Shown: positions 1 through 64,000 of the stretch, one piece after another
Layout: every line of letters starts with the position of its first letter
Position numbering within the stretch: the stretch's first letter is position 1
NCBI RefSeq assembly: GCF_009177065.1
Contig: NZ_WEZF01000002.1
Coordinates: forward strand, 434,001-498,000
Length of the DNA: 64,000 nt
From: Tautonia marina
GTDB taxonomy: Bacteria > Planctomycetota > Planctomycetia > Isosphaerales > Isosphaeraceae
Direction: 5' to 3'
Notes under the pieces: model-generated
Databases searched by the model: none
What the model was told of the DNA's origin: nothing
Seen by the model: the letters and a program-made list of their open reading frames with translations, nothing else
Program-made: the position numbers and the translations under genes

Positions 1-348
1 CGCGATCATGACCTCGTGTGCGTTCACGTCGAGGCGCCGGACGAGGCCAGTCACGAAGGCCGGGCCGACGCGAAGGTTGAGGCCCTGGAACGCATGGATC
101 AGGACATCGTCGGGCCACTTCGGGCGGCGCTCGAATCCTATGGCGAGTACCGACTCTTGATCTCTCCCGACCACTCAACCTTGCTGCGCACCAAGGCCCA
201 CGACCGCGCCCCGGTTCCCTGGGCATTGTGCGGTACGGGCCTTTCCGGATCGGGCAAGCCGTACGACGAGATCAGCGCGATGGAGGCTCAGGGCCCGTTC
301 CTGCCGCATGGTTGGCGGCTGATGGGAGATCACGTCCTGAAGCGTTGA
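1..348 (+). CDS. apgM: 2,3-bisphosphoglycerate-independent phosphoglycerate mutase, archaeal type (3' end only)
   Basis: The open frame runs in from the left edge and ends at a TGA at 346-348, so only about 115 C-terminal residues are present. It reads DHDLVCVHVEAPDEASHEG near its start and later 'ISPDHSTLLRTKAHDRAPVP'. These match the C-terminal metal-binding and catalytic stretches of the ApgM/alkaline-phosphatase superfamily mutases, which interconvert 3- and 2-phosphoglycerate in glycolysis and gluconeogenesis (family knowledge). The first visible ATG/GTG codons are internal and should not be taken as starts. A hairpin follows at 380-411. Confidence 0.85.
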   Translation, partial: RDHDLVCVHVEAPDEASHEGRADAKVEALERMDQDIVGPLRAALESYGEYRLLISPDHSTLLRTKAHDRAPVPWALCGTGLSGSGKPYDEISAMEAQGPFLPHGWRLMGDHVLKR

Positions 349-379
349 GCCAATCGCTCGATCTTTCCGCGGTGCGAGA

Positions 380-411
380 AAGCCCGGCCGATCGTGCGGA
401 TTGCCGGGCTT
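380..411 (+). terminator. Hairpin downstream of apgM
   Basis: AAGCCCGG (380-387) pairs perfectly with CCGGGCTT (404-411) around a 16-nt loop, 32 bases after the apgM stop. There is only a weak T stretch after it. Its position between apgM and lysC suggests a terminator, but this is inference. Confidence 0.4.
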
Positions 412-599
412 CCTTGGGGGAGTCGCGAGGCCCGAAGGCAACCGAGCGGATCGAGACGTCTGGAATCTTGGGGCTCAATCTGTCATCCTGTTACGCTCGC
501 CACGGTGGTCGCTGGGTGATGCCGACCACCTCCTCCCACCGATTCAATCCCCCCCCTGCCCGATCGAGCTGGAAGCAGACAGCGTAAGGAGAGCCTCCG

Positions 600-2411
600 T
601 TGCCCCTCGTGGTCCAGAAGTTCGGCGGCACGAGTGTCGCCGACGCGAACAAGATTCTTGCCGCCGCTCGACGGGCAATCCGAGCCCACCGGGAGGGGAA
701 GCAGGTCATCGTCGTGGTCTCGGCCCGGGGACACACGACGGACGAGTTGATCGCCCTGGCCAAGGAGATCAATGAGCAGCCCCCGGCGCGAGAGATGGAC
801 ATGCTCCTCTCGACCGGCGAACAGGTGAGCGTCGCCCTGATGGCGATGGCCATTCAGGCGCTCGGCGTGCCGGCGATCAGCTTCACCGGGGCTCAAATCG
901 GGATCGTGACCGACAGCTACCATACGAAGGCCCGCATCCGGAACATCTCGACCGATCGGCTCCAGGCGGCGCTGGATGAGGGGAAAATCGCGATCGTCGC
1001 TGGTTTTCAGGGGGTGGACGAGCACTACAACATCACCACCCTGGGACGGGGAGGGTCGGATACGACGGCCGTAGCCCTGGCGGCGGTCCTCGGGGCCGAT
1101 GCCTGCGAGATCTACACCGACGTCGACGGCGTTTACACCACCGACCCGAGGATCGTGCCCGAGGCGCGGAAGATCGACCGCATCAGCTATGATGAAATGC
1201 TTGAACTAGCGAGTCTCGGCGCGGGAGTGATGCACTCGCGCTCGATCGAGTTCGCCAAGAAATTCGGCGTGCCGATTCAGGTCCGCAGCGCGATGGCCGA
1301 CGCTCCGGGAACCTGGATCGTGGCCGAGCAAGACGCGAGATTCATCGGTGCGAGCGTCACCGGAGCCGCTCTGGCCAGGGATGAGGCTCGGGTGACGGTG
1401 CTCGGGATGCCCGATCGGCCGGGGGTGGTTCATGCCCTGTTCCGTCATATCGCCGAGGCGAATATCGTCGTCGATATGATCGTCCAGAACGTGGCGACCG
1501 AAGGCCAGACGGAGGTCAGCTTTACGGTTTCCGGAGGGGATCTGGCCGAGACGTTGATCGTGACCGAACGAGCCGCGAAGGAGATTGGCGCCGGCAAGGT
1601 CACTTACGATTCGAAGGTGGCCAAGGTGTCGGTCGTCGGTCTCGGGATGCGGGTGCACACGGGAGTGGCCCAGGAGATGTTCAAAGCCCTTGGCGAAGCC
1701 GGGGTGAACATCCAGATGATCACGACGAGCGAAATCAAGATCAGCGTTCTCGTTGAGCGATCCGAAGCCGCCCAGGCGCTTCGAGCGGTGCATCGGGCAT
1801 TTGAACTCGACCGGACCCGAGAGGATCACCGAATTGAATTTATCCCCCGTCGCGGCCAGTCCAGCGAAGGAAGCCCCCTGGCGAGTTCCGAGGAGAGTTC
1901 GCTGATCGGCAGTCTGAGCGGGATGGAAGATCTGGTGGTCTCGGGTGTCGATCTCGATGAGCAGCAGGCCCGAGTCACCCTGCTCAACGTACCGGATCAG
2001 CCCGGTTACGCCGCGAAGGTGTTTCAAGCGATTGCCGAGGTGGGCGTGAACGTGGATATGATCGTCCAGAACGTTCGCAGCGTCTCGGGCGATACGCGGC
2101 TCTCGATCACCGTGCCCAGGGGAGACGCCACCCGGGCGGCTCGGGCCGCCGCCGGCGCGGTCGGCGACCCCGGTGACGTGCTGGTCGAACCGGCCATGGC
2201 CAAGCTCTCGGTGTCCGGAATCGGGATGCGGACGCATACGGGAGTCGCCACCCGGATGTTCGGCGCCCTGGCCGAGGCCGGCATCAACATCGCCTTGATC
2301 AACACGAGCGAGGTCCGGGTCAATGTGCTGACCGACATCGATCGCGGGCGCGAGGGGCTTGCAACCCTGGGCAAGGCGTTTGATCTGTCGATCGAATCGG
2401 GCCGGGCTTGA
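600..2411 (+). CDS. lysC: Aspartate kinase with four ACT domains
   Basis: Phosphorylates L-aspartate in the first step towards lysine, threonine, methionine and diaminopimelate. The start is a TTG at 600 with AAGGAGA 8 bases upstream. The kinase domain (about 1-245) has KFGGTSVAD at 7-15, a GRGGSDTTA motif at 149-157 and TDVDGVYTTDPR at 173-184. Two ACT pairs follow, about 262-405 and 455-598. Each pair contains the repeated pattern DRPGV/DQPGY, VDMIVQNV, GMRxHTGVA and INTSE/ITTSE. At 603 residues it is about 200 longer than the usual LysC of about 400, because the regulatory region is duplicated, as in the cyanobacterial four-ACT enzymes. A ligand-poor linker at about 410-445 separates the pairs. 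No other lysine or threonine gene is adjacent. Confidence 0.96.
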   Translation: MPLVVQKFGGTSVADANKILAAARRAIRAHREGKQVIVVVSARGHTTDELIALAKEINEQPPAREMDMLLSTGEQVSVALMAMAIQALGVPAISFTGAQIGIVTDSYHTKARIRNISTDRLQAALDEGKIAIVAGFQGVDEHYNITTLGRGGSDTTAVALAAVLGADACEIYTDVDGVYTTDPRIVPEARKIDRISYDEMLELASLGAGVMHSRSIEFAKKFGVPIQVRSAMADAPGTWIVAEQDARFIGASVTGAALARDEARVTVLGMPDRPGVVHALFRHIAEANIVVDMIVQNVATEGQTEVSFTVSGGDLAETLIVTERAAKEIGAGKVTYDSKVAKVSVVGLGMRVHTGVAQEMFKALGEAGVNIQMITTSEIKISVLVERSEAAQALRAVHRAFELDRTREDHRIEFIPRRGQSSEGSPLASSEESSLIGSLSGMEDLVVSGVDLDEQQARVTLLNVPDQPGYAAKVFQAIAEVGVNVDMIVQNVRSVSGDTRLSITVPRGDATRAARAAAGAVGDPGDVLVEPAMAKLSVSGIGMRTHTGVATRMFGALAEAGINIALINTSEVRVNVLTDIDRGREGLATLGKAFDLSIESGRA

Positions 2412-2567
2412 AGCGTTTCCGTGCTTGGCGCGGGGCGCGAGCATCGGTCTAATTTTCTTTCAAGTCGTCGGCCCGAATCCGGGTTGGGCGAAGATCGCGG
2501 GCCGGCGACGGTTGCGGATCGGATCACGACCATTCATCGAAGGTATTGAAAGGACAAGGCGAACCTC

Positions 2568-3830
2568 GTGGCACGCGACAAGGTGGTGCTGGCATACAGC
2601 GGTGGGCTGGATACGTCGGTCGCCGTGAAATGGATCAACGAGACGTATGGGCTCGATGTGATCGCGTACACCTGCGACCTGGGCCAGGGGCAGGACATCG
2701 AGGCCATTCGAGACAAGGCCCTGCGCACCGGAGCGGTCGAGGCGATCGCCGAGGACGTGCGGAATCTGTTCGTCGATTACTTCGCCTTTCCCTCGCTCAT
2801 GGCCGGGGCGTTGTACGAGGGGAAATACCCGCTCGCCACGGCGCTGGGTCGGCCGCTCATCGCGCAGCGAATGATTCAGGTGGCGCGCGACCACGGCGCG
2901 GTGGCTGTGGCACACGGCTGCACGGGCAAGGGAAACGACCAGGTTCGCTTTGATGTGACCTTCCAGACCCTTGCACCGGATCTGAAAATCATCGCTCCGG
3001 TTCGTGAATGGAAGTGGACGCGGACCGAGGAGCTGAAGTACGCCGCCGATCACGGCATCGAGGTCGAGGCGACGAAGGAGAAAATCTTCAGCACCGACCA
3101 GAATCTCTGGGGCCGCTCGATCGAGGCGGGAGTGCTGGAAGACCCCTGGGTCGAACCGCCTCCGGAAACCTTCCAGTGGACGGTCGATCCGCTCAAGGCC
3201 CCCGATGAACCCGAGGTGGTCGAGATCACCTTCGACCAGGGGCGGCCCGTGGCCCTCAACGGTGTGGAAACCGATGGGGTCGAGCTGATCGAGAAACTCA
3301 ACGCGATCGCCGGCAAGCATGGCGTGGGGCGTGTCGATCATATCGAGAACCGCCTGGTCGGCATCAAGTCTCGAGAGATTTACGAGGCCCCCGCCGCCTA
3401 CGTCTTGCACGAGGCCCACCGGGAAATCGAGTTCCTCACGCTCTCGAAGGATGCCCTGCGGTTCAAGACCCACGTGAGCCAGGCCTACGGCGACCTGATC
3501 TACAATGGTCTCTGGTTCAGCGCCTTGCATCAGGATTTAATGGCCTTCGTCGCGTCGAACCAACAGTATGTGTCGGGGGTCGCCCGGATCAAACTGTATA
3601 AAGGTTCGGCGATGATCGTGGGACGCAAGAGCGAACATAGCCTCTATCGTCATGAACTGGCGACCTATGAGGAAGGGGACCAGTACGACGCCTCGGCAGC
3701 ACTCGGGTTCATCACGATCCACGGCCTTGGGCAGAAGACCCAGGCTCAGCATCAAATGCTCAAAGGGCCAGGCGGGAGCCGTCGGATGGAGCTGCCGAGC
3801 ATCATCCCGCCGCGGAAATCCGACAGTTGA
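2568..3830 (+). CDS. argG: Argininosuccinate synthase
   Basis: Joins citrulline and aspartate with ATP to argininosuccinate in arginine synthesis. The start is GTG at 2568, with AAAGG/AAGG sequences 9-14 bases upstream. The N-terminus carries the PP-loop SGGLDTS at 11-17, followed by 'CDLGQGQDIE' and 'AHGCTGKGNDQVRFD', both diagnostic of the family. At 420 residues it is a normal length. It follows lysC after a 156 bp gap, which I could not resolve as co-transcribed or separate. A strong hairpin directly follows the stop codon. Confidence 0.97.
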   Translation: MARDKVVLAYSGGLDTSVAVKWINETYGLDVIAYTCDLGQGQDIEAIRDKALRTGAVEAIAEDVRNLFVDYFAFPSLMAGALYEGKYPLATALGRPLIAQRMIQVARDHGAVAVAHGCTGKGNDQVRFDVTFQTLAPDLKIIAPVREWKWTRTEELKYAADHGIEVEATKEKIFSTDQNLWGRSIEAGVLEDPWVEPPPETFQWTVDPLKAPDEPEVVEITFDQGRPVALNGVETDGVELIEKLNAIAGKHGVGRVDHIENRLVGIKSREIYEAPAAYVLHEAHREIEFLTLSKDALRFKTHVSQAYGDLIYNGLWFSALHQDLMAFVASNQQYVSGVARIKLYKGSAMIVGRKSEHSLYRHELATYEEGDQYDASAALGFITIHGLGQKTQAQHQMLKGPGGSRRMELPSIIPPRKSDS

Positions 3831-3833
3831 ATC

Positions 3834-3886
3834 GAATCGGGCCGACCGCGCAAATGCAAATGGCCGAGGTCGGCCCGTCTCGATTC
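3834..3886. terminator. Bidirectional terminator between argG and dtd
   Basis: CGGGCCGACC (3838-3847) pairs perfectly with GGTCGGCCCG (3868-3877). The stem is extended by GAATCG at 3834-3839 against CGATTC at 3881-3886, with a small bulge. It lies in the 82 bp gap between two convergent genes and so can serve both. Confidence 0.6.
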
Positions 3887-3912
3887 TCGGCTGGGATCAG
3901 GGAAGTTGCTGA

Positions 3913-4362
3913 TCAGAATGTCTTCCGACTGTCGAGCAAGAGGGTGACCGGCCCCTCATTAACGAGCGAGACGTTCATCATCGCTCGGAAGGTTCCCGTG
4001 GCGACGGGAAGGCCGAGCGCGGCGATCCGGTCGCAAAGCACCTGGTAAAGGCGTTCGGCCTCACCCGGATCGGCGGCGGCGTCGAAGCTGGGGCGGCGGC
4101 CTTTGCGGCAGTCGCCGAAGAGGGTGAACTGGCTGACGACGAGGACGGAGCCGCCGACCTCGCCGACGGATCGATTCATCTTGCCAAGTTCATCCTCGAA
4201 GGCGCGGAGGCCAACGATCTTCTCGGCGAGCCAGTCGGCATCGGCCTCGGTGTCCCCTTTGCCGACGCCGAGCAGGATAAGCCACCCACGATCGATCTGG
4301 CCGACGAGGGAGCCGTCAACCTCGACGGAGGCCTGGGAAACGCGCTGCAGAACGGCTCGCAT
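3913..4362 (-). CDS. dtd: D-aminoacyl-tRNA deacylase
   Basis: Hydrolyses D-amino acids wrongly attached to tRNA. The 149-residue protein has the typical [17 protein letters not shown] start, the catalytic SQFTLFGD motif at about 98-105 and NEGPVT near the C-terminus (usual consensus NxGPVT). Length is normal. GGAG lies 7 bases before the ATG. The start lies 47 bp inside the 3' end of the upstream membrane protein gene, so the two are probably translated from one message with asnB. Confidence 0.95.
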
Positions 4363-4807
4363 GAGGGAACTCCGAAATCACTCGGACGCATTCGGGGATT
4401 CGGGCGTAGTACCCTCGGGCTCCTCGACCGATCCAGAACAAGGTCAACGGCAAGGCGAAGACGTTCCCGACGAGGATCAGGAATAACCCATACGTCCACG
4501 CCCAGGGACGCCTCGGCAGGAAGGGCCCCACGGCAAAGGTCGCTGCAATGGCCAGGCACAGGGCGGCGATAGACGGCAGGGCATGGTGATCAGGCCGATC
4601 GGCGGGGGCACGGAGCACTCCGAATTGCCAGTCCATCGCGACGACCAGCCCCAGACCACCGTACAGGACAGCAATGAGCAGACAATAACTCGCGTAAGCG
4701 ACGTACACCCAGGGCAGTCGATTACGATCCACGACACCACGATCGCCGACCGACCGTGGTGCTTCATAGGGATTTTCGTGTTCGGTCGGGGCAGTCGGTC
4801 GATTCAT
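4316..4807 (-). CDS. Small membrane protein with N-terminal NPYEAP motif
   Basis: Unknown function. The 163-residue product begins with a short hydrophilic tail containing ENPYEAP. I have often seen this motif in planctomycete membrane proteins of unknown role. Three to four hydrophobic segments follow: about 33-57, 80-98 and 104-125. The C-terminus is basic and hydrophilic and overlaps dtd by 47 bp. It starts 20 bp after the asnB stop, so asnB, this gene and dtd look like one operon. No recognisable catalytic motif is seen. Confidence 0.7.
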
Positions 4808-4827
4808 GGCAGGCTCGTTGCCGATCG

Positions 4828-6843
4828 TCAGACCGCGATCGGCAACGTTGTCTCACCATTGGACCGGATCTTGTAGTGTCCGGGAAGGCGGTTGCCGGCA
4901 TACTGGGGGGCTTCCCAGGTGGGAAGCTCGCAGAGGCCGCCGCTGATGTAAAGGTGGTGCCAAAGCTGCGTGGCGACCACGGAGGTCAGGCCGATCTGCA
5001 TGATGAGCCGGCGAGGGGTGATCCGGGGGATGCGAGTCTGCCAGGCACGCTCTCGGGCCACGGCCTCGGGGTCGAAATAGCCGGTTGCGCGGAGGGATTC
5101 GGGGCTCAGAAGCTGATCGACCCAGGCCGGTCGGTGAGGGCCAAGGAAGGTCGGCGCGAACGAGGCGCGGAACATTGTCTTCGGTCGGCCGGCGATCTGA
5201 GGGGGGAGCGTCCGCTCGGCGACCTTGCGCAAGAGCCACTTCTCGGTCTTGCCGCGGAGCTTGTACTCGGGGGCGATCCGGGTGGCAAAGGCGGTCACAT
5301 CCTCGTCGAGGAAGGGATAGCGCGTCTCGACGGAGGAGTGCATCGCGATCCGGTCCCCCTTGGGAATCATCAGGAGGCCGGCAAGCATGACCTTGTAGCC
5401 GACATAAAGCGACTGGTTCAGGGGTGCCCATCGCTTCATGTTCGGATTGGTCAGGTCGAGGTCGGAGAAGGCATGGTGATCGCCGAGGCGGTCCCACATC
5501 TCCCGGCTGTAAACGAGCTGGGTCGATTGAGAGATGGCCTCAAACATATCTTGCTGAATCGGGCGTGTGCCCTGCATCGCCTCGACGGCCGAAGGGCGCC
5601 GGGCATTCCGACCGCCGAGGACCCGGAACATCAGCTCGCGGCCGAAGTTCATCGGGCCCCGTCCGAAGCGGCGGAAGTTCTGGTCGCGCATCTGCTGGAA
5701 CTTGAACCAGGCATAGCCGGCGAAGGCTTCGTCGGCCCCCTCGCCGGTCAGGGCGACTTTATAGCCTTCGTTGTGGACGGCCCCGGCCAGGCGCATCAGG
5801 CAGGCGCACGAGGTGTCGAAGACCGGTCCCTCGGCGGCCACAACGAGTTCGGGATACGCCTCGGCAATCTTGGCCCGGTCCATGATGACGGTGGTCAACG
5901 GCGAGCCGAGCACTCGGGCTGCCTCGGTTGACTGCGAGCGTTCGTCGGGACCAGCGCGGTCGAGGCCGATCGTGAACGACGGCACGGCGCTCCCCCGATG
6001 GCGAGAACTGAGGCCGAGGACGACCGTCGAATCAAGCCCCCCGCTGATGTAGCTGACGACCGGGACATCACCCCGGAGCCGACGCTCGACCGACTGCCGG
6101 AGCAAGGCTTCCAGCTCGTCGACAAGGGGCTCGGTGTCGTCCATCCGGAGTTCGTCGCCGGCATCGGGAAAGTCGAGGTCCCAGTATTGCTTCAGCTCGA
6201 CCCGGCCGTCGTGGACCCTGAGATAGTGGCCCGGCGGGATCGACTTGACCCCCTCGAAGAAGGTACGGGTCGTCCCGGCGCAGAAGAAGGTGAACAGGTG
6301 GTCGATCCCCTTCGGATCAGGGCGTGCCTCAACCAGCCCCGATCGGAGCAACGCCTTGATCTCGGAGCCCCAGAGGAGCCAGCCATCACGTTCCACATAG
6401 TAGAGCGGGGCGATGCCGACGCGGTCGCGTCCAAGAATCAAGGTTCGGCTTTTGCGGTCCCAGAGGGAGACGGCGAACTGCCCCTTGGCCTTCTCGAACA
6501 TCCCCTCGCCGAAGTCTTCGTAGAGGTGGACCCAGAGTTCGGTGTCGCATCGCGTGGCGGGACGATGGCCTCGGGCGACGATCTCTCGATAAAGCTCGGG
6601 ATATTCGAACAGCTCACCGTTGAAGGCAACCCAGACGGTTTGGTCTTCGTTGCAGAGGGGTTGGCGGCCTCCGGAGAGGTCGACGATCGAGAGCCGTCGA
6701 GCCCCCAGAGCCAGGCCGGGTTCGAGGTGGACGTGCTCGTCGTCGGGGCCTCGGTGGGCGATGGCGTCGGTCATTGCCCGGAGACGGTCTTCGGGAAACG
6801 AACGCTGGGCACGAAGATCGAATGCGCCGGCGATTCCGCACAT
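4828..6843 (-). CDS. asnB: Asparagine synthase (glutamine-hydrolysing)
   Basis: Makes asparagine, or amidates a related carboxylate, using glutamine and ATP. Cys2 of MCGIAG is the glutaminase nucleophile. The class II glutaminase domain covers about 1-210, with RGPD at 31-34 and FNGE at 74-77. The synthetase domain has its PP-loop SGGLDS at 267-272 and 'TGEGADEAFAGY' further on. The length of 671 is in the range of the AsnB subgroup that is longer than E. coli AsnB. GGGGAGGA lies 10 bases before the ATG. Because several AsnB paralogues amidate cell-wall or secondary metabolites, the true acceptor is not certain. Confidence 0.93.
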   Translation of the reverse strand: MCGIAGAFDLRAQRSFPEDRLRAMTDAIAHRGPDDEHVHLEPGLALGARRLSIVDLSGGRQPLCNEDQTVWVAFNGELFEYPELYREIVARGHRPATRCDTELWVHLYEDFGEGMFEKAKGQFAVSLWDRKSRTLILGRDRVGIAPLYYVERDGWLLWGSEIKALLRSGLVEARPDPKGIDHLFTFFCAGTTRTFFEGVKSIPPGHYLRVHDGRVELKQYWDLDFPDAGDELRMDDTEPLVDELEALLRQSVERRLRGDVPVVSYISGGLDSTVVLGLSSRHRGSAVPSFTIGLDRAGPDERSQSTEAARVLGSPLTTVIMDRAKIAEAYPELVVAAEGPVFDTSCACLMRLAGAVHNEGYKVALTGEGADEAFAGYAWFKFQQMRDQNFRRFGRGPMNFGRELMFRVLGGRNARRPSAVEAMQGTRPIQQDMFEAISQSTQLVYSREMWDRLGDHHAFSDLDLTNPNMKRWAPLNQSLYVGYKVMLAGLLMIPKGDRIAMHSSVETRYPFLDEDVTAFATRIAPEYKLRGKTEKWLLRKVAERTLPPQIAGRPKTMFRASFAPTFLGPHRPAWVDQLLSPESLRATGYFDPEAVARERAWQTRIPRITPRRLIMQIGLTSVVATQLWHHLYISGGLCELPTWEAPQYAGNRLPGHYKIRSNGETTLPIAV

Positions 6844-7023
6844 GAAAGGATGTCCTCCCCTCTGGGGCTGCGGGGTTCAAGGCGGTCGGGTCGGATCGGA
6901 TCGGGCGATCGGCCAGCCCAACGGGGGGGAGGTGGGCCCGTCACGAATCGCGGGAAATCAGCACCGGAGCCAGGCGGCGGCGCGTGGCCAACCAGTATAC
7001 CAGGGAACCGAATCCGCGCGTGA

Positions 7024-7884
7024 TCAGGCCCCCGAAGTGGAGGACCAGCCCGCGAGCACCGAGGGGGACGTAGAACGGCACGGCGACGCTCCTCGATCAG
7101 AAGGGGATGCGACACGCAACGAGGCAATCACCAGAGCTTCCTCGGTTCCGGCCCGGACCGGGAGGCTGCGACGGCCGTCGCACAGGGCGCTTCGGCCGGC
7201 AAAGCGGTCGGGGATGCGGGGCATTAAAGGGACTCTGGTTTCCGTCTCGCCGCACTGATTGGCAAAAATGAAGGGAATGTCGAGATCCTGCGAAACGATC
7301 CGGGGGATCTCACCCGCAAGCGGCCCGAGGCGACCGTAAAGCCAGTTCGGTCGCCCCGAACGGCGATTGGCGAAATCGGGCCAGGCAGAGCCGACGACGG
7401 CCAGGTCGATCCGGCCCCGATAGTCGCTCCAAACCTTTCGGTAAATCATGTCCGCGCAGATGGCGAAGCCGACACGTCCCCAGGGGGTTTGCGCGATCAC
7501 CGGCTCGCGCCCTTTGCGAAAGCGGGTGCACTCCCAGAAGACGAGATGGCGCTTCCGGTAGACGCTGATGGAGCCGTCGGGACCGCAGAAGGCCAGGGAA
7601 TTATACAGATGCCCGGCGTGATGTTCGGCATATCCCGCGGCGATCCAGAGGCCCCAGCGTCGGCTTCGGTCCCGAAGCGCGGCCAGGGTCTTGCCTTCCC
7701 CGTTCTCGGCGATGCGGGGGTAATCGCCCCGAGAACAGTAACCGGTATTGAACAGCTCGGGCAAAACAGCCAGTTCAACACCTTCGTCCCGACATCGCGC
7801 GAGCGAGGAGTCGGCCCGATCCAGGTTGCCGGAGACATCCCCCGGCACGGATTGCATTTGAATCGCGGCGGCACGCAATTCCAC
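7024..7884 (-). CDS. Carbon-nitrogen hydrolase (nitrilase/amidase superfamily)
   Basis: Hydrolyses a C-N bond of an amide or nitrile; the substrate is unknown. I place the start at the GTG 7882-7884, which has GGGAGGG 8 bases upstream. The frame is open further upstream, but that extension reads as non-coding. The catalytic triad is visible as Glu43 in LPELFNTGY, Lys111 in YRKRHL and Cys143 in FAICADM. The 286-residue length fits the superfamily. It is followed, 180 bp later, by asnB on the same strand. A link through glutamine or ammonia metabolism is possible but speculative. Confidence 0.85.
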   Translation of the reverse strand: MELRAAAIQMQSVPGDVSGNLDRADSSLARCRDEGVELAVLPELFNTGYCSRGDYPRIAENGEGKTLAALRDRSRRWGLWIAAGYAEHHAGHLYNSLAFCGPDGSISVYRKRHLVFWECTRFRKGREPVIAQTPWGRVGFAICADMIYRKVWSDYRGRIDLAVVGSAWPDFANRRSGRPNWLYGRLGPLAGEIPRIVSQDLDIPFIFANQCGETETRVPLMPRIPDRFAGRSALCDGRRSLPVRAGTEEALVIASLRVASPSDRGASPCRSTSPSVLAGWSSTSGA

Positions 7885-8281
7885 GAGTCGGCCCTCCCAG
7901 GCCCGGACCGAGAGGAGAACCACGGACCTGGACACCCAGCCATCTGGGAACCAAGCCGCTGCGTCTTCTCGGTGTGATCGGTCGATCCCTGACCGGACTC
8001 GATTGTTCTCTTGGATGACGACGAGGGGGCGCCCTTCCAACCGTTGCGAGTCGGAACATCGGTTCCCAACGCGTTGTCGGTCGTAAGGCGTGGGGACTTT
8101 AATCGCTTTTCGAACCCCTGGCCAGAGCAACCGGTTGGGAAAGTGAACCGAGCGGATCGGGTGCGCTCTGGTCTGCGATCGCCTGTGGTGGCCGGTGGCG
8201 AACTGAGTGCCGAGATTGGTATGGTTCTGCCATTGCCCGCCGCGATTCGGTTCCCCAAACCCCAAGCCATCACGAGACGCG
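7885..8281. other. Gene-free divergent intergenic region
   Basis: This is 397 bp between the minus-strand amidase and the plus-strand antiporter. Open frames crossing it are extensions of the neighbouring genes without coding character. It should contain both promoters, but I could not find a convincing -35/-10 pair. No RNA gene is visible. Confidence 0.4.
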
Positions 8282-10321
8282 ATGGAACACTTCGAGTTCC
8301 TCTACGACCTGTTGATTGTCTATGCCGTGGCCGGCCTGGTGGTCTTCGCGTTCCAGCGCATGCACATCCCACCCGTCGTCGGGCTCCTGGTGGCGGGTCT
8401 GGTGGTAGGGCCGTCGGGGCTCGGGTTGGTCGGAGATCAAGAGCGGGTCCAACTCCTGGCCGAGGTGGGTGTGGTCGTCCTGCTGTTTACGATCGGCCTG
8501 GAATTCTCGCTGTCGAGGCTCAAAACCCTCGGCCGGGAGATGCTGGCGATCGGCGTGCCGCAAGTGGTGCTCTGTGTGGCGGTGCCGACGCTGGCGACGC
8601 GATGGTATCTGGGCGCCTGGGGGCCGGCCCTGTTCACGGGAATGCTCGTGGCGATGTCGAGTACGGCCGTCGTTCTGAAAATCCTGATCGAACGGGGTGA
8701 GGTGGGAACTCCCCACGGGAAGATCGCCGTGGCGGTCTTGCTCTTGCAGGACTTGCTGGTGATGGTCTTCATGCTGGCCGTGCCGTTGCTGTCTCCCGAA
8801 GCCGGCGAGGAAGGATGGGAAGGGGTTCTGGGTCAGCTCGGGCTGGGAATCGGGGTGGTCTTCGGCATCTTGATCGGCTCGCAATTCGTGATTCCACCCA
8901 TCCTGCTCCGAGTGGTGCAGACCCGGAACCGGGAACTCTTCCTGATCTTCATCTTCCTGTTCTGCATCGGCATGGCGACCCTTACGGCCTGGGCCGGTCT
9001 GTCGCTGGCGCTCGGGGCGTTCCTGGCAGGCTTGGCGATCTCGGAGTCGGAATATGCCCACCAGACCCTGGCGGAGGTCTTGCCCTTCCGGGACACCTTG
9101 AGCAGCCTCTTTTTCGTGTCGGTCGGGATGCTGCTGGATCTGGGTTTCCTGGCCAGTCATCTGCCCCTGGTGACCGTGACGGTCCTGGCCATCGTCGCCT
9201 TGAAATTCGTGGCCGTGGCCATGCCAAGCTGGCTGGTCGGCTATCCCTTGCGCACCGGGACACTGGTGGGTCTGTCCCTGGCTCAGATCGGTGAGTTCTC
9301 GTTTGTCCTGGCCAACCGAGGGATGGAAGCCGGCTTGCTGCAAACCGACGACTACCAGGCGTTTCTGGCGTCGGCCGTCTTGACCATGGCATTAACCCCA
9401 ATCTTGATTGCCTTTGGGCCAACCGCCTCGACCGGCCTGGAACAGATTCCGGTCGTGCATCGACTTGCGGAAAAACGCCAATCACGACGCCGGATCGAGG
9501 AGCCGGATCTGCCCGCCGAGTCGATCGGCGATCACGTCATCATCGCCGGCTTCGGCGTGGCCGGGAGGAACCTCTCTCGGGTCTTGCAGGGTGTCGATAT
9601 TCCGTACGTGATTCTGGAAATGAACCCCGACTCCGTCCGCCGGTTGCGCGGTCAGGGGCAGCCGATCTTCTACGGAGATTGCACGCGGGCCTCGGTCCTC
9701 GAACATGCCGGGATCGACCGAGCGAAGATGGTCGTGGTCGTCATCTCCGATCCGGACGCGACCCGACGGGCCGTCCGCATGGCCCGCTTCCTGAACCCGA
9801 ACCTGTACATCGTGGCCCGGGTGCACGACATCGAAGATATCGACGAGTTGCGCCGGCTCGGGGCCGATGAGGTCATTCCTGAAAACTTCGTCACCTCGAT
9901 CGAGCTGTTCGACCGGGTTCTCGTCGAGTATCAGGTGCCTCGCAACCTGATTCTCGACCTGATTGACCGGGTCAGGAGCGATCAGTATCAGATCCTGCGA
10001 TCGGCTCGACCCGTGCGCCTGGACATGCCCTTTTCCCTGGCCGAGGGAGCGGCGGTCGAGTCGTGCTTGATCCCTGTCCAATCGCCGGCGGTCGGTCGGT
10101 CGATCGCCGAGGTTCGCTTGCGAACGCTCAGCGGTGCCACCATTCTGGCCATTCGCCGAGGGTCAACCGATCTGGTCAACCCTGACCCTGAGATTCGGCT
10201 CAACGGCGGTGATGTCGTGGTCCTGTTCGGCGAACGATCGCAGCTCGACCTGGCCATCGCCCTGCTCGTGCCGGAAACCGATCAACCCCCACCCCAGGGG
10301 CGTCATCGGTCCCTGTCCTGA
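8282..10321 (+). CDS. Kef-type monovalent cation:proton antiporter with RCK domain
   Basis: Inner-membrane K+ or Na+/H+ exchanger of the CPA2 group. I prefer the ATG at 8282 because the hydrophobic region starts immediately after it; the frame is open 75 bases further upstream. About a dozen membrane segments fill residues 1-390. A TrkA-N/RCK domain follows from about 415, with nucleotide-binding motif GFGVAG and later GDCTRASVLE. A TrkA-C domain occupies about 590-675. The length of 679 fits KefB/YbaL-like proteins. No KefF/KefG-like ancillary oxidoreductase is next to it. Confidence 0.9.
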   Translation: MEHFEFLYDLLIVYAVAGLVVFAFQRMHIPPVVGLLVAGLVVGPSGLGLVGDQERVQLLAEVGVVVLLFTIGLEFSLSRLKTLGREMLAIGVPQVVLCVAVPTLATRWYLGAWGPALFTGMLVAMSSTAVVLKILIERGEVGTPHGKIAVAVLLLQDLLVMVFMLAVPLLSPEAGEEGWEGVLGQLGLGIGVVFGILIGSQFVIPPILLRVVQTRNRELFLIFIFLFCIGMATLTAWAGLSLALGAFLAGLAISESEYAHQTLAEVLPFRDTLSSLFFVSVGMLLDLGFLASHLPLVTVTVLAIVALKFVAVAMPSWLVGYPLRTGTLVGLSLAQIGEFSFVLANRGMEAGLLQTDDYQAFLASAVLTMALTPILIAFGPTASTGLEQIPVVHRLAEKRQSRRRIEEPDLPAESIGDHVIIAGFGVAGRNLSRVLQGVDIPYVILEMNPDSVRRLRGQGQPIFYGDCTRASVLEHAGIDRAKMVVVVISDPDATRRAVRMARFLNPNLYIVARVHDIEDIDELRRLGADEVIPENFVTSIELFDRVLVEYQVPRNLILDLIDRVRSDQYQILRSARPVRLDMPFSLAEGAAVESCLIPVQSPAVGRSIAEVRLRTLSGATILAIRRGSTDLVNPDPEIRLNGGDVVVLFGERSQLDLAIALLVPETDQPPPQGRHRSLS

Positions 10322-10362
10322 TTGCAACTGCCAGGAGGCCCTCCCTTCGGCTCGACGGTCCA

Positions 10363-11250
10363 TCAGGGAGCGGGCGATCGTTCCCGGGACTCATCAGAAT
10401 CGCGGAGCGTGTCGGAGACCGGAGGCGAAGGCTCGACCGGTCGAACGGGCGGGGTTGGTTCAGGAGCGGCAGGCCGAGCATGCCCCGGAGGCAGCACGAT
10501 TCCCTCGACTCGGGCTTCCCTTCGAGGTCCCGAGTCTCCCGACGGCAACGCGTTGGGATACGGCAGCGACAGATCCCCCGGAGGCAACGGAACCTCGCTT
10601 CCTTCAAACACCGGGGGACCAACCGGCTTGCCGCCCCGCTTGCGAGCCCGGACGTAACGGACAATGATCCAGATCGCCAGGGCGGAGGCCAGGATCACGG
10701 CCAGGTAGTGCTGAGCCTCCCGAATTCCGGCCTCGATCTGAAACGCGAACAACCAGCCGAGCGCGAACATCAACGGGGTACTCAGCATCACCGCGAACAG
10801 GTCGGTAATGAGCAGCTTCAGCGGGGGATGACGCAAAATTCCGGCCGTCAGATACGCCGCCGTCCGAAAGCCGACCGCGAACCGGCCGAGGATCAGAATC
10901 TTCAAGCCGTGCCGGGTGAAATACCCCTTGATCTGCTCCTCTCGGGCTCTCGTCAGGAACTTCCGGGTCAGTCGGAATCCCAGAACCCGCTCTCCGTAGA
11001 CGTAGCCGAGCCCATAAACGATGAAATCACCGATCAAGACCCCAAGTACGCAGGAGCCGAAGGCCATCGGAGCCCACATTGCCCCCTTCTTCGAGAGGAT
11101 CGCCGCCACGATGATCGGCACCTCCTCGGGGACGGGAAGCCCCAATCCACCCAGGACCAGGAGCAAGATGATCCCGATGTAGCCAAACCGCTCGATCAAG
11201 TCCTCGGCCAACGCCTCGCTCCCCGCGATGCTCGCCCTCTCGACCTCCAA
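10363..11250 (-). CDS. DedA/VTT family membrane protein
   Basis: Members of this family are polyprenyl-phosphate or phospholipid translocases. The core (about 18-205) contains the hallmarks 'LGLPVPEEVPII' and 'GRFAVGFRTAAYLTAG', with several membrane helices. The C-terminal 85 residues are an unusual proline-rich hydrophilic tail that I do not recognise. The listed start is a TTG with only weak ribosome-binding sequence; a slightly later start is possible. The gene converges on the antiporter with a 41 bp gap. Confidence 0.85.
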   Translation of the reverse strand: MEVERASIAGSEALAEDLIERFGYIGIILLLVLGGLGLPVPEEVPIIVAAILSKKGAMWAPMAFGSCVLGVLIGDFIVYGLGYVYGERVLGFRLTRKFLTRAREEQIKGYFTRHGLKILILGRFAVGFRTAAYLTAGILRHPPLKLLITDLFAVMLSTPLMFALGWLFAFQIEAGIREAQHYLAVILASALAIWIIVRYVRARKRGGKPVGPPVFEGSEVPLPPGDLSLPYPNALPSGDSGPRREARVEGIVLPPGHARPAAPEPTPPVRPVEPSPPVSDTLRDSDESRERSPAP

Positions 11251-11340
11251 ACCCTGCCGGGTTGCCCGATTGACGCTCGTCTCCGATCATGACCGTGCTC
11301 GGCGCGATCGGCCATGTGTCTTCCAGAAGCGGACCGCCGT

Positions 11341-12186
11341 TCAGTCGCTCTCGACTTCGGGCAAGAGCGTGCCTCCGGCCGGCTCGAAGCCAAAGCGGCG
11401 GAGAATTGCCTGGCCTTGCTCACTGACCAGAAACTCGCAGAACGCCTGGGCTGAGTCGAGCCGCTCACGATCGGCGACGATCCCGAGATACTGGTCAATC
11501 GGATCGTGCAGGTCGGCAGGCACCGGCTCCCAACGGAGCGAAGGATCGGGAACCAGCGATCGCGCGATCAAGCCGGCCTCGGCCTGTCCCGATCGAACAA
11601 ACTGGGCGGCGTTCTGAATCGACTGACCGAACACGATCTTCGGTTGAAGCTCGTCCCAGAGGCCGGCATGCTGCAAGGCCTGGCGACCGGCCATGCCGTA
11701 CGGCGCATGATCGGGATTGGCCAGCGCGATGCTCCGGATTGCCGGATCGGTCAGGGCATCGAGTCCCGATGCGGCAATCTCGATCGATTGGGCAAAGGCC
11801 AGCACCAAGGGCCCTCGGGCATACGGCCGAACCGAGTCGGGCATGATCGCTCCCGAATCGGACAGCCTCCGCACGTAGTCTCGATTGGCCGAGAGGAAGA
11901 CATGGTACGGCGCTCCCTGTTCAATCTGCCGGGCCAGTTGCCCCGACGAGCCAAGCACGGGAACGACTCGAACCTGCCCCCCCTGCTCCGCTTCAAACGC
12001 CTCGACAAGCTCGGGCATTGCCGCGTACAGGTCGCTGGCCGCCGCAACCCGGATCTCGGGCAGGTCGGCGGTGTGAGGTTGGTCGAACCGGAAGAACAGC
12101 CGTCCGAAGGCAATCCCACTTGCCAACAGAACGAGGAAGGCCAAAAACCAGGAAAGATACGCCCGCACGCCGCGCTCTGTATTCAC
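11341..12186 (-). CDS. modA: Molybdate-type ABC transporter substrate-binding protein, solo
   Basis: A periplasmic or membrane-anchored oxyanion-binding protein. A hydrophobic segment at about 10-28 serves as signal or anchor. The mature part begins IRVAAASDLYAAM and has GSSGQLARQI and GAPYHVFLSA, the oxyanion-binding pattern of ModA. The start is GTG. No ModB permease or ModC ATPase gene lies within the window, although ModA is normally encoded with them. Tungstate or another oxyanion is equally possible. Confidence 0.82.
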   Translation of the reverse strand: MNTERGVRAYLSWFLAFLVLLASGIAFGRLFFRFDQPHTADLPEIRVAAASDLYAAMPELVEAFEAEQGGQVRVVPVLGSSGQLARQIEQGAPYHVFLSANRDYVRRLSDSGAIMPDSVRPYARGPLVLAFAQSIEIAASGLDALTDPAIRSIALANPDHAPYGMAGRQALQHAGLWDELQPKIVFGQSIQNAAQFVRSGQAEAGLIARSLVPDPSLRWEPVPADLHDPIDQYLGIVADRERLDSAQAFCEFLVSEQGQAILRRFGFEPAGGTLLPEVESD

Positions 12187-12460
12187 GATCCAGGCCGACG
12201 GCTAACAGAACCACCCCGTTGCCGATCGGCCTTCCGCGTGTCCTCGCTCATCATACCGCATGGACCGACCGGTGGGCGACCGCCGTTGGAGCAGCGTTGC
12301 GGAAATCGTCGACCGCGTGCGAACGAGTCCGATCCCTCGGTGGTTGTGCGCTCCTGCGATTGCGTCGTAGACCGGGGTTCGGGTATCACCATAGGGGCCG
12401 GGCCGGGCGTCGGGAGCATTCCGGTCGGCAACCGACTCAGGGAGAGGACGTGGCGATCGC

Positions 12461-13936
12461 ATGAAGACGGACCAGTTCCTCAAACACTACGGGATCAGCG
12501 GCAACCCGTTCAGCGAGGAGGACGCCCAGACCGACACGGTCTTCAAGAGCGGCTGCCTCTGGACCATCCATCACCCCGCCTGGGACAAGTTCTTCGGCAG
12601 CCCGGCCGAGCCGTCAACCGCCCTCGTCTTTGGCGAGAAAGGCAGCGGCAAGACCGCCATGCGCCTCCAGGCGATCGCCGAGTTGGAAACCTACAATAAA
12701 GAACACCCCGATTCCCGGGTCCTCGTCATCTCTTACGACGAGTTCAACCCCTTCCTCGACCACTTCCGCACCGCCATCCGAGCGAAGGACACCGCCTCGG
12801 CCCTGAGCCGGTGGAAACTCCATGACCACATGGACGCGATCCTCTCGCTCGGGGTCACGCAACTCGTCGATCGCCTGACCGAAGAGCGCATGGACCTGAC
12901 GCGGCTCTCGCTCGATCGCCGCCGCGACCTTCTCTTGCTGGCGGCGCTCTACGACTCCTCGACCGGCGAGCCGATCGACCGCCGCTGGGACCGCCTCCGC
13001 CGCCGATCCGGCTTCCGCCCCCTCTGGAGCCGCCGCGACCTGCAAATCGGCATCGGCGTCACGGTGATCGTCGCCCTGATGCTCGTGGCCTTCGACGCCC
13101 TGCGAAGCTGGTCGATCACCCCCTGGCTCGTCGGCCTGGTCGCCCTCGGCTGGCTCTACTGGGGATGGCGCTTGCTACAGGCCGAATTCCGAGCGAGGGA
13201 CATTCGCAAAGCCCTGCGCGTCCTGAGCCGCGACCCCTCGGCCCTGCGCTGGGAGCTGCTCTGGTTCCGCCCGACCGAGCTGGCCGGCCAGCCGATGCCC
13301 ACCGCCTCCAAAGGCGGAGTCGGAGAAGAACGGTTCGAGCTGCTCCGGAAGTTCCAGAGCGTATTGAAGGACCTCGGCTACGGCGGGATCATCGTCCTGG
13401 TCGACCGCGTGGACGAACCCCAGGCGATCGAGGGCGACCCGCGCAAGATGCGGGCGTTGGTCTGGCCCTTGCTCGATCACAAGTTCCTCCGCCATCCGGG
13501 GATCGGCCTGAAGCTCCTGCTCCCGATCGAGCTGGCCTACTACCTCGACAAGATGGACAAGGAGTTCTACGACCGCGCCCGGCCCGACAAGCTGAACATG
13601 ATTAAGCCCTTGCGCTGGACCGGCCCCTCCCTCTACGACCTGGCGACCGACCGCCTCCGCGCCTGCGCCACCGACGGTCAACCGACCAACGGCAGCCCCC
13701 GGCTCCGGCAATTCATCGACGAATCGGTCGGCGACGACGCCCTGAAAGACGCCCTGGGACACCTTCGGACCCCCCGGCAACTGTTCAAGTTCCTCCACCG
13801 CCTGATCGAGGAACACTGCCACCGTCACACCGAAGACAACCCCCGCTGGTCCGTCGATCAGGACACCTTTCGCGCGGTCTACTCCGACCACATGCGGAGC
13901 ATCGACGCGTTCGATCGCGGCTACGGGCACGGCTGA
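12461..13936 (+). CDS. Membrane-anchored P-loop ATPase of unknown function
   Basis: The protein begins with a conserved-looking KHYGISGNPFS stretch, like ExeA/AAA-type ATPases that have a KNPF-like start. It has a clear Walker A GEKGSGKT at 58-65 and a Walker B-like IIVLVDRVDEP at 310-320. Between them are two adjacent membrane helices (about 194-212 and 221-239), so a membrane hairpin interrupts the nucleotide-binding domain. This is reminiscent of KAP/STAND NTPases but I cannot assign a family. It is followed at 230 bp by an XPB-like helicase on the same strand. The role is unknown. Confidence 0.75.
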   Translation: MKTDQFLKHYGISGNPFSEEDAQTDTVFKSGCLWTIHHPAWDKFFGSPAEPSTALVFGEKGSGKTAMRLQAIAELETYNKEHPDSRVLVISYDEFNPFLDHFRTAIRAKDTASALSRWKLHDHMDAILSLGVTQLVDRLTEERMDLTRLSLDRRRDLLLLAALYDSSTGEPIDRRWDRLRRRSGFRPLWSRRDLQIGIGVTVIVALMLVAFDALRSWSITPWLVGLVALGWLYWGWRLLQAEFRARDIRKALRVLSRDPSALRWELLWFRPTELAGQPMPTASKGGVGEERFELLRKFQSVLKDLGYGGIIVLVDRVDEPQAIEGDPRKMRALVWPLLDHKFLRHPGIGLKLLLPIELAYYLDKMDKEFYDRARPDKLNMIKPLRWTGPSLYDLATDRLRACATDGQPTNGSPRLRQFIDESVGDDALKDALGHLRTPRQLFKFLHRLIEEHCHRHTEDNPRWSVDQDTFRAVYSDHMRSIDAFDRGYGHG

Positions 13937-14166
13937 TCGCAACATCACGCGCCATCCCCGGTCGTCGGACGAACCCGGCGGCCCTCTGTTCTCAAACGAG
14001 GGCTCGTCGGGTTACACTTGGATATGGATGTTCAGCGAGACGGCCCCACATCCCTCCCCTCAGTGGGAAACCGAGATCGAAGGCCCGAGAATGCCCGGTC
14101 CTTCGCTCCCGCCCGACCCTCAATCGGGACGGTCCTGGCCCGTTCGGCAACCCGAGGAGACGAGCG

Positions 14167-15582
14167 GTGATGAGTGGCTCATCGACGACCGAAGGCGATC
14201 CGGCCAGGCTGTCGCTGTCGTTCGAGGAAGGCACGCTCGTCGTCGAAGGCTTGCCCGAGCACGACTCGCGAGGCCTTCCCGGCTTGCAGTTCGATCCCAG
14301 GCGGCGTGGCATCTACCGCGCCCCGGCCATCTGGTACCGCGAGATCGTGCAACACCTGCGCGATCACGGCATCTCCTACGAGGATCAAGCCCGCGACTAC
14401 CAGGGGAAGACCCGCTGGACCATTCGCGTCGACAAGCCAGCCTTTCCGCATCAGACCGAGGCCCTGGAGGCGTGGTCCGCCTCCGGGATGCGAGGGGTGG
14501 TCGTCTTGCCCACCGGCACCGGCAAGACACACATGGCAAACCTGGCCATCCATGCGGCCCAGCGGCCGACGCTGGTCGTCACGCCGACGATCGACCTGAT
14601 GAACCAGTGGTTCGACGAACTGACCCTCTGCTTTGATGTTGAGGTCGGCCTGCTCGGCGGCGGCTATTACGAAATCAAGCCCTTGACCGTCACCACCTAT
14701 GATTCGGCCTACATGAATATGGACCGAATCGGCAACAAGTTCGGTCTTCTTGTGTTCGACGAGTGCCACCACCTGCCCGGCCCCACCTATGGCCTGGCCT
14801 CCACCTGCGCCATTGCCCCCTTCCGCCTTGGCCTGACCGCGACTCCCGAGCGGGCCGACAACGCCCACGAACAGCTCGACCGCCTGATCGGCCCGATCAT
14901 TTACCGGAAAGAGATCACCCAGCTTCGCGGCCAGTTCCTCGCCGATTACCGCGTCGAAACGCAATATGTCAACCTGAGCGAGGAAGAACAGTACCGCTAC
15001 GAGTCGTGCCGCGAGGTCTACCGCACCTTCACCCGCGATCACGGCATCGACTTCCGCCGGCCCGATGCCTGGGGCCAGTTTCTCCGCCTCGCCTTCCGAT
15101 CGCCCGAAGGTCGGATCGCCTATCAAGCCTATCGCGAACAGCGCGAGCTGGCCCTGGCCGCACCGGCGAAGCTCCAACTGCTGGGCCGGTTGCTCGACCA
15201 CCACCACGGCGACCGCATCATCATCTTTACGCACGACAACGCGACGGTCTATCAAATTGCCCGCCGATTTCTGGTTCCGGTCATCACCCACCAGACCAAG
15301 ACCAAGGAACGCAGGGAAGTGCTGCTGCGATTCAACGACGGGCGATTCCCGATCGTCGCCACCAGCCGCGTTCTGAACGAAGGGGTGAACGTTCCCGAAG
15401 CGAACGTGGCGATCATCCTCTCGGGCACGGGTTCCGTGCGTGAGCATGTGCAACGCCTCGGACGCATTCTCCGCAAGCGGGGAGACAAGGAAGCGGTTCT
15501 TTACGAAGTGATCACGCGAGGAACCGTGGAAGAGTTCACCTCCAGCCGTCGCCGCAAGCACAGTGCCTACGGCGGCGGCTAA
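14167..15582 (+). CDS. XPB/Ssl2-like superfamily 2 DNA helicase
   Basis: A double-stranded DNA translocase or helicase. Motif I PTGTGKT lies at 115-121 and motif II DECHH at 198-202. Motif III LTATPER follows, and motif VI appears as 'HVQRLGRILRK' in the second RecA-like domain. An N-terminal damage-recognition-like region of about 90 residues precedes motif I, as in archaeal and bacterial XPB. A GTG at 14167 and an ATG at 14170 are both served by GAGGAG 7-10 bases upstream. The Bax1/DUF790 nuclease that accompanies archaeal XPB is not next to it. The protein is 471 residues, similar to archaeal XPB. Confidence 0.9.
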   Translation: MMSGSSTTEGDPARLSLSFEEGTLVVEGLPEHDSRGLPGLQFDPRRRGIYRAPAIWYREIVQHLRDHGISYEDQARDYQGKTRWTIRVDKPAFPHQTEALEAWSASGMRGVVVLPTGTGKTHMANLAIHAAQRPTLVVTPTIDLMNQWFDELTLCFDVEVGLLGGGYYEIKPLTVTTYDSAYMNMDRIGNKFGLLVFDECHHLPGPTYGLASTCAIAPFRLGLTATPERADNAHEQLDRLIGPIIYRKEITQLRGQFLADYRVETQYVNLSEEEQYRYESCREVYRTFTRDHGIDFRRPDAWGQFLRLAFRSPEGRIAYQAYREQRELALAAPAKLQLLGRLLDHHHGDRIIIFTHDNATVYQIARRFLVPVITHQTKTKERREVLLRFNDGRFPIVATSRVLNEGVNVPEANVAIILSGTGSVREHVQRLGRILRKRGDKEAVLYEVITRGTVEEFTSSRRRKHSAYGGG

Positions 15583-15619
15583 CCGTGGAATCACGATTGC
15601 CACCGGGAGCCCTGGGATC

Positions 15620-17116
15620 ATGTTCGGTGTTCGAGCGCACGTTTCTCGACGATTCGGCCAGCGTGTCGTGCTTGCGTTTGCGGCCTTCGTCAGTCTCGTC
15701 GTCCATCCGAGTTCTGCGGCGGCCCAGGCCGACCGCTACGAACTGGGGCGCCGCCTGCGAGCGTTCGAAGAACGTTGGGAACAGCCGGCCGAACCCGACG
15801 CCCGGCAACGAGCCGCGCAGGCGCTCGACGATTCGGTCAAGGACTTCTTCCGCTTTCAGTTCGACGAGGCGGCCCGAGCGATGACGCGGGCCTTTCGGCT
15901 GCTCAATGGGGAAGTGAACCTTCCAGACGCGGTCCAGTGGGCCGATTCCCTGGCAATCCACCCCGCATCCCGGCTGATCGAGCGAGGTGGAACAACGCTC
16001 GACGCCACGATCAGCCCCGTCTATCCGGTCGAGGTCGAAGTCCCGGATCAGGCGATCGCCCGCATTTCGATTGCTGTCAACGGAACGGAGGACTCCCGCT
16101 CGCTGCTCGAATTGAAGTTGGATGAGGGAACGCAGGCGATCGAGATCCCGACCGCCGATCTCCCCGAGGGGGATCACCGGTTGACCCTCAACGTGATCGT
16201 CTCGGGTCGAAATGTGTCTCAGAGTCGATCCGTGATCTCGGTCGTGGATCGCCTGGCGGATCGCCTGAAATTAGCCGAGGCCACCCTCGATACCTGGATC
16301 GAAACCGATTCAGGGCTCACGACCGACTCCGCGACGGCTCGTCAGTCTTTCCAGATCCTCACCAATCTTGCGAACGGCGGGGCTTCGGAGACGGACATCA
16401 ACGCATCGGCATTGATGATCGACCTGGAAGCCTTGCTCGCCTCGTGGGACACCGGCGCCCCTCACCACGGCCCTGCTCGTCCGGGATCCTTCCGCATGAC
16501 CCTGGTGGCACCGGAAGGACGCCTGATTCCGGCCCGCGTGTTCGTTCCCGAGACGATTACGGAGGAAAATCCCGCTCCTCTGGTCGTGGCCCTGCATGGC
16601 ATGGGCGGGAGTGAGAATCTCTTCTTTGACGGCTACGGCCGAGGCGCCATCGTGGAGCATTGCCGGAAGCGCGGCTGGCTGCTCATCAGTCCCCGACGGG
16701 GTCCGATCGGTTCGGGGCCGATCGCGGAGGTGGTCGATGCGATGGCGTCCGTCTACCCGGTCGATCGGTCCCGGGTCTTCCTCGTGGGACATTCCAGCGG
16801 AGCGGCTCAGGCGATTGAAGCGGTCGTCCGACACCCGGATCGCTACGCGGCAGTGAGTGCGCTCGGAGGAGGAGGACGCATCGACGAGGTGCCAGGATTA
16901 ACGCAGGTCCCTATCTTCATCGGTATTGGGGCGCTCGATTTTATGCTCGATTCGTCCCAGAAACTCCGTGATGAACTGACCCGGATCGGTTCGGAACAAG
17001 TCGAGTATCGGGAATACCCCGGTATTGAGCACATGGTCATCGTCCAGGTTGCGCTGCCAGACACGTTCGAGTTCTTTGATCGGATCGGGGAGGATCTCGT
17101 GGACGAAAACCGATGA
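15620..17116 (+). CDS. Exported alpha/beta-hydrolase (esterase)
   Basis: The ATG at 15620 has GGGAGC 9 bases upstream and opens a signal peptide of about 35 residues ending AAAQA. The central part (about 60-290) is a beta-rich region with no family I recognise. The last 220 residues form an alpha/beta-hydrolase with 'LVVALHGMGGSE' and nucleophile GHSSG. A likely acid lies in 'GALDFML' and a likely catalytic His in IEHM. It resembles PHB-depolymerase-like/prolyl-oligopeptidase-like esterases. It overlaps the next gene by 4 bp (ATGA), so the two are translationally coupled. Confidence 0.8.
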   Translation: MFGVRAHVSRRFGQRVVLAFAAFVSLVVHPSSAAAQADRYELGRRLRAFEERWEQPAEPDARQRAAQALDDSVKDFFRFQFDEAARAMTRAFRLLNGEVNLPDAVQWADSLAIHPASRLIERGGTTLDATISPVYPVEVEVPDQAIARISIAVNGTEDSRSLLELKLDEGTQAIEIPTADLPEGDHRLTLNVIVSGRNVSQSRSVISVVDRLADRLKLAEATLDTWIETDSGLTTDSATARQSFQILTNLANGGASETDINASALMIDLEALLASWDTGAPHHGPARPGSFRMTLVAPEGRLIPARVFVPETITEENPAPLVVALHGMGGSENLFFDGYGRGAIVEHCRKRGWLLISPRRGPIGSGPIAEVVDAMASVYPVDRSRVFLVGHSSGAAQAIEAVVRHPDRYAAVSALGGGGRIDEVPGLTQVPIFIGIGALDFMLDSSQKLRDELTRIGSEQVEYREYPGIEHMVIVQVALPDTFEFFDRIGEDLVDENR

Positions 17117-17526
17117 GGAAGGACGTACGGCCGAAGCCGACGAAGCGTCAGCGGCAGGTCGAATGGGGCATCACTGTTGTGATGCTCGGGATTCTCGGCC
17201 TGCTCATCATCGGCCCACCCTGGAAGCGGTTTATGCCCCCCGAAGGAATGGAGACGATCGACGACCTGATCGCCGTATTGCCCGAGACCTATCGCTTCGC
17301 GGCGGTCGAGCACGACGGGACGTCCTATGTCGTCTGGGTCGGGAGGCCCCGAGGGCCGATCGTCTCCGGCCCTCCGGTCTGCGTCTTCGCCACGAACGGC
17401 CGCCTGGTCGATTGGTCCGGAGACACGGGCGACTCGAACAACCAGTTCGTGCGGGAGATGCACGCCCGAGCGAATCAGACGGACCCCATCAGCAAAGATG
17501 AGGCGATCGCCATGTGCCGACCGTGA
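17113..17526 (+). CDS. Small single-span membrane protein
   Basis: Unknown function; 137 residues. A basic N-terminus (about 1-17) is followed by one membrane helix at about 19-36 and a soluble domain of about 95 residues with no motif I recognise. It shares an ATGA overlap with the upstream esterase and is likely a partner or product of the same message. A strong terminator hairpin follows. Confidence 0.65.
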   Translation: MRKDVRPKPTKRQRQVEWGITVVMLGILGLLIIGPPWKRFMPPEGMETIDDLIAVLPETYRFAAVEHDGTSYVVWVGRPRGPIVSGPPVCVFATNGRLVDWSGDTGDSNNQFVREMHARANQTDPISKDEAIAMCRP

Positions 17527-17528
17527 CG

Positions 17529-17574
17529 CGATCGGCGACACCCCGGTTCCGAAGGCCGGGGCATCGCCGGATCG
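17529..17574. terminator. Bidirectional terminator between convergent genes
   Basis: A nested hairpin: CCCCGG (17541-17546) with CCGGGG (17556-17561), GGCGA (17534-17538) with TCGCC (17564-17568), and CGAT with ATCG at the base. It lies between the small membrane protein gene and the 3' end of dnaB. Confidence 0.6.
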
Positions 17575-17590
17575 AACACGGAGGCGAGGG

Positions 17591-19033
17591 TCAGAAGGTC
17601 CCGGCGTCGATCGGGCCGTCGGCGACCGCGGCGAGGTTTTCGAACCGCATGAAGTTCTTGAGGAAGGTGAGCTTCACGGTGTCCGTGCGGCCGTTTCGGT
17701 TCTTGGCGACGATCAGCTCGGCGATGCCAGGCTGATCGTTGGGGTCGTAATACTCGGGCCGGTGCAAGAGGAGCACAAGGTCGGCGTCCTGCTCGATGGC
17801 CCCCGACTCGCGGAGGTCGGCCATGCGGGGGCGGCGGTCCTCGCGGTTCTCGACGCCTCGGTTGAGCTGAGAGAGGGCGACGACGGGCACGTTCAACTCT
17901 CGGGCAAGGGTCTTGAGGCGGCGGCTGATCTTGGCAATCTGCTCCTGTCGGCTGTCGCGCCCTTCGCCCGAGTCGGGCTCGATCAGCTGGATGTAGTCGA
18001 CCATGATCAGGCCGAGGTCCTGGCTGGTCTTGGCCTGGCGAAGCTTGATCCGGCGGGCATTGGCCGTGATCTGGAGCATGTTGCGGGTCGGCGTGTCGTC
18101 GATCAGGACAGGGGCGCCGGCCCGCAGTTCATCGTACGCGCGGCCGAGCATGGTCATGTCGCGCTGGTTGAGCCCCTGGCCAGTCCGGAGCTTGTGGCCG
18201 TCGACCTTGGCCCGGGCGCCGAGCATTCGGTCGGCGATCTCCAGCTTGCCCATTTCGAGCGAGACGAAGAGAACGGCCTTGTTCTGGGTCAGGGCAACGT
18301 TCTCACAGATATTCAAGGCAATGGCCGTTTTCCCCATACTCGGGCGGGCGGCCAGAATGATGAGCTGCGACCCCTGGAACCCGGTGGTAATGTCGTCGAG
18401 GTCGAGCAGGCCGCTGGCGGTCCCGGTGATCGGGTGGCGAGACTCGGATCGGAGGGCGATCCGGTCCATCGCCTCGGTGACGATGTCCTGCAGGTCGACC
18501 GTCTCGCCGGTGGCCTGCTCCTCGGCAATCCGGAAGACCTGACGCTCGGCGTTCTGGAGGACCTCGTCGGCCGACTTGATGCTGTCGTAACTATCTTTGA
18601 GGATCTCGTGGGCACCGCCGATGAGCTGACGAAGGACCGACTTCTCACGGACGATGACCGCGTAATGCAAGGCATTCGCGGCGTGGGGCACGCTGTTGAT
18701 GATCGAGCCGATCAGCTCGTCGCCGCCGAGGCGATCGTATTGCTCGCGGCGCTGGAGTTCCTCGGCCAGGAGCAGGGTGTCGACGGGTCGGCCGAGGTCG
18801 TACAGCTCTCGGATGACGGTATAGAGCGTCTGGTGGGCATCGCGGTAGAAGTCGTCGGGCCGGAGCAACGGCACGACATCGTGGAGGACTTCATTGTCGA
18901 GCAAGATCGAGCCGAGCACGCCGCGCTCGGCTTCGAGGTTCTGAGGGGGCAGACGGTCGTCGGGCGGTGCCGACGACGGGGCGGCATTTCTGGGGTGATG
19001 ACCGTTGCCGTGACCATTGGCGTAGGGGGACAT
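17591..19033 (-). CDS. dnaB: Replicative DNA helicase DnaB
   Basis: Ring helicase of the replication fork. It shows RLPPQNLEAERGVLGS at the start of the N-terminal domain, a Walker A in ARPSMGKTA, and VVDYIQLI-type and 'SQLNRGVENR' motifs of RecA-like DnaB helicases. I place the start at the ATG 19031-19033; a TTG two codons upstream is an alternative, and both lie near a GGAG. About 30 residues of Asn/His/Pro-rich sequence precede the core. It is the last gene of the rplY-pth-rpsF-ssb-rplI-dnaB cluster. Confidence 0.95.
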   Translation of the reverse strand: MSPYANGHGNGHHPRNAAPSSAPPDDRLPPQNLEAERGVLGSILLDNEVLHDVVPLLRPDDFYRDAHQTLYTVIRELYDLGRPVDTLLLAEELQRREQYDRLGGDELIGSIINSVPHAANALHYAVIVREKSVLRQLIGGAHEILKDSYDSIKSADEVLQNAERQVFRIAEEQATGETVDLQDIVTEAMDRIALRSESRHPITGTASGLLDLDDITTGFQGSQLIILAARPSMGKTAIALNICENVALTQNKAVLFVSLEMGKLEIADRMLGARAKVDGHKLRTGQGLNQRDMTMLGRAYDELRAGAPVLIDDTPTRNMLQITANARRIKLRQAKTSQDLGLIMVDYIQLIEPDSGEGRDSRQEQIAKISRRLKTLARELNVPVVALSQLNRGVENREDRRPRMADLRESGAIEQDADLVLLLHRPEYYDPNDQPGIAELIVAKNRNGRTDTVKLTFLKNFMRFENLAAVADGPIDAGTF

Positions 19034-19314
19034 CAGCAAGCAGCTCCGACCGATCGCGGGCGGCGAATGGCCGGGCCGACCCCTCGCGGATCAAGCCAAG
19101 AGCGGGCGATCGCCGCAGGGCCGAATCCATGGCTCTATCGAAACCTAAGGGAGGCTGCGGTTCGGCCGGCCGACAACCATGAAAAGAGATCGGCCGGATC
19201 ACGGCACCAACACGAAGGAAAAGGGGCGTCCCAGACCCGGAACGAGTCAACCGACGCCCACTTTCCGTCACGATCATGCCCAGTGCATCACGCCCCAAGA
19301 ACCAAAGGAGTGGG

Positions 19315-19956
19315 TCAGGCCCCCCCTTCGTCTCCCTCGACGTGCGTGGGGACCACCCAGAGCTTGACCTCGCCGGTGATCTCCATGCCCAGGTGGATCG
19401 GGATGCTGTAGAAGCCAAGCTCCTTGAGCGGCCCTTCGATCCGAACGCTCTCGGCGTCGATCTGCACGCCATCGGTCGCCAGGGCGGCGGCAATCTGCTG
19501 GGCATTGACCGAGCCGTAGAGGTGACCTTCCTCGTTGGCGTTGGCCTCGATGGTGATCGAGCGCTGGGAGAGCTGAGCGGCGAGATTCTGGAGGTCGGAA
19601 CGCTTGGCTTCTTCCAGGGCCTTGAGTCGCGAGCGATGCTTCTCGACGATCCGAAGATTGTGCGGCGTGGCAAAGGTCGCAAGGCCTTGCGGCAACAGGA
19701 AGTTGCGCGCGTATCCCGGTCGAACCTTGACCAGATCGCCCGGCTCACCGAGCTTGGCGACCTTGTTGGTCAAGAGGACGTGCATGTAGCCGTTCTTCGG
19801 TCGGGTCGGGTGGTTGTGTCGGCGTTCCCAACCCGGTCGTCGCGTGGTGCCAAGGATGGCCTGGGCCGCCTGGCTCTGCGACTGGGTATGGGACTTGGCT
19901 CGGGCCGCCTTGGCGGCGGCCTTGGCCTGCTTGGTCTTGCTGGGGGTCTTGGCCAT
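19315..19956 (-). CDS. rplI: 50S ribosomal protein L9 with basic N-terminal extension
   Basis: The L9 core begins at about residue 58 (MHVLLTNKVAKLGEPGDLV) and has GYARNFLLPQGLA, the rRNA-binding signature. Upstream in frame is a 57-residue extension rich in Ala, Lys, Gln and Thr. The extended ATG at 19956 has GAGGA 10 bases upstream, whereas the internal ATG at 19785 has no good ribosome-binding site, so I believe the extension is real. Usual L9 is about 150 residues; this one is 213. It sits between ssb and dnaB, the common bacterial order. Confidence 0.92.
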   Translation of the reverse strand: MAKTPSKTKQAKAAAKAARAKSHTQSQSQAAQAILGTTRRPGWERRHNHPTRPKNGYMHVLLTNKVAKLGEPGDLVKVRPGYARNFLLPQGLATFATPHNLRIVEKHRSRLKALEEAKRSDLQNLAAQLSQRSITIEANANEEGHLYGSVNAQQIAAALATDGVQIDAESVRIEGPLKELGFYSIPIHLGMEITGEVKLWVVPTHVEGDEGGA

Positions 19957-20051
19957 GATGTCGCGTCCTCGTCTCGTCGGGCGGCGCGAGCCCTGCGCCG
20001 TCGGCGGGTCGGGCCGTGCAATCGCCTTGCGGTTGCGTGGTACGGGTCGGG

Positions 20052-20588
20052 TCAGAACGGGATATCCTCGTCGCCTTGTTCGTCGTGGCTGGGGGCCGGT
20101 CGGCGAGGAGGAGGAGCGTACGGTCGGGGGCCGGAGCCGTTGGAGGCCCCTCGGGGCTCACTGCTTTCGGGAGCGGCCCGTCGGGGTTCTCGGGCCGGAG
20201 GTTCGTCGTACTCGACATCGTGCCGGGAGGAGGAGGCCCCGGAGTCGTCACTGCGGCGGCTATCGAGGAACTGAACGCGATCGGCCTCGACCTTGATCTT
20301 CGTCCGTCGCTCGCCGCTGTTCCGATCTTCCCAGGAATCCATTTTCAGGAAGCCGTCGACGTGGATCTGGCTGCCCTTCTTGAGATACTGGCAGCAGTTC
20401 TCGGCCTGACGGTTCCAGACGGTGATGTCGATGTACAGGGTTTCCTCGCGGCGATCCCCGTCTTTGGTATTGTAAACGCGGCTGGTGGCCAGTCGAAGGT
20501 CACTGACCGGAGCCCCACTGGGGGTGTATCGCAGCTCGGGGTCATGGGTCAGGCGTCCGATCAGGAACACCTTGTTAAAGTCGGCCAT
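20052..20588 (-). CDS. ssb: Single-stranded DNA-binding protein
   Basis: Binds ssDNA during replication and repair. The OB-fold (about 1-110) starts ADFNKVFLIGRLTHDPELRY. A disordered Arg/Pro/Gly/Ser-rich linker follows, and the protein ends in the acidic partner-docking tip DEDIPF. GGGGAGG lies 10 bases before the ATG. The length of 178 is normal. It is placed between rpsF and rplI, the usual neighbours. Confidence 0.96.
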   Translation of the reverse strand: MADFNKVFLIGRLTHDPELRYTPSGAPVSDLRLATSRVYNTKDGDRREETLYIDITVWNRQAENCCQYLKKGSQIHVDGFLKMDSWEDRNSGERRTKIKVEADRVQFLDSRRSDDSGASSSRHDVEYDEPPAREPRRAAPESSEPRGASNGSGPRPYAPPPRRPAPSHDEQGDEDIPF

Positions 20589-20760
20589 CGAGACGAACCT
20601 CCCCGGCTCCGGACCGGTGGGTCACGGCGGATTGCGGACGGGACTCGGACTCACACCACTAAACGGTTGTCACCTTGGAAGAACCGTACCACATGGACCC
20701 GCCGGACACAAGCCAAGAAGTCGAATCGGGATGGGCCACCCCGAACGGGACCGGAGCCGA

Positions 20761-21204
20761 TCAGTCGCGGTCGCGGTCGCGGCCCCGGCGTTCACCGCGG
20801 TCACCCCGATCACCTCGGTCGCGGCGATCGCGGCGATCGTCGTCCTCGGGCGGGCCGCTTTCGTCGGTCGGGGTGAAGGACATGGCCTGGGTCACCAGGT
20901 GATCGACCAGCTTCGGATGGACCTTGAGGATCAGTTCCCGGACCACCAGCTCATCGAGGTGAAGGTCGGAGACGAGTTCCTTGAGCTTCTCGCCATCGAC
21001 CCGGAAGAAGGTCAGCAGATAGCTGCCCTTCTTGTGGGGGCCGATCTGGTAGGCGAGGCGACGGTCGTCCCACTGGCGGCTGGCGACAATCTCGGCCTCG
21101 TGCTTCTTCAGCAGGTCGTGAACGTGCTGTTCCGACTCCTCCCAGGAGGAGGCGACCTTGGTGCTGTCGAGTAGGAACATACCCTCGTACGTATTGACCG
21201 GCAC
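20761..21204 (-). CDS. rpsF: 30S ribosomal protein S6 with long Asp/Arg tail
   Basis: S6 binds 16S rRNA with S18. The core of about 100 residues begins with NTYEGMFLLDS and contains RRLAYQIG. The last 25-30 residues are an alternating Asp/Arg/Gly tail (RRDRGDRGDRGERRG-type). It is encoded by a repetitive CGGTCGCGG-like stretch at 20766-20840. The start is GTG at 21204 with GAGGAG 6 bases upstream. rpsR, which usually follows ssb, is absent here. Confidence 0.93.
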   Translation of the reverse strand: MPVNTYEGMFLLDSTKVASSWEESEQHVHDLLKKHEAEIVASRQWDDRRLAYQIGPHKKGSYLLTFFRVDGEKLKELVSDLHLDELVVRELILKVHPKLVDHLVTQAMSFTPTDESGPPEDDDRRDRRDRGDRGDRGERRGRDRDRD

Positions 21205-21442
21205 GGCGGACTCCTCAAGGACATGGGGGTTTCGTGGAGCGTTGGCGGCTGGCGATTCTCGGTCGGGGGTTCCCGCAATCAGGGTCGATCACGGGCCTGG
21301 CCCGAGCGACGGCCTGATAGGAGGGACTGCCAGAGTCGCCAAGGCCCGTCGCTCCTCCCTTCGAAGCGACGGTACTCGAAACCCTTCAGCGTGTTGCGAA
21401 AAAAATGGATTCAGAATCGGAAGAACGGATCACCCTGGCAGG

Positions 21443-22021
21443 TCAGCCACCGACCGCGTTGAACCGGTTCATGGCGGCTTCGAGTCCCTGGGTGACCCAG
21501 ACGGCGACGGCCTGGGTGGCTTCGATCAGCGATTCCTCGATCACGGGGCGTTCGGTGTTTCGCCATCGGCCGAGGACGTAGTCGGCGGCATCGATCGGGC
21601 CGGGATCACCGACACCGATCCGGAGGCGGGGGAACTCCTGGGTGCCAAGCTGGGCGATAATGTCCCGCAACCCTTTCTGGCCCCCGTCGGAGCCTTTCGG
21701 ACGGATGCGGAGCTTGCCCAGCGGAAGGCTGATGTCGTCGCAGATGACCAGCAGGTCGGTCGCCGGATCGAGCTTGTAAAACTGGACAGCCTGCCGGACA
21801 CTCCGGCCGCTGAGGTTCATGAAGGTCTGGGGCTTCAGGAGCAAGACCCTTCGGAAATCGATTTCGACCTCGGCAAGAAACCCGTCGAACTTCCGGGAAA
21901 CAGGGGCCCCGGGGCTTCCCTGGGCCAGCCGGTCGAGCACGTCGAAGCCGACGTTATGACGGGTTCCTTCGTACTTGGGGCCGGGATTGCCCAGGCCGAC
22001 AACGACTTTCCGATCGCTCAT
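21443..22021 (-). CDS. pth: Peptidyl-tRNA hydrolase
   Basis: Releases peptides from prematurely dropped peptidyl-tRNA. It starts with VVVGLGNPGPKYEGTRHNVG, containing the conserved Asn and catalytic His, and has 'PQTFMNLSGRSV' and an ICDDISLPLG-like segment. The 192-residue length is normal. It is encoded 67 bp downstream of rplY and 238 bp upstream of rpsF. Confidence 0.95.
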   Translation of the reverse strand: MSDRKVVVGLGNPGPKYEGTRHNVGFDVLDRLAQGSPGAPVSRKFDGFLAEVEIDFRRVLLLKPQTFMNLSGRSVRQAVQFYKLDPATDLLVICDDISLPLGKLRIRPKGSDGGQKGLRDIIAQLGTQEFPRLRIGVGDPGPIDAADYVLGRWRNTERPVIEESLIEATQAVAVWVTQGLEAAMNRFNAVGG

Positions 22022-22088
22022 GATCTGCTGCCCTGGGAGCGGCCCGAACGAGGAGTCTCATTCGAGCCGCGACACCTCGGGGGCAAGG

Positions 22089-22736
22089 TCACTCCGTCGC
22101 CGGAGCCTCACCGCCAGCCTCTGCCTCGCCCTCACCTTCCTGAGCAGCAGCACCGCCACCCGATCCGGCCTTCTTCTCGACGACGTGGACCAGCATGACG
22201 CTCTCATCCGCGTCGGTCGTTACGCCTTCGGGAAGCAAGGGCTTGAGGTCGCGAACGAGGATCGCCTGGCCGAGGCCAAGATCGCCGACTTCCAGGGTGA
22301 TCGCCTTCGGAATGGCGTTGGGCTTCGCCTTGATCTTCAGGCTGCGGACGATCTGCTCCAGCCGGCCGCCCAGAGCCAGACCGGCGGGCTCGCCGTGCAG
22401 CTCGATCGCCACTTCCGATTCGACCGTCTCGCCGGCGCCGACCCGGAGAAAATCCAGGTGAATGATGTCTTTGCCCAGGTAGTCCCACTGAACATCCCGG
22501 ACAACGGCCAGCTCGGTCGTCCCGTCCCAGGCGAGCTGGGCCAGGTGGATCGACCGCTTGAGCATCAGGGCCACATCGTCTTTGGAGAGGGAGATGGGGA
22601 CCGGGTCTTTTTTGTGTCCGTAAATGATCGCCGGTACGCGACCCTGGGCTCGCAGCTTCCGAGCGACTCGGCTGCCGGTGCCCTTGTTTTTTGCCGGGTC
22701 GCGCGGCTCGACCTGGATGGTAACCGCTTCGGCCAT
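22089..22736 (-). CDS. rplY: 50S ribosomal protein L25 (CTC/TL5 form)
   Basis: Binds 5S rRNA. I take the ATG at 22734-22736 (MAEAVTIQVEPRD) as the start. The frame remains open far upstream but the extra sequence is not protein-like. The L25 domain (about 1-95, with GRVPAIIYGHKK) is followed by a TL5-type C-terminal beta domain and an acidic Gly/Ala/Glu tail. The length is 215. GGAGGG lies rather far upstream at 16 bases. A good promoter candidate lies about 200 bases upstream. Confidence 0.93.
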   Translation of the reverse strand: MAEAVTIQVEPRDPAKNKGTGSRVARKLRAQGRVPAIIYGHKKDPVPISLSKDDVALMLKRSIHLAQLAWDGTTELAVVRDVQWDYLGKDIIHLDFLRVGAGETVESEVAIELHGEPAGLALGGRLEQIVRSLKIKAKPNAIPKAITLEVGDLGLGQAILVRDLKPLLPEGVTTDADESVMLVHVVEKKAGSGGGAAAQEGEGEAEAGGEAPATE

Positions 22737-22937
22737 GGGTAAGGGTGTCCGTCCCTCCGTCGCCGGGCCCGCCCATTCCGCGCCAAGCGGGACGGGCCGG
22801 AACGATCCGGATCGGGAGCTCGCAAGGTCCGAAAGAAACCAGATCCGCTCGTGCTCGACCGTCTGGTGAAGATCGAGACGCATCAGACCTGTGATCAAAC
22901 GAAAAAAACGCCGCCCGCCTGGGCCGCGCATCACGTG

Positions 22938-22966
22938 ATTATGACGATCCTCTGCCCGACCCGCAA
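22938..22966 (-). promoter_or_regulatory. Sigma-70-like promoter candidate for the rplY-dnaB cluster
   Basis: On the minus strand TTGCGG (22961-22966) and CATAAT (22938-22943) are 17 bases apart. The -10 matches the consensus at five of six positions. It leaves a leader of about 200 nt before rplY. Confidence 0.4.
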
Positions 22967-23059
22967 GTCCCCAGCCCCCTGCGCGATCCGGTCTGCCCCT
23001 GAGCCGCTGTCCGGCACGCCCGGGAGCGCGGTTGGGAATTGACGTAACCGGTTTTGCCA

Positions 23060-23075
23060 TTGGCACCAGTGCCAA
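23060..23075. promoter_or_regulatory. Perfect palindromic site TTGGCAC-CA-GTGCCAA
   Basis: Two 7-bp arms with a 2-bp spacer lie upstream of the rplY promoter candidate. This is the form of a dimeric regulator's operator, but no regulator gene lies nearby and the binding protein is unknown. Confidence 0.3.
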
Positions 23076-23258
23076 TCGCGTTGGCTTCGTTTCGGCACAC
23101 CCGGTTGCGGGGATCGAGGGCGCCTCGACCCGCATCGGCACTCGGAATCAGGCGCATGATGCGCCGAGGGTGCGCCATAGGGTGCGCCGAGGAGCGCCGA
23201 CGGAATTCGATCCAAGTCGTTTTGCAGCAAGGGTTTTCCATTTCCGTTTGGCTTCGTT

Positions 23259-23395
23259 CTGCTCTGTGGAATACCCCTAGGATTGCTCTGCGTGCATGCA
23301 TTGCCGAGAGGCCGTTTACTTCGGAAAAGACAGGGGACAAGCCAGGAACCTCCACGCACGCAATTTCCAGTTTCGGGGAGTATTCCACAGAGCAG
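23259..23395. repeat. Inverted repeat pair, 16 bp arms
   Basis: CTGCTCTGTGGAATAC at 23259-23274 is the exact reverse complement of 23380-23395. About 105 bp separates the arms, and there is partial pairing further inside (TGCGTGC near 23290 with GCACGCA near 23355). It could form a long stem in DNA or RNA, or be the ends of a small non-autonomous element. Confidence 0.6.
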
Positions 23396-23741
23396 CTTCG
23401 TTCCGTTTTTTCGGATGTTCGAGGAATCGGGATTTCGGTGAGCGTTTCGAGGGAGAACAACATCCAGCCAAGCATCACGGTAATTGTTGGATTGCCCCAC
23501 GATTCGGGCCGTCCGGTTCAGAACGCGGGGGTCTGACCTCCAGGATGATCTGCGGCGTGGGGGGATCAAAGCTTCCAAAAGGGAGGACAGACGCCTCGAA
23601 GGCTCGGGGCCGGCCCGCGAACTCGGGCGGGCACCCCTCTCTGAAAGAATCGGGGAATGGGGGAGGTTCAGTCACAAAATCGGTCGGACGCGCACAATCG
23701 GCACGCGACCGTGCGATTGAGAGGCAGCGCGAGCGGTTCGA

Positions 23742-24449
23742 TCAGGACGCAAAGAGGGCCAGGATGCGGGGGTCGTCGAGGCGATCGGCATGCTCATGAG
23801 CGTGGGCCAGTCCTGAGGCGGGGCTGTGGTCGTGGGGGATGGCGACGACGAAGGCGCCGGCGGCTCGGGCGGCGGAAACGCCGGCAGGACTGTCTTCGAG
23901 GACAAGCATCGACGAGGGAGCGACCCCGAGGCGGGCGGCGGCGGTCTGGTAGATTTCCGGGTTGGGTTTGCCTCGGGAAACTTCATCACCGCCAAGGACG
24001 AAGGCGAAGTGTTCGATGAGGCGGTGATTGCCGAGCAACCGGAGCGCGTAGGCCCGTCGGGTCGAGGTCGCCACGGCGCGGGGAATGCCAAGCTCTTGCA
24101 ACCGACCAAGCAAGGTGAACAACCCGGGCATGGGGTGAACTGCCGTATCGACGAGGGCGTCGAACCGCTGTCGGGCCTCGGCCAGAAGGGCTTCGGGAGA
24201 TTCGGTCAACCCGGCCATGGCGATCAGGGCGGGACCCGCCTCCGACTCGGGGCGGCCGATCATGGCAGCCATCATCTCGTGCGTGAAGGTCTTGCCGCGG
24301 TCGGCAAGCATCTCGGCTGCAACACGGAAAAAGAGGGCCTCAGTATCGAAGATCAGGCCGTCCATGTCGAAGGCAACAGCGCGGAGGGGGGCGGCGGGGG
24401 TGGTCATGCCAGTTCGTCGAGGAAGGTCGGGGAGGGGAAAGGGGATCAT
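23742..24449 (-). CDS. HAD-superfamily hydrolase, beta-phosphoglucomutase-like
   Basis: A small-molecule phosphatase or phosphomutase. Motif I is DMDGLIFDTE (nucleophile and general-acid Asp), motif II is ATSTRR, the Lys motif is in SRGKPNPEIY, and motif IV is LEDSPAGV. A helical cap lies between motifs I and II. Length is 235 from the first start; a later ATG at 24405-24407 (MTTPAAP) is equally likely, and neither has a clear ribosome-binding site. The substrate is unknown. Confidence 0.88.
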   Translation of the reverse strand: MIPFPLPDLPRRTGMTTPAAPLRAVAFDMDGLIFDTEALFFRVAAEMLADRGKTFTHEMMAAMIGRPESEAGPALIAMAGLTESPEALLAEARQRFDALVDTAVHPMPGLFTLLGRLQELGIPRAVATSTRRAYALRLLGNHRLIEHFAFVLGGDEVSRGKPNPEIYQTAAARLGVAPSSMLVLEDSPAGVSAARAAGAFVVAIPHDHSPASGLAHAHEHADRLDDPRILALFAS

Positions 24450-24811
24450 CCTAACGGCGAGCGCGGGGGCGCGCCGAGCGGGTCCTCAATGGCACAGCTG
24501 GACGCCGCCGGTCGTCTTGATTCCCTGTGGCTCGGCGACGCGGAACGAGGCACAGAGGGGAATCGGACATGACGCAGAGACGCGGAGGCGCAGAGAAGCG
24601 GGAGAAAAGAGGTGAAAGAGCGAGAAGAGAGAGGAGAGAAAAGGGATGAGGAGACTCCGAAGACGTGACGCCGACTCCGAGGAAAGGGGAACCGCAAGAG
24701 GCGCAATCGGCCAGCGATCGGGCGCCGGTCGCTTGACCCGGGAGCCGGATCGCGGCACGTTGGAGCACGAAGGCGGCCCCCGGGCCGGTCGATCGAGCCT
24801 TGCGAGAGGGG
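24450..24811. other. Gene-free divergent region with purine-rich tract
   Basis: This lies between the HAD gene and the ATPase-SPFH fusion. Its centre (24571-24657) is a repetitive, almost purely purine strand. The frames crossing it on the minus strand read as low-complexity Ser/Leu/Arg peptides and are not genes. No clear promoter was found for the fusion gene. Confidence 0.45.
24571..24657. repeat. Purine-rich repetitive element with CGCAGAGA/CGCGGAGG units
   Basis: Starts with GACGCAGAGACGCGGAGGCG, then runs into about 60 bases of nearly uninterrupted A/G. Imperfect 8-9 base units repeat (CGCAGAGA, CGCGGAGG, CGCAGAGA). Similar CGCAGAG-type intergenic sequences are, in my experience, dispersed in planctomycete and other genomes; this is memory, not a search. 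Confidence 0.45.
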
Positions 24812-27800
24812 ATGGGCCTCGTGCACCGCGAATATCACCCGGACGACATGCAACACCTGCGGGCCCATGCCTTTGAGGCAGCCGGCGCGCATGATGACCA
24901 CGAACAGCATCACCGCGACGAGCACCTGAGGCTCTATCTGTTCACGGCGTTGCTTGGGGCGCTGATCGGGCTCGATCTGGTGCTCTGGTCTTTCGCGCCG
25001 ACGAGCTGGCGGGCCCCCTGGGGGGTGAGCCTGATCTGGGTGGCGGCCCTGGTCGGCTCGGCCCGGATCGTGTATCAGGCGCTGGAAGCGCTGGTCAAAG
25101 GGAGGGTCGGGGCGGATGTGGCCCTGGCGGTCGCGGCCCTGGCGGCACTGGCGTTGCGCGAGCCGTTCGTGGCGGCGGAGGTCGTGTTCATCGCCATGGT
25201 GGGCGAGGTGCTGGAGGCGATCACGGCGAACCGGGCGATGAAGTCGATTCGACGCCTGTTCGACCAGGCCCCGAGGGTGGCTCGGGTGCGCCGAGACGGC
25301 CAGCTTGTTGAGGTTCCGCCGCACGAGGTCAAGGCGGGAGAGGTGGTCGTGGTCGCGGCCGGTGAGCGAATTCCGGTCGATGGGGAGATCGTTTCGGGTC
25401 GAAGCACGGTCGATCAGTCGGCGTTGACCGGCGAGTCGATCCCGGTCGATCGCGGCCCCGGCGAGGACGTGTATACGGGGACGATCAACCAGTTCGGTCA
25501 GATCGAGGTGCGGGCTGATCGGGTCGGGCACGAATCGACGTTCGGGCAGGTGTTGAAGCTGGTGGCCGACGCCCAAAGGCGGAAGGCGCCGATCCACCGG
25601 ACGGCGGATCGCCTGGCGTCGTATTTCCTGCCGGCGGTCTTCGCGGCGGCAACGATTACCGTGGTGGCGGGGTTGCTGCTGGGCTGGCCGGATACGGGAC
25701 GGCGAGCGGTGGCCGTGCTGGTGGTGGCCTGCCCGTGTGCCCTGATTTTGGCGACCCCGGCCGCCGTGATGGCAAGCATGGCCTGGCTGGCGAGGCATGG
25801 GGTCGTCATCAAGGGGGGGGCGGCCCTGGAACGAATGGCGCGGTGCGACGCGATTGCCTTCGACAAGACGGGGACACTCACGCTCGGCACGCCGGAACTG
25901 GTGACGGTCGAGTCGTTTGATGATCGAACGGCCGACGACTTGCTCAGGCTGGCGGCCTCGGCCGAGCGAGGGGGAAGGCATCCGCTGGCCGATTCGGTCG
26001 TCCGGGAAGCCGATCGGCGCGGGCTTTCGGTGCCCGAGGCGAGCGACATTGTGGCCATGCCAGGCGCGGGAGTCGAGGCCCGCGTGGTCGATCCGGGGGG
26101 GGCGGAGCGGTCGGTGATCGTCGGCAATCGCCGTCTGATGATCGAGCGAGGGCTGGCACTGGATGCCACCGTCGAGGAGGGGATCGCCCGGCTCGACGGG
26201 ATCGGCCAGACCCCGTTGCTCGTGGCGGAAGCAGGGCGGATTGTCGGCCTCCTGGGAGCCCGAGACACGGTGAGGCCCGAGGCCCACGATGTCATTCACG
26301 ATTTAAAACACTTGAAATTCACCCTCATCGCGCTGTTGACCGGCGACCGCAAACCAGCGGCGGAGGTGGTGGCGAAGAAGGTGCATCTGAAGACGGTCGA
26401 ATCGGAGCTGCTCCCGGCGGACAAGGCGGCCTGGATTCGGGAGCGCCAGGGAGAAGGGCGACGGGTGGCGATGATCGGCGACGGGATCAACGACGCTCCC
26501 GCGCTGGCGGCGGCCGATGTCGGGATCGCCATTGCCGGGCCGGGCGCCGACCTGGCGGCCGAGGCGGGCGACGTGGTGTTAATGAATGATCCGCTGAACG
26601 TCCTGCCCGACTTCGTGAAGCTGTCTCGGGCGACGGTGCGGATCATCCGGCAGAACATCATCCTGTTTGCGTTTGGCCTGAACGCGGGGGCGGTGTTTCT
26701 GGCCTTCCTCGGCGTGCTTGGGCCGGTGGCAGCGGCGATCCTGCACCAGATCGGGTCGCTCTTGGTCCTGCTGAACGCGATGCGGTTGCTCGGCTTCGGC
26801 GACTGGCACGAGATGCCTCCGTTCCGGCAGATCCGAGCCTTCGGCCGGGCGATCGACGCCTGGGACGATCGGCTCGACCTGGGCCGGGTGGTCGATCGGG
26901 CGATGAGCCACTGGCGAGGCGCGCTGATCGGACTGGCGATACTCGGCGCGGTGGCGTATGCAGGGTCGGGGCTGACGACGATCGGCCCCGAGGAGGTCGG
27001 ACTGGTGAGCCGGTTCGGTCGGTTCGAGGGCACGATCGATCCGGGCTTGCACCTGCGATGGCCGAGGCCGATCGAGCGAATCGTGCGTCTGGAGCCGGAT
27101 CGCGTGCGAGGGGTGTCGATCGGATTCCGGACGATCGAGGTTGAGCGCACCACGGACGGCTTCCGCTGGGAGAGTGGGCACGATCGTGCCGACGCGAGGG
27201 CGACGGAGGAAGCGCTGGTTCTGACCGGAGATGGTCGGCTGATCGAGCTGACGGCCACGGTCGAGTACCGGCTCGGCGCGTCCCGAGATCACTGGAGGAT
27301 CGCAGCCTTTGGAGTGGATCGCGCGGAGGAGGCGTTGCAGTCGCTGGCCGAGGCGAGCGTTCGGTCGGTCATCGGCCGACGACCGCTGGATGCCTTGATG
27401 ACGGACCGCCGGGGAGACGCCGAGCGGGCCTCGACCGAGGAACTCCGCCGACGGGTCGCCGAGGCGGGGCTCGGGCTGGAGGTCGTGGGGGTGACGTTCC
27501 GGGATGCTCATCCGCCATTGGCGGTGGTGGATGCATATCGGGATGTCTCGCGTGCCAATCGCGATGCCGAGGCCCAGGTGAACGCCGCGCTCGCCCAGCG
27601 TGCCGAGCGATTGGCCGATGCTCGGGGACTGGCCGCCGAGACGCTGGCCCAGGCCGAGGCGGATCGTCGATCGTCGGTGGCGGTTGCCTCGTCGTCGGCC
27701 GCGTCGTTTTTGGCCCTGCAATCGGCCCGCACGTCGGCACCGAAGCTAACCGACCACCGGCTCTATGCCGACGCGGTCGAGGCCGCCGTGGCCGATCGGC

Positions 27801-27949
27801 CGAAGCTGATCCTTGACCCGTCTCGGGCCGATCGCCGCCGCCATTTGATCTTGGGGGAACCGGCAATCTCCGGATGGCTCGGCGATCCCGAGCGATTGCA
27901 GGACGATCTCCCGCGCACGCCAACCGCCGAGCCGGAGCCATCGCCGTGA
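24812..27949 (+). CDS. P1B-type heavy-metal ATPase fused to an HflK-like SPFH domain
   Basis: Residue numbers count from a TTG at 24800; I list the ATG at 24812, and GTG 24821 and ATG 24848 are alternatives. The N-terminus is His-rich (H31-H42 with seven His/Asp pairs) and lacks a CXXC metal-binding domain. Membrane helices lie at about 46-66, 76-97, 103-118 and 122-142. The actuator TGES motif is at 210-213. Helix 6 carries CPC at 311-313. Next come the phosphorylation motif DKTGT (355-359), HP (394-395), GDGINDAP (560-567), and helices at about 618-638 and 640-664 with HQIGS at 649-653. An extra helix (about 706-725) then leads into a band-7 domain from about 727 with 'IGPEEVGLVSRFGRF' and PGLHLRWPRPIE, typical of HflK, and a helical tail. 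The ATPase should export a soft or transition metal; the fused part should oligomerise. Confidence 0.9.
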   Translation: MGLVHREYHPDDMQHLRAHAFEAAGAHDDHEQHHRDEHLRLYLFTALLGALIGLDLVLWSFAPTSWRAPWGVSLIWVAALVGSARIVYQALEALVKGRVGADVALAVAALAALALREPFVAAEVVFIAMVGEVLEAITANRAMKSIRRLFDQAPRVARVRRDGQLVEVPPHEVKAGEVVVVAAGERIPVDGEIVSGRSTVDQSALTGESIPVDRGPGEDVYTGTINQFGQIEVRADRVGHESTFGQVLKLVADAQRRKAPIHRTADRLASYFLPAVFAAATITVVAGLLLGWPDTGRRAVAVLVVACPCALILATPAAVMASMAWLARHGVVIKGGAALERMARCDAIAFDKTGTLTLGTPELVTVESFDDRTADDLLRLAASAERGGRHPLADSVVREADRRGLSVPEASDIVAMPGAGVEARVVDPGGAERSVIVGNRRLMIERGLALDATVEEGIARLDGIGQTPLLVAEAGRIVGLLGARDTVRPEAHDVIHDLKHLKFTLIALLTGDRKPAAEVVAKKVHLKTVESELLPADKAAWIRERQGEGRRVAMIGDGINDAPALAAADVGIAIAGPGADLAAEAGDVVLMNDPLNVLPDFVKLSRATVRIIRQNIILFAFGLNAGAVFLAFLGVLGPVAAAILHQIGSLLVLLNAMRLLGFGDWHEMPPFRQIRAFGRAIDAWDDRLDLGRVVDRAMSHWRGALIGLAILGAVAYAGSGLTTIGPEEVGLVSRFGRFEGTIDPGLHLRWPRPIERIVRLEPDRVRGVSIGFRTIEVERTTDGFRWESGHDRADARATEEALVLTGDGRLIELTATVEYRLGASRDHWRIAAFGVDRAEEALQSLAEASVRSVIGRRPLDALMTDRRGDAERASTEELRRRVAEAGLGLEVVGVTFRDAHPPLAVVDAYRDVSRANRDAEAQVNAALAQRAERLADARGLAAETLAQAEADRRSSVAVASSSAASFLALQSARTSAPKLTDHRLYADAVEAAVADRPKLILDPSRADRRRHLILGEPAISGWLGDPERLQDDLPRTPTAEPEPSP

Positions 27950-28024
27950 GTGACCACGGGATGGACCACGAAACCCTCACACATGCCTTCCTGAAATCGT
28001 TTGATTGATCATGAAAGGTCTCCG

Positions 28025-29038
28025 ATGCGTCGATCCTCGGTTATCGCCGCCCTGCTGATATTCGTCGTGGCCGTGCTTCTGGTCGCGGCGCGGTCGATCG
28101 TGGTGGCGGATGAATCGCAATATGTGCTCGTAACCAGCTTCGGCCGTCCGGTCGTGCTGTACGGCGATGATCCGGGAGAGGCGGGCCTGCACGCCAAATG
28201 GCCGTGGCAAGGGGTCTGGTCGATCGACCGCCGCCTGAAGTCGTTCGACACGAGCACGAGGGAAGTGATCACCGGGGACAAGAAGAATCTGGAGATCGCC
28301 GGGTTCGTTGCCTGGAAGGTGGCCGATCCGATCACCTTCCTCCGCGCCGCCGGATCGAGCGAGGCAGCCGAGGCGAGGCTGGAGGAGCGGATTGCCTCGG
28401 CGTTGAGCGATGCGATCGGCCGGAGAGAACTGGAGACGCTCGCCTCGACCGATTCGACGGTCTGGGCGCTCGACGCCGTGACCGGGGAGGTGCAATCGGC
28501 CGTGGCCGAAGCGGCAAGCGAGGAGTTGGGGGTCGCGGTGGTGGACGTGAGGCTTCGCCGGTTCAATCACCCGCTGGAGGTCCGGCCGGCGGTGTTCGAT
28601 CTGATCCGGAGCGAACGCCGACAGGTGGCCGCGCAGGTCCGCGCCGACGGGGAAACGAAGGCCCGCACGATTACCAGCCAGGCCGAGCGGCAACGGGAGG
28701 CGATTCTCGCCGAGGCCGAGGCCGAGGCCGACCGCATCCGAAGCTCGGGAGAGGCCGAGGCCACCCGCATCCTGAACGAGGCCCACGCGACCGACCCGGG
28801 CTTCGCCGAGTTCCTGCGGACGCTGGAAACGTATCGCTCGTTGCTCGACGGCCGGGCGACGGTCGTCCTGTCGGCCGATAGCCCGTTGCTGAGGCTCTTG
28901 AACCAGGGGCCGGGATCGGAGGTCCTGCAAGCTCCGGCAACAGCTTCCACGCCGACTCCTCTGGCCCAACCGACACCGGCTTCGGGTGCTCCGGTTGCTG
29001 CGACCGATCCGAACCCGTCCGGGGAGGACGAGGAATGA
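28025..29038 (+). CDS. HflC-like SPFH/band-7 membrane protein
   Basis: The ATG at 28025 has AAAGG 6 bases upstream. The 337-residue product has one N-terminal membrane helix (about 5-23). A band-7 domain follows, with QYVLVTSFGRPV and GLHAKWPWQGVWSIDRRL, which match HflC (usual 'RFGKV', 'GLHFKxPF'). The Glu/Ala-rich coiled coil with QAERQREAILAEAEAEADRI is classic HflC. A Pro/Ala/Thr tail of about 45 residues is extra. In E. coli HflK and HflC form a cage around the FtsH protease; no FtsH gene is present here. Next to the ATPase-HflK fusion, it probably pairs with that fused domain. Confidence 0.9.
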   Translation: MRRSSVIAALLIFVVAVLLVAARSIVVADESQYVLVTSFGRPVVLYGDDPGEAGLHAKWPWQGVWSIDRRLKSFDTSTREVITGDKKNLEIAGFVAWKVADPITFLRAAGSSEAAEARLEERIASALSDAIGRRELETLASTDSTVWALDAVTGEVQSAVAEAASEELGVAVVDVRLRRFNHPLEVRPAVFDLIRSERRQVAAQVRADGETKARTITSQAERQREAILAEAEAEADRIRSSGEAEATRILNEAHATDPGFAEFLRTLETYRSLLDGRATVVLSADSPLLRLLNQGPGSEVLQAPATASTPTPLAQPTPASGAPVAATDPNPSGEDEE

Positions 29039-29952
29039 GCCGTCGAACACGGATCGCAACAACGATGGGCCTGACGAGCCTGGTCGTCCTGATCGTTCTG
29101 GCAACGGGCCTGGTGGCGGTCGAGCCGGGCGAATCGGTCGTCGTCCGGCGCTTCGGTCGGGTGATTGATCGGCCGATGGGAGCAGGGTTGCACTGGGTCG
29201 CCCCCCTCGGGATCGACCGGATCGACCGCGTTCGGACGGACGAAGTGCGACGTCTGAGGCTTGGGCTGGCCGGCATTCCCGGAGCCGCCGAAGCCCCCGG
29301 CGCCGGTGAGTTTCTCTCGGGCGATCAGAACGTGCTGCAAGCGGAAGTGGTCGTCCAGTACCGAGTGGCCGATCCGGTGGCGTTCGTGGTGGGGGTCGAT
29401 CGGCGTGAGGAGGTGCTGGCCGCGCTCGGAGAGGCGTCGTTGAGTCGGGCGCTGGCCCGTCGGGGGATTGACGATGCGATGGGAGGCGATCGGCTGGCCG
29501 TGGCCGTCGAGGTGGCGGAAACCTTGCAAGACGACTCGGAACGGCTCGGGCTTGGGCTGGCGATCCTGGGGGTGAATCTGACCGAGGTTCGTCCTCCCGA
29601 GGAAGTCCGACCCGACTTCGCCGCCACCCAGGCGGCCCGGAGTGAAGTCGATACGAGGCTCCGCGAGGCGCAGGGGCTGGCCGATCGTCTGCTGGCCGCC
29701 TCGGCGTCGGAAGTCGGGGCGATTCTCGACCGCGCCCATGCCGCGGCGGAGCGCTCGGTGATTCTCGCGCGGTCGCGGGCCGACAGGTTCCGATCGCTGG
29801 CGACCGAAGTGAACCGAGCCCGCCCGATGACCGTTCAGCGGATCTATCTCGACACGATTCGAACCCAGTGGCCGAGGGTCGGACGAACGGTCGTCCTTGC
29901 GCCGGACGAACCCCTGGATCTCAGTATCCTCGGGCCGGTAGACGAGCCTTGA
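29035..29952 (+). CDS. Third SPFH/band-7 protein (HflK-like)
   Basis: Overlaps the HflC-like gene by 4 bp (ATGA), so the two are translated together. It has one membrane helix at about 10-29. The band-7 region contains 'EPGESVVVRRFGRV' and 'GAGLHWVAPLGIDRI', the HflK-type pattern, followed by a helical tail of about 120 residues. At 305 residues it is shorter than E. coli HflK (about 420) and lacks its Gly-rich N-terminus. With the fused domain, the locus encodes three band-7 proteins in a row, where HflKC has two. Confidence 0.88.
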   Translation: MSRRTRIATTMGLTSLVVLIVLATGLVAVEPGESVVVRRFGRVIDRPMGAGLHWVAPLGIDRIDRVRTDEVRRLRLGLAGIPGAAEAPGAGEFLSGDQNVLQAEVVVQYRVADPVAFVVGVDRREEVLAALGEASLSRALARRGIDDAMGGDRLAVAVEVAETLQDDSERLGLGLAILGVNLTEVRPPEEVRPDFAATQAARSEVDTRLREAQGLADRLLAASASEVGAILDRAHAAAERSVILARSRADRFRSLATEVNRARPMTVQRIYLDTIRTQWPRVGRTVVLAPDEPLDLSILGPVDEP

Positions 29953-30023
29953 CCGTGAGGCTGGTCCAGGCGTGGCATCCTCGCGACGAACACCCCTTGA
30001 TTCTCCGACACAAGGCGACCGTT

Positions 30024-30042
30024 GGCCGCTGGAAAAGCGGCC
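30024..30042 (+). terminator. Hairpin after the SPFH genes
   Basis: Seven perfect base pairs (GGCCGCT with AGCGGCC) and a 5-nt loop, 71 bases after the last SPFH stop codon. There is no T run, so termination is only suggested by position. Confidence 0.35.
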
Positions 30043-30093
30043 GTGTCATGCCACTGGTGAGGGCGTCGAACCGCTTCGGTTCGGAAGGGATGG

Positions 30094-30122
30094 TTGACAG
30101 GTGGCAAGACGCGACAGAGAAT
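30094..30122 (+). promoter_or_regulatory. Sigma-70-like promoter candidate for exbB operon
   Basis: A perfect TTGACA at 30094-30099 is followed after 17 bases by GAGAAT at 30117-30122 (four of six matches to TATAAT). It lies about 200 bases before the exbB start. Confidence 0.4.
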
Positions 30123-30325
30123 CCCGATGAGGCTTTCTTGAGCGCACGCGAGCGGGAATGGTCCAATCGGATCGCGAGGTCGATCGGTTCCGACACTTCC
30201 CGAGGTCCCTTCACTCGCCGCGTGGCCCGGCTCGACCTTGACCCTCACCTGAAATCGCTTCGTTTGGATCTCGACGTCGACTCCGAATCCGACTCCGACC
30301 CGACCGCCGACGGAGACCGCCACCG

Positions 30326-31240
30326 ATGCCGACCCCGATTCCGAGCCCGAGGGGCCGTCGCCTGTCCCGAATTCTGCTGGCGGCGTTGCTGACGCTGCCG
30401 CTCTTGTGCGTCGGCACGATCGGACTGATGCCGACCGTTGCGATGGCCCAGGAGGACGTGCCGCCTCCACCGGCTCCGGAACCGGAGGGTGCCCCGGCTC
30501 CCGAGGCTGCTCCCGCGCCCGAGCCGGAACCGGAGGCGTCTGAGCCGGCTTCGGCCGAGACCACGTCGGGAAGCCCGGTTCGAACCAAGTCGGGATTGCA
30601 GTGGTTTATCGAGTCGTCGGGCATCATCGGCGGCCTGATCATCATTCTGTCGATCACTCTGGTGGCGATGATCATTCGCCTGTTCCTGGAGTTCCGGCTC
30701 AAGGAAGCGGTGCCGCCGCAACTGGTCGACCTGCTCGATAACGCGATCCGAGAGAAGAAATTCCAGGAAGCTTACGACGCCTGCCGTGAGGATAATTCGT
30801 TCCTGGCCCGGCTGGTGCGGACCGGCGTGGCCAACATGCCCAACGGTCGAACCGAGGCCAAGGAAGCGATGAACGCGACGGCCGAGGAAATCGTGGTCGA
30901 TATGGAGTCGAAGAACAGCTATCTCGGCACGATTGGCACGATCGCCCCGATGCTCGGCCTGCTCGGAACGGTGCTGGGCATGATCCTCGCCTTCCAGGAC
31001 CTGGCGACGGTCGAGGGGGTGCAGGTCGATCCGACGAAGCTGGCCGGGAACATTTCGCTCGCGCTGGTCACGACCTTCGAAGGGTTGATTGTGTCGGTGC
31101 CGGCGATCTTCTTCTTCGCCTTCTTCCGGAACCGGATCGTCTTCATCGCGACCGAGACGACCAAGATCGCCGATCGCACCATCAACGCTTTCTGGCAAGC
31201 CGCCAAGCAGCAGCAAGGGGTCACCCGGACCGCCACCTGA
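30326..31240 (+). CDS. MotA/TolQ/ExbB proton channel family protein
   Basis: Forms, with ExbD-type subunits, an inner-membrane proton-driven motor. It has a signal peptide (about 1-41, ending AMAQ) and a Pro/Ala/Glu-rich spacer (about 43-80). The ExbB core has helices near 95-115, 200-222 and 240-262 and the segment 'GTIAPMLGLLGTVLGMILAF', strongly conserved in TolQ/ExbB. The cleavable signal plus long acidic spacer is seen in many planctomycete and Bacteroidetes homologues but not in E. coli ExbB. GGAG lies 10 bases before the ATG. Confidence 0.92.
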   Translation: MPTPIPSPRGRRLSRILLAALLTLPLLCVGTIGLMPTVAMAQEDVPPPPAPEPEGAPAPEAAPAPEPEPEASEPASAETTSGSPVRTKSGLQWFIESSGIIGGLIIILSITLVAMIIRLFLEFRLKEAVPPQLVDLLDNAIREKKFQEAYDACREDNSFLARLVRTGVANMPNGRTEAKEAMNATAEEIVVDMESKNSYLGTIGTIAPMLGLLGTVLGMILAFQDLATVEGVQVDPTKLAGNISLALVTTFEGLIVSVPAIFFFAFFRNRIVFIATETTKIADRTINAFWQAAKQQQGVTRTAT

Positions 31241-31284
31241 GCCGAAGCCCGAACCCGGTGCCACGCGAGGAGGCCCGACCGACC

Positions 31285-31752
31285 ATGCCCCGACCCAAAC
31301 TGCACAACGTCAAGTATCAGCCCGACCTGACGCCGCTGCTCGACGTCGTCTTCCAGCTCATGACCTTTTTCATCATGGTCTCGAACTTCAACCAGGAAGT
31401 GTATGACCAGCGGGTCCGGCTCCCGGTGGCGGGGTCGGCCCGACCGATTCTCAACCCGGCCGAGGACAAGCTCGTCCTGAACATCGACGAGACCGGCCGC
31501 CTGCTGGTGGCCAGCCAGGCTCTCAGCGCCGACGAGGCACTCAAGCATATTCGCTTCCAGGCCGACCTGGCCCGCCTCAATGCCGACGCCGCCGGCGTCA
31601 CGCTCTCGGCCGGAGAGCCGCTGCCCACGACCGTGATTCTTCGGGCCGATCGCCAGGCCCCGTTTACCGAGGTCTTCCGGCTCATCCGGGCCTGCCAGGA
31701 TGTGAATTTCTCCCGGTTCGACCTCCGAGCCCTCAGTGCACCAACTTATTGA
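31285..31752 (+). CDS. ExbD/TolR family protein, first copy
   Basis: The ATG at 31285 has GAGGAGG 11 bases upstream. The 155-residue protein has one membrane helix with the conserved proton-relay Asp in LTPLLDVVFQLMTFF (about 16-30). A periplasmic domain of about 110 residues follows. It starts 44 bp after exbB and must be co-transcribed with it. The N-terminus KYQPDLTPLLD is typical of ExbD. Confidence 0.9.
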   Translation: MPRPKLHNVKYQPDLTPLLDVVFQLMTFFIMVSNFNQEVYDQRVRLPVAGSARPILNPAEDKLVLNIDETGRLLVASQALSADEALKHIRFQADLARLNADAAGVTLSAGEPLPTTVILRADRQAPFTEVFRLIRACQDVNFSRFDLRALSAPTY

Positions 31753-31849
31753 CGGACGAAGCACGATCGGGTCGGGAGAGCAGACAACACTTGCTCCTTC
31801 TCTCAGCCCATTCTGATGCTGCCAACGCCCGCCCCCGGAGCAGCCCCTG

Positions 31850-32314
31850 ATGTTTCGACCGCGTCAATCGACCGAAATTGAAGTCCCGCTGACTCCCATG
31901 CTCGACGTGGCCTTTCAGCTGCTCACGTTCTTCATCCTCACGTTCAAGCCCGCGCCGATGGAGCTGCAGTTTGACCTGAACCTGCTGCCGACCACTCCTC
32001 AGACCGAGCCCGAACCGGAACCGCCTCCTGAGGAGAGCCCCTCGGACGAACCCCCGGCAATCCGATCATTCCAGGTGACGTTGCTCTCGAACAACACGGG
32101 AGAGTTGACCGGAATCGAACTGGAGGAATTGCGGTTCGAGAACCTTCCCAGCCTCCGCGATCGGATTAAAGGGTTGCTTGAAGACCCGGACTATGGATTC
32201 GATCAGGCACTGATCCGGGCGCATCCGGATCTTCACTGGGAACACCTGGTTGCGGTCTTGAACATGTTCTCCGACCTTGGGCTAACGAAGGTCAACTTCA
32301 CTGAGATGAACTGA
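31850..32314 (+). CDS. ExbD/TolR family protein, second copy
   Basis: A divergent second ExbD of 154 residues. The membrane helix holds [17 protein letters not shown], with the conserved Asp. The periplasmic part contains a Pro/Glu-rich stretch (about 53-70) and little similarity to the first copy. GGAG lies 9 bases before the ATG. Paired unequal ExbD subunits are common in planctomycetes. They may form a heteromeric D-subunit pair within one ExbB pentamer. Confidence 0.9.
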
Positions 32315-32359
32315 GGCCTCGATCGCCTGTTGCTCCTCCACCGTCTGCCGAGGGAACCG

Positions 32360-33277
32360 ATGAGCCACGCAGACCCCTTCGAGCCCGACGGCCCGGTGCG
32401 TCGAGGCGTTGCCTGGGGACAGGTGATTCCGCTGATCACCCTGGTCATCCTCTCGGGCATTCTCCTGGTGCAATTCCTTCGGCCCGAAGTAGCGCCGGCT
32501 CCCGAACCGGCCAAGGGAATCGGCGAGCAGACTCCCCTGCCCCCACCGGATGATTCGATCGTCTTCGAGGCGGTTCGGGACGAGGCTCCCTTGCAATTCA
32601 GCGAGACGGCGGCCTATGCCGAACTGCTCGACCGGGCGCGGAGAACCCCCATCGAGACACTCCGTGAAACCGCCCGCACCGATGTGGTCTTTTCCGACCT
32701 GCTGGATCGTCCCGAGCGTTACCGAGGCTTGCCGATCCGCCTGCAAGGGACCGCCCGCCGCATCCTCCGCATCGACGACCTTCCCGATCGGATCGCCCCC
32801 GAAGGCGCCCTGTACGAGGCCTGGACATTTACCGGAGACAGCCGAGGCTTTCCCTACGTGCTCGTCTTCGAAGACGCTCCCCAGGGCCTTCCCGGTGGGG
32901 ACGACGTGAACGCGTTCGTCATCTTCCACGGCTATTTCTTCAAGCTGCTGGCGTATAACGCCGCCGATAAGGCCCGGAAAGCACCGATGCTCATCGGCCG
33001 ACTTGAATACGTTCCTGACGATCGTCGGCCTGCGGAGGAGGCGATCGCCCCTGGCCCGTCGTCTCCGGCCTGGCTGCTGGGACTGATCGGATTGGTGATC
33101 GTGTACCTTGTGGTTCGAAGTGTCACGACGGCCCGCGCGCTGCGGGCGCGGGCCGCCTCGGCCCGTCAATTTCAAGCCCCGCCTCGGGATCACATCAGCC
33201 CCGAAGAACTGGATGAGTGGCTTCAGGGCAACCCGGATGAGGCCGAGGATCAGCCTCCCTCGAATCAAGGTTCGTAA
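32360..33277 (+). CDS. Membrane protein of the exb operon, unknown function
   Basis: Starts at the ATG 32360, 45 bp after the second exbD. A helix at about 18-36 and another at about 235-255 flank a periplasmic domain of about 190 residues. The domain contains 'RPERYRGLPIRLQGTARRI', which reads like an OB-fold/DUF-type nucleic acid or ligand domain, but I cannot name it. A short Asp/Glu/Pro tail with an 'SPEELDEWL' segment is cytoplasmic. No TonB-like proline-rich rod or C-terminal domain is seen. As a fourth gene of the operon it is the likely effector or partner of the motor. Confidence 0.7.
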   Translation: MSHADPFEPDGPVRRGVAWGQVIPLITLVILSGILLVQFLRPEVAPAPEPAKGIGEQTPLPPPDDSIVFEAVRDEAPLQFSETAAYAELLDRARRTPIETLRETARTDVVFSDLLDRPERYRGLPIRLQGTARRILRIDDLPDRIAPEGALYEAWTFTGDSRGFPYVLVFEDAPQGLPGGDDVNAFVIFHGYFFKLLAYNAADKARKAPMLIGRLEYVPDDRRPAEEAIAPGPSSPAWLLGLIGLVIVYLVVRSVTTARALRARAASARQFQAPPRDHISPEELDEWLQGNPDEAEDQPPSNQGS

Positions 33278-33392
33278 CCGGCTGCGGTTCGCAAGCGGGG
33301 ACTCCCCCTGAAGCCCATCGCATGGTAGTCTACCTGGATGGTCCTGAGGCCAAGGGGAGCTTGTGGGATCGGGAGATCGAGGATCGATCGTC

Positions 33393-33899
33393 ATGGCATA
33401 CTGGCTGTTCAAATCGGAGCCGGACTGCTTCTCCTTTGCCGATCTGATGGCCTCGCCCGACCGGACGACCGGATGGGACGGCGTGCGGAACTACCAGGCC
33501 CGGAACTTCCTGCGCGATCAGGTCAAGAAGGGGGATCTTGTCCTCTTCTACCACTCGAACGCCAATCCTCCGGGGATTGCCGGAATTGCCGAGGTGGTGC
33601 GTGAGGCCCATCCCGACCCGACCGCCTTCGACCCGAACGCCGATCATTACGACCCCAAGAGTGACCCGGATAACCCCATCTGGTTCCAGGTTTCCATCCG
33701 GGCGGTTCGGGCGATCGAGCCCTTGATCGAGCTTCCCCGACTGCGTGCCGAGCCGCGACTGGAAGGGATGGAGCTGCTTCGCAAAGGAAGCCGACTCTCG
33801 ATTCAACCTGTCGGCGAGACTCACTGGAAGGTTATTGAAGAATGGAGCGGCGGCAACATCTCGCCGTCTCGTTCAACCACCCGCCGTCGCCCGGCATAA
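33393..33899 (+). CDS. EVE domain-containing protein
   Basis: The ATG at 33393 starts MAYWLFKSEPDCFSFADL, the diagnostic beginning of EVE/THYN1 proteins, followed by 'GVRNYQARNFLRD' and LVLFYHSN. EVE belongs to the PUA-like fold that recognises modified bases in DNA or RNA. The length of 168 is normal. Homologues are often found near modification-dependent restriction systems, but none is seen here. Confidence 0.92.
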   Translation: MAYWLFKSEPDCFSFADLMASPDRTTGWDGVRNYQARNFLRDQVKKGDLVLFYHSNANPPGIAGIAEVVREAHPDPTAFDPNADHYDPKSDPDNPIWFQVSIRAVRAIEPLIELPRLRAEPRLEGMELLRKGSRLSIQPVGETHWKVIEEWSGGNISPSRSTTRRRPA

Positions 33900-33918
33900 C
33901 CACGGAACACTCACCGTC

Positions 33919-34302
33919 ATGGCTCGCATCGAACACGTCGCCCTGTTTGCCGCCGACCCTCATGCCTTGAAAGATTTTTATGTTGAGGCGTTGGGGCTTC
34001 GGGTGATTCTCGACAACAGCAAGGCCTCGCCTCCCGGCTACTTCCTGGCCGATGATGCCGGGGTGGCGGTGGAGTTGATTGGCCGCCCGACCGAGGTGCC
34101 CGCCGTCGATACGAGGCACGTCTGCCACATCGCCTTCATCGTCGATGACGTGGCCGCGGCCCGCGCCGACCTGGAAGCTCGGGGGCTCACGTTCGAGGAC
34201 GATACGGCTGTTGACAACGAGACGATGACGACCGCCTTCTTCCGCGACCCGGAAGGAAACCGGCTTCAGATCGTCAAGCGGCCTCGCCCGCTGGTGAGTT
34301 GA
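33919..34302 (+). CDS. VOC/glyoxalase family protein
   Basis: A single-domain vicinal oxygen chelate protein of 127 residues. It begins ARIEHVALFAADP and has two beta-alpha-beta-beta-beta halves, with metal-ligand positions at the His of IEH, Glu of VELIG, His of CHIAF and the Glu in FRDPEGNRLQI. Substrate unknown. It starts 17 bp after the EVE gene stop. Confidence 0.85.
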   Translation: MARIEHVALFAADPHALKDFYVEALGLRVILDNSKASPPGYFLADDAGVAVELIGRPTEVPAVDTRHVCHIAFIVDDVAAARADLEARGLTFEDDTAVDNETMTTAFFRDPEGNRLQIVKRPRPLVS

Positions 34303-34312
34303 TCGAGCGTGT

Positions 34313-37060
34313 TCACAGCTCGATCTCGGCATGGACGATCTGGTCGTCCGGATCGTATCGGAGGCGGAAGCCGAGTCGCTCGCAAACGCGCTGCATGGGC
34401 CGATTGTCGCGGAGCATATCGGCCGTCACCCGGCGGATCCCTTCATTGCGGGCGATCTGGATCAGGCGTCGGAGCAATTCGCCTCCCAGGCCGTGGCCCT
34501 GGTAGGCATCGGCCACGAGCAGGGCGAATTCGGCCTCGTCGAAACTATGTTGCCGGCTCAGGCGGCCGACGGCGAGAATCTCGTGACGACCCGGCTCGGT
34601 GGGGCGCCTTGAAACGACCAGGGCCATTTCGCGGTCGTAGTCGATGAAGCAGATCCGGGTCAGCCGCTCGTGGGCGACCCGGGTGCTGAGCTTCATTGCC
34701 TGGAAATACCGTGAATAGACGCTCCGTTCCGAGAGCGATTCGTGGAAGGCGATCATCAAGGGTTCGTCTTCCGGACGGATCGGCCGGATGGTCGTCCGGG
34801 TTCCATCTCGGAGCGTAAACGGTTCGACATATTGTGTGGGATACGGGCGAATCGCCGTTCGGGGAAGATCCGCGGCGGAAACGTCGAGATCATGCACAAT
34901 GACGCGAGCGTCGAGCGCGAGCATCGACTCGTGCGAGACCAGGAGCGGATTGATATCGATCTCCTTGATCCAACGTTGCTCGACGACAAGCTGACTGAAT
35001 CGGACCAGCAGCCGTTCCAGAGCGCCCAGATCGACCGGCGGCCGCCCTCTGACTCCTTTCAAGGCCGTGAGAATGCGCGTTTGCTCCATCATGCGACGGG
35101 CCAGGGTCGTGTTCAGGGGAGGAAGGGCGAGCGCTCGATCCCGGAAGACCTCGACCAGTGAGCCTCCCGTGCCAAAGAGCAAGACGGGACCGAACTGCGG
35201 ATCGATACTGCTGCCGATGATCAGCTCGTATCCGTCGAGCTGCCGGATCATCGGTTGAACGGTCACCCCCTGGAAGTCGGCCTCGCTGGTGGTGTTCAGA
35301 ACGGAGGTTCGGATGGATTGAAAGGCCGCCCGTACCGCTTTCCCATCCACCAGATTGAGCATCACGCCGCCGACATCGGTCTTATGGGTGATGGTGTCGG
35401 AATGCAACTTAAGCACCACGGGATAGCCGATCCGATCGGCCGCGGAGACGGCCGCCTGCTCGTCGGCCGCAACGATCGTCTCGACCGTGGGAATTCCATA
35501 CGCGGTAAGCAACCGCTTCGATTCCGCCTCGTTCAGGATCGTTCGGCCCGCGCTCCGAGCGGCTCGAACAATCTCCTCGGCGGCGGCTTGGTTGATCACG
35601 CCGTCCCCTTCGTGCTCGGTTTCGGAAGGGGTCTGGTAAATGCCTCGCAGGGCATCGCTATGACGCCACATCGCGGCGAAGGCGCGCGCAGCGGTGTCGG
35701 GATAGGTAAAGGTTGGAATGTCTGAGCGATTGAGAATATCAACGCCCGCGGCGACATGGGTTCCGCCCATCCAGCTCGCCAGCACTGGCTTGCCCCCCTT
35801 CCTGGCGGCGACCTTCAACTGATCGGCCGTCCGGGTCGGGTCGGTCATGGCCTGAGGCGTGAGCACCACGAGCAAGCCGTCGCTGTTGGGATCGCGGGAG
35901 ACGACCTCGACCGCCTTCGCGTACCGCTCGGGTCCAGCATCGCCGAGAATATCGACGGGATTCCCCCGGCTCCAGGCGCCGGGGAGAAACTCATTGAGTT
36001 CGGCGATCGTTTCGGAGGAGAGGTCGGCCAGTTCGCCGCCGTTCTGAATCAGGGCATCCGTCGCCAGGACCCCTGGACCACCGGCATTGGTGAGAATCGC
36101 CAGCCGGGGCCCTCGGGGGCGCGGCTGCTTGGCGAGCACTTCGGACATGTTGAAAATGTCGGCAATCGAGTTGACTCGCAGCACTCCGGAACGTCGAAAA
36201 GCGGCATCGAGGACCTCGTCGCTGCCGGTCAGGCTTCCGGTATGCGAGGCAGCAGCAGCGGCGGCGGCCGAGGTCCGCCCGGCCTTGATGACGATGATCG
36301 GCTTGGTCAAGGCGACCTCTCGGGCCGCCGACAGGAACTTGCGCGCATCGCCAATCGACTCCATGTAAATGACGATCGATCGTGTTTTCGGATCGTCGCC
36401 GAGGTAGTCGATCAGATCGCCCCAGCCGACATCCACCATCGAACCGATCGAGAGGAAGGCACTGAAGCCGACCTGTTCCTGAAAGCTCCAGTCGAGGACC
36501 GCTGTGCAAAGCGCGCCACTCTGACTGATGAATCCGACGTTTCCCGGCCTTGCCATTGCACCGGCAAAGGTGGCGTTCAGGCCGGTCATCGGATTCATCA
36601 CCCCGAGGCAGTTCGGACCGATGATCCGCATCCTGCCGCGACGGGCCTGTTCGAGAACCTGGCGTTCCAGCTCGGCCCCCTGTGGCCCGACCTCCTTGAA
36701 GCCGGCCGAGATGATGATGGCTCCCTTGACGCCGGCATCAACACACTCGCCGATGATTCCCGGCACCGTGGGAGCCGGCGTCACGACAACGGCCAGATCG
36801 ACCGGCTCGGGGAGGTCTGAGACGCGCGGGTACGCCTTCACCCCCAACACATTCGGCCGCTTCGGGTTGACCGGATAGACCGTGCCTCCGAAGGGACTGC
36901 TGAGCAAATTCCAGAGAATGGTTCGTCCGACACTGCCGGCAGCCTCGGTCGCACCGATCACGGCAACCGTCTTCGGGTAGAAGATGGGGTCGAGGTCGCT
37001 TCGGGTGGTGCGCAGGACGTTGTGAGCCTGGCTGGGGCTGGCGGGGTCGGCGGGCGACAT
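34313..37060 (-). CDS. ADP-forming acyl-CoA synthetase fused to a GNAT acetyltransferase
   Basis: The start ATG at 37058-37060 has GGAGG 5-6 bases upstream; a GTG 7 codons earlier is in frame but sits on that ribosome-binding site. The product is 915 residues. The order is CoA-binding Rossmann domain (about 25-120, with [12 protein letters not shown]), a succinyl-CoA ligase-like region with phospho-His motif ASHTGSL (about 255), an ATP-grasp domain (about 480-700) and a C-terminal GNAT domain (about 745-905) with '[14 protein letters not shown]' for acetyl-CoA binding. This is the architecture of the protein acetyltransferase Pat/PatZ (YfiQ), in which the ligase part may be regulatory rather than catalytic. 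Confidence 0.92.
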
Positions 37061-37293
37061 AGGATCCTCCGGAGGATTCACCCTTCAGGTTCTCACTGTC
37101 CTTTATCCTAGTCGATGAACCCGCCACTGACGATCCCCGGCCCGATCGTTTGCGAGCAGAGGACGGCCAGACCCCGGAGCTAAGGGGGGAAGCGGTTTCC
37201 GACCTCCCACGGTTGCGGGGGATGCATCACTGCGGTAGGTTCAAACCAAGGGTCGTTTCAGACGCGGGCATCACGAGGGAGACGCCGCGAACC

Positions 37294-39411
37294 ATGATGA
37301 TTGGCACATTGACACTGCTCGGTCTGACGATGACGGGGCCGATCGACGACGCTGATCTGCTGATCGATCGAGTCGCGCCGATTCTGGAATCGCGATGCCT
37401 GCACTGCCACAGCGGCGACCGACCGAAGGGATCGCTCTCGCTCGAAACCCGGGACGGGCTTCGAGTGGGAGGCTTCAGCGGACCGGCCATTGATTCGGAA
37501 GATCCGGAATTCAGCCTGCTGCTGGATGTGGTTTCGGGAGGGGAGCCGCAAATGCCTCCCGAAGGCGACCCTCTCAACGCTGAGCAGGTCGAGGCGATCC
37601 GCCAGTGGCTCGACGCGGGAGCCCCCTGGCCCGAGGGCGTGACCCTGCGCGATCGGCGTTTCGAGGGAGCGTGGTGGTCGCTCGTCCCCTTGAGGCGTCC
37701 GGAGATTCCCGAGGTTTCCCCCACGTCTACCGTCCGCAATCCGATCGATGCCTTCATTCTCGACCGGCTCAAGGCCGAGGGGCTCACCCCTGCTCCGGAA
37801 GCCGATCGGCGGACCTTGATCCGTCGGGCCACCTACGACTTGACCGGCTTGCCGCCGACCCCCGAAGCGGTCGATGCCTTTCTTGCCGACGAGTCGCCCG
37901 ATGCCTTCGAACGGGTGATCGATCGCCTGCTCGCTTCGCCTCGCTACGGCGAACGTCGGGCCCGCCGCTGGCTGGATCTGGTTCACTACGCCGACACCCA
38001 CGGCTACGATAAGGACAAACGCCGTCCTCACGCCTGGCGCTATCGTGATTATGTGATCGAGTCGTTGAATGAAGACACCCCTTACGCTCGATTCATTGAG
38101 GAACAGATCGCCGGAGACGTTCTCTTTCCCGGAGAACCGGAACGCCTGATCGCCACCGGGTTCATCGCCGCCGGCCCCTGGGATTTTGTCGGCCATGTCG
38201 AGCTGCGTGAAGGGACCGTCGACAAGGAAAAAACACGATTGATCGACCGAGACGACATGCTGGCCAACACGATGTCCACATTCGTCAGCCTCACCGTCCA
38301 TTGCGCCCGCTGCCACGATCACAAGTTCGACCCGATTCCTCAGGTGGATTACTACCGGCTCCAGGCCGTGTTTGCCGGTGTCGAACGGGGGGACCGACCC
38401 ATCGACGACGCAGGCTCACTCGTTTATGCAGCCTTACCTCGTGAACCCCGACCGATTCGCTTGCTGAACCGAGGAGACGTGGAGTCTCCTGGCGAGGAGG
38501 TTTCGCCCGGGGCCCTGTCCTGCGTCAGCACGCTCAACCCGGAGATCGAAGCGACCTCGGACGAGGGAGCACGGCGAGCAGCGTTGGCCCGTTGGATCAC
38601 TGATCCCGAGAATCCGCTGACCTGGCGATCGTTCGTCAACCGCGCCTGGCAGGATGCGTTCGGTCGAGGGATCGTGGACACACCAAGCGACTTTGGCCGG
38701 AACGGGTCGATGCCAACCCACCCGGAATTGCTCGACTGGCTGGCCGTCGAATTTCGTGACTCTGGCGGCTCGATCAAGGCGCTCGATCGCTTGATCATGA
38801 CCAGCAACACGTATCGACAAGCATCGACCCATCACGAGACAAACGCCCGAATCGATGCAGGCAATCGGTTCGTCTGGCGTCAGGAACGCCGAAGGCTTGA
38901 GGCGGAGGAAATTCGAGACGCGACCCTCTTTGCCTCTGGGGTACTCGATGACACGATGGGCGGGCCTGGCTTCGATCTGTTTCGGTTCAAGGATGACCAT
39001 TCGCCGATCTACGACCACGATGACCCCGAGTGGATCGACCCGGTTGACGGTCGCCGACGCGCGGTCTATCGGTTCGTGGTGCGAAGCGTTCCGAACCCCT
39101 TCATCGAGTGTCTCGACGGGGCGGACCCGAACATTAACGTCCCGGTTCGCAACGAAACCATTACCGCGTTGCAAGCGCTCGCACTCCTGAATGACCCGTT
39201 TATGATTGCCCGATCCGAGGACCTCGCCTCCCGAGTCCAAGCGGTGGCGGATGACTTGGGAGCTCAGATCGACTCAGCCTATCGGTTGACCGTGGCCCGA
39301 TCTCCGACCCCGGACGAGCGTTTGGTAATGGTCTCGTATGCCCGGGAGCACGGGCTGGCGGCAGCCTGTCGCATTCTGTTCAACCTGAATGAATTTGTGT
39401 TTCTCGATTAA
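37294..39411 (+). CDS. DUF1549/DUF1553 protein with c-type heme motif
   Basis: A planctomycete-type secreted protein of about 705 residues. A short hydrophobic N-terminus is followed by a c-type heme site CLHCH (C35, C38, H39). A DUF1549 (PSD1) region covers about 150-360, with 'NPIDAFILDRLKAEGLTPAPE' and 'YADTHGYDKD'. A C-terminal DUF1553 region contains 'TWRSFVNRAWQDAFGRGIVDTPSDFGR'. I chose the ATG at 37294; the open frame extends further upstream without coding character. The DUF1501 protein follows at 72 bp, as usual for these pairs. The biochemical role is unknown. Confidence 0.9.
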   Translation: MMIGTLTLLGLTMTGPIDDADLLIDRVAPILESRCLHCHSGDRPKGSLSLETRDGLRVGGFSGPAIDSEDPEFSLLLDVVSGGEPQMPPEGDPLNAEQVEAIRQWLDAGAPWPEGVTLRDRRFEGAWWSLVPLRRPEIPEVSPTSTVRNPIDAFILDRLKAEGLTPAPEADRRTLIRRATYDLTGLPPTPEAVDAFLADESPDAFERVIDRLLASPRYGERRARRWLDLVHYADTHGYDKDKRRPHAWRYRDYVIESLNEDTPYARFIEEQIAGDVLFPGEPERLIATGFIAAGPWDFVGHVELREGTVDKEKTRLIDRDDMLANTMSTFVSLTVHCARCHDHKFDPIPQVDYYRLQAVFAGVERGDRPIDDAGSLVYAALPREPRPIRLLNRGDVESPGEEVSPGALSCVSTLNPEIEATSDEGARRAALARWITDPENPLTWRSFVNRAWQDAFGRGIVDTPSDFGRNGSMPTHPELLDWLAVEFRDSGGSIKALDRLIMTSNTYRQASTHHETNARIDAGNRFVWRQERRRLEAEEIRDATLFASGVLDDTMGGPGFDLFRFKDDHSPIYDHDDPEWIDPVDGRRRAVYRFVVRSVPNPFIECLDGADPNINVPVRNETITALQALALLNDPFMIARSEDLASRVQAVADDLGAQIDSAYRLTVARSPTPDERLVMVSYAREHGLAAACRILFNLNEFVFLD

Positions 39412-39483
39412 CCCTCCGCCTCCTGGCAACTCGATCCTACCTCCGGCGCGTGCCGTTGCCTCTCTTCTGGGAGACTTGCACCG

Positions 39484-40914
39484 ATGAATCGTCGTCAATT
39501 TCTCTGGCACGCGGGTGGAGGACTGGGAGGAATTGCGCTGGCGCACCTCCTCGGGACCGAGGGGATTCTGGCCGCTGACGAGGCTGGAGTCTCTCAAAGG
39601 CGTGCAGACCTGAATGGCGGCTTGCACCACCCGGCGAAGGCCAAGCGAGTGGTGCAGCTGTTTATGTCGGGAGCGGCCAGTCAGTGCGACACGTTTGATT
39701 ACAAACCACTCTTGATCGAACGAAATGGCCAGGCGTTTGATCCCGGAGGGAAGGTCGAACTGTTCCAGAGCGATCCGGGTGCGGTGATGGCGAGCCCGTG
39801 GGCCTGGCGGCAGCATGGAGAGTGTGGCGCCTGGGTTAGCGATTTGGTGCCGCATGTGGCCTCATGCGTCGATGACATTGCCTTTCTCCCGGCCATGGTC
39901 TCCTCGTCGAACGTCCACGGCCCGGCAACCTTTTTACAGGCGACCGGGTTTGTCATGCCTGGGTTCCCGAGCGTCGGGGCCTGGGTGTCGTATGGACTGG
40001 GAATCCTGAATGAAAACTTACCAACCTTTGTGGTCCTTCCCGACTCCCGAGGTTTCGCTCCCAACGGTCCGGCCAACTGGGCCGCAGGGTTTTTGCCCGC
40101 GGAGCATCAGGGGACGATGATCCGGCCCTCGGCCCCTCGGCCGATCCGGTCGCTCTTCCCCCCCGAGACCGACTTCCTGGATGCCGAGGCCGAGCGCGAC
40201 GGCCGCGCCCTGCTCGCCCGGTTGAATCGAAGCCATGCCGACGATCGCCCCGGCGATTCGAGGCTTGATGCCCGGATTGCCTCGTACGAACTGGCAGCCC
40301 GGTTACAACTGAGTGCGCCTGAAGTGCTCGACCTTTCCGGAGAAACCGAGGCCACCCGACGTCTCTACGGGCTTGATGAGGAGATCACGGCCGACTTTGG
40401 CCGCAACTGTCTCATTGCCCGCCGATTGCTGGAACGCGGGGTGCGCTTCGTCCAACTCTGGAGTGGCGCGGACAATGGCTTCCCGCGTCGCAACTGGGAT
40501 TCTCATGAGGACCTCGAACGCGATCACGGCGAGATGGCCAGGAGCATGGATCGTCCGGCCGCCGCCTTGATCAAAGACTTGAAAACGCGAGGACTTCTCG
40601 ACGACACGATTATTCTCTGGACCACTGAATTCGGTCGGATGCCCTGCAGTCAGGGGGGCAAGGGACGCGACCACAATCCCTTCACCTTCACCTCGTGGCT
40701 GGCCGGTGGTGGCATCAAGGGAGGCGTGACCTTTGGCGCAAGCGACGAATGGTCGTACAAGGCGGTGGAGGATGTGACCACCGGCTACGACCTGCACGCG
40801 ACCCTCTTGCATCTGCTCGGGATCGACCATACCAAACTGACCGTGCGACACGACGGGATCGACCGTCGCCTGACCGACGTTCACGGACACGTGATCGAAC
40901 CGATTCTTGCCTGA
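39484..40914 (+). CDS. DUF1501 family protein with Tat signal
   Basis: The partner of the upstream DUF1549 protein. It begins with a twin-arginine signal MNRRQFLWHAGGGLGGIALAHLL. The mature part is a sulfatase-like (alkaline-phosphatase superfamily) domain with 'SGAASQCDTFDYKP', 'IILWTTEFGRMP' and 'GRDHNPFTFTSWLAGGGIKGG', all typical of DUF1501. The length of 476 is normal. GGGAG lies 12 bases before the ATG. Confidence 0.92.
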   Translation: MNRRQFLWHAGGGLGGIALAHLLGTEGILAADEAGVSQRRADLNGGLHHPAKAKRVVQLFMSGAASQCDTFDYKPLLIERNGQAFDPGGKVELFQSDPGAVMASPWAWRQHGECGAWVSDLVPHVASCVDDIAFLPAMVSSSNVHGPATFLQATGFVMPGFPSVGAWVSYGLGILNENLPTFVVLPDSRGFAPNGPANWAAGFLPAEHQGTMIRPSAPRPIRSLFPPETDFLDAEAERDGRALLARLNRSHADDRPGDSRLDARIASYELAARLQLSAPEVLDLSGETEATRRLYGLDEEITADFGRNCLIARRLLERGVRFVQLWSGADNGFPRRNWDSHEDLERDHGEMARSMDRPAAALIKDLKTRGLLDDTIILWTTEFGRMPCSQGGKGRDHNPFTFTSWLAGGGIKGGVTFGASDEWSYKAVEDVTTGYDLHATLLHLLGIDHTKLTVRHDGIDRRLTDVHGHVIEPILA

Positions 40915-40942
40915 ACGGAACTGCACCGCTGCGGAGTTCTCC

Positions 40943-42148
40943 ATGAAACGCTCATTCGTGCTGCTGCTCACCCCCGCCCTGGCCGCATTGGTCTGGGTGA
41001 TGCTTGGCCCCGATTCCGGGATCGCCCAGCAAGGGGAAGACCGACTGCCCGGGGCTCGACCGACCATCGAGGCCATTCATTACCCGAGCCTCCAGGCGGC
41101 AATCGATGCCCTTCCTCCCGAAGGTGGGATGGTCGTGCTTCCCGCGGGAACGTTTGAAATCAAGGAGCCGTTAAAACTTCATTCGGAAGACGTTTCCATT
41201 CAAGGGTCCGGCACCGCGACCCACATCAAGAATATCGGTGGCGAAAAGTCTCCCGCCTTTGTGATCGAACCGAAGGATTACGATACGAATCCCCGAGCGC
41301 GCATCTGGCGCATTCACCTCTCGAATTTCCGGATCACCGGCCATGAGCAAAGTGGGCACGGGATCGCCGCCCGAGGGGTGAACGAATTGTTCATCGAGGG
41401 TGTGACCGTCAGCGAGCACGGCGGCGATGGGATCTTGCTGGAGAATTGCTACGAAGACCCCCGCATTTGCAACTCGTTGATCACCTACAACAAAAGAACA
41501 GGTCTAAACCTGATTGGCTGTCATGATATCGTCGTTGCCGCCAACCAGTTCGAGGAAAACCAGGACGCGCTTCACTGCATCGACGGCTACAATCTCTGCA
41601 TGACCGGCAACTGCCTGGATGATCATCTTGGCAACGGCGTGGTCATCGAGAACACTTATGGATCGGTCGTCTCAGGGAACATGATCGAGGAATGCCAGGG
41701 AACCGGTATCATTCTCGACCGCGACTGCTACGGGATCGCTCTGAGCGCCAATGTCATCGCTCATGAATTTGCCGATGGAATTGACCTGAGGGATGCCCAC
41801 GGCATCACCGTTTCGGCCAATTCCTTCCCGATCGTGCAACGGCATGCGTTGATCATTGGTCCGGCGAGTGCTCACATCGCCGTCACTGGCAACAGCTTCG
41901 CCGATAGTACGATTGGACCGGGTGAGGAACGTCGGCTGGAAGGGGACCGTCAGGCCGGCGGCGTGGTGCTGGACGGCACCCGAGACATCGCCCTCAGTGG
42001 CAACGTCTTTTCCGGGGTCCGTCCCAAGGCCGTTGAGGTCCGAGGCGAGGTCCAGCGCGTGACGTTCGACGGCAACGTGCTGGTCGATGTCGAGAGCGAT
42101 CATGAGCAGTTGATCGACTCGGAACTCGGAGAACTCGTCACCCCCTGA
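40943..42148 (+). CDS. Secreted right-handed parallel beta-helix protein
   Basis: The ATG at 40943 has GGAG 8 bases upstream and encodes a signal peptide (about 1-26, ending GIAQQ). Residues about 50-390 form repeats of about 22-24 residues with GI/NxI patterns (such as 'GIILDRDCYGIALSANVI'), typical of the pectate-lyase-like NosD/CASH fold. It starts 28 bp after the DUF1501 gene, suggesting one operon with the DUF1549/DUF1501 pair. Polysaccharide binding or lysis is inferred from the fold only. Confidence 0.85.
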   Translation: MKRSFVLLLTPALAALVWVMLGPDSGIAQQGEDRLPGARPTIEAIHYPSLQAAIDALPPEGGMVVLPAGTFEIKEPLKLHSEDVSIQGSGTATHIKNIGGEKSPAFVIEPKDYDTNPRARIWRIHLSNFRITGHEQSGHGIAARGVNELFIEGVTVSEHGGDGILLENCYEDPRICNSLITYNKRTGLNLIGCHDIVVAANQFEENQDALHCIDGYNLCMTGNCLDDHLGNGVVIENTYGSVVSGNMIEECQGTGIILDRDCYGIALSANVIAHEFADGIDLRDAHGITVSANSFPIVQRHALIIGPASAHIAVTGNSFADSTIGPGEERRLEGDRQAGGVVLDGTRDIALSGNVFSGVRPKAVEVRGEVQRVTFDGNVLVDVESDHEQLIDSELGELVTP

Positions 42149-42179
42149 TCGTATCGCGAGGCGGCGACGTCCCCTTGCA

Positions 42180-42989
42180 CTACCAGTGCATGACGTAGCC
42201 GCCGTCCACGTTGATTGTTTGACCCGTGATATTCTTCGCCAGGGAGGAGGCCAGGAAGACCGCCATCGCCGCGAGATCTTCCGGCTCCTGCCAGCGATTG
42301 AGCGGCACCAAACGTTGGATCTTCTCCGACGTCCACTCCTCCCAGCTCTGGCGCGCTTCTCGGGGTTGTGTGGCCGTCCAGGCCTCATACACCGAGCGAT
42401 TGAGCGGCGTGTTGACCATACCGGGGTTGATCGTGTTGACCCGGACGTTGCTCGCGGCCAGGTCGCGTGCGGCACACTGTGCGAAGTTGATCAGGGCGGC
42501 CTTCGAGGCGCTATAGGGGGGATCGGTGGCCGAGCCGATCTGCCCGGCAACCGAGGCAATCATGGTGATCGTTCCCCTACCCGCTTCGGCCATCCGGGGA
42601 GCAAAGGCGTGCCCGACGTGAACCGCCCCCAGCAGATTGACCCGGAGGACCTGGTCCCAATCACCCGGGTCGAGGTTCCAGAAGGGCATCCCGAACTTTC
42701 CCGAACCGATGGCCGCGGCGTAGACGAGGTGATCGACCCGGCCGAGATCCCGAAAGGCATCATCGGCAACCTGGCACATCACGTCGAAGTCGGTCACATC
42801 CGCCACATACGCGGCGGTCGGCCGGCCGGAATGGCGGCGATATTGCCCCGCGACAAAGCCGACCGACGGGCTGCGATCGACGTAGGCGACCGTGGCCCCC
42901 GCCTCGCTGAAACCCTCGGCAATGGCCCGGCCAATTCCTCGGGCGGCACCAAAGATCATGGCGACCTCGCCACCCAGTTCAATCCGCAT
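42180..42989 (-). CDS. Short-chain dehydrogenase/reductase
   Basis: A classical NAD(P)-dependent SDR of 269 residues. The cofactor motif GAARGIG is at 14-20. The catalytic Ser146 is in IASVAGQ, and Tyr159 and Lys163 in YSASK. 'NPGMVNTPL' and the C-terminal 'GQTINVDGGY' are present. Asp38 after the second strand suggests NAD preference. GGAGGG lies 6 bases before the ATG. It diverges from the 2-hydroxyacid dehydrogenase by 92 bp; a shared hydroxy-acid or sugar-acid pathway is possible. Confidence 0.93.
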   Translation of the reverse strand: MRIELGGEVAMIFGAARGIGRAIAEGFSEAGATVAYVDRSPSVGFVAGQYRRHSGRPTAAYVADVTDFDVMCQVADDAFRDLGRVDHLVYAAAIGSGKFGMPFWNLDPGDWDQVLRVNLLGAVHVGHAFAPRMAEAGRGTITMIASVAGQIGSATDPPYSASKAALINFAQCAARDLAASNVRVNTINPGMVNTPLNRSVYEAWTATQPREARQSWEEWTSEKIQRLVPLNRWQEPEDLAAMAVFLASSLAKNITGQTINVDGGYVMHW

Positions 42990-43081
42990 CTGAAACCCTC
43001 CGGTTGCGTCGTCGATGACGGGCTAGGATGATGGCTCGGGCCGAACCGATCAACCCCCACCCGTGATTCTCGTGGACGCTG

Positions 43082-44053
43082 ATGGAACTGAACCGCAATC
43101 TCCCCCGGGTCGCGGCCGACGGCCCGCTCGATTCGACCGTGATGGGACTGCTCTCTGATCGGGTCGAGTTGCTCCCCTGGGACGCCACCGACGGAGGGAT
43201 GGGCCGTGTCGACGGACTCTACACGTACGGGCATCCGACCGTCGATGCCGCGATGCTCGACCGCCTGCCGGGGCTCCGCGTCGTGAGCAACTACGGGGTG
43301 GGAATCGACCACATTGACCTGGGCGCGGCGATGGATCGGGGAATTCCGGTCGGGAACACGCCGGGGGTGCTCGACGGCGCGACGGCCGACATGGGTTTCG
43401 CCTTGCTGCTGGCCACAGCCCGACGCCTGGTGGAAGGGGACCGCTACGCCCGATCCGCCGCCTTCACCCGATACGATCCGGGATACATGCTTGGTCGAGA
43501 AGTTCACGGCTCGACGCTCGGAATTGTCGGCATGGGCCGGATCGGCGAGAAGGTCGCGCGGCGGGCGATCGGGTTCGACATGACGGTCCTCTACCACAAC
43601 TGTCGTCCTCGGCCCCAGGTAGAGGACGAGTTGGGGCTTCGATACGTCGGGTTCGAGGAACTGCTGGCGGCGAGTGACTTCGTGGTTCTTTGCGTGCCCC
43701 TGACCGATCGGACCCGGGGCTTGATCAACGCATCGAGCTTGAAACGGATGAAGGCGAGCGCCGTGCTCGTCAACATCGCGCGAGGCCCTGTGGTGGTGAC
43801 GGATGACCTGCTCGATGCGCTCCGGTCTGGGACGATCGCCGCCGCCGGGCTCGACGTGACCGACCCGGAACCGCTGCCCCGTGATCATCCCCTGCTCGGC
43901 CTGGAAAACGTCGTGATCAGCCCCCACCTCGGCAGTGCGACCGATCGGACGCGACTTCGGATGGCCGAGGGATCGGTGGCGAACCTGATCGCAGGGCTGG
44001 CGGGTAAGCCGCTGCCCTGCCCCGTGGCCGCACGGCCCCCGGAGCGTTCGTGA
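43082..44053 (+). CDS. D-isomer-specific 2-hydroxyacid dehydrogenase
   Basis: Reduces a 2-keto acid such as glyoxylate or hydroxypyruvate. The NAD(P) motif GMGRIG is at 150-155. The catalytic residues Arg234 (NIARG), Glu263 (DPEP) and His282 (PHLGSAT) are all present. The 323-residue length is normal. The ribosome-binding site is weak. It lies divergent to the SDR gene and converges on the APC permease. Confidence 0.92.
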   Translation: MELNRNLPRVAADGPLDSTVMGLLSDRVELLPWDATDGGMGRVDGLYTYGHPTVDAAMLDRLPGLRVVSNYGVGIDHIDLGAAMDRGIPVGNTPGVLDGATADMGFALLLATARRLVEGDRYARSAAFTRYDPGYMLGREVHGSTLGIVGMGRIGEKVARRAIGFDMTVLYHNCRPRPQVEDELGLRYVGFEELLAASDFVVLCVPLTDRTRGLINASSLKRMKASAVLVNIARGPVVVTDDLLDALRSGTIAAAGLDVTDPEPLPRDHPLLGLENVVISPHLGSATDRTRLRMAEGSVANLIAGLAGKPLPCPVAARPPERS

Positions 44054-44085
44054 GCACGACTCCAGGGCCAACCTCGCGGCTCGGC

Positions 44086-45522
44086 TCAGGACGACGCCGA
44101 AGCGGAGCCTCGTCGGTGTGACAGCCATCGCCAGCCGTAGAAAAATGGCACACCGACGGCGATACTCGCGAGCGCCGCGATCGCTTCTTGCGGCTTCTCG
44201 ATGCAGACCGCGATGGTCAATGACGAGGTCGCCGTCAGATAAATCGCCGGGACGACCGGATAGCCAGGCGTCCGGAACGGCCGGTGGAGGTCTGGTTGGC
44301 GGATCCGGAGCGCATAGACGGACGTGATCGTCAGCATCGAGAACAGCGCAAGGCCAACCCCCGCGTAAATGATGATTTGCTGAAACGTCCCGGTCCAGAG
44401 CAGGATGAGCGACCAGGAGATCTGCATCGCGGTCGCCACGGCCGGAGTCTGAGCGGTCCCGGTGAGTCGGGCAGCCACAGCGGGGAACTGACCGGCCCGC
44501 GCCATCGCATAGGCCACCCGAGGCCCGGTGAGGATGAAGGCGCTGAGCGAGGCGAGCAATGTCAGGCCGATGACTACCGACAGGGCCGCCCCGATCCGGG
44601 GGCCAAAGAGTCGGGTCGAGGCAATCTCTGCGATCGGGGCCAGGCGACTCATCGGGCTGGGATCGCCCGCGGCCTCGGCCTGGGAAACGACCTCCGCCAG
44701 GTCGCTGGGCGTCACGGCGAGGGCATAGAAGAGGTTCATCGCCAGGTAGAGCACGACCACGCCGGCGATCCCCAGGAAGATCGCCTGGGGGAGCCTCCGC
44801 TGGGGATTTTCGACCTCTCCGGCGAGGTAGGCCGCCGCGTTCCATCCCGTATAGGAATAGTACACATAAACGAGCGATGCAAACGCGGCGAGGACCAGGC
44901 TCCGATCGACCTGATCGACGGCCGGGGCATCGGCCAGGTTTTCCCAGCGTCCCCATCCCGCGGCAATCCCGGCGATCGCCAGGGTGGAGAGCAGGCCGAT
45001 CTTGACGATCGTGGCAGCCCCATGCACGCCAACCGATCCTGTTCGGGTCCGGCCGTGCAGATGCCCGAACAACAGGATCAAGCCGGTCGCCACCAGTCTC
45101 CGGCCGATCAGGGCCGTCTCCTCATCAAGCCCGAGCGGTCGGAGCAGGTACTCCCCGGCCGCGACCGAGGTCGCCGCGATCGGCGCTCCGAAGCCGATTA
45201 GAAAGGAGACCCATCCCGAGAGGAAGGCCGCCAGCGGACCATACGCCTCAAACAGGAAGACATAATCGCCCCCTGATCGAGGGATGGCCGCCGCCAGCTC
45301 GGAAAGCGACAGCGCGCCGCAGAGGGCGATCACCGCGCCGACCACCCAGAGGCCGAGCATCCAGGCGTTACTCCCCACCGCAAACGACGTATAGCCCGAC
45401 GTCGTCAGCACTCCCGTGCCGACCATGCTCGAGACCACGACAAAGGTCGCCGTGGTCAGGCCATACGAGGTGGGCAGTTCCTTCGGGGCTTCGGTCGGTG
45501 AGTGCTCGTCAGGGGCAGCCAT
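44086..45522 (-). CDS. APC-family amino acid permease
   Basis: An inner-membrane amino acid/polyamine transporter of 478 residues and about 12 helices. It has the typical helix-1 pattern SSMVGTGVLTTSGY and the 'YSYTGWNAAAYLAGEVENPQRRLP' segment of helix 6 and after. Its start codon overlaps the methyltransferase stop codon by one base (TGATG), so the two genes are translationally coupled. Substrate unknown. Confidence 0.9.
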   Translation of the reverse strand: MAAPDEHSPTEAPKELPTSYGLTTATFVVVSSMVGTGVLTTSGYTSFAVGSNAWMLGLWVVGAVIALCGALSLSELAAAIPRSGGDYVFLFEAYGPLAAFLSGWVSFLIGFGAPIAATSVAAGEYLLRPLGLDEETALIGRRLVATGLILLFGHLHGRTRTGSVGVHGAATIVKIGLLSTLAIAGIAAGWGRWENLADAPAVDQVDRSLVLAAFASLVYVYYSYTGWNAAAYLAGEVENPQRRLPQAIFLGIAGVVVLYLAMNLFYALAVTPSDLAEVVSQAEAAGDPSPMSRLAPIAEIASTRLFGPRIGAALSVVIGLTLLASLSAFILTGPRVAYAMARAGQFPAVAARLTGTAQTPAVATAMQISWSLILLWTGTFQQIIIYAGVGLALFSMLTITSVYALRIRQPDLHRPFRTPGYPVVPAIYLTATSSLTIAVCIEKPQEAIAALASIAVGVPFFYGWRWLSHRRGSASASS

Positions 45523-46250
45523 CAGCGACGGGTCTCCGGAGTCGAGCCCGTCTGCTGGCCCTCTCGGACGAAGATGGTCATGAAGTTTTCCTCGAAGGGG
45601 GGAAGGTCGATTTCTTCCATGTCGATCGGCCGAAAGCCTGCCGAGGAGATTTCCTGGATAAAGGTCTGGGCGTCGGCTCGGACGTGTTCCATGATGAAGG
45701 GCGAGCTGACCCCTTCGCGACGGTCAAAATCAATGACCACTAGCCGGGCACCCGGCTTCATGCTCCGATGGATCGAACCGAGGACGGCGGGCGGGTTTTC
45801 GAAGTGGTGGTAGGTGTCGCAGATGAACACCAGGTCGAGCGTCTCGGGCGGCAACTGGGTCGAGTCCTGGGTTCCGAGGACTGTGCAGACGTTGACGAGT
45901 GCTTGCTGCTGAGCCCGCCTGGCAATGAAGTTGAGAAAGTTCGGGGAGATGTCCACCGCAAAAACGGCCCCCTGCGCTCCCACGGCCTCGGCCATCGGAA
46001 TCGTGTAGAGTCCGGTCCCTGCCCCCACGTCGGCGACGCGCATTCCGGGTTGAATCTTGAGAATCTTCAGCACCTCGTCCCGCAGCGTGGCGACCTCGCG
46101 CGACTCACTCTCGAAGCGCTCGACATACTGATCCACATCGGGATTGCGGAACGACTCGTTCAGTTCCGGTGGTGCGCCGGGCTTGTCCTGGGCTTCCGCG
46201 GTAACTGCAACGGAACCGATAAGCAGTGTGAGGGCGAGGAATCGAGTCAT
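45522..46250 (-). CDS. Class I SAM-dependent methyltransferase with signal peptide
   Basis: The ATG at 46248-46250 has GAGG 5 bases upstream; an open frame continues 10 codons further. The product starts with a Sec-type signal (about 1-21, ending AEAQ). It then has a methyltransferase fold with SAM motif VADVGAGTGLY, the acidic 'FAVDIS' motif and 'CDTYHHFENP'. Such predicted-exported methyltransferases recur in planctomycetes and other Gram-negatives, yet SAM is cytoplasmic. Either the signal is an uncleaved anchor or the activity is unusual. It is coupled to the APC permease. Confidence 0.85.
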   Translation of the reverse strand: MTRFLALTLLIGSVAVTAEAQDKPGAPPELNESFRNPDVDQYVERFESESREVATLRDEVLKILKIQPGMRVADVGAGTGLYTIPMAEAVGAQGAVFAVDISPNFLNFIARRAQQQALVNVCTVLGTQDSTQLPPETLDLVFICDTYHHFENPPAVLGSIHRSMKPGARLVVIDFDRREGVSSPFIMEHVRADAQTFIQEISSAGFRPIDMEEIDLPPFEENFMTIFVREGQQTGSTPETRR

Positions 46251-46462
46251 GAGGGCCTCGGGCGTTCCCATTCGGGCCAATGGGTGTGGAATGATCCGCG
46301 TGCGGAGTTCCGTTCTAGCCGAGGCCCCGGCGGACTGTCCAGCGGTTGACGCTCCCGAGGACCTGGCAGTGGGCGGTTGTTGCCGGCGCGAAGGCTCACT
46401 AATCTTTCAAGAATCGGGACCGTCCCCCGACTGCCTTGTTTTGAAGATGGAGCCAACCGCCA

Positions 46463-47851
46463 ATGAGAACGAACATGAATCGTCGCGGCTTCCTGGGTGC
46501 CGGGGCAGCAACCCTCGGCTACTTCTACTCGGCCCCGGCCTACTCAGCCGCCCGCATGGGCCGCAAGCCGAACGAGACGCTCCGCTTCGCCGGCATCGGC
46601 GTGGGCGGGAAAGGAAGCAGCGACATTGACCAGGCCGGCAACCTCGGCGAGATCGTCGCGCTTTGCGACATCGACGAAGGCCACCTGGCCCCGAAAATCG
46701 CCAAGTGGCCCTCGGCGAAGGTCTTCTACGACTTCCGAGAGCTGCTTGACACGATGGAAAAGGAGATCGACGCCGTCACCGTCAGCACTCCGGACCACAC
46801 CCACGCCCTGCCGTCGGTCACGGCCATCCGCATGGGCAAGCACGTCTACTGCCAGAAGCCCCTGACGCAGACCGTCTTCGAGTCTCGCGTGCTGAAGGAA
46901 GAAGCCCGCAAGTACGGCGTCTGCACCCAGATGGGGAACCAGGGGTCGGCCGAGGACGGGCTCCGACGCGCCGTCGAGCTGATCCAGGACGGACTCATCG
47001 GCCCGGTCACCGAGGTCCACGTCTGGACCAACCGGCCCGTCTGGCCCCAGGCCCCGACCATCACCGCCCGCCCGGACAAGGCCGACGTCTGGCCCGACGG
47101 CATCCACTGGGATCAGTTCATCGGCGGCGCTCCGCTGCGGCCGTTCGTGGAGAAGGTCTACCACCCGTTCAACTGGCGAGGCTGGTGGGACTACGGCACC
47201 GGCGCCATCGGCGACATGGCCTGCCACACGGCCAACATGGCCTTCCGAGCCCTGAAACTGGCCCACCCGGTCGCCATCTCGGCCGAGAACGGTGAGCTGA
47301 ACCCCGAGACCTTCCCCGCCTGGGCCCGCGTGAACATCGAGTTCCCCGCCCGAGGCGACATGCCCCCCGTGACCCTGACCTGGTACGAAGGCCGTCTGGA
47401 CGGCGAACTCGTCCTGCCGCCGAAGGAGCTGCAAGCCAAGATCCTCTCGCCAGGCGAAAAACTGCCCGGCAGCGGCTCGATCCTCGTCGGCGAGAAGGGG
47501 ATTCTCTATTCGCCGAACGACTACGGCGCCCGCTACCGCCTCCACCCGGAGGCCCTCGCCGAAGGCAAGAACCTCGAAACCCCCGAACGCCTGCCCAGCA
47601 ATAACCGAGGCGACCAGGGCATGAAGAACGAGTGGGTCGAGGCCATCAAGGCCGGGAAACCCGAGATTGCCTACTCGAACTTCGATGAGGCCAGCCTGCT
47701 GACCGAGGCCTTCCTGCTCGGCAACGTCGCCATCCGAACCGGCAAGCGCCTGGAATGGGACGGCCCGGGGATGCAGGTCACTAACTATCCCGAAGCCAAC
47801 AAACTGATCCAGACCGAGTACCGCCGCGGCTGGGAAGTGACCCGCTCGTAA
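46463..47851 (+). CDS. Gfo/Idh/MocA family oxidoreductase with Tat signal
   Basis: An exported NAD(P)-dependent sugar or polyol oxidoreductase. MNRRGFLGAGAATLGYFYSA is a twin-arginine signal, starting at the second Met (46475); the first ATG at 46463 has GGAG 9 bases upstream. The Rossmann part has FAGIGVGGKG, 'CDID' and the Lys of 'YCQKPLTQ' (usually EKPL). A C-terminal oxidoreductase domain follows, with 'NWRGWWDYGTGAIGDMACH'. The length of 462 is normal for the secreted planctomycete subgroup. A strong hairpin follows. Confidence 0.93.
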   Translation: MRTNMNRRGFLGAGAATLGYFYSAPAYSAARMGRKPNETLRFAGIGVGGKGSSDIDQAGNLGEIVALCDIDEGHLAPKIAKWPSAKVFYDFRELLDTMEKEIDAVTVSTPDHTHALPSVTAIRMGKHVYCQKPLTQTVFESRVLKEEARKYGVCTQMGNQGSAEDGLRRAVELIQDGLIGPVTEVHVWTNRPVWPQAPTITARPDKADVWPDGIHWDQFIGGAPLRPFVEKVYHPFNWRGWWDYGTGAIGDMACHTANMAFRALKLAHPVAISAENGELNPETFPAWARVNIEFPARGDMPPVTLTWYEGRLDGELVLPPKELQAKILSPGEKLPGSGSILVGEKGILYSPNDYGARYRLHPEALAEGKNLETPERLPSNNRGDQGMKNEWVEAIKAGKPEIAYSNFDEASLLTEAFLLGNVAIRTGKRLEWDGPGMQVTNYPEANKLIQTEYRRGWEVTRS

Positions 47852-47876
47852 CACGCGAGCTTCACCACATCTAATT

Positions 47877-47910
47877 GCTCTTGTCGGCCCAATCACGGGC
47901 CGACAAGAGC
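47877..47910. terminator. Perfect 14-bp hairpin after the oxidoreductase gene
   Basis: GCTCTTGTCGGCCC (47877-47890) is the exact complement of GGGCCGACAAGAGC (47897-47910), with a 6-nt loop, 26 bases after the stop codon. There is no T run on either side, but stem strength and position support termination. Confidence 0.6.
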
Positions 47911-48043
47911 GAATGACCAAGAATCGACGAACAACTACAATCGAACACGTTTTCTCTTCTGCAAAAAATTAAATACATACACAACACCACTCACGAATCC
48001 CACTTGCCAAGTCGCCCAATTCTGCCAGATCATCGGGCGTTAC

Positions 48044-48049
48044 TATAAT
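48044..48049 (+). promoter_or_regulatory. Consensus -10 box upstream of the CAP gene
   Basis: TATAAT matches the sigma-70 -10 consensus exactly, in an AT-rich island about 190 bases before the start of the secreted CAP protein. The -35 region at 17-18 bases (TCTGCC/TTCTGC) is weak. Confidence 0.35.
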
Positions 48050-48241
48050 AAGCGAATTCTCTCCGGTGGGGATAATTCCTCTTGCAACGAAGGGGAGCGT
48101 ATCGTCATCCTTTTCGGATCGCCGTGGCGAAAGTGGCGGGGTTTGACCGAAGGACAATCCCGCCCCGATGTCCAAACGTGAGCGTCAGGGAGTGTCCCGC
48201 CGCCACGGCGAAGTACGGAGACCCGAGAGAATTACCACACG

Positions 48242-49042
48242 ATGATTGTTTTCAACCGCGTCCCTGTTCGAACGTCCGCCGTGCTTGGTCTGGCTCTGGC
48301 CATCACGGGATTTGCTCCTCGATCCGCTATGGCCTCGGCTGACCCCGTCTGGGGACTGCTCACGACCTTGATTCGAGGGGTCGTTCCCGACGAACCGACG
48401 GCCCTCTCCGACGAAACCCTCCTGAACGAGTTGACGCGAGACGAGAACGACCTGCGACGAGTGATCGACGAAGGGGTTACACTCGCTCAGCAGCCGGTCC
48501 AGATGCAACCCGCCCAGACGTATCAGGTCCAACCGACCCAGCCCACCTACACGCCGCAATATTACTACTACTACCCCGCTCCGGCCCCGGTCGCGGGCTA
48601 TCAGACCGTTCAGAACACGGTGAATGCCGCCGTGACCTACTGGACCGGCCAGCAGCCCATGCAGGCCGCCCCCGCGGCCCCTCAGCCGGCTGCCGCTCCG
48701 GCCGCCGCCGCGCCTGCTGCCCCGGCTACGACCCAGGGTGATCCGCACGGATTTACGGCCTGGCTCAACGGCATCCGAAGCCAGTACGGCCTGGCCCCGG
48801 TCGCTTACGACGAAAACCTGTCGGCGTGGGCAAACATGAACAATGCCCAGCAAAACAGTCGCGGCCTGGGCCACCACGTCATGGGGCCAGCTCGCCGACA
48901 AAACAGCGCCATGGGATCGGCCGCCAGCATCGGCGCTCAGTGGCTCGCCTCTCCTCCTCACGCCGCCGCCTTGCTCGATCCGTCGATCCGGATGATCGGG
49001 ATCGCGGGAATGGGGGCGTACTGGACCTTCAACGCCTACTGA
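48242..49042 (+). CDS. Secreted CAP/SCP-domain protein
   Basis: A signal peptide (about 1-33, ending AMAS) leads into a short helical region. A Gln/Pro/Tyr-rich low-complexity linker follows (about 82-165, including a five-Tyr run and Ala/Pro repeats). The C-terminal domain (about 170-266) contains 'WLNGIRSQYGLAPVAYDENLSAWANMNN', 'GLGHHVMG' and 'IGAQWLASPPHAAALLDPSI', matching the CAP (cysteine-rich secretory/PR-1) fold with its His residues. The role of bacterial CAP proteins is largely unknown. Confidence 0.85.
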   Translation: MIVFNRVPVRTSAVLGLALAITGFAPRSAMASADPVWGLLTTLIRGVVPDEPTALSDETLLNELTRDENDLRRVIDEGVTLAQQPVQMQPAQTYQVQPTQPTYTPQYYYYYPAPAPVAGYQTVQNTVNAAVTYWTGQQPMQAAPAAPQPAAAPAAAAPAAPATTQGDPHGFTAWLNGIRSQYGLAPVAYDENLSAWANMNNAQQNSRGLGHHVMGPARRQNSAMGSAASIGAQWLASPPHAAALLDPSIRMIGIAGMGAYWTFNAY

Positions 49043-49466
49043 GCACGCCCTCACCATTGAGGCAACCGTGAAAGACAACCGCGATCGAGAGTCTTCCAAC
49101 TCTCGCGTCGTGGCTGACCGGGACACAGGGACGCGTCCCGGTTCTTGCCGAAATCGCTCCCTCCTTGCAGGGAGACACGCCTCCCTCACGAGCCTTCCCC
49201 CCGCGCGTTGCCTGCCGCTTTGACGCGACGCCATCCCTTGACCTTCCGGCTGGGACTCGGCAACGGTAACTCGCCGACGCGCGTCGATCACCTCAAGAAC
49301 CCGGCCCCTCACCAACCACTTCTGAATCCGCGGAAGGCCAAGGGTTTCACCCCGACCGACTCGACCGCTATGATGGTGAATCGGTCGCCCGCAAGGGGCG
49401 ACGCCGTCTCCCCATGACACGGGGACGGAATCCATCCGTTGAATCGTCCGGATCTGGAGGCCGCTG
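49043..49466. other. Gene-free stretch between CAP and Rieske genes
   Basis: Two tandem hairpins lie shortly after the CAP stop. The remainder (49145-49450) contains only short frames that read as non-coding, Pro/Arg/Leu-rich peptides. I see no promoter I would defend for the Rieske gene. Confidence 0.45.
49086..49142 (+). terminator. Two tandem hairpins after the CAP gene
   Basis: CGAGAGT/ACTCTCG (49086-49092 with 49099-49105) and ACCGGGAC/GTCCCGGT (49117-49124 with 49135-49142). The second is followed by TCTT. Together they form a plausible terminator 43-100 bases after the stop. Confidence 0.5.
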
Positions 49467-49787
49467 GTGTCGACCGAAGACGAGCGTTTTCATACGGTCG
49501 CGAAAGTTGGAGAGATCCCTGAAGGTCAGGGGCGAGCATTCGATGTGGACGGGGTCATGGTCGCGGTCTTCCTCGACGGAGGGCAATACTACGCGATTGA
49601 GGACTACTGCCCCCACCAGGGAGCCCCGCTGAGTGACGGAATCGTCTACGATAAATCGGTCACCTGCACCTGGCACGGCTGGCGATTCGACCTTCAAGAC
49701 GGCCGCCACCTCGAAGGATCTCGATCCCGGGTGCCAACCTTCCCGGTACGGGTCGTCGGCGATGAAATCCAGGTGAACATCGACTGA
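49467..49787 (+). CDS. Rieske-type [2Fe-2S] protein
   Basis: A small soluble Rieske ferredoxin of 106 residues. The cluster ligands form CPH (C48, H50) and CTWH (C67, H70), in the CxH-x16-CxxH arrangement of NirD/ferredoxin-type Rieske proteins. The start is GTG at 49467 with GGAGG 6 bases upstream. No oxygenase or nitrite reductase large subunit is nearby. It may feed the quinone oxidoreductase encoded 120 bp downstream, but this is only proximity. Confidence 0.92.
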   Translation: MSTEDERFHTVAKVGEIPEGQGRAFDVDGVMVAVFLDGGQYYAIEDYCPHQGAPLSDGIVYDKSVTCTWHGWRFDLQDGRHLEGSRSRVPTFPVRVVGDEIQVNID

Positions 49788-49907
49788 TCCTCTCATCGGA
49801 AACGCATATCCGATCGGTGGTTGCGCTCCGGTCCCGTCGGGTTGCCGGAGTCCGGAATCACCCGAAGACGGTGCCACCAGCCCACCCCAGCCACGGGAGC
49901 CGCTCCC

Positions 49908-50909
49908 ATGCGAGCCGCCTATATCGAGTCGCACGGTGAAGCCTCGACCATCAAAGTCGGGGAGCTTCCAACCCCCACGCCGGGACCTGGCGAGGTGCTC
50001 GTCCGGGTCGGCGCGGCAGCCATCAACCCAATTGATCTGTACCTGCGATCAGGTCGGGTCGCCATGCCGATGAGCTTCCCTTACGTGGTCGGCACCGATG
50101 TCGCCGGGACTGTTGAGGCGGTCGGTCCCGAGGTGACTCGATTTCGTCCCGGAGATCGTGTCTGGGGGTCGAATCAAGGGCTCCTCGGCCGCCAGGGGTC
50201 GGTGGCCGAGTACGTCTGCTCCGATGAACGATGGCTCTATTCGACCCCCCCCAAGCTGTCCGACGCCGAAGCCGCGTCGATGGCCCTGGTCGGAATCACC
50301 GCTCACCTCGGTCTGTTCGAGCGAGGGCACCTGAAGCCCCACGAAACTGTTTATGTGTCGGGGGGCGGCGGTGGGGTCGGCTCAATGGTCATTCAGATGG
50401 CCAAGGCCACCGGAGCCCGGGTCGCCACAACCGCCGGGCATGAGCCCACCCTCGAACTCTGTCGATCGCTCGGCGCCGATCTCGTCCTCAACTACAAGAC
50501 CGACGATGTGCCCGCCCGCCTCCGCGAGTGGTCCGAGGACGGCATCGACCTCTGGTACGAGACCCAGCGCGATCCCGACCTGATGACCATCGTCCCCCTG
50601 CTCCGCAAGCGAGGACGAGCCGTCCTCATGGCCGGTCGGGACGCCACCCCAAGCTTCCCCCTGGGCTCCTTCTATCCACGCAACTGCTCGATCCTTGGTT
50701 TCGCCATGTTCAATTATGAACCTGACGATCAGCTTACCTGTGCCGAGAACATGATTCGCTGGATTTCTCACGACCGACTCCGGCCGATCGTCGGCCGCAC
50801 CTTCACGCTCGACCAGGCCGCCGAGGCCCAGCAATTCCTCGAAGACAACACCGTCGCAGGGGCGGGCACCCTCGTGGGGAAGGTCGTGATTACGATCAAC
50901 AACGCTTGA
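49908..50909 (+). CDS. Zinc-free quinone oxidoreductase (MDR family)
   Basis: An NADPH-dependent quinone or enone reductase of the medium-chain dehydrogenase superfamily. The ATG at 49908 has GGGAG 9-10 bases upstream; the open frame upstream is not protein-like. It shows 'GPGEVLVRVGAAAINPIDLYLRSG', 'VVGTDVAGTVEAVG' and the cofactor motif VSGGGGGVGSMVIQMAK. The structural and catalytic zinc-binding cysteines of alcohol dehydrogenases are absent. The length of 333 is normal. Confidence 0.92.
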   Translation: MRAAYIESHGEASTIKVGELPTPTPGPGEVLVRVGAAAINPIDLYLRSGRVAMPMSFPYVVGTDVAGTVEAVGPEVTRFRPGDRVWGSNQGLLGRQGSVAEYVCSDERWLYSTPPKLSDAEAASMALVGITAHLGLFERGHLKPHETVYVSGGGGGVGSMVIQMAKATGARVATTAGHEPTLELCRSLGADLVLNYKTDDVPARLREWSEDGIDLWYETQRDPDLMTIVPLLRKRGRAVLMAGRDATPSFPLGSFYPRNCSILGFAMFNYEPDDQLTCAENMIRWISHDRLRPIVGRTFTLDQAAEAQQFLEDNTVAGAGTLVGKVVITINNA

Positions 50910-50951
50910 CCATTTCAATCAAGCTAATGACGATTGCCTTCGGCATTCGCG

Positions 50952-51641
50952 TCATTGCGGTTCGATCGCCTGATCAATCCGAACTGCCTCGATCGCCTGA
51001 AAACTGACCGGGCCAAACGGGAGGACACGGAAGTCCTTCACCGATTGGCACCGCAGCCCCGCCTCGTCAAAATAGCGCCGGTAGTCGTAGATCGGATGGA
51101 GCGGGACCAACCCCATCGCCCAGTACAACGCGATGCCAACCCCGTTGTAGGCTCGATGAATCGCTCGATGCACAAGCGGTCCCGAGGGGACCGCGACATC
51201 GGCAATCAACAGCCTTCCCCCCGGCCGAACCAGGCTGGCCAGGTGGCGGAGCATCCGACGCATCGGGCCGCGCTCAAAGCAATTCAAGAAGAAGTTCGCG
51301 GCTACCACGTCGTAAGCTCCCTTGCGGTCGTGGTCGAACACATCGCCGCGAATGAACTCGGCCGTATGCCCCGCGCGCTCAACCTTCGATCGAGCGCGGC
51401 GCAACATGCGATCCGAGAGGTCGATACAGGTCAGTTCCACATCTCGGGAGGCCGCAAGGACGGCATCCTCGCCTGCCCCCACTCCCACATACAGCACTCG
51501 ATCGCCACGGTTCAGGAACTCCAGTTGCGATGCCTTGGCCGCCTCGATCTGACCGAGCGAATACAACCGCGCCAGCGGTTCATAAAACCAGGCAGTGCGG
51601 TCGAAGCCACCCGAGGGTCTCTCGGAAGCCGAGGAGGACAT
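50952..51641 (-). CDS. Class I SAM-dependent methyltransferase of the NRPS cassette
   Basis: The ATG at 51639-51641 has AAGGGA about 9 bases upstream and lies 16 bp after the NRPS stop; an open frame continues into the NRPS gene. The 229-residue protein has SAM motif VLYVGVGAGEDAV, 'CIDLSDRML' and 'VVAANFFLNCF'. Position and spacing indicate co-transcription with the NRPS-like gene, so the likely substrate is its product or a precursor. It is a cytoplasmic small-molecule methyltransferase (O-, N- or C-type unknown). Confidence 0.88.
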   Translation of the reverse strand: MSSSASERPSGGFDRTAWFYEPLARLYSLGQIEAAKASQLEFLNRGDRVLYVGVGAGEDAVLAASRDVELTCIDLSDRMLRRARSKVERAGHTAEFIRGDVFDHDRKGAYDVVAANFFLNCFERGPMRRMLRHLASLVRPGGRLLIADVAVPSGPLVHRAIHRAYNGVGIALYWAMGLVPLHPIYDYRRYFDEAGLRCQSVKDFRVLPFGPVSFQAIEAVRIDQAIEPQ

Positions 51642-51657
51642 CGCGCGTGATCCCTTC

Positions 51658-54336
51658 TCAAGACGAGTGACGATCGAAGGATATCTCGATTGACGAAGGA
51701 CCAACCCGATCGGCGATTGCCCGAGCCAGTGCGTCCACGTGAGGCGGTCGCATCATCGTCAGGTGATTCCCGGGAACAGTTGCGATGTCCAGATCATCAC
51801 TCAGCCGTCTCCACTCATCGAGCGGATCTCGACGCCGATTGGCGAGGTAATCCTCGGCCATCAGCAGGGAAATCCGACCTCCCGAGTACGGTTCGGGCCG
51901 GTACGAATAAAGGGCCTCGACGTTGGCCATGAAGACCTCGAAAATCCGCCGAATTTGCCGCTCCGAAGCTCCCGGAGGAACAATCTTCGAGGCTTCGGCA
52001 TGGCGGCGAAATTCCGGGAAAATTCCATCGCGCCTGGCTCCGAGAAACTGAAACAGGGGGGTTTCACTCGGAATCAAGGCCCTGAGAATGGCGAACGAAT
52101 GCAGGAATCCGGCGTCGATCAGGAGGAGTCGCTCGGGGGGATTTCCCTCCTCCGCCAGCCGTCTCGCCATTTCATAAGCAACCACTCCACCGAACGACCA
52201 ACCGCACAATCGAATCGAGCCCCGGGGCTGGACCGCGGCAATGGCCTCAAGGTAAGCGTCCGCCATCGCCTCAACCGAGGTCATCGGGGTTCGATCATCG
52301 TCGACTCCCGGCGCCTGGAGCCCGAAGAGTGGCTGATCCTGCCCGAGCGCGCGAACCAGGTCGACATAGCAAAGAATGTTCCCGCCTCCAGGGTGGATAC
52401 AATACAAGGGCGGACGATTCCCTCCGTCCTGAATCGGGACCAAAGGGGACCAGTCATCCGGAGATCGTCGATGCGACAGGGCTTCCGCGAGACCAGCCAC
52501 GGTTGGACGCTGCATCATGGCGGCAATCGAGAGCGCCACCCCGGACTCCCGATGAAGCCGACTCAGCAGATCCATGGCCGCGAGCGAATCGCCACCAATC
52601 TCGAAGAAGTCGTCGTGGATCTCGACCTCGCGATCGAACAGGTCCTTCCAGACCCTCGCCACCAGCAACTCCCTTGGATCTCTTGGGGCCGACGGGAGAG
52701 TCCGTTCTTCCTCGGGTCGCGCCCTCCTCGGCCGATCGCGCACGGAATCGAGCAAGGCGCGATGGTCAAGTTTTCCGTGATCCGTCCGAGGAAGGTCGTT
52801 CACCAGGCTCATTCGACCCGGCATCAAATGAATCGGAACATTCGCGCGCAAGTGCGCTCGGAGGTCGTCCAATGAAAGCTGACCGACGGACTCGGGAACG
52901 ATGAAGGCGGCAAGGCGTCGGTCGGCCCCTTGTCCTTCGGGCAAAACCGCCGCGGCCCTCACCTGGGGATGGCGTTCGAGAACGTCCCGAACCTCGGACG
53001 GCTCAATCCGAATGCCTCGGATCTTCACCTGTTCATCCAGGCGTCCCAGAAACTCAAAATGGCCATCGTGACGTTGCCGCACCCGATCTCCCGTGCGGTA
53101 CAACCGTCGTGCCGATCCCTCCTCGTTGCGGTGAACCACAAACCGCTCGGTTGTGAGTTCCGGTCGGCGGAGGTAGCCCTCGGCCAGCGAGGGCCCCCCC
53201 AGAAAAAGCTCTCCCTCCTCGCCATCGGGCACCGGTCGACCCGAATCATCAAGAATCAAAGCCTCGACATAGGCCAGAGGTTTCCCAATCGGAGGGGCCG
53301 GCTGAGGACCTTCCGGACACGGATAGAGCGAGGCACACACGGTCGCTTCGGTCGGGCCGTAGGCGTTGATCAACCGACGGCCCACCGACCATTCCGACGC
53401 CAGCGACGCCGGGCACGCCTCTCCCGCAACGACCAACGTGCGCAGATCCGGATAGTCTCCCCGAGGCAAGAGCCCGAGGACCGTCGGCGGCAAGGTCACC
53501 ACGGCAATCCGCCGATCGCGGAGGGTCTGGGCCAGGGCATCGCCGGGCACGAGGTCTTCGGCCTCGGCCACGCAGACCGTCCCCCCCGCAAGGAGCGTGA
53601 CGAAAACCTCGCTGATCATCGCATCGAACCCGAGCGCCGCGAATTGCAGCACGCGTGTTCCCTCGCCAATGCCGAAGGCCGGGGCCTGGGCCTCGTAGAG
53701 CGGACCGATGCCCCGATGGGTTAGCAGCGCCGCCTTCGGCCGGCCGGTCGATCCGGACGTGTAAATGGCGTAGGCGAGATCATCGACCCTGCCCGGCTTC
53801 AACTCCAGTGCGGAAGGCTCAGCAACCCGTTCCAGATCGTCGAGCGTGACCACGCTCGCCCCGGAAACCGGCAGGTTCGGAGCAATCTCGGCGGACGACA
53901 CTACGAGTGGAACGTCGGCATCTTTCAGGACAAACGCTTGCCGGGCCGTTGGGTAATCGGGATCGATCGGCAGAAACGCCCCTCCCGCTTTCATCACTGC
54001 GAGCATTGCGGCAATCGCCTCAACCGACCTCGGCAAGGCCAGGCCGACTAACACACCCGGTCTCACGCCAGATTGGGACAGCGCCAAGGCGAGGCGATCG
54101 GTCCACTGATCGAGTTCCGCATACGAGAGTGATCGAGAGCGGCTTTCGACCGCAATCCGAGACGGATTCCCGGCCACTTGGCGGCGAAACAGTGAGGGGG
54201 TCCATCCGATTCCGGGGACGGTTGTGGAAGACGCCCGACCCGCATCGGTCCATTTCAGCGCGTTCTGGGGAGCAATCACAGTGGCGATCTCAACAACGCT
54301 CAAACGCTCTTCGTTGCGAACACTCGGAAGGCTCAC
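51658..54336 (-). CDS. Stand-alone A-T-TE nonribosomal peptide synthetase-like enzyme
   Basis: An 892-residue single module. The adenylation domain spans about 45-525, with A3 YTSGSTGRPK (192-201), A5 NAYGPTEATV and A10 GKLDH (Lys522). The carrier domain has the phosphopantetheine Ser584 in GGDSL. The thioesterase spans about 635-885 with nucleophile Ser714 in GWSFGG and a late His in GNHL. No condensation domain is present. Specificity positions read D237, A238, S242, T281, V302, A304, A325, V333, C334, K522. Asp237 indicates an alpha-amino acid, and the code resembles the aromatic (Phe/Tyr) group. The start is a GTG with a weak ribosome-binding site. Confidence 0.93.
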   Translation of the reverse strand: MSLPSVRNEERLSVVEIATVIAPQNALKWTDAGRASSTTVPGIGWTPSLFRRQVAGNPSRIAVESRSRSLSYAELDQWTDRLALALSQSGVRPGVLVGLALPRSVEAIAAMLAVMKAGGAFLPIDPDYPTARQAFVLKDADVPLVVSSAEIAPNLPVSGASVVTLDDLERVAEPSALELKPGRVDDLAYAIYTSGSTGRPKAALLTHRGIGPLYEAQAPAFGIGEGTRVLQFAALGFDAMISEVFVTLLAGGTVCVAEAEDLVPGDALAQTLRDRRIAVVTLPPTVLGLLPRGDYPDLRTLVVAGEACPASLASEWSVGRRLINAYGPTEATVCASLYPCPEGPQPAPPIGKPLAYVEALILDDSGRPVPDGEEGELFLGGPSLAEGYLRRPELTTERFVVHRNEEGSARRLYRTGDRVRQRHDGHFEFLGRLDEQVKIRGIRIEPSEVRDVLERHPQVRAAAVLPEGQGADRRLAAFIVPESVGQLSLDDLRAHLRANVPIHLMPGRMSLVNDLPRTDHGKLDHRALLDSVRDRPRRARPEEERTLPSAPRDPRELLVARVWKDLFDREVEIHDDFFEIGGDSLAAMDLLSRLHRESGVALSIAAMMQRPTVAGLAEALSHRRSPDDWSPLVPIQDGGNRPPLYCIHPGGGNILCYVDLVRALGQDQPLFGLQAPGVDDDRTPMTSVEAMADAYLEAIAAVQPRGSIRLCGWSFGGVVAYEMARRLAEEGNPPERLLLIDAGFLHSFAILRALIPSETPLFQFLGARRDGIFPEFRRHAEASKIVPPGASERQIRRIFEVFMANVEALYSYRPEPYSGGRISLLMAEDYLANRRRDPLDEWRRLSDDLDIATVPGNHLTMMRPPHVDALARAIADRVGPSSIEISFDRHSS

Positions 54337-54372
54337 AGTGGAAACCCGCCCTCGCCACGAAAGAGCCGATCC

Positions 54373-54391
54373 AGAACTTCCAGAATGTTCT
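54373..54391. promoter_or_regulatory. Inverted repeat AGAAC-N9-GTTCT upstream of the NRPS gene
   Basis: Two 5-bp arms with a 9-bp spacer lie 37-55 bases before the NRPS start codon. It may be an operator, but such short arms can occur by chance. Confidence 0.2.
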
Positions 54392-54477
54392 AGGCGCTCG
54401 CACGCCGAGCGACGAGCCCACCTGCTCAGACCGATCGCAAGCGGGCCTCGTCACCAATCGGGAAGGGCAAAAACCGC

Positions 54478-56154
54478 TCAGCCTCGGACAAGACTCTTGT
54501 ACTTGATCCGGTGCGGCTGGTCGGCCTCGATGCCGAGCCGTTCCCGGCGCTGATCGAGATAGGTTTCATAGTTCCCGTCGCACCAAACCACCTGACTATC
54601 CCCTTCGAACGCAAGGATATGGGTGGCGATGCGGTCGAGGAACCATCGGTCGTGGCTGATAACCACGGCACAGCCGGAGAAGTCGAGCAAGGCGTCTTCG
54701 AGCGCCCGTAACGTATCCACGTCCAGATCGTTCGACGGCTCGTCGAGCAGCAAGAGGTTGCCGCCAGTCGTCAACAGCTTGGCCAGGTGGACCCGATTCC
54801 GTTCGCCGCCGGAAAGCCTACCGACCTTCTTCTCCTGATCCGGCCCCCGGAAGTTGAACCAGGAGACATAGGCTCGCGATGGCACCTTTCGCTTGCCCAG
54901 CTCGATCTGATCGAGCCCGCCGCTGATCTCCTGAAAGATCGTCTTGTCCGGGTCGAGCGCATCGCGGTTCTGGTCGACGTAGGAGAGCTTGACCGTGTCA
55001 CCGACCCGGAGCGTCCCGGAGTCGGGTTTCTCCTGGCCAACAATCATGCGGAACAAGGTGGTCTTGCCCGCCCCATTGGGGCCGATCACCCCGACAATGC
55101 CACCCGGCGGGAGCCGGAAATTTAGGTTCTCGAACAGGATGCGGTCGCCAAATGCCTTGGAGACCCCTTCGGCCTCGACCACGAGATCCCCCAGGTGAGG
55201 CCCCGGGGGGATCTGAATCGTGACCGGCTCGTCCCGGCGTTCGGCCTCCTCGGCCGCCAGTTGCTCGTATCGCTGGATTCGGGCGCGATTCTTGGAGACG
55301 CGGGCCCGGGGAGACATCCGGATCCACTCCAGCTCGCGTTCCAGGGTCTTCTTTCGGGAGCGGTCCTGCTTCTCCTCTTTTTCGAGCCGAGCCTGCTTCT
55401 GTTCGAGCCAGCCGGTGTAATTGCCCTCGAAGGGGATGCCCCGGCCGCGGTCGAGCTCCAGGATCCACTGCGCGACGTTGTCGAGGAAGTAGCGGTCGTG
55501 GGTCACAGCCACGACCATCCCCGGATATTCCTGCAAGGCTCGTTCGAGCCACAGGACGCTGTCGGCGTCAAGGTGGTTCGTCGGCTCGTCGAGCAGGAGG
55601 ATATCGGGCCGCTGGAGCAAGATCTTGCAGAGCGCGACGCGGCGGCGCTCACCACCCGAGAGGGTCGAGACGTCAGCATCGCTCGGTGGCAGCCGCATGG
55701 CATCCATGGCGATTTCGAGGCGGCGGTCCAGTTCCCAGCCGTTCGCGGCCTCGATGCCGTCCTGCACATCGGCCTGTTCGTTGAGCAATGCGTCCATCTC
55801 GTCGGCGTCGGGACCTTCTCCAAGGCGCATATTGATTTCATCATACCGCTTGAGCAAGGCCCGGAGCGGAGCAACGGCTTCCTCAACGTTCCCGAGCACA
55901 TCCTTCTCGGGGTTGAGCATCGGTTCCTGAGACAGGTAGCCGATCGTCGCGCCGGGAGCGGGCCGGGCCACGCCCAGATACTCGGATTCCTCGCCGGCCA
56001 TGATGCGCAGCAAGGTACTCTTGCCCGCCCCGTTCGGACCGAGGACGCCGATCTTCGCCCCCGGATAGAACATCAAGGTGATGTCCTTCAGGACCTCTTT
56101 CTTCCCGTGATTTTTCGACAGACGTTCAATGGAGAAAATGTACTGAGGCGGCAT
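54478..56154 (-). CDS. ettA: Energy-dependent translational throttle protein EttA (ABC-F)
   Basis: A cytoplasmic ABC-F ATPase that binds the ribosomal E site and gates the first elongation step at low energy. I take the ATG at 56152-56154 ([14 protein letters not shown]). It has two ABC domains: Walker [10 protein letters not shown] with signature LSGGERRR and DEPTNHLD, then GPNGAGKTT with LSGGERNR and DEPSNDLD. The connecting linker has '[21 protein letters not shown]', as in EttA. The length of 558 is close to E. coli EttA (555). Confidence 0.95.
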
Positions 56155-56323
56155 CGACGATCCCAGTTGCAAAGGCTCGACGGAAAGGTGCTTTGCGAGA
56201 CGAACACACCGGACAGCTTCCAGGTCGCGACGACCCGAGACTATCCGCAAAGACCAATTAGATCGAATCGGCCGTCGCGCCGTAAAGGCCAGTCGGCCGA
56301 CTCGCCACCAGGTCATCCGCAGC

Positions 56324-57652
56324 TCAAGACGCCGAACCGATCGCAGCCTCTGGTTCCGTTCCCAGGGAGCGATCGGGCGATCCTCCGGCCAGTCGACCGG
56401 CCTTGATCACTCCTCCTTGCATAACGGCCAGGAACCGGGAGCGATCTTCCAGCAGCCGAATGTTGCCGAGCACGTCTCCCTCAACCACCAGCACATCGGC
56501 CAGCTTGCCGGGTTCGAGCGTGCCGAACTCGTCGGCTCGGCCCATGATCTCGGCCCCGGTCTTGGTGGCGCAGGTGATCGTTTCCATTGGGGTATACCCA
56601 ACATGCTCGACGAAGAACGTTAGCTCCTTGGCATAGTCTCCGTGAGGATTCCAGGCGAAACCGTAGTCGCCCCCCATGCCGATCCGCCCGCCGGCCTTGA
56701 GGATCATTCGAGCGCTTTCCGCCCCGCCGTCGAGGGTTTCTTGGTGCCCGTCCACCACCGCTTGCGGCATGCCGAGTTCCGGTCCCTTGACGACGCTCGC
56801 GTACTCGAATTGCAAGGCCGGCACCACCGGAACGTCACGTTCCAGCAAGAGATCGAGTGCCTCCTGATCCATGAAGGTGCCATGTTCCAGGCAGTCGAAC
56901 CCTGCCCGGAGGGCGTTCTTGATGCCTTCGGTCGCCCGACAATGGCCGGTGACCTTGCGGCGGTAGTTGTGGGCTTCGGAGACCACGGCCGCCATCTCGT
57001 CGAAGGTCATGCAAAGGGTGTGATGATCGGCAGTGTCAGGGGCGGCGGCATCCCCCGTCGGATAGGTCTTGATCCACTCGACCCCATCTTTGACGAGTTT
57101 CCGGACCGCCCTGCGTCCTTCCTCGGGACCATTGATCAGGAGGATCAGGCCCTCCATGCCAAGCTTCATGTGATCCGGGTTCCAGTCCATCAGACCGCCC
57201 GCGCCGCAGATTTCCCGACCACTGGCCGCCAGTCGAGGGCCGGGAATGAGATCCTCCTCAATCGCTTTCTTCATCCAGACGTCGATATTGTGGAGGCTGC
57301 CGCCGCTCCGGGCCGCAGTGTAGCCGCATTCGAGCGCGAGCTTGGCGTTGGCACAGGCGAGAATCGTCACATATTCGACCGGATACTTGATGTCGAGGTC
57401 GGCCAGCTCGGCCACATTGAAATAGGTCGGATGAAAGTGGGCCTCGACCAGCCCCGGCATGATCGTGCCGCCTCGGGCGTCGATCCGCTCGGCGTTCGGC
57501 GGCGCCAGGTCCGGGGGCATCTTGGCCCGGGGGCCGGCATACGCGATGCGACCGTTTTCGATCACCACCGTGCCATCGGGCACCGCCGGGGCTCCGGTTC
57601 CGTCGATGAGCTGCCCGTTTTCAATGACCGTCCAGCCCTGCGCGAGCTTCAT
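56324..57652 (-). CDS. Metal-dependent amidohydrolase
   Basis: A TIM-barrel hydrolase of the imidazolonepropionase/prolidase-like group. The start ATG at 57650-57652 has AGGAG 9 bases upstream. The first metal pair is His72 and His74 in VEAHFHP. Later metal or catalytic residues sit in IKTYPTGD (Lys), VTGHC and CLEHGTF (His), and GGDYG (Asp). The 442-residue length is normal. No signal peptide is seen, and the substrate is unknown. It is divergent from hisS. Confidence 0.88.
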
Positions 57653-57830
57653 CGAAGCGACTCCTGAAGTCGATTCCGGCGAGAACCTCGCCTGAACCCG
57701 ATCGTGGTGCGCACCGGCACCTCGCGGCCGATGTCTGAACATCCTGGGGACGACCCGCGTTCCTCAGTGTGTCTCGCCCGGCGTCCGGGATCAACGCCCG
57801 AGCTTCAAACGTCGAGCAATCTTCGTCCGG

Positions 57831-57860
57831 TTGGGAATCTCGGGCGCACCTTGCTACAAT
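57831..57860 (+). promoter_or_regulatory. Sigma-70-like promoter for hisS-hisZ-hisG
   Basis: TTGGGA (57831-57836) and TACAAT (57855-57860) are separated by 18 bases. The -10 matches five of six positions. The predicted transcript starts about 40 bases before the hisS ATG. Confidence 0.5.
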
Positions 57861-57907
57861 GCTCGCCATTCGATTGCCGATCTCCGAACCCTCAGGACCT
57901 CCGACCG

Positions 57908-59302
57908 ATGATCGATCCCCGCGTTGCCAGCGGGTTGCGGGACATCCCCCCCTCGGCCATGATCCCGCGCGAGCGGATGCTGGAGACCTTGCGCAAGACG
58001 TTCGCCTCGTTCGGTTTTGTGCCGATCGAGACGCCCCATATCGAACGCATGGAGGTCCTCACCGGCAAGGGGGCCGGCTCGGACGAAGTCCTCCGGCAGA
58101 TCTTCGAGGTCACGAACAAAGGGGGCACCCCTGGCGAGCTTGCCCTGCGGTTCGACCTGACCGTCCCTCTTGCCCGGTTCGTCGCCCGGCACGTCGATCA
58201 GCTCGGCACTCCGTTCAAGCGCTATGCAATCGGCTCGGTCTTTCGCGGCGAGCGTCCCGCCAAGGGCCGATTCCGGGAGTTCACCCAATGTGATTTCGAC
58301 ACCGTCGGCACCGAGAGCGTCGTGGCCGATGCCGAAACCGCGCAGGTCATCCATGATTCGCTGACAGCCATCGGCCTCGACGGCTTCACCCTCTGCCTGA
58401 ACAATCGCAAGATCCTCGATGGCCTGCTCGACTCATTCGGCGTCATCGACCGCAAGGCCGCCGTGCTCCGGGCCCTCGACAAGCTCGGCAAGATCGGCCG
58501 GGACGGTGTGCTCAGCGAGTTGACCGCCACCGAATCGACCGGCGACTCTCTCTCGGACGATCACGCCCGCTCGCTGCTCGACTTCGTCGAACAGGGCAAA
58601 GGCCGCGGTCAGACCGTCCTGCCAATGGCCGAGAGCCGCCTCGGCTCGCACGTGACCGCCGCCGAGGGGATTGCCAACCTCCGTCAGGTGCTTGACTTGC
58701 TCGATGCCGCCGGAGTTCCGCAACACCGGCTGACGATCGACCTCGGCCTTGCTCGCGGCCTCGACTATTACACCGGCATCGTCTTCGAAACGACCGTTGA
58801 CGGCTGGGAACGCTTCGGCTCGATCAGCTCCGGCGGCCGTTACGATGACCTGGCGAGTCTTTATATCAAGCGACGCTTGCCCGGTGTCGGGGCCTCGATC
58901 GGCCTCGACCGCCTGATCGCCTTGATGGAAGAAGCGAAGCGGCTCCCCACCTCGGCCACCACGGTTCCGGTCCTCGTCGCCCAGTTCCCAGGGGTCAACC
59001 CGAGTACCCCGGTTCGCCTCGCCGCTCGCCTTCGAGCGGCCGGAATCGGGGCCGAGGTTTACCCCGAGCCCATCTCGATCGGCAAGCAGATGGGCTACGG
59101 CTCGACCCGAGGCCACACGCTCGCCGTCATCGTCGGCCCCGACGAGGACGCGAAGCAGGTCTTCAACCTCCGCATCCTCGCCACCCGGCACGAAGACAAG
59201 GGGCTCGCCTGGTCCACGCTCGAAGACTCGATCCGAAGCGCTCTGGGCATCCTTGAGCAGAACGCATCCCAAGAACCCATCCCGCCCGGCCCCAGAGGTT
59301 GA
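57908..59302 (+). CDS. hisS: Histidyl-tRNA synthetase
   Basis: Charges tRNA-His. The ATG at 57908 gives IDPRVASGLRDI; the frame upstream is not protein-like. Class II motif 2 appears as 'GSVFRGERPAKGRFREFTQCD'. The histidine-specific HisA motif LARGLDYYTG and the 'SSGGRYDDL' motif 3 region follow. A C-terminal anticodon-binding domain covers the last 95 residues. The length of 464 is normal. It leads a set hisS-hisZ-hisG on the same strand. Confidence 0.96.
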   Translation: MIDPRVASGLRDIPPSAMIPRERMLETLRKTFASFGFVPIETPHIERMEVLTGKGAGSDEVLRQIFEVTNKGGTPGELALRFDLTVPLARFVARHVDQLGTPFKRYAIGSVFRGERPAKGRFREFTQCDFDTVGTESVVADAETAQVIHDSLTAIGLDGFTLCLNNRKILDGLLDSFGVIDRKAAVLRALDKLGKIGRDGVLSELTATESTGDSLSDDHARSLLDFVEQGKGRGQTVLPMAESRLGSHVTAAEGIANLRQVLDLLDAAGVPQHRLTIDLGLARGLDYYTGIVFETTVDGWERFGSISSGGRYDDLASLYIKRRLPGVGASIGLDRLIALMEEAKRLPTSATTVPVLVAQFPGVNPSTPVRLAARLRAAGIGAEVYPEPISIGKQMGYGSTRGHTLAVIVGPDEDAKQVFNLRILATRHEDKGLAWSTLEDSIRSALGILEQNASQEPIPPGPRG

Positions 59303-59368
59303 TCCGTTTCGTCGTGTTTGCCCTGGCGAACGTTGCAACCTCGACCGATCCCGGACCCCAGACCCGCC

Positions 59369-60616
59369 ATGACCGCCGAACCCTCCGCAACCGTTCCTGA
59401 CCCGGTGGCTCACCGCGAAGCCCCGATCGCTCAGGTCCGCGGCACCCGGGACTGGATGCCTGGCGATTTCGCCGCCATCGCCCGGCTCGAACGGACCCTG
59501 ATGGATCACTTCGCCGCGGCCGGTTTCGAAGCGATTCGCACTCCGATCCTCGAAGTCACCGAACTTCATGAGCGCAAAAGCGGCGCCTCGATCGTCTCGA
59601 AACTGTTCGAGCTGGCCGACGGACCCGGCCGCCTCTGCCTCCGCCCCGAGTTGACCGCCAGCGTCGTTCGGGCGTACATCGACGCCCCCGAACCCGCTCC
59701 CCTTCCCTGGCGCGTCTGCTCCTCCGGCCCCGTCTTCCGGTTCGAACGCGACCCGGGGCCGACCCGCTACCGGGAATTCACTCAGGCCGGGGTCGAACTG
59801 CTGGGCGCAGCCGGCCCGGAAGCCGATGCCGAGGTGATCGCCCTGGCAATCGACGCCGCGAAGGCCGTCGGCCTGGACGACGTGACCGTCCGGGTCGGCC
59901 ATACGGGTTTGATCGTCGAGGTCCTGGAACGCTGCGGACTCCCCACCGCCGCCGTCTCCTCACTGGTTGAGCACTTGAGCGACGCCGCCGCCGAAGGGAG
60001 GAATGTTCGGGCCCTGGAATCGGCCCTCGAACGCCTGTCCGGATGGCTCCAGGGTGATGCCGAACAGGAGGCCGAGTCGGTCCTGCCCGCCATCGACCGG
60101 GCCGATGATCCCGGCGTCGATCGTCTCTTTCGCCATCTTGTTCCCCGAGTCACCGGACGCCGCACCGGGCACGAGATCGTCGGCCGCTTGCGCAAGAAAT
60201 GGGCCCTCGGCCATTCGCTCGGCGCGACGCTCGAACGGGTTCGCGACCGCGTCCACGCCCTGGCCGAACTTCGGGGGCCGGCCGTTGAGGTCCTTCAAGG
60301 GCTGGAGCAAGGTTACGCGGCGCTGGCCCCCGGCACGATTCGAAGTTTTTACGCCATGCTCGACGTGCTGGAAGCCCGTGGCATCCCTCCCGAACGGATC
60401 GAGCTGGACCTGGGCTTCGGACACGGCATCGGGTTTTACTCGCAAATGATTTTTGATCTCTCGATCTCGACCCCCTCCGGTCCCCTGGGCGTCTGCCACG
60501 GTGGCCGATACGATGGCCTCGCCCGCGTCCTCGGGAGCGATCGCGACCCCCACGGCGTCGGGTTCGCCTTCGGTGTCGAGCGGCTCTATCACGCGCTGGA
60601 GACTCGCTCCCAATGA
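59369..60616 (+). CDS. hisZ: ATP phosphoribosyltransferase regulatory subunit
   Basis: A HisS paralogue without synthetase activity that forms an octamer with HisG and gives histidine feedback. The start is ATG 59369. It keeps the class II core ('RGTRDWMPGDF', 'GPVFRFERDPGPTRYREFTQAG'). The HisA motif ARGLDYY is changed to GHGIGFY, so the histidine-activating Arg is gone, which separates it from hisS. The anticodon domain is missing. It overlaps hisG by 4 bp (ATGA). Confidence 0.9.
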   Translation: MTAEPSATVPDPVAHREAPIAQVRGTRDWMPGDFAAIARLERTLMDHFAAAGFEAIRTPILEVTELHERKSGASIVSKLFELADGPGRLCLRPELTASVVRAYIDAPEPAPLPWRVCSSGPVFRFERDPGPTRYREFTQAGVELLGAAGPEADAEVIALAIDAAKAVGLDDVTVRVGHTGLIVEVLERCGLPTAAVSSLVEHLSDAAAEGRNVRALESALERLSGWLQGDAEQEAESVLPAIDRADDPGVDRLFRHLVPRVTGRRTGHEIVGRLRKKWALGHSLGATLERVRDRVHALAELRGPAVEVLQGLEQGYAALAPGTIRSFYAMLDVLEARGIPPERIELDLGFGHGIGFYSQMIFDLSISTPSGPLGVCHGGRYDGLARVLGSDRDPHGVGFAFGVERLYHALETRSQ

Positions 60617-61662
60617 GCCAGGAGAACGGGAACCCCGCCATCGACCCCATCCGCATCGCCCTCCCCTCGAAAGGGCACCTGTACGAAGGGGCGGTTGATC
60701 TGCTCAAGGCCGCCGGCTACAAGGTCCGGCGCGCGAGCGATCGCCAGTACGAGGCAACCATCGGCGGCCACCCGCGCTTTCATGTCGTGTTCATGAGGCC
60801 GACCGACATCGTCGTGCAGGTTCAGGAAGGCCGATGCCACCTGGGCGTCACCGGCATGGACGTCTTCGCCGAGCACCAGGACGAAGCCACCGACGCCGTC
60901 GTCGTCGAGGCCGACCTTGGTTACGGCGGTTGCCGCCTGGTTGTCGCCGTGCCCGAAAGCTGGATCGACGTGACGCACATGCTCGATCTGGTCGATCTGA
61001 CCACCGAGTTCAAGGACTCCGGCAAGGCCTTCCGCGTCTCGACCAAGTACGGCACCCTGACCGAGGCCCACTTCCGCCGCTGGGGCATTTATCATTATCA
61101 GATCATTCATTCCGACGGCGCACTCGAACTGCACCCGACCCTCGGCATCTCCGACATCATCGTCGACCTGACCAGCTCGGGCACGACCTTGAAGGACAAC
61201 CGGCTCCGGGAGATCGAGGGGGGCAAGGTCCTCGATTCGGCCTCCTGCCTGATTGGCCACGCGCCGAGCCTCCAGCGCCTGATTGACGAGGGTGACACCG
61301 GTCCGCTCGCCCTCCTGCTCGACGGCCTCGACGGGGTCCGGGCCTCGGAAAGTCAGCTCCTGCTCGAAGTCGTCGGCGGCCCCGAGGAAGGGCACCAGGC
61401 CGCCGCTGTTTCGGCGTTCCTCGCCCATCAAGGGGCGCAACACGTCGTCCGTGGGGAAGCCTGGGACGAGCGGGGCCGATCCTGCTGGCGCGTGACGGCG
61501 CTTGCACCTGCCGGGCGGATCGCCTCGTTCCAACGCGAGCTGATCCGCCTCGGCGCCCGTCGCGTGGTCGGCATGCCCACGCGATTCCTCTTTGATGCCG
61601 AAGGCCCGCCGTCTACCTTCGACCGGCTCCGGGAGCAGCTGGCCGCTCAATCCGCCCGGTAG
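60613..61662 (+). CDS. hisG: ATP phosphoribosyltransferase, C-terminally extended
   Basis: Catalyses the first step of histidine synthesis. The catalytic core (about 1-225) starts IRIALPSKGHL and has the PRPP loop DLTSSGTTL at 185-193. The region 250-349 looks like a regulatory ACT-like domain ('FQRELIRLGARRVVGMPTRFLF', similar to the end of long HisG). Short HisG (about 210-230 residues) normally pairs with HisZ, while long HisG (about 300) works alone, so the combination is unusual. Its 3' end overlaps the convergent next gene by 16 bp. Confidence 0.93.
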   Translation: MSQENGNPAIDPIRIALPSKGHLYEGAVDLLKAAGYKVRRASDRQYEATIGGHPRFHVVFMRPTDIVVQVQEGRCHLGVTGMDVFAEHQDEATDAVVVEADLGYGGCRLVVAVPESWIDVTHMLDLVDLTTEFKDSGKAFRVSTKYGTLTEAHFRRWGIYHYQIIHSDGALELHPTLGISDIIVDLTSSGTTLKDNRLREIEGGKVLDSASCLIGHAPSLQRLIDEGDTGPLALLLDGLDGVRASESQLLLEVVGGPEEGHQAAAVSAFLAHQGAQHVVRGEAWDERGRSCWRVTALAPAGRIASFQRELIRLGARRVVGMPTRFLFDAEGPPSTFDRLREQLAAQSAR

Positions 61663-63314
61663 CCCGGCCCCCGGACAATCATCCCCGGCTTGGCCCCGGT
61701 GTGGACGCCGTTCCGCACCACGGCCTGGCCGTTGACGAACACGTCTCGAACGCCGACCGAACGCTGGTGCGGTTCCTCGTACGTTGCGCGGTCGATGATC
61801 GTCTCCGGATCGAAGATCACCACATCGGCATACATCCCTTCCCGAAGCAATCCCCGGTCCCGGATCGACAGGCGATCGGCCACCGCCGAGGTCATCTTGC
61901 GGATCGCGTCCTCCAGCGAAATGACTCCTTCCTCCCGCACATACTTGCCCAGGATCCGCGGGTAGGTCCCGTACGATCGAGGATGCACCAGGCCGGTCGC
62001 CTTCTCCGGATCGTGCCCTCCCGCGTCGGTGCCGAACTTCATCCAGGGCTGTTGCATCTGAAGCGCAACGTTTTCCTCACTCATCATGATGTAGATGGTG
62101 CTGATTCGTTGTCCTTCGAGGATCAGCAGATCAATGGCCGCATCGATCCAGTCCTTCCCCTGGGCCTTGGCGATCTCCGAGAGCCGCTTGCCGGCAAAGG
62201 CTTTCGTTTCCGGCTTGGTCAGGCCGAGCACGATGACGTTCTCCGGCCCGGAAAGCTCGGCAAGGTTCTCCCACTCCGAGGTCGGATTGAGGATCTCCTC
62301 CTTGATCTTCGCCCGCATCTCGGGATTGGCGAGATTCTCGTACAGCTTTCCATCGGCCGACGCCCACGGCGGCAGGGCCGCGGTCAGGCCGGTTCCCCCG
62401 GCAGTGTACGGGTACATGTTCGCACTGACATCCTGCCCTTCGGCTCGGGCAGCGTTGATCCGCTCAATCGCCCGGATGGCCTTCGGCCAGTTCCGCGTAC
62501 CAGCGGCCTTCAGGTGGTAGATCTCGACCGGAACCCCTCCCTCGCGGCCGATCCGGATCGCCTCGTCCATCGCTTCGAGAAACTGGTCAGCCTCCGATCG
62601 AAGGTGCGTGATATAAACCCCTCCGTAGGGCGCCATCACCTTCGCCAACTCGATCAGGTCTTCCGTCCCGACAAAGCTATCGGGCGGATAGATCAACGCC
62701 GACGCCAGACCGAAGGCCCCGCCTTCCATCGCGTCCCGGACCAGGACGCGCATCTGCTCAAGCTCCTCCGCCGTCGGGGGCCCCTGAGTCATCCCCTTGA
62801 CGTAGCTCCGAACGGACCCCGACCCCACGAACGAGCCGAAGTTGACCGACCCGCCATGCTCCTGCATCGCCTTGAGCCAGCGATCGAAGCCGCCCGGCAC
62901 GTCGAATTCCTTCAGGTCCTTGCTCGGCGCGTTCGAGGTTCCTTCCCCCATGATCTCGGTCGTCACCCCCTGCGTCACCTTGCCGATCACCCGGCCGTCT
63001 CCGGTGAGCAATGCCCCTCGCGAGTGACTCTGGATATCAATAAACCCTGGAGCGATCACCATGCCGGTCGCGTCGATCCGTTCCGTCGCCTCGATGCCGT
63101 CGAGCATCCCCGCCGGGGTAATCCGGGCGATCCGGTCCCCCTTCAGCCCGACATCTCCATAAAACCAGGCGTTGCCCGTTCCATCGATCACCCGGCCGTT
63201 CTGGAGGATGACATCGTAAGGGAAATCCTCCTTGATTCCTCCTCTCAGCGAACTCGCATCAACGACCAGAAGCGTCAGACCGATAACCCCAAAACACCAA
63301 AAACGAACGTTCAT
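61647..63314 (-). CDS. N-acyl-D-amino-acid deacylase/D-aminoacylase family protein
   Basis: An exported amidohydrolase. The ATG at 63312-63314 has GGAG 6 bases upstream and opens a signal-like helix (about 5-20). Then 'DVILQNGRVIDGTGNAW' and 'VIAPGFIDIQSHSRGALL' follow, and the barrel ends with 'GTDAGGH', a likely catalytic Asp. The first metal-binding HxH is QxH (Gln95, His97), and the usual Cys of the family is Glu in MGEGTS. Histidines remain in YITHLRSE and EIYHLKAAG. It may use a single metal. The substrate is not predictable. Confidence 0.87.
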   Translation of the reverse strand: MNVRFWCFGVIGLTLLVVDASSLRGGIKEDFPYDVILQNGRVIDGTGNAWFYGDVGLKGDRIARITPAGMLDGIEATERIDATGMVIAPGFIDIQSHSRGALLTGDGRVIGKVTQGVTTEIMGEGTSNAPSKDLKEFDVPGGFDRWLKAMQEHGGSVNFGSFVGSGSVRSYVKGMTQGPPTAEELEQMRVLVRDAMEGGAFGLASALIYPPDSFVGTEDLIELAKVMAPYGGVYITHLRSEADQFLEAMDEAIRIGREGGVPVEIYHLKAAGTRNWPKAIRAIERINAARAEGQDVSANMYPYTAGGTGLTAALPPWASADGKLYENLANPEMRAKIKEEILNPTSEWENLAELSGPENVIVLGLTKPETKAFAGKRLSEIAKAQGKDWIDAAIDLLILEGQRISTIYIMMSEENVALQMQQPWMKFGTDAGGHDPEKATGLVHPRSYGTYPRILGKYVREEGVISLEDAIRKMTSAVADRLSIRDRGLLREGMYADVVIFDPETIIDRATYEEPHQRSVGVRDVFVNGQAVVRNGVHTGAKPGMIVRGPGYRAD

Positions 63315-63387
63315 GTTTTTCTCCATAAGTCCGCTTCGTTCGTCGACGGGGTTCGATTTCCGGCACCATTGGGCCTGGGCTCGGTGG

Positions 63388-64000
63388 TTATCCGCCATAC
63401 GCCCCGTATTGCTTCAAGCCCTTCGTATAGAGCCACCGGCAGAGCACCGCGAAGAAGACGGCCCAGAACAGACCGAGCAGTAACCCCTCGACCAGTTCGC
63501 TTCCTTCCATTTTCCCCAGAAAGATCACCGCCGGGAAATACGCCATGTACTGGAAGGGGAGGATCTTCAGCAGGCCCGCCCAGAAGGGAGGGAGGAAGTC
63601 GAGCGGCAGCATCTGACCCGAGATGAAGAAGTTCAAGGTCATCACCACCCAGAGAATGGACGTGATTTCCAGGAACCAGAAGCCGACCATCCCTACACTC
63701 GCCTCGAAAAAGAAGCCGATCAAAAAGGCGAGCACCAAAGACACCGCGTAGGCCAGCCAGATCATCGGGTCCGTCGGGATGTTGCCGACGAAGAAGGTGT
63801 AGCAGATGCCGAACAACACCGCGTACGGCAAGGCCGATCCAATGATATAAGCCGTCTTGTGCGCCATTCGATACGACAGCAGATAGCCGATCAGATCAAG
63901 CGGTTGGATCAAATACTTCTTCAGGGTCCCGTCACGGACTTCTCGGGCGATTCCCCCGGCCAGCCCCGGCATGCTGGAGAACATCCGGCTGATGTTCACA
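63388..64000 (-). CDS. ABC-2 family transporter permease (5' end missing)
   Basis: Runs off the right edge; 204 residues of the C-terminal part are visible. The segment '[30 protein letters not shown]' and about five membrane helices fit the ABC-2 permease group (PF06182-like). These pair with a second permease and an ATP-binding protein, which should lie outside the window. The gene is only 73 bp from the D-aminoacylase start, on the same strand, so it could be its upstream operon partner. Confidence 0.82.

Follow-up and report, generated by a model that had tools for sequence, protein, structure and literature searches.

The window analysed here is a 64,000-nt stretch of the Tautonia marina genome (GCF_009177065.1, contig NZ_WEZF01000002.1, 434,001-498,000), and all positions below refer to it. 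A forward-strand frame at 24800-27949 is open over 1049 amino acids (frame residues are counted from 24800). It encodes a complete P1B metal ATPase that is connected, through a linker and one additional transmembrane helix, to an SPFH domain resembling that of HflK. Two further SPFH genes follow, HflC and an HflK-like gene here called HflK3 (Table 1), and with its three SPFH genes the trio is unlike the two-gene hflK-hflC operon.

Table 1. Features of the fusion locus (window positions)
Feature	Position	Strand	Basis or remark
P1B ATPase-HflK fusion gene	24821..27949	+	Predicted start GTG; alternatives ATG 24812, TTG 24800
His-rich N-terminus, begins VHREYHPDD	24821..24931	+	
P1B ATPase domain, frame residues 106-663	25115..26788	+	NCBIfam; structure model
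Extra helix before SPFH domain, HflK-type transmembrane helix, frame residues 705-722	26912..26965	+	AlphaFold
HflK-like SPFH domain and the long helix after it, frame residues 726-1009	26975..27826	+	Pfam, NCBIfam, structure comparison
HflC	28025..29038	+	Curated hflC model, Pfam, structural relatives
Third SPFH protein, HflK-like (HflK3)	29035..29952	+	Pfam, NCBIfam, structural relatives

The first-pass annotation of this DNA had proposed that a single continuous frame holds all P1B motifs together with an HflK-type domain. Three lines of evidence agree with it: Pfam (E1-E2_ATPase at frame residues 157-333, Hydrolase at 350-573, Band_7 at 727-933), NCBIfam (the heavy-metal P-type ATPase model with 568 bits against a cut-off of 346; hflK, TIGR01933, with 150.7 bits, slightly below its cut-off of 159.4) and the catalytic motifs CPC, DKTGT, HP and GDGINDAP, all found in the T. 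marina protein. Across 61 aligned fusions, pre-selected for a near-complete frame and a start motif, there is no variation in CPC, DKTGT, the His of HP or GDGxND. The AlphaFold model of the fusion (mean pLDDT 83) likewise recovers the additional helix, previously put at about 706-725, as model residues 698-715, equivalent to frame residues 705-722; its pTM of 0.64 leaves the position of the pump relative to the SPFH domain unfixed. The start codon is to be revised: we place it most likely at GTG 24821 rather than at ATG 24812, because a conserved [M/V/L]-H-R-E stands at this position in 31 of 34 fusions (the exceptions being L058, L059 and L060) and GAGAGGGG lies in front of it.

Could the junction have arisen through a frameshift or an assembly join, or are the homologues always encoded as two proteins, either of which, by the initial account, would speak against the fusion? 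The ATPase and HflK parts share one frame at 70 of 80 related loci, eight of the others ending at contig ends and two (L113 and L118) being broken inside the ATPase, as is also the case in G014 (L065). These breaks are all that an artefact could claim in its favour, but the chance of one is negligible: it is ruled out by the single-frame loci, by a junction profile matched in 136 of the 297 genomes of the class Planctomycetia and by a same-genus comparison in which codon position 3 is the most divergent in every segment of the frame, linker and SPFH domain included. Frame and gene order are preserved in three homologues from the same genus. The genomic record therefore confirms the fusion as real and conserved, even though 15 of the 45 genomes of T. 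marina's own family, several of them 99-100% complete, give no junction match. Among the best 5000 matches listed for plasmids, none reaches 80% coverage of the fusion.

The ATPase half shares all catalytic motifs and the CPC of M4 with P1B ATPases of the CopA, ZntA and P1B-4 types, and differs from them by its C-terminal SPFH part. Its closest solved structure is 7qbz, named a cadmium translocating P-type ATPase, which we take to be the P1B-4 protein sCoaT. The subtype signature nevertheless fits neither of the two patterns compared. CPC is present in 19 of 19 fused rows, with HQxxS in 17 and HExxS in the other two, instead of the SPC and HEGxT given for the P1B-4 subtype in the available text of PMC8880997; the M5 Lys and M6 Asp of the P1B-2 pattern are replaced in all 19 by M5 Asn and M6 His-Gln or His-Glu.

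The SPFH half possesses both elements of the HflK fold, the SPFH domain and the long C-terminal helix (Foldseek 1.9e-18), and compares with 7vhq_E at a Z of 17.0 and an rmsd of 11.6 over 267 residues; among solved structures, those of HflK and HflC are closest to the SPFH parts. The two further SPFH genes, also recognized at first pass, turn out to be an HflC well described by the curated hflC model (TIGR01932, 163.6 against 134.4) and HflK3, which at 131.8 is HflK-like yet below the hflK cut-off. A mapping by alignment of Arg191 of HflK, an FtsH contact residue in the available text of PMC12048511, onto the fusion was dropped, as the count along the alignment put a different residue at that point.

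The expectation that the fusion is conserved and always trailed by HflC- and HflK-like genes holds in its first part and fails in its second, as neither partner lies within at least 2.6 kb of the fusion at 19 of the 80 loci. All three genes are nevertheless present in each of the 15 fusion genomes checked, six of which carry the fusion alone and HflC and HflK3 as a pair elsewhere in the genome. This co-inheritance, persisting when the genes are unlinked, supports a hetero-oligomer of the fusion, HflC and HflK3. It also bears on a reading in which the SPFH part serves as a passive anchor, or is a vestige, and the fusion merely ensures equal expression. Within the genus the SPFH part is indeed less conserved than the ATPase (identity 0.68-0.84 vs 0.81-0.95), but the retention of unlinked partners and the predominance of third-position differences in the SPFH segment as well render this explanation very improbable.

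The P1B ATPase is not the only protein found in this position. Among the HflK operons collected within the phylum, the N-terminal module of HflK is a CDF cation exporter at three loci, an SO_0444-type Cu/Zn exporter at 11 (10 of them above the curated cut-off) and, most commonly among the loci fetched, a multi-TM domain without an assigned family (33 loci). CDF and SO_0444-family exporters are known as stand-alone proteins; here the same transporter parts occur fused to HflK, and the CDF-HflK relatives pass the curated hflK cut-off with 186 and 218. Since P1B, CDF and SO_0444 modules each precede HflK, gene comparison shows unrelated metal exporters joined to it at the same place, a wider pattern that the first-pass annotation did not include. 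The multi-TM domain matched no Pfam family above the cut-off in any of eight tested, and one N-terminal piece (L170) gave no NCBIfam match; for these 33 loci of unassigned function an exporter role is conjectural. Of the 33 multi-TM operons, 26 have an additional, unfused P1B ATPase gene on the same strand, as do two of the three CDF operons; no ATPase gene is near any of the 11 SO_0444-HflK operons. Matches of SO_0444 type also occur in short frames in the phylum, for example one of 356 amino acids in G061. A fusion of a transporter with HflK, or of a P-type ATPase with an SPFH protein, is mentioned neither in the titles and abstract openings searched nor in the available text of PMC2636767, PMC7159879 and PMC10936438.

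What could be the purpose of such an arrangement? We suggest, with a probability of roughly 0.6, that the metal exporter is an integral part of an HflK/C-type cage in the periplasm. In this reading the C-terminus of the ATPase runs on into an HflK subunit that is co-produced with HflC and with HflK3, the second HflK-like protein. P1B topology predicts a cytosolic C-terminus of the pump, so that the ninth helix would carry the SPFH domain across to the periplasm, the side that it occupies in HflK. There the trio of SPFH proteins may form a ring or dome, of putative stoichiometry, with several pumps fixed in or beneath it, which would use ATP to expel a metal ion (presumably zinc, copper or similar) from the cytosol at the cage; the cage would cluster the exporters, set their lipid surroundings and perhaps hold or direct the exported metal. 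A precedent for transporters beneath an SPFH dome is stomatin with AQP1 and UT-B (PMC12407830, a preprint, in its available text), which resembles the proposed trio in the dome over membrane transporters and differs in its non-covalent clients, its SPFH family and its origin in the human red cell.

The HflK fold of the SPFH half and the solved HflK and HflC relatives favour a cage. Counting against it are the sub-threshold hflK scores of the fusion and HflK3, the loci lacking a near partner and family genomes lacking the junction, the SO_0444 operons devoid of a nearby ATPase gene, the unassigned commonest module and the pTM of 0.64. FtsH may, moreover, be the client instead. The trio resembles the E. 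coli HflK/HflC-FtsH system in its HflK-like domain, its HflC and, by prediction, the single helix ahead of a periplasmic SPFH domain; it differs in that HflK continues from a P1B ATPase and in having three SPFH genes vs two. The 24-subunit cage enclosing FtsH is a feature of E. coli in the available text of PMC12048511, and the trio is known here from its genes. FtsH is a zinc protease, and the T. marina genome holds two FtsH genes over the cut-off and one strong HflC. The trio might thus be this lineage's quality-control cage, carrying the pump for policing by FtsH or to co-locate the protease with a metal supply. We regard this as rather unlikely, as it leaves unexplained why several unrelated exporter families, and no other identified kind of protein, occupy this place. 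Less likely again is a lipid microdomain clustering the pumps with no closed cage: PMC2636767, in its available text, describes SPFH proteins as scaffolding membrane microdomains, but the SPFH half resembles the cage-building HflK and the third SPFH gene, a dedicated one, has been retained.

The pattern of exporter-HflK fusions points to metal export in a caged form. It is a tentative extension, and a doubtful one, that the fusions of planctomycetes represent a class in which pumps discharge into a periplasmic chamber with walls of three HflK/C-type subunits, a membrane compartment where metal is handled, and that this class arose repeatedly as unrelated exporters (P1B ATPase, CDF, SO_0444 family) became linked to one and the same cage subunit. 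A natural covalent link would name metal exporters of three unrelated families as clients of an SPFH cage, which makes a gating, clustering or protective action of the cage on transporters directly testable. The fusion bears on the roles of SPFH cages beyond FtsH, suggests that SPFH clients may include stand-alone metal pumps elsewhere and marks planctomycetes as a place to seek a metal-handling periplasmic compartment.

Besides the trio, the approximately 25 largest clusters of neighbouring genes are mainly frames that overlap or run antisense and genes in local synteny, for example TolQ/ExbD-like ones. A derivation of the fused ATPase from the separate ATPase of the multi-TM operons is unsupported, as the two fall into distinct groups in a quick tree (LG+G4): the operon ATPases of the multi-TM loci form one group (18 rows, 100) and 18 of the 19 fused rows another (99), with L153 apart and all 19 together reaching only 65. 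The two ATPases of the CDF operons are placed among further P1B rows that carry the Lys/Asp pattern.

The joining of a metal exporter to HflK in a single gene is a real and conserved arrangement, for which our literature search found no earlier report. We scanned named genomes with a profile spanning the junction between the P1B ATPase and HflK, and in the best 80 of 101 confirmed relatives a near-complete ATPase and SPFH domain share one frame in 70; the first-pass annotation had suggested checking whether the fusion is conserved. We put the conserved joining of exporter and HflK at about 98%; this and the likelihoods worded below are judgements. Among the same 80 loci, contig ends cut eight and the frame breaks within the ATPase in two (L113 and L118). 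A Planctomycetota label is carried by 78, with L149 lacking a phylum and L119 labelled Bacteroidales; the latter, like three fusion loci labelled Candidatus Kuenenia (L139, L145 and L148), probably comes from a mislabelled or contaminated metagenome bin.

Query matches appeared in 59/59 genomes, many being just ordinary P-type ATPases, so we counted a fusion only where ATPase and SPFH parts share a frame, which gave 34 loci among those fetched. Within the class, 136 of 297 genomes match the junction profile at 1e-30, and all matches listed except that of one genome (G012) extend beyond the extra helix, the ninth, which precedes the SPFH domain. No junction match was found in 15 of the 45 genomes of the window's own family, several of them 99-100% complete. 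The phylum sample yielded matches at 1e-15 in 26 of 392 genomes; in only five of these does a match span the entire junction within one long frame, the rest matching on the HflK side alone.

Features of the exporter-HflK locus in the window
Feature	Position	Strand	Remark
Fusion reading frame	24800-27949	+	1049 aa
Heavy-metal P-type ATPase	frame residues 106-663		Pfam and NCBIfam
Band_7/HflK	frame residues 726-1009		Pfam and NCBIfam
HflC	28025-29038		after fusion gene
Third SPFH gene (HflK3)	29035-29952		after HflC gene; overlaps HflC stop by 4 bases
TolQ/ExbB-like and TolR/ExbD-like genes	30326-32314		downstream of trio; scores below family cut-offs

Compared with three homologues from the same genus, codon position 3 is the most variable in every segment of the fusion; amino-acid identity is 0.81-0.95 in the ATPase, 0.68-0.84 in the SPFH domain and 0.58-0.75 in the linker, where the codon-position contrast is weakest. 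The best candidate start is GTG 24821, preferred because [M/V/L]-H-R-E stands at this position in 31 of 34 homologous fusions (exceptions L058, L059 and L060) and GAGAGGGG precedes it. The window's own genome (G000) holds one strong HflC and two FtsH genes above cut-off. Two other SPFH proteins match hflK far below its cut-off (L031, G000:C2:274053-274568, 44.6 bits; L032, G000:C5:192801-193325, 30.3 bits). The TolQ/ExbB- and TolR/ExbD-like genes downstream of the trio probably reflect local synteny; a similar gene occurs in five further related loci.

How constant are the partners? A suggested check was whether HflC- and HflK-like genes always follow the fusion. Both do so in 43 of the 80 named loci (L118 included; HflC starts more than 400 bases beyond the fusion in six), but 'always' does not hold, since neither lies within at least 2.6 kb in 19 (L113 included). 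HflC alone follows in three, less than 2.6 kb of sequence remains in 13, and L141 and L150, whose fusion is cut by the contig, were excluded from this count. All three genes are nevertheless present in 15 of 15 fusion genomes checked, a hand-chosen set and not a random draw. The trio is linked in eight genomes (G000 to G003, G011, G028, G041 and G053), HflC is linked and HflK3 placed elsewhere in G051, and an HflC-HflK3 pair lies apart from a lone fusion in six (G038, G056, G043, G047, G419 and G264). That the three SPFH proteins form a hetero-oligomer is, in our view, quite probable. Besides its trio, G041 has a second HflK-like and HflC-like pair (L250, on G041:C64).

The HflK-part profile matches in 196 of 392 genomes, and plain HflK-HflC two-gene operons are also present in the phylum. 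With spurious frames removed, N-terminal extensions besides the P1B ATPase fall into three groups, whose counts are not frequencies, as 40 of the 56 regions fetched were HflK-profile matches picked for long frames (the other 16 came from junction-profile matches): a multi-TM domain of no known family (33 loci; HflC in 31, third SPFH gene in 28, separate same-strand P1B ATPase in 26, or in 22 among the 27 whose downstream sequence extends for 5 kb or more), an SO_0444/ArsP_1 module (11 loci; HflC and third SPFH gene in 11 each, separate ATPase in none) and a CDF module (3 loci; HflC and third SPFH gene in 3 each, ATPase in 2). The multi-TM loci, which include L156, L160, L164-L171, L175, L179, L184, L187-L195 and L197-L205, often show an FGxDLRxSWAL-like motif before the HflK helix. 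NF033936 ('SO_0444 family Cu/Zn efflux transporter') is matched by all 11 loci of the SO_0444 group, ten above its 300-bit cut-off and the contig-cut L159 at 271.5, and each of the seven checked in Pfam carries ArsP_1; SO_0444 itself is annotated as a copper/zinc efflux protein in the text cited, on the basis of mutant fitness and with complementation listed as the evidence (PMC3219624). The three CDF modules score 101-115 bits in Pfam, both of those tested in NCBIfam pass its CDF cut-off, and the HflK parts of the same two exceed the hflK cut-off (186 and 218 bits).

A quick phylogeny of 112 HflK domains, with SH-aLRT support only and 40 of 109 inner branches open, recovers as one group each the P1B-fused domains (99), the multi-TM-fused domains (99) and 17 of 18 HflK rows from two-gene operons (100). 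P1B-fused, multi-TM-fused and 10 of 11 SO_0444-fused domains join with a support of 92, short of the 95 threshold; the CDF-fused domains and SO_0444-fused L183 fall outside the other fused domains, poorly resolved. Third-position SPFH proteins from P1B and multi-TM operons cluster (95). In a separate tree of the ATPases, the fused ones group apart from those of multi-TM operons. From the HflK tree, the three-SPFH operon seems to predate its present N-terminal modules, which would have been swapped. Irrespective of the tree, the exporter families are mutually unrelated, from which we infer that the joinings occurred separately.

The AlphaFold model of the fusion (mean pLDDT 83, pTM 0.64) indicates good domain folds with uncertain relative placing. 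In this model the ATPase part matches the structures of CopA and ZntA. The SPFH half modelled alone (mean pLDDT 84.8, pTM 0.56) fits HflK best (Z 17.0, rmsd 11.6), with other HflK and stomatin chains tied or nearly so at 14-16; prohibitin and vault proteins are among its matches, as the fold predicts. The C-terminus of a P1B ATPase is cytosolic, so that one added helix would place the SPFH domain in the periplasm. This predicted location is the side described for the SPFH domain of HflK (PMC12005517). In E. coli, 24 HflK/C subunits are described as surrounding FtsH in a closed or nautilus-shaped assembly (PMC12048511); a three-subunit repeat would give eight pumps per 24 subunits, a matter of arithmetic and not evidence. 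Stomatin domes are described in a preprint as enclosing AQP1 and UT-B (PMC12407830). We consider metal export a likely role of the trio, and discharge of the metal into a closed chamber doubtful.

Which metal might be exported? CPC and the M5 Asn are present in 19 of 19 fused ATPases; at M6, 17 of them carry His-Gln and two carry His-Glu. P1B-4 pumps, in contrast, are given SPC and HEGxT, and P1B-2 pumps M5 Lys and M6 Asp (both PMC8880997, as cited); since the motifs fit neither, we assign no metal. Zinc or copper would be a guess, based on sister operons that encode CDF, SO_0444-type and ZntA-like proteins. The separate ATPases of multi-TM operons (e.g. L165:2175-4136, L195 and L205) lack the M4 CPC in 11 of 18 aligned, so their ion site may be altered; the replacements are CPG in four, CPS in three, CPT in two and TPC in two.
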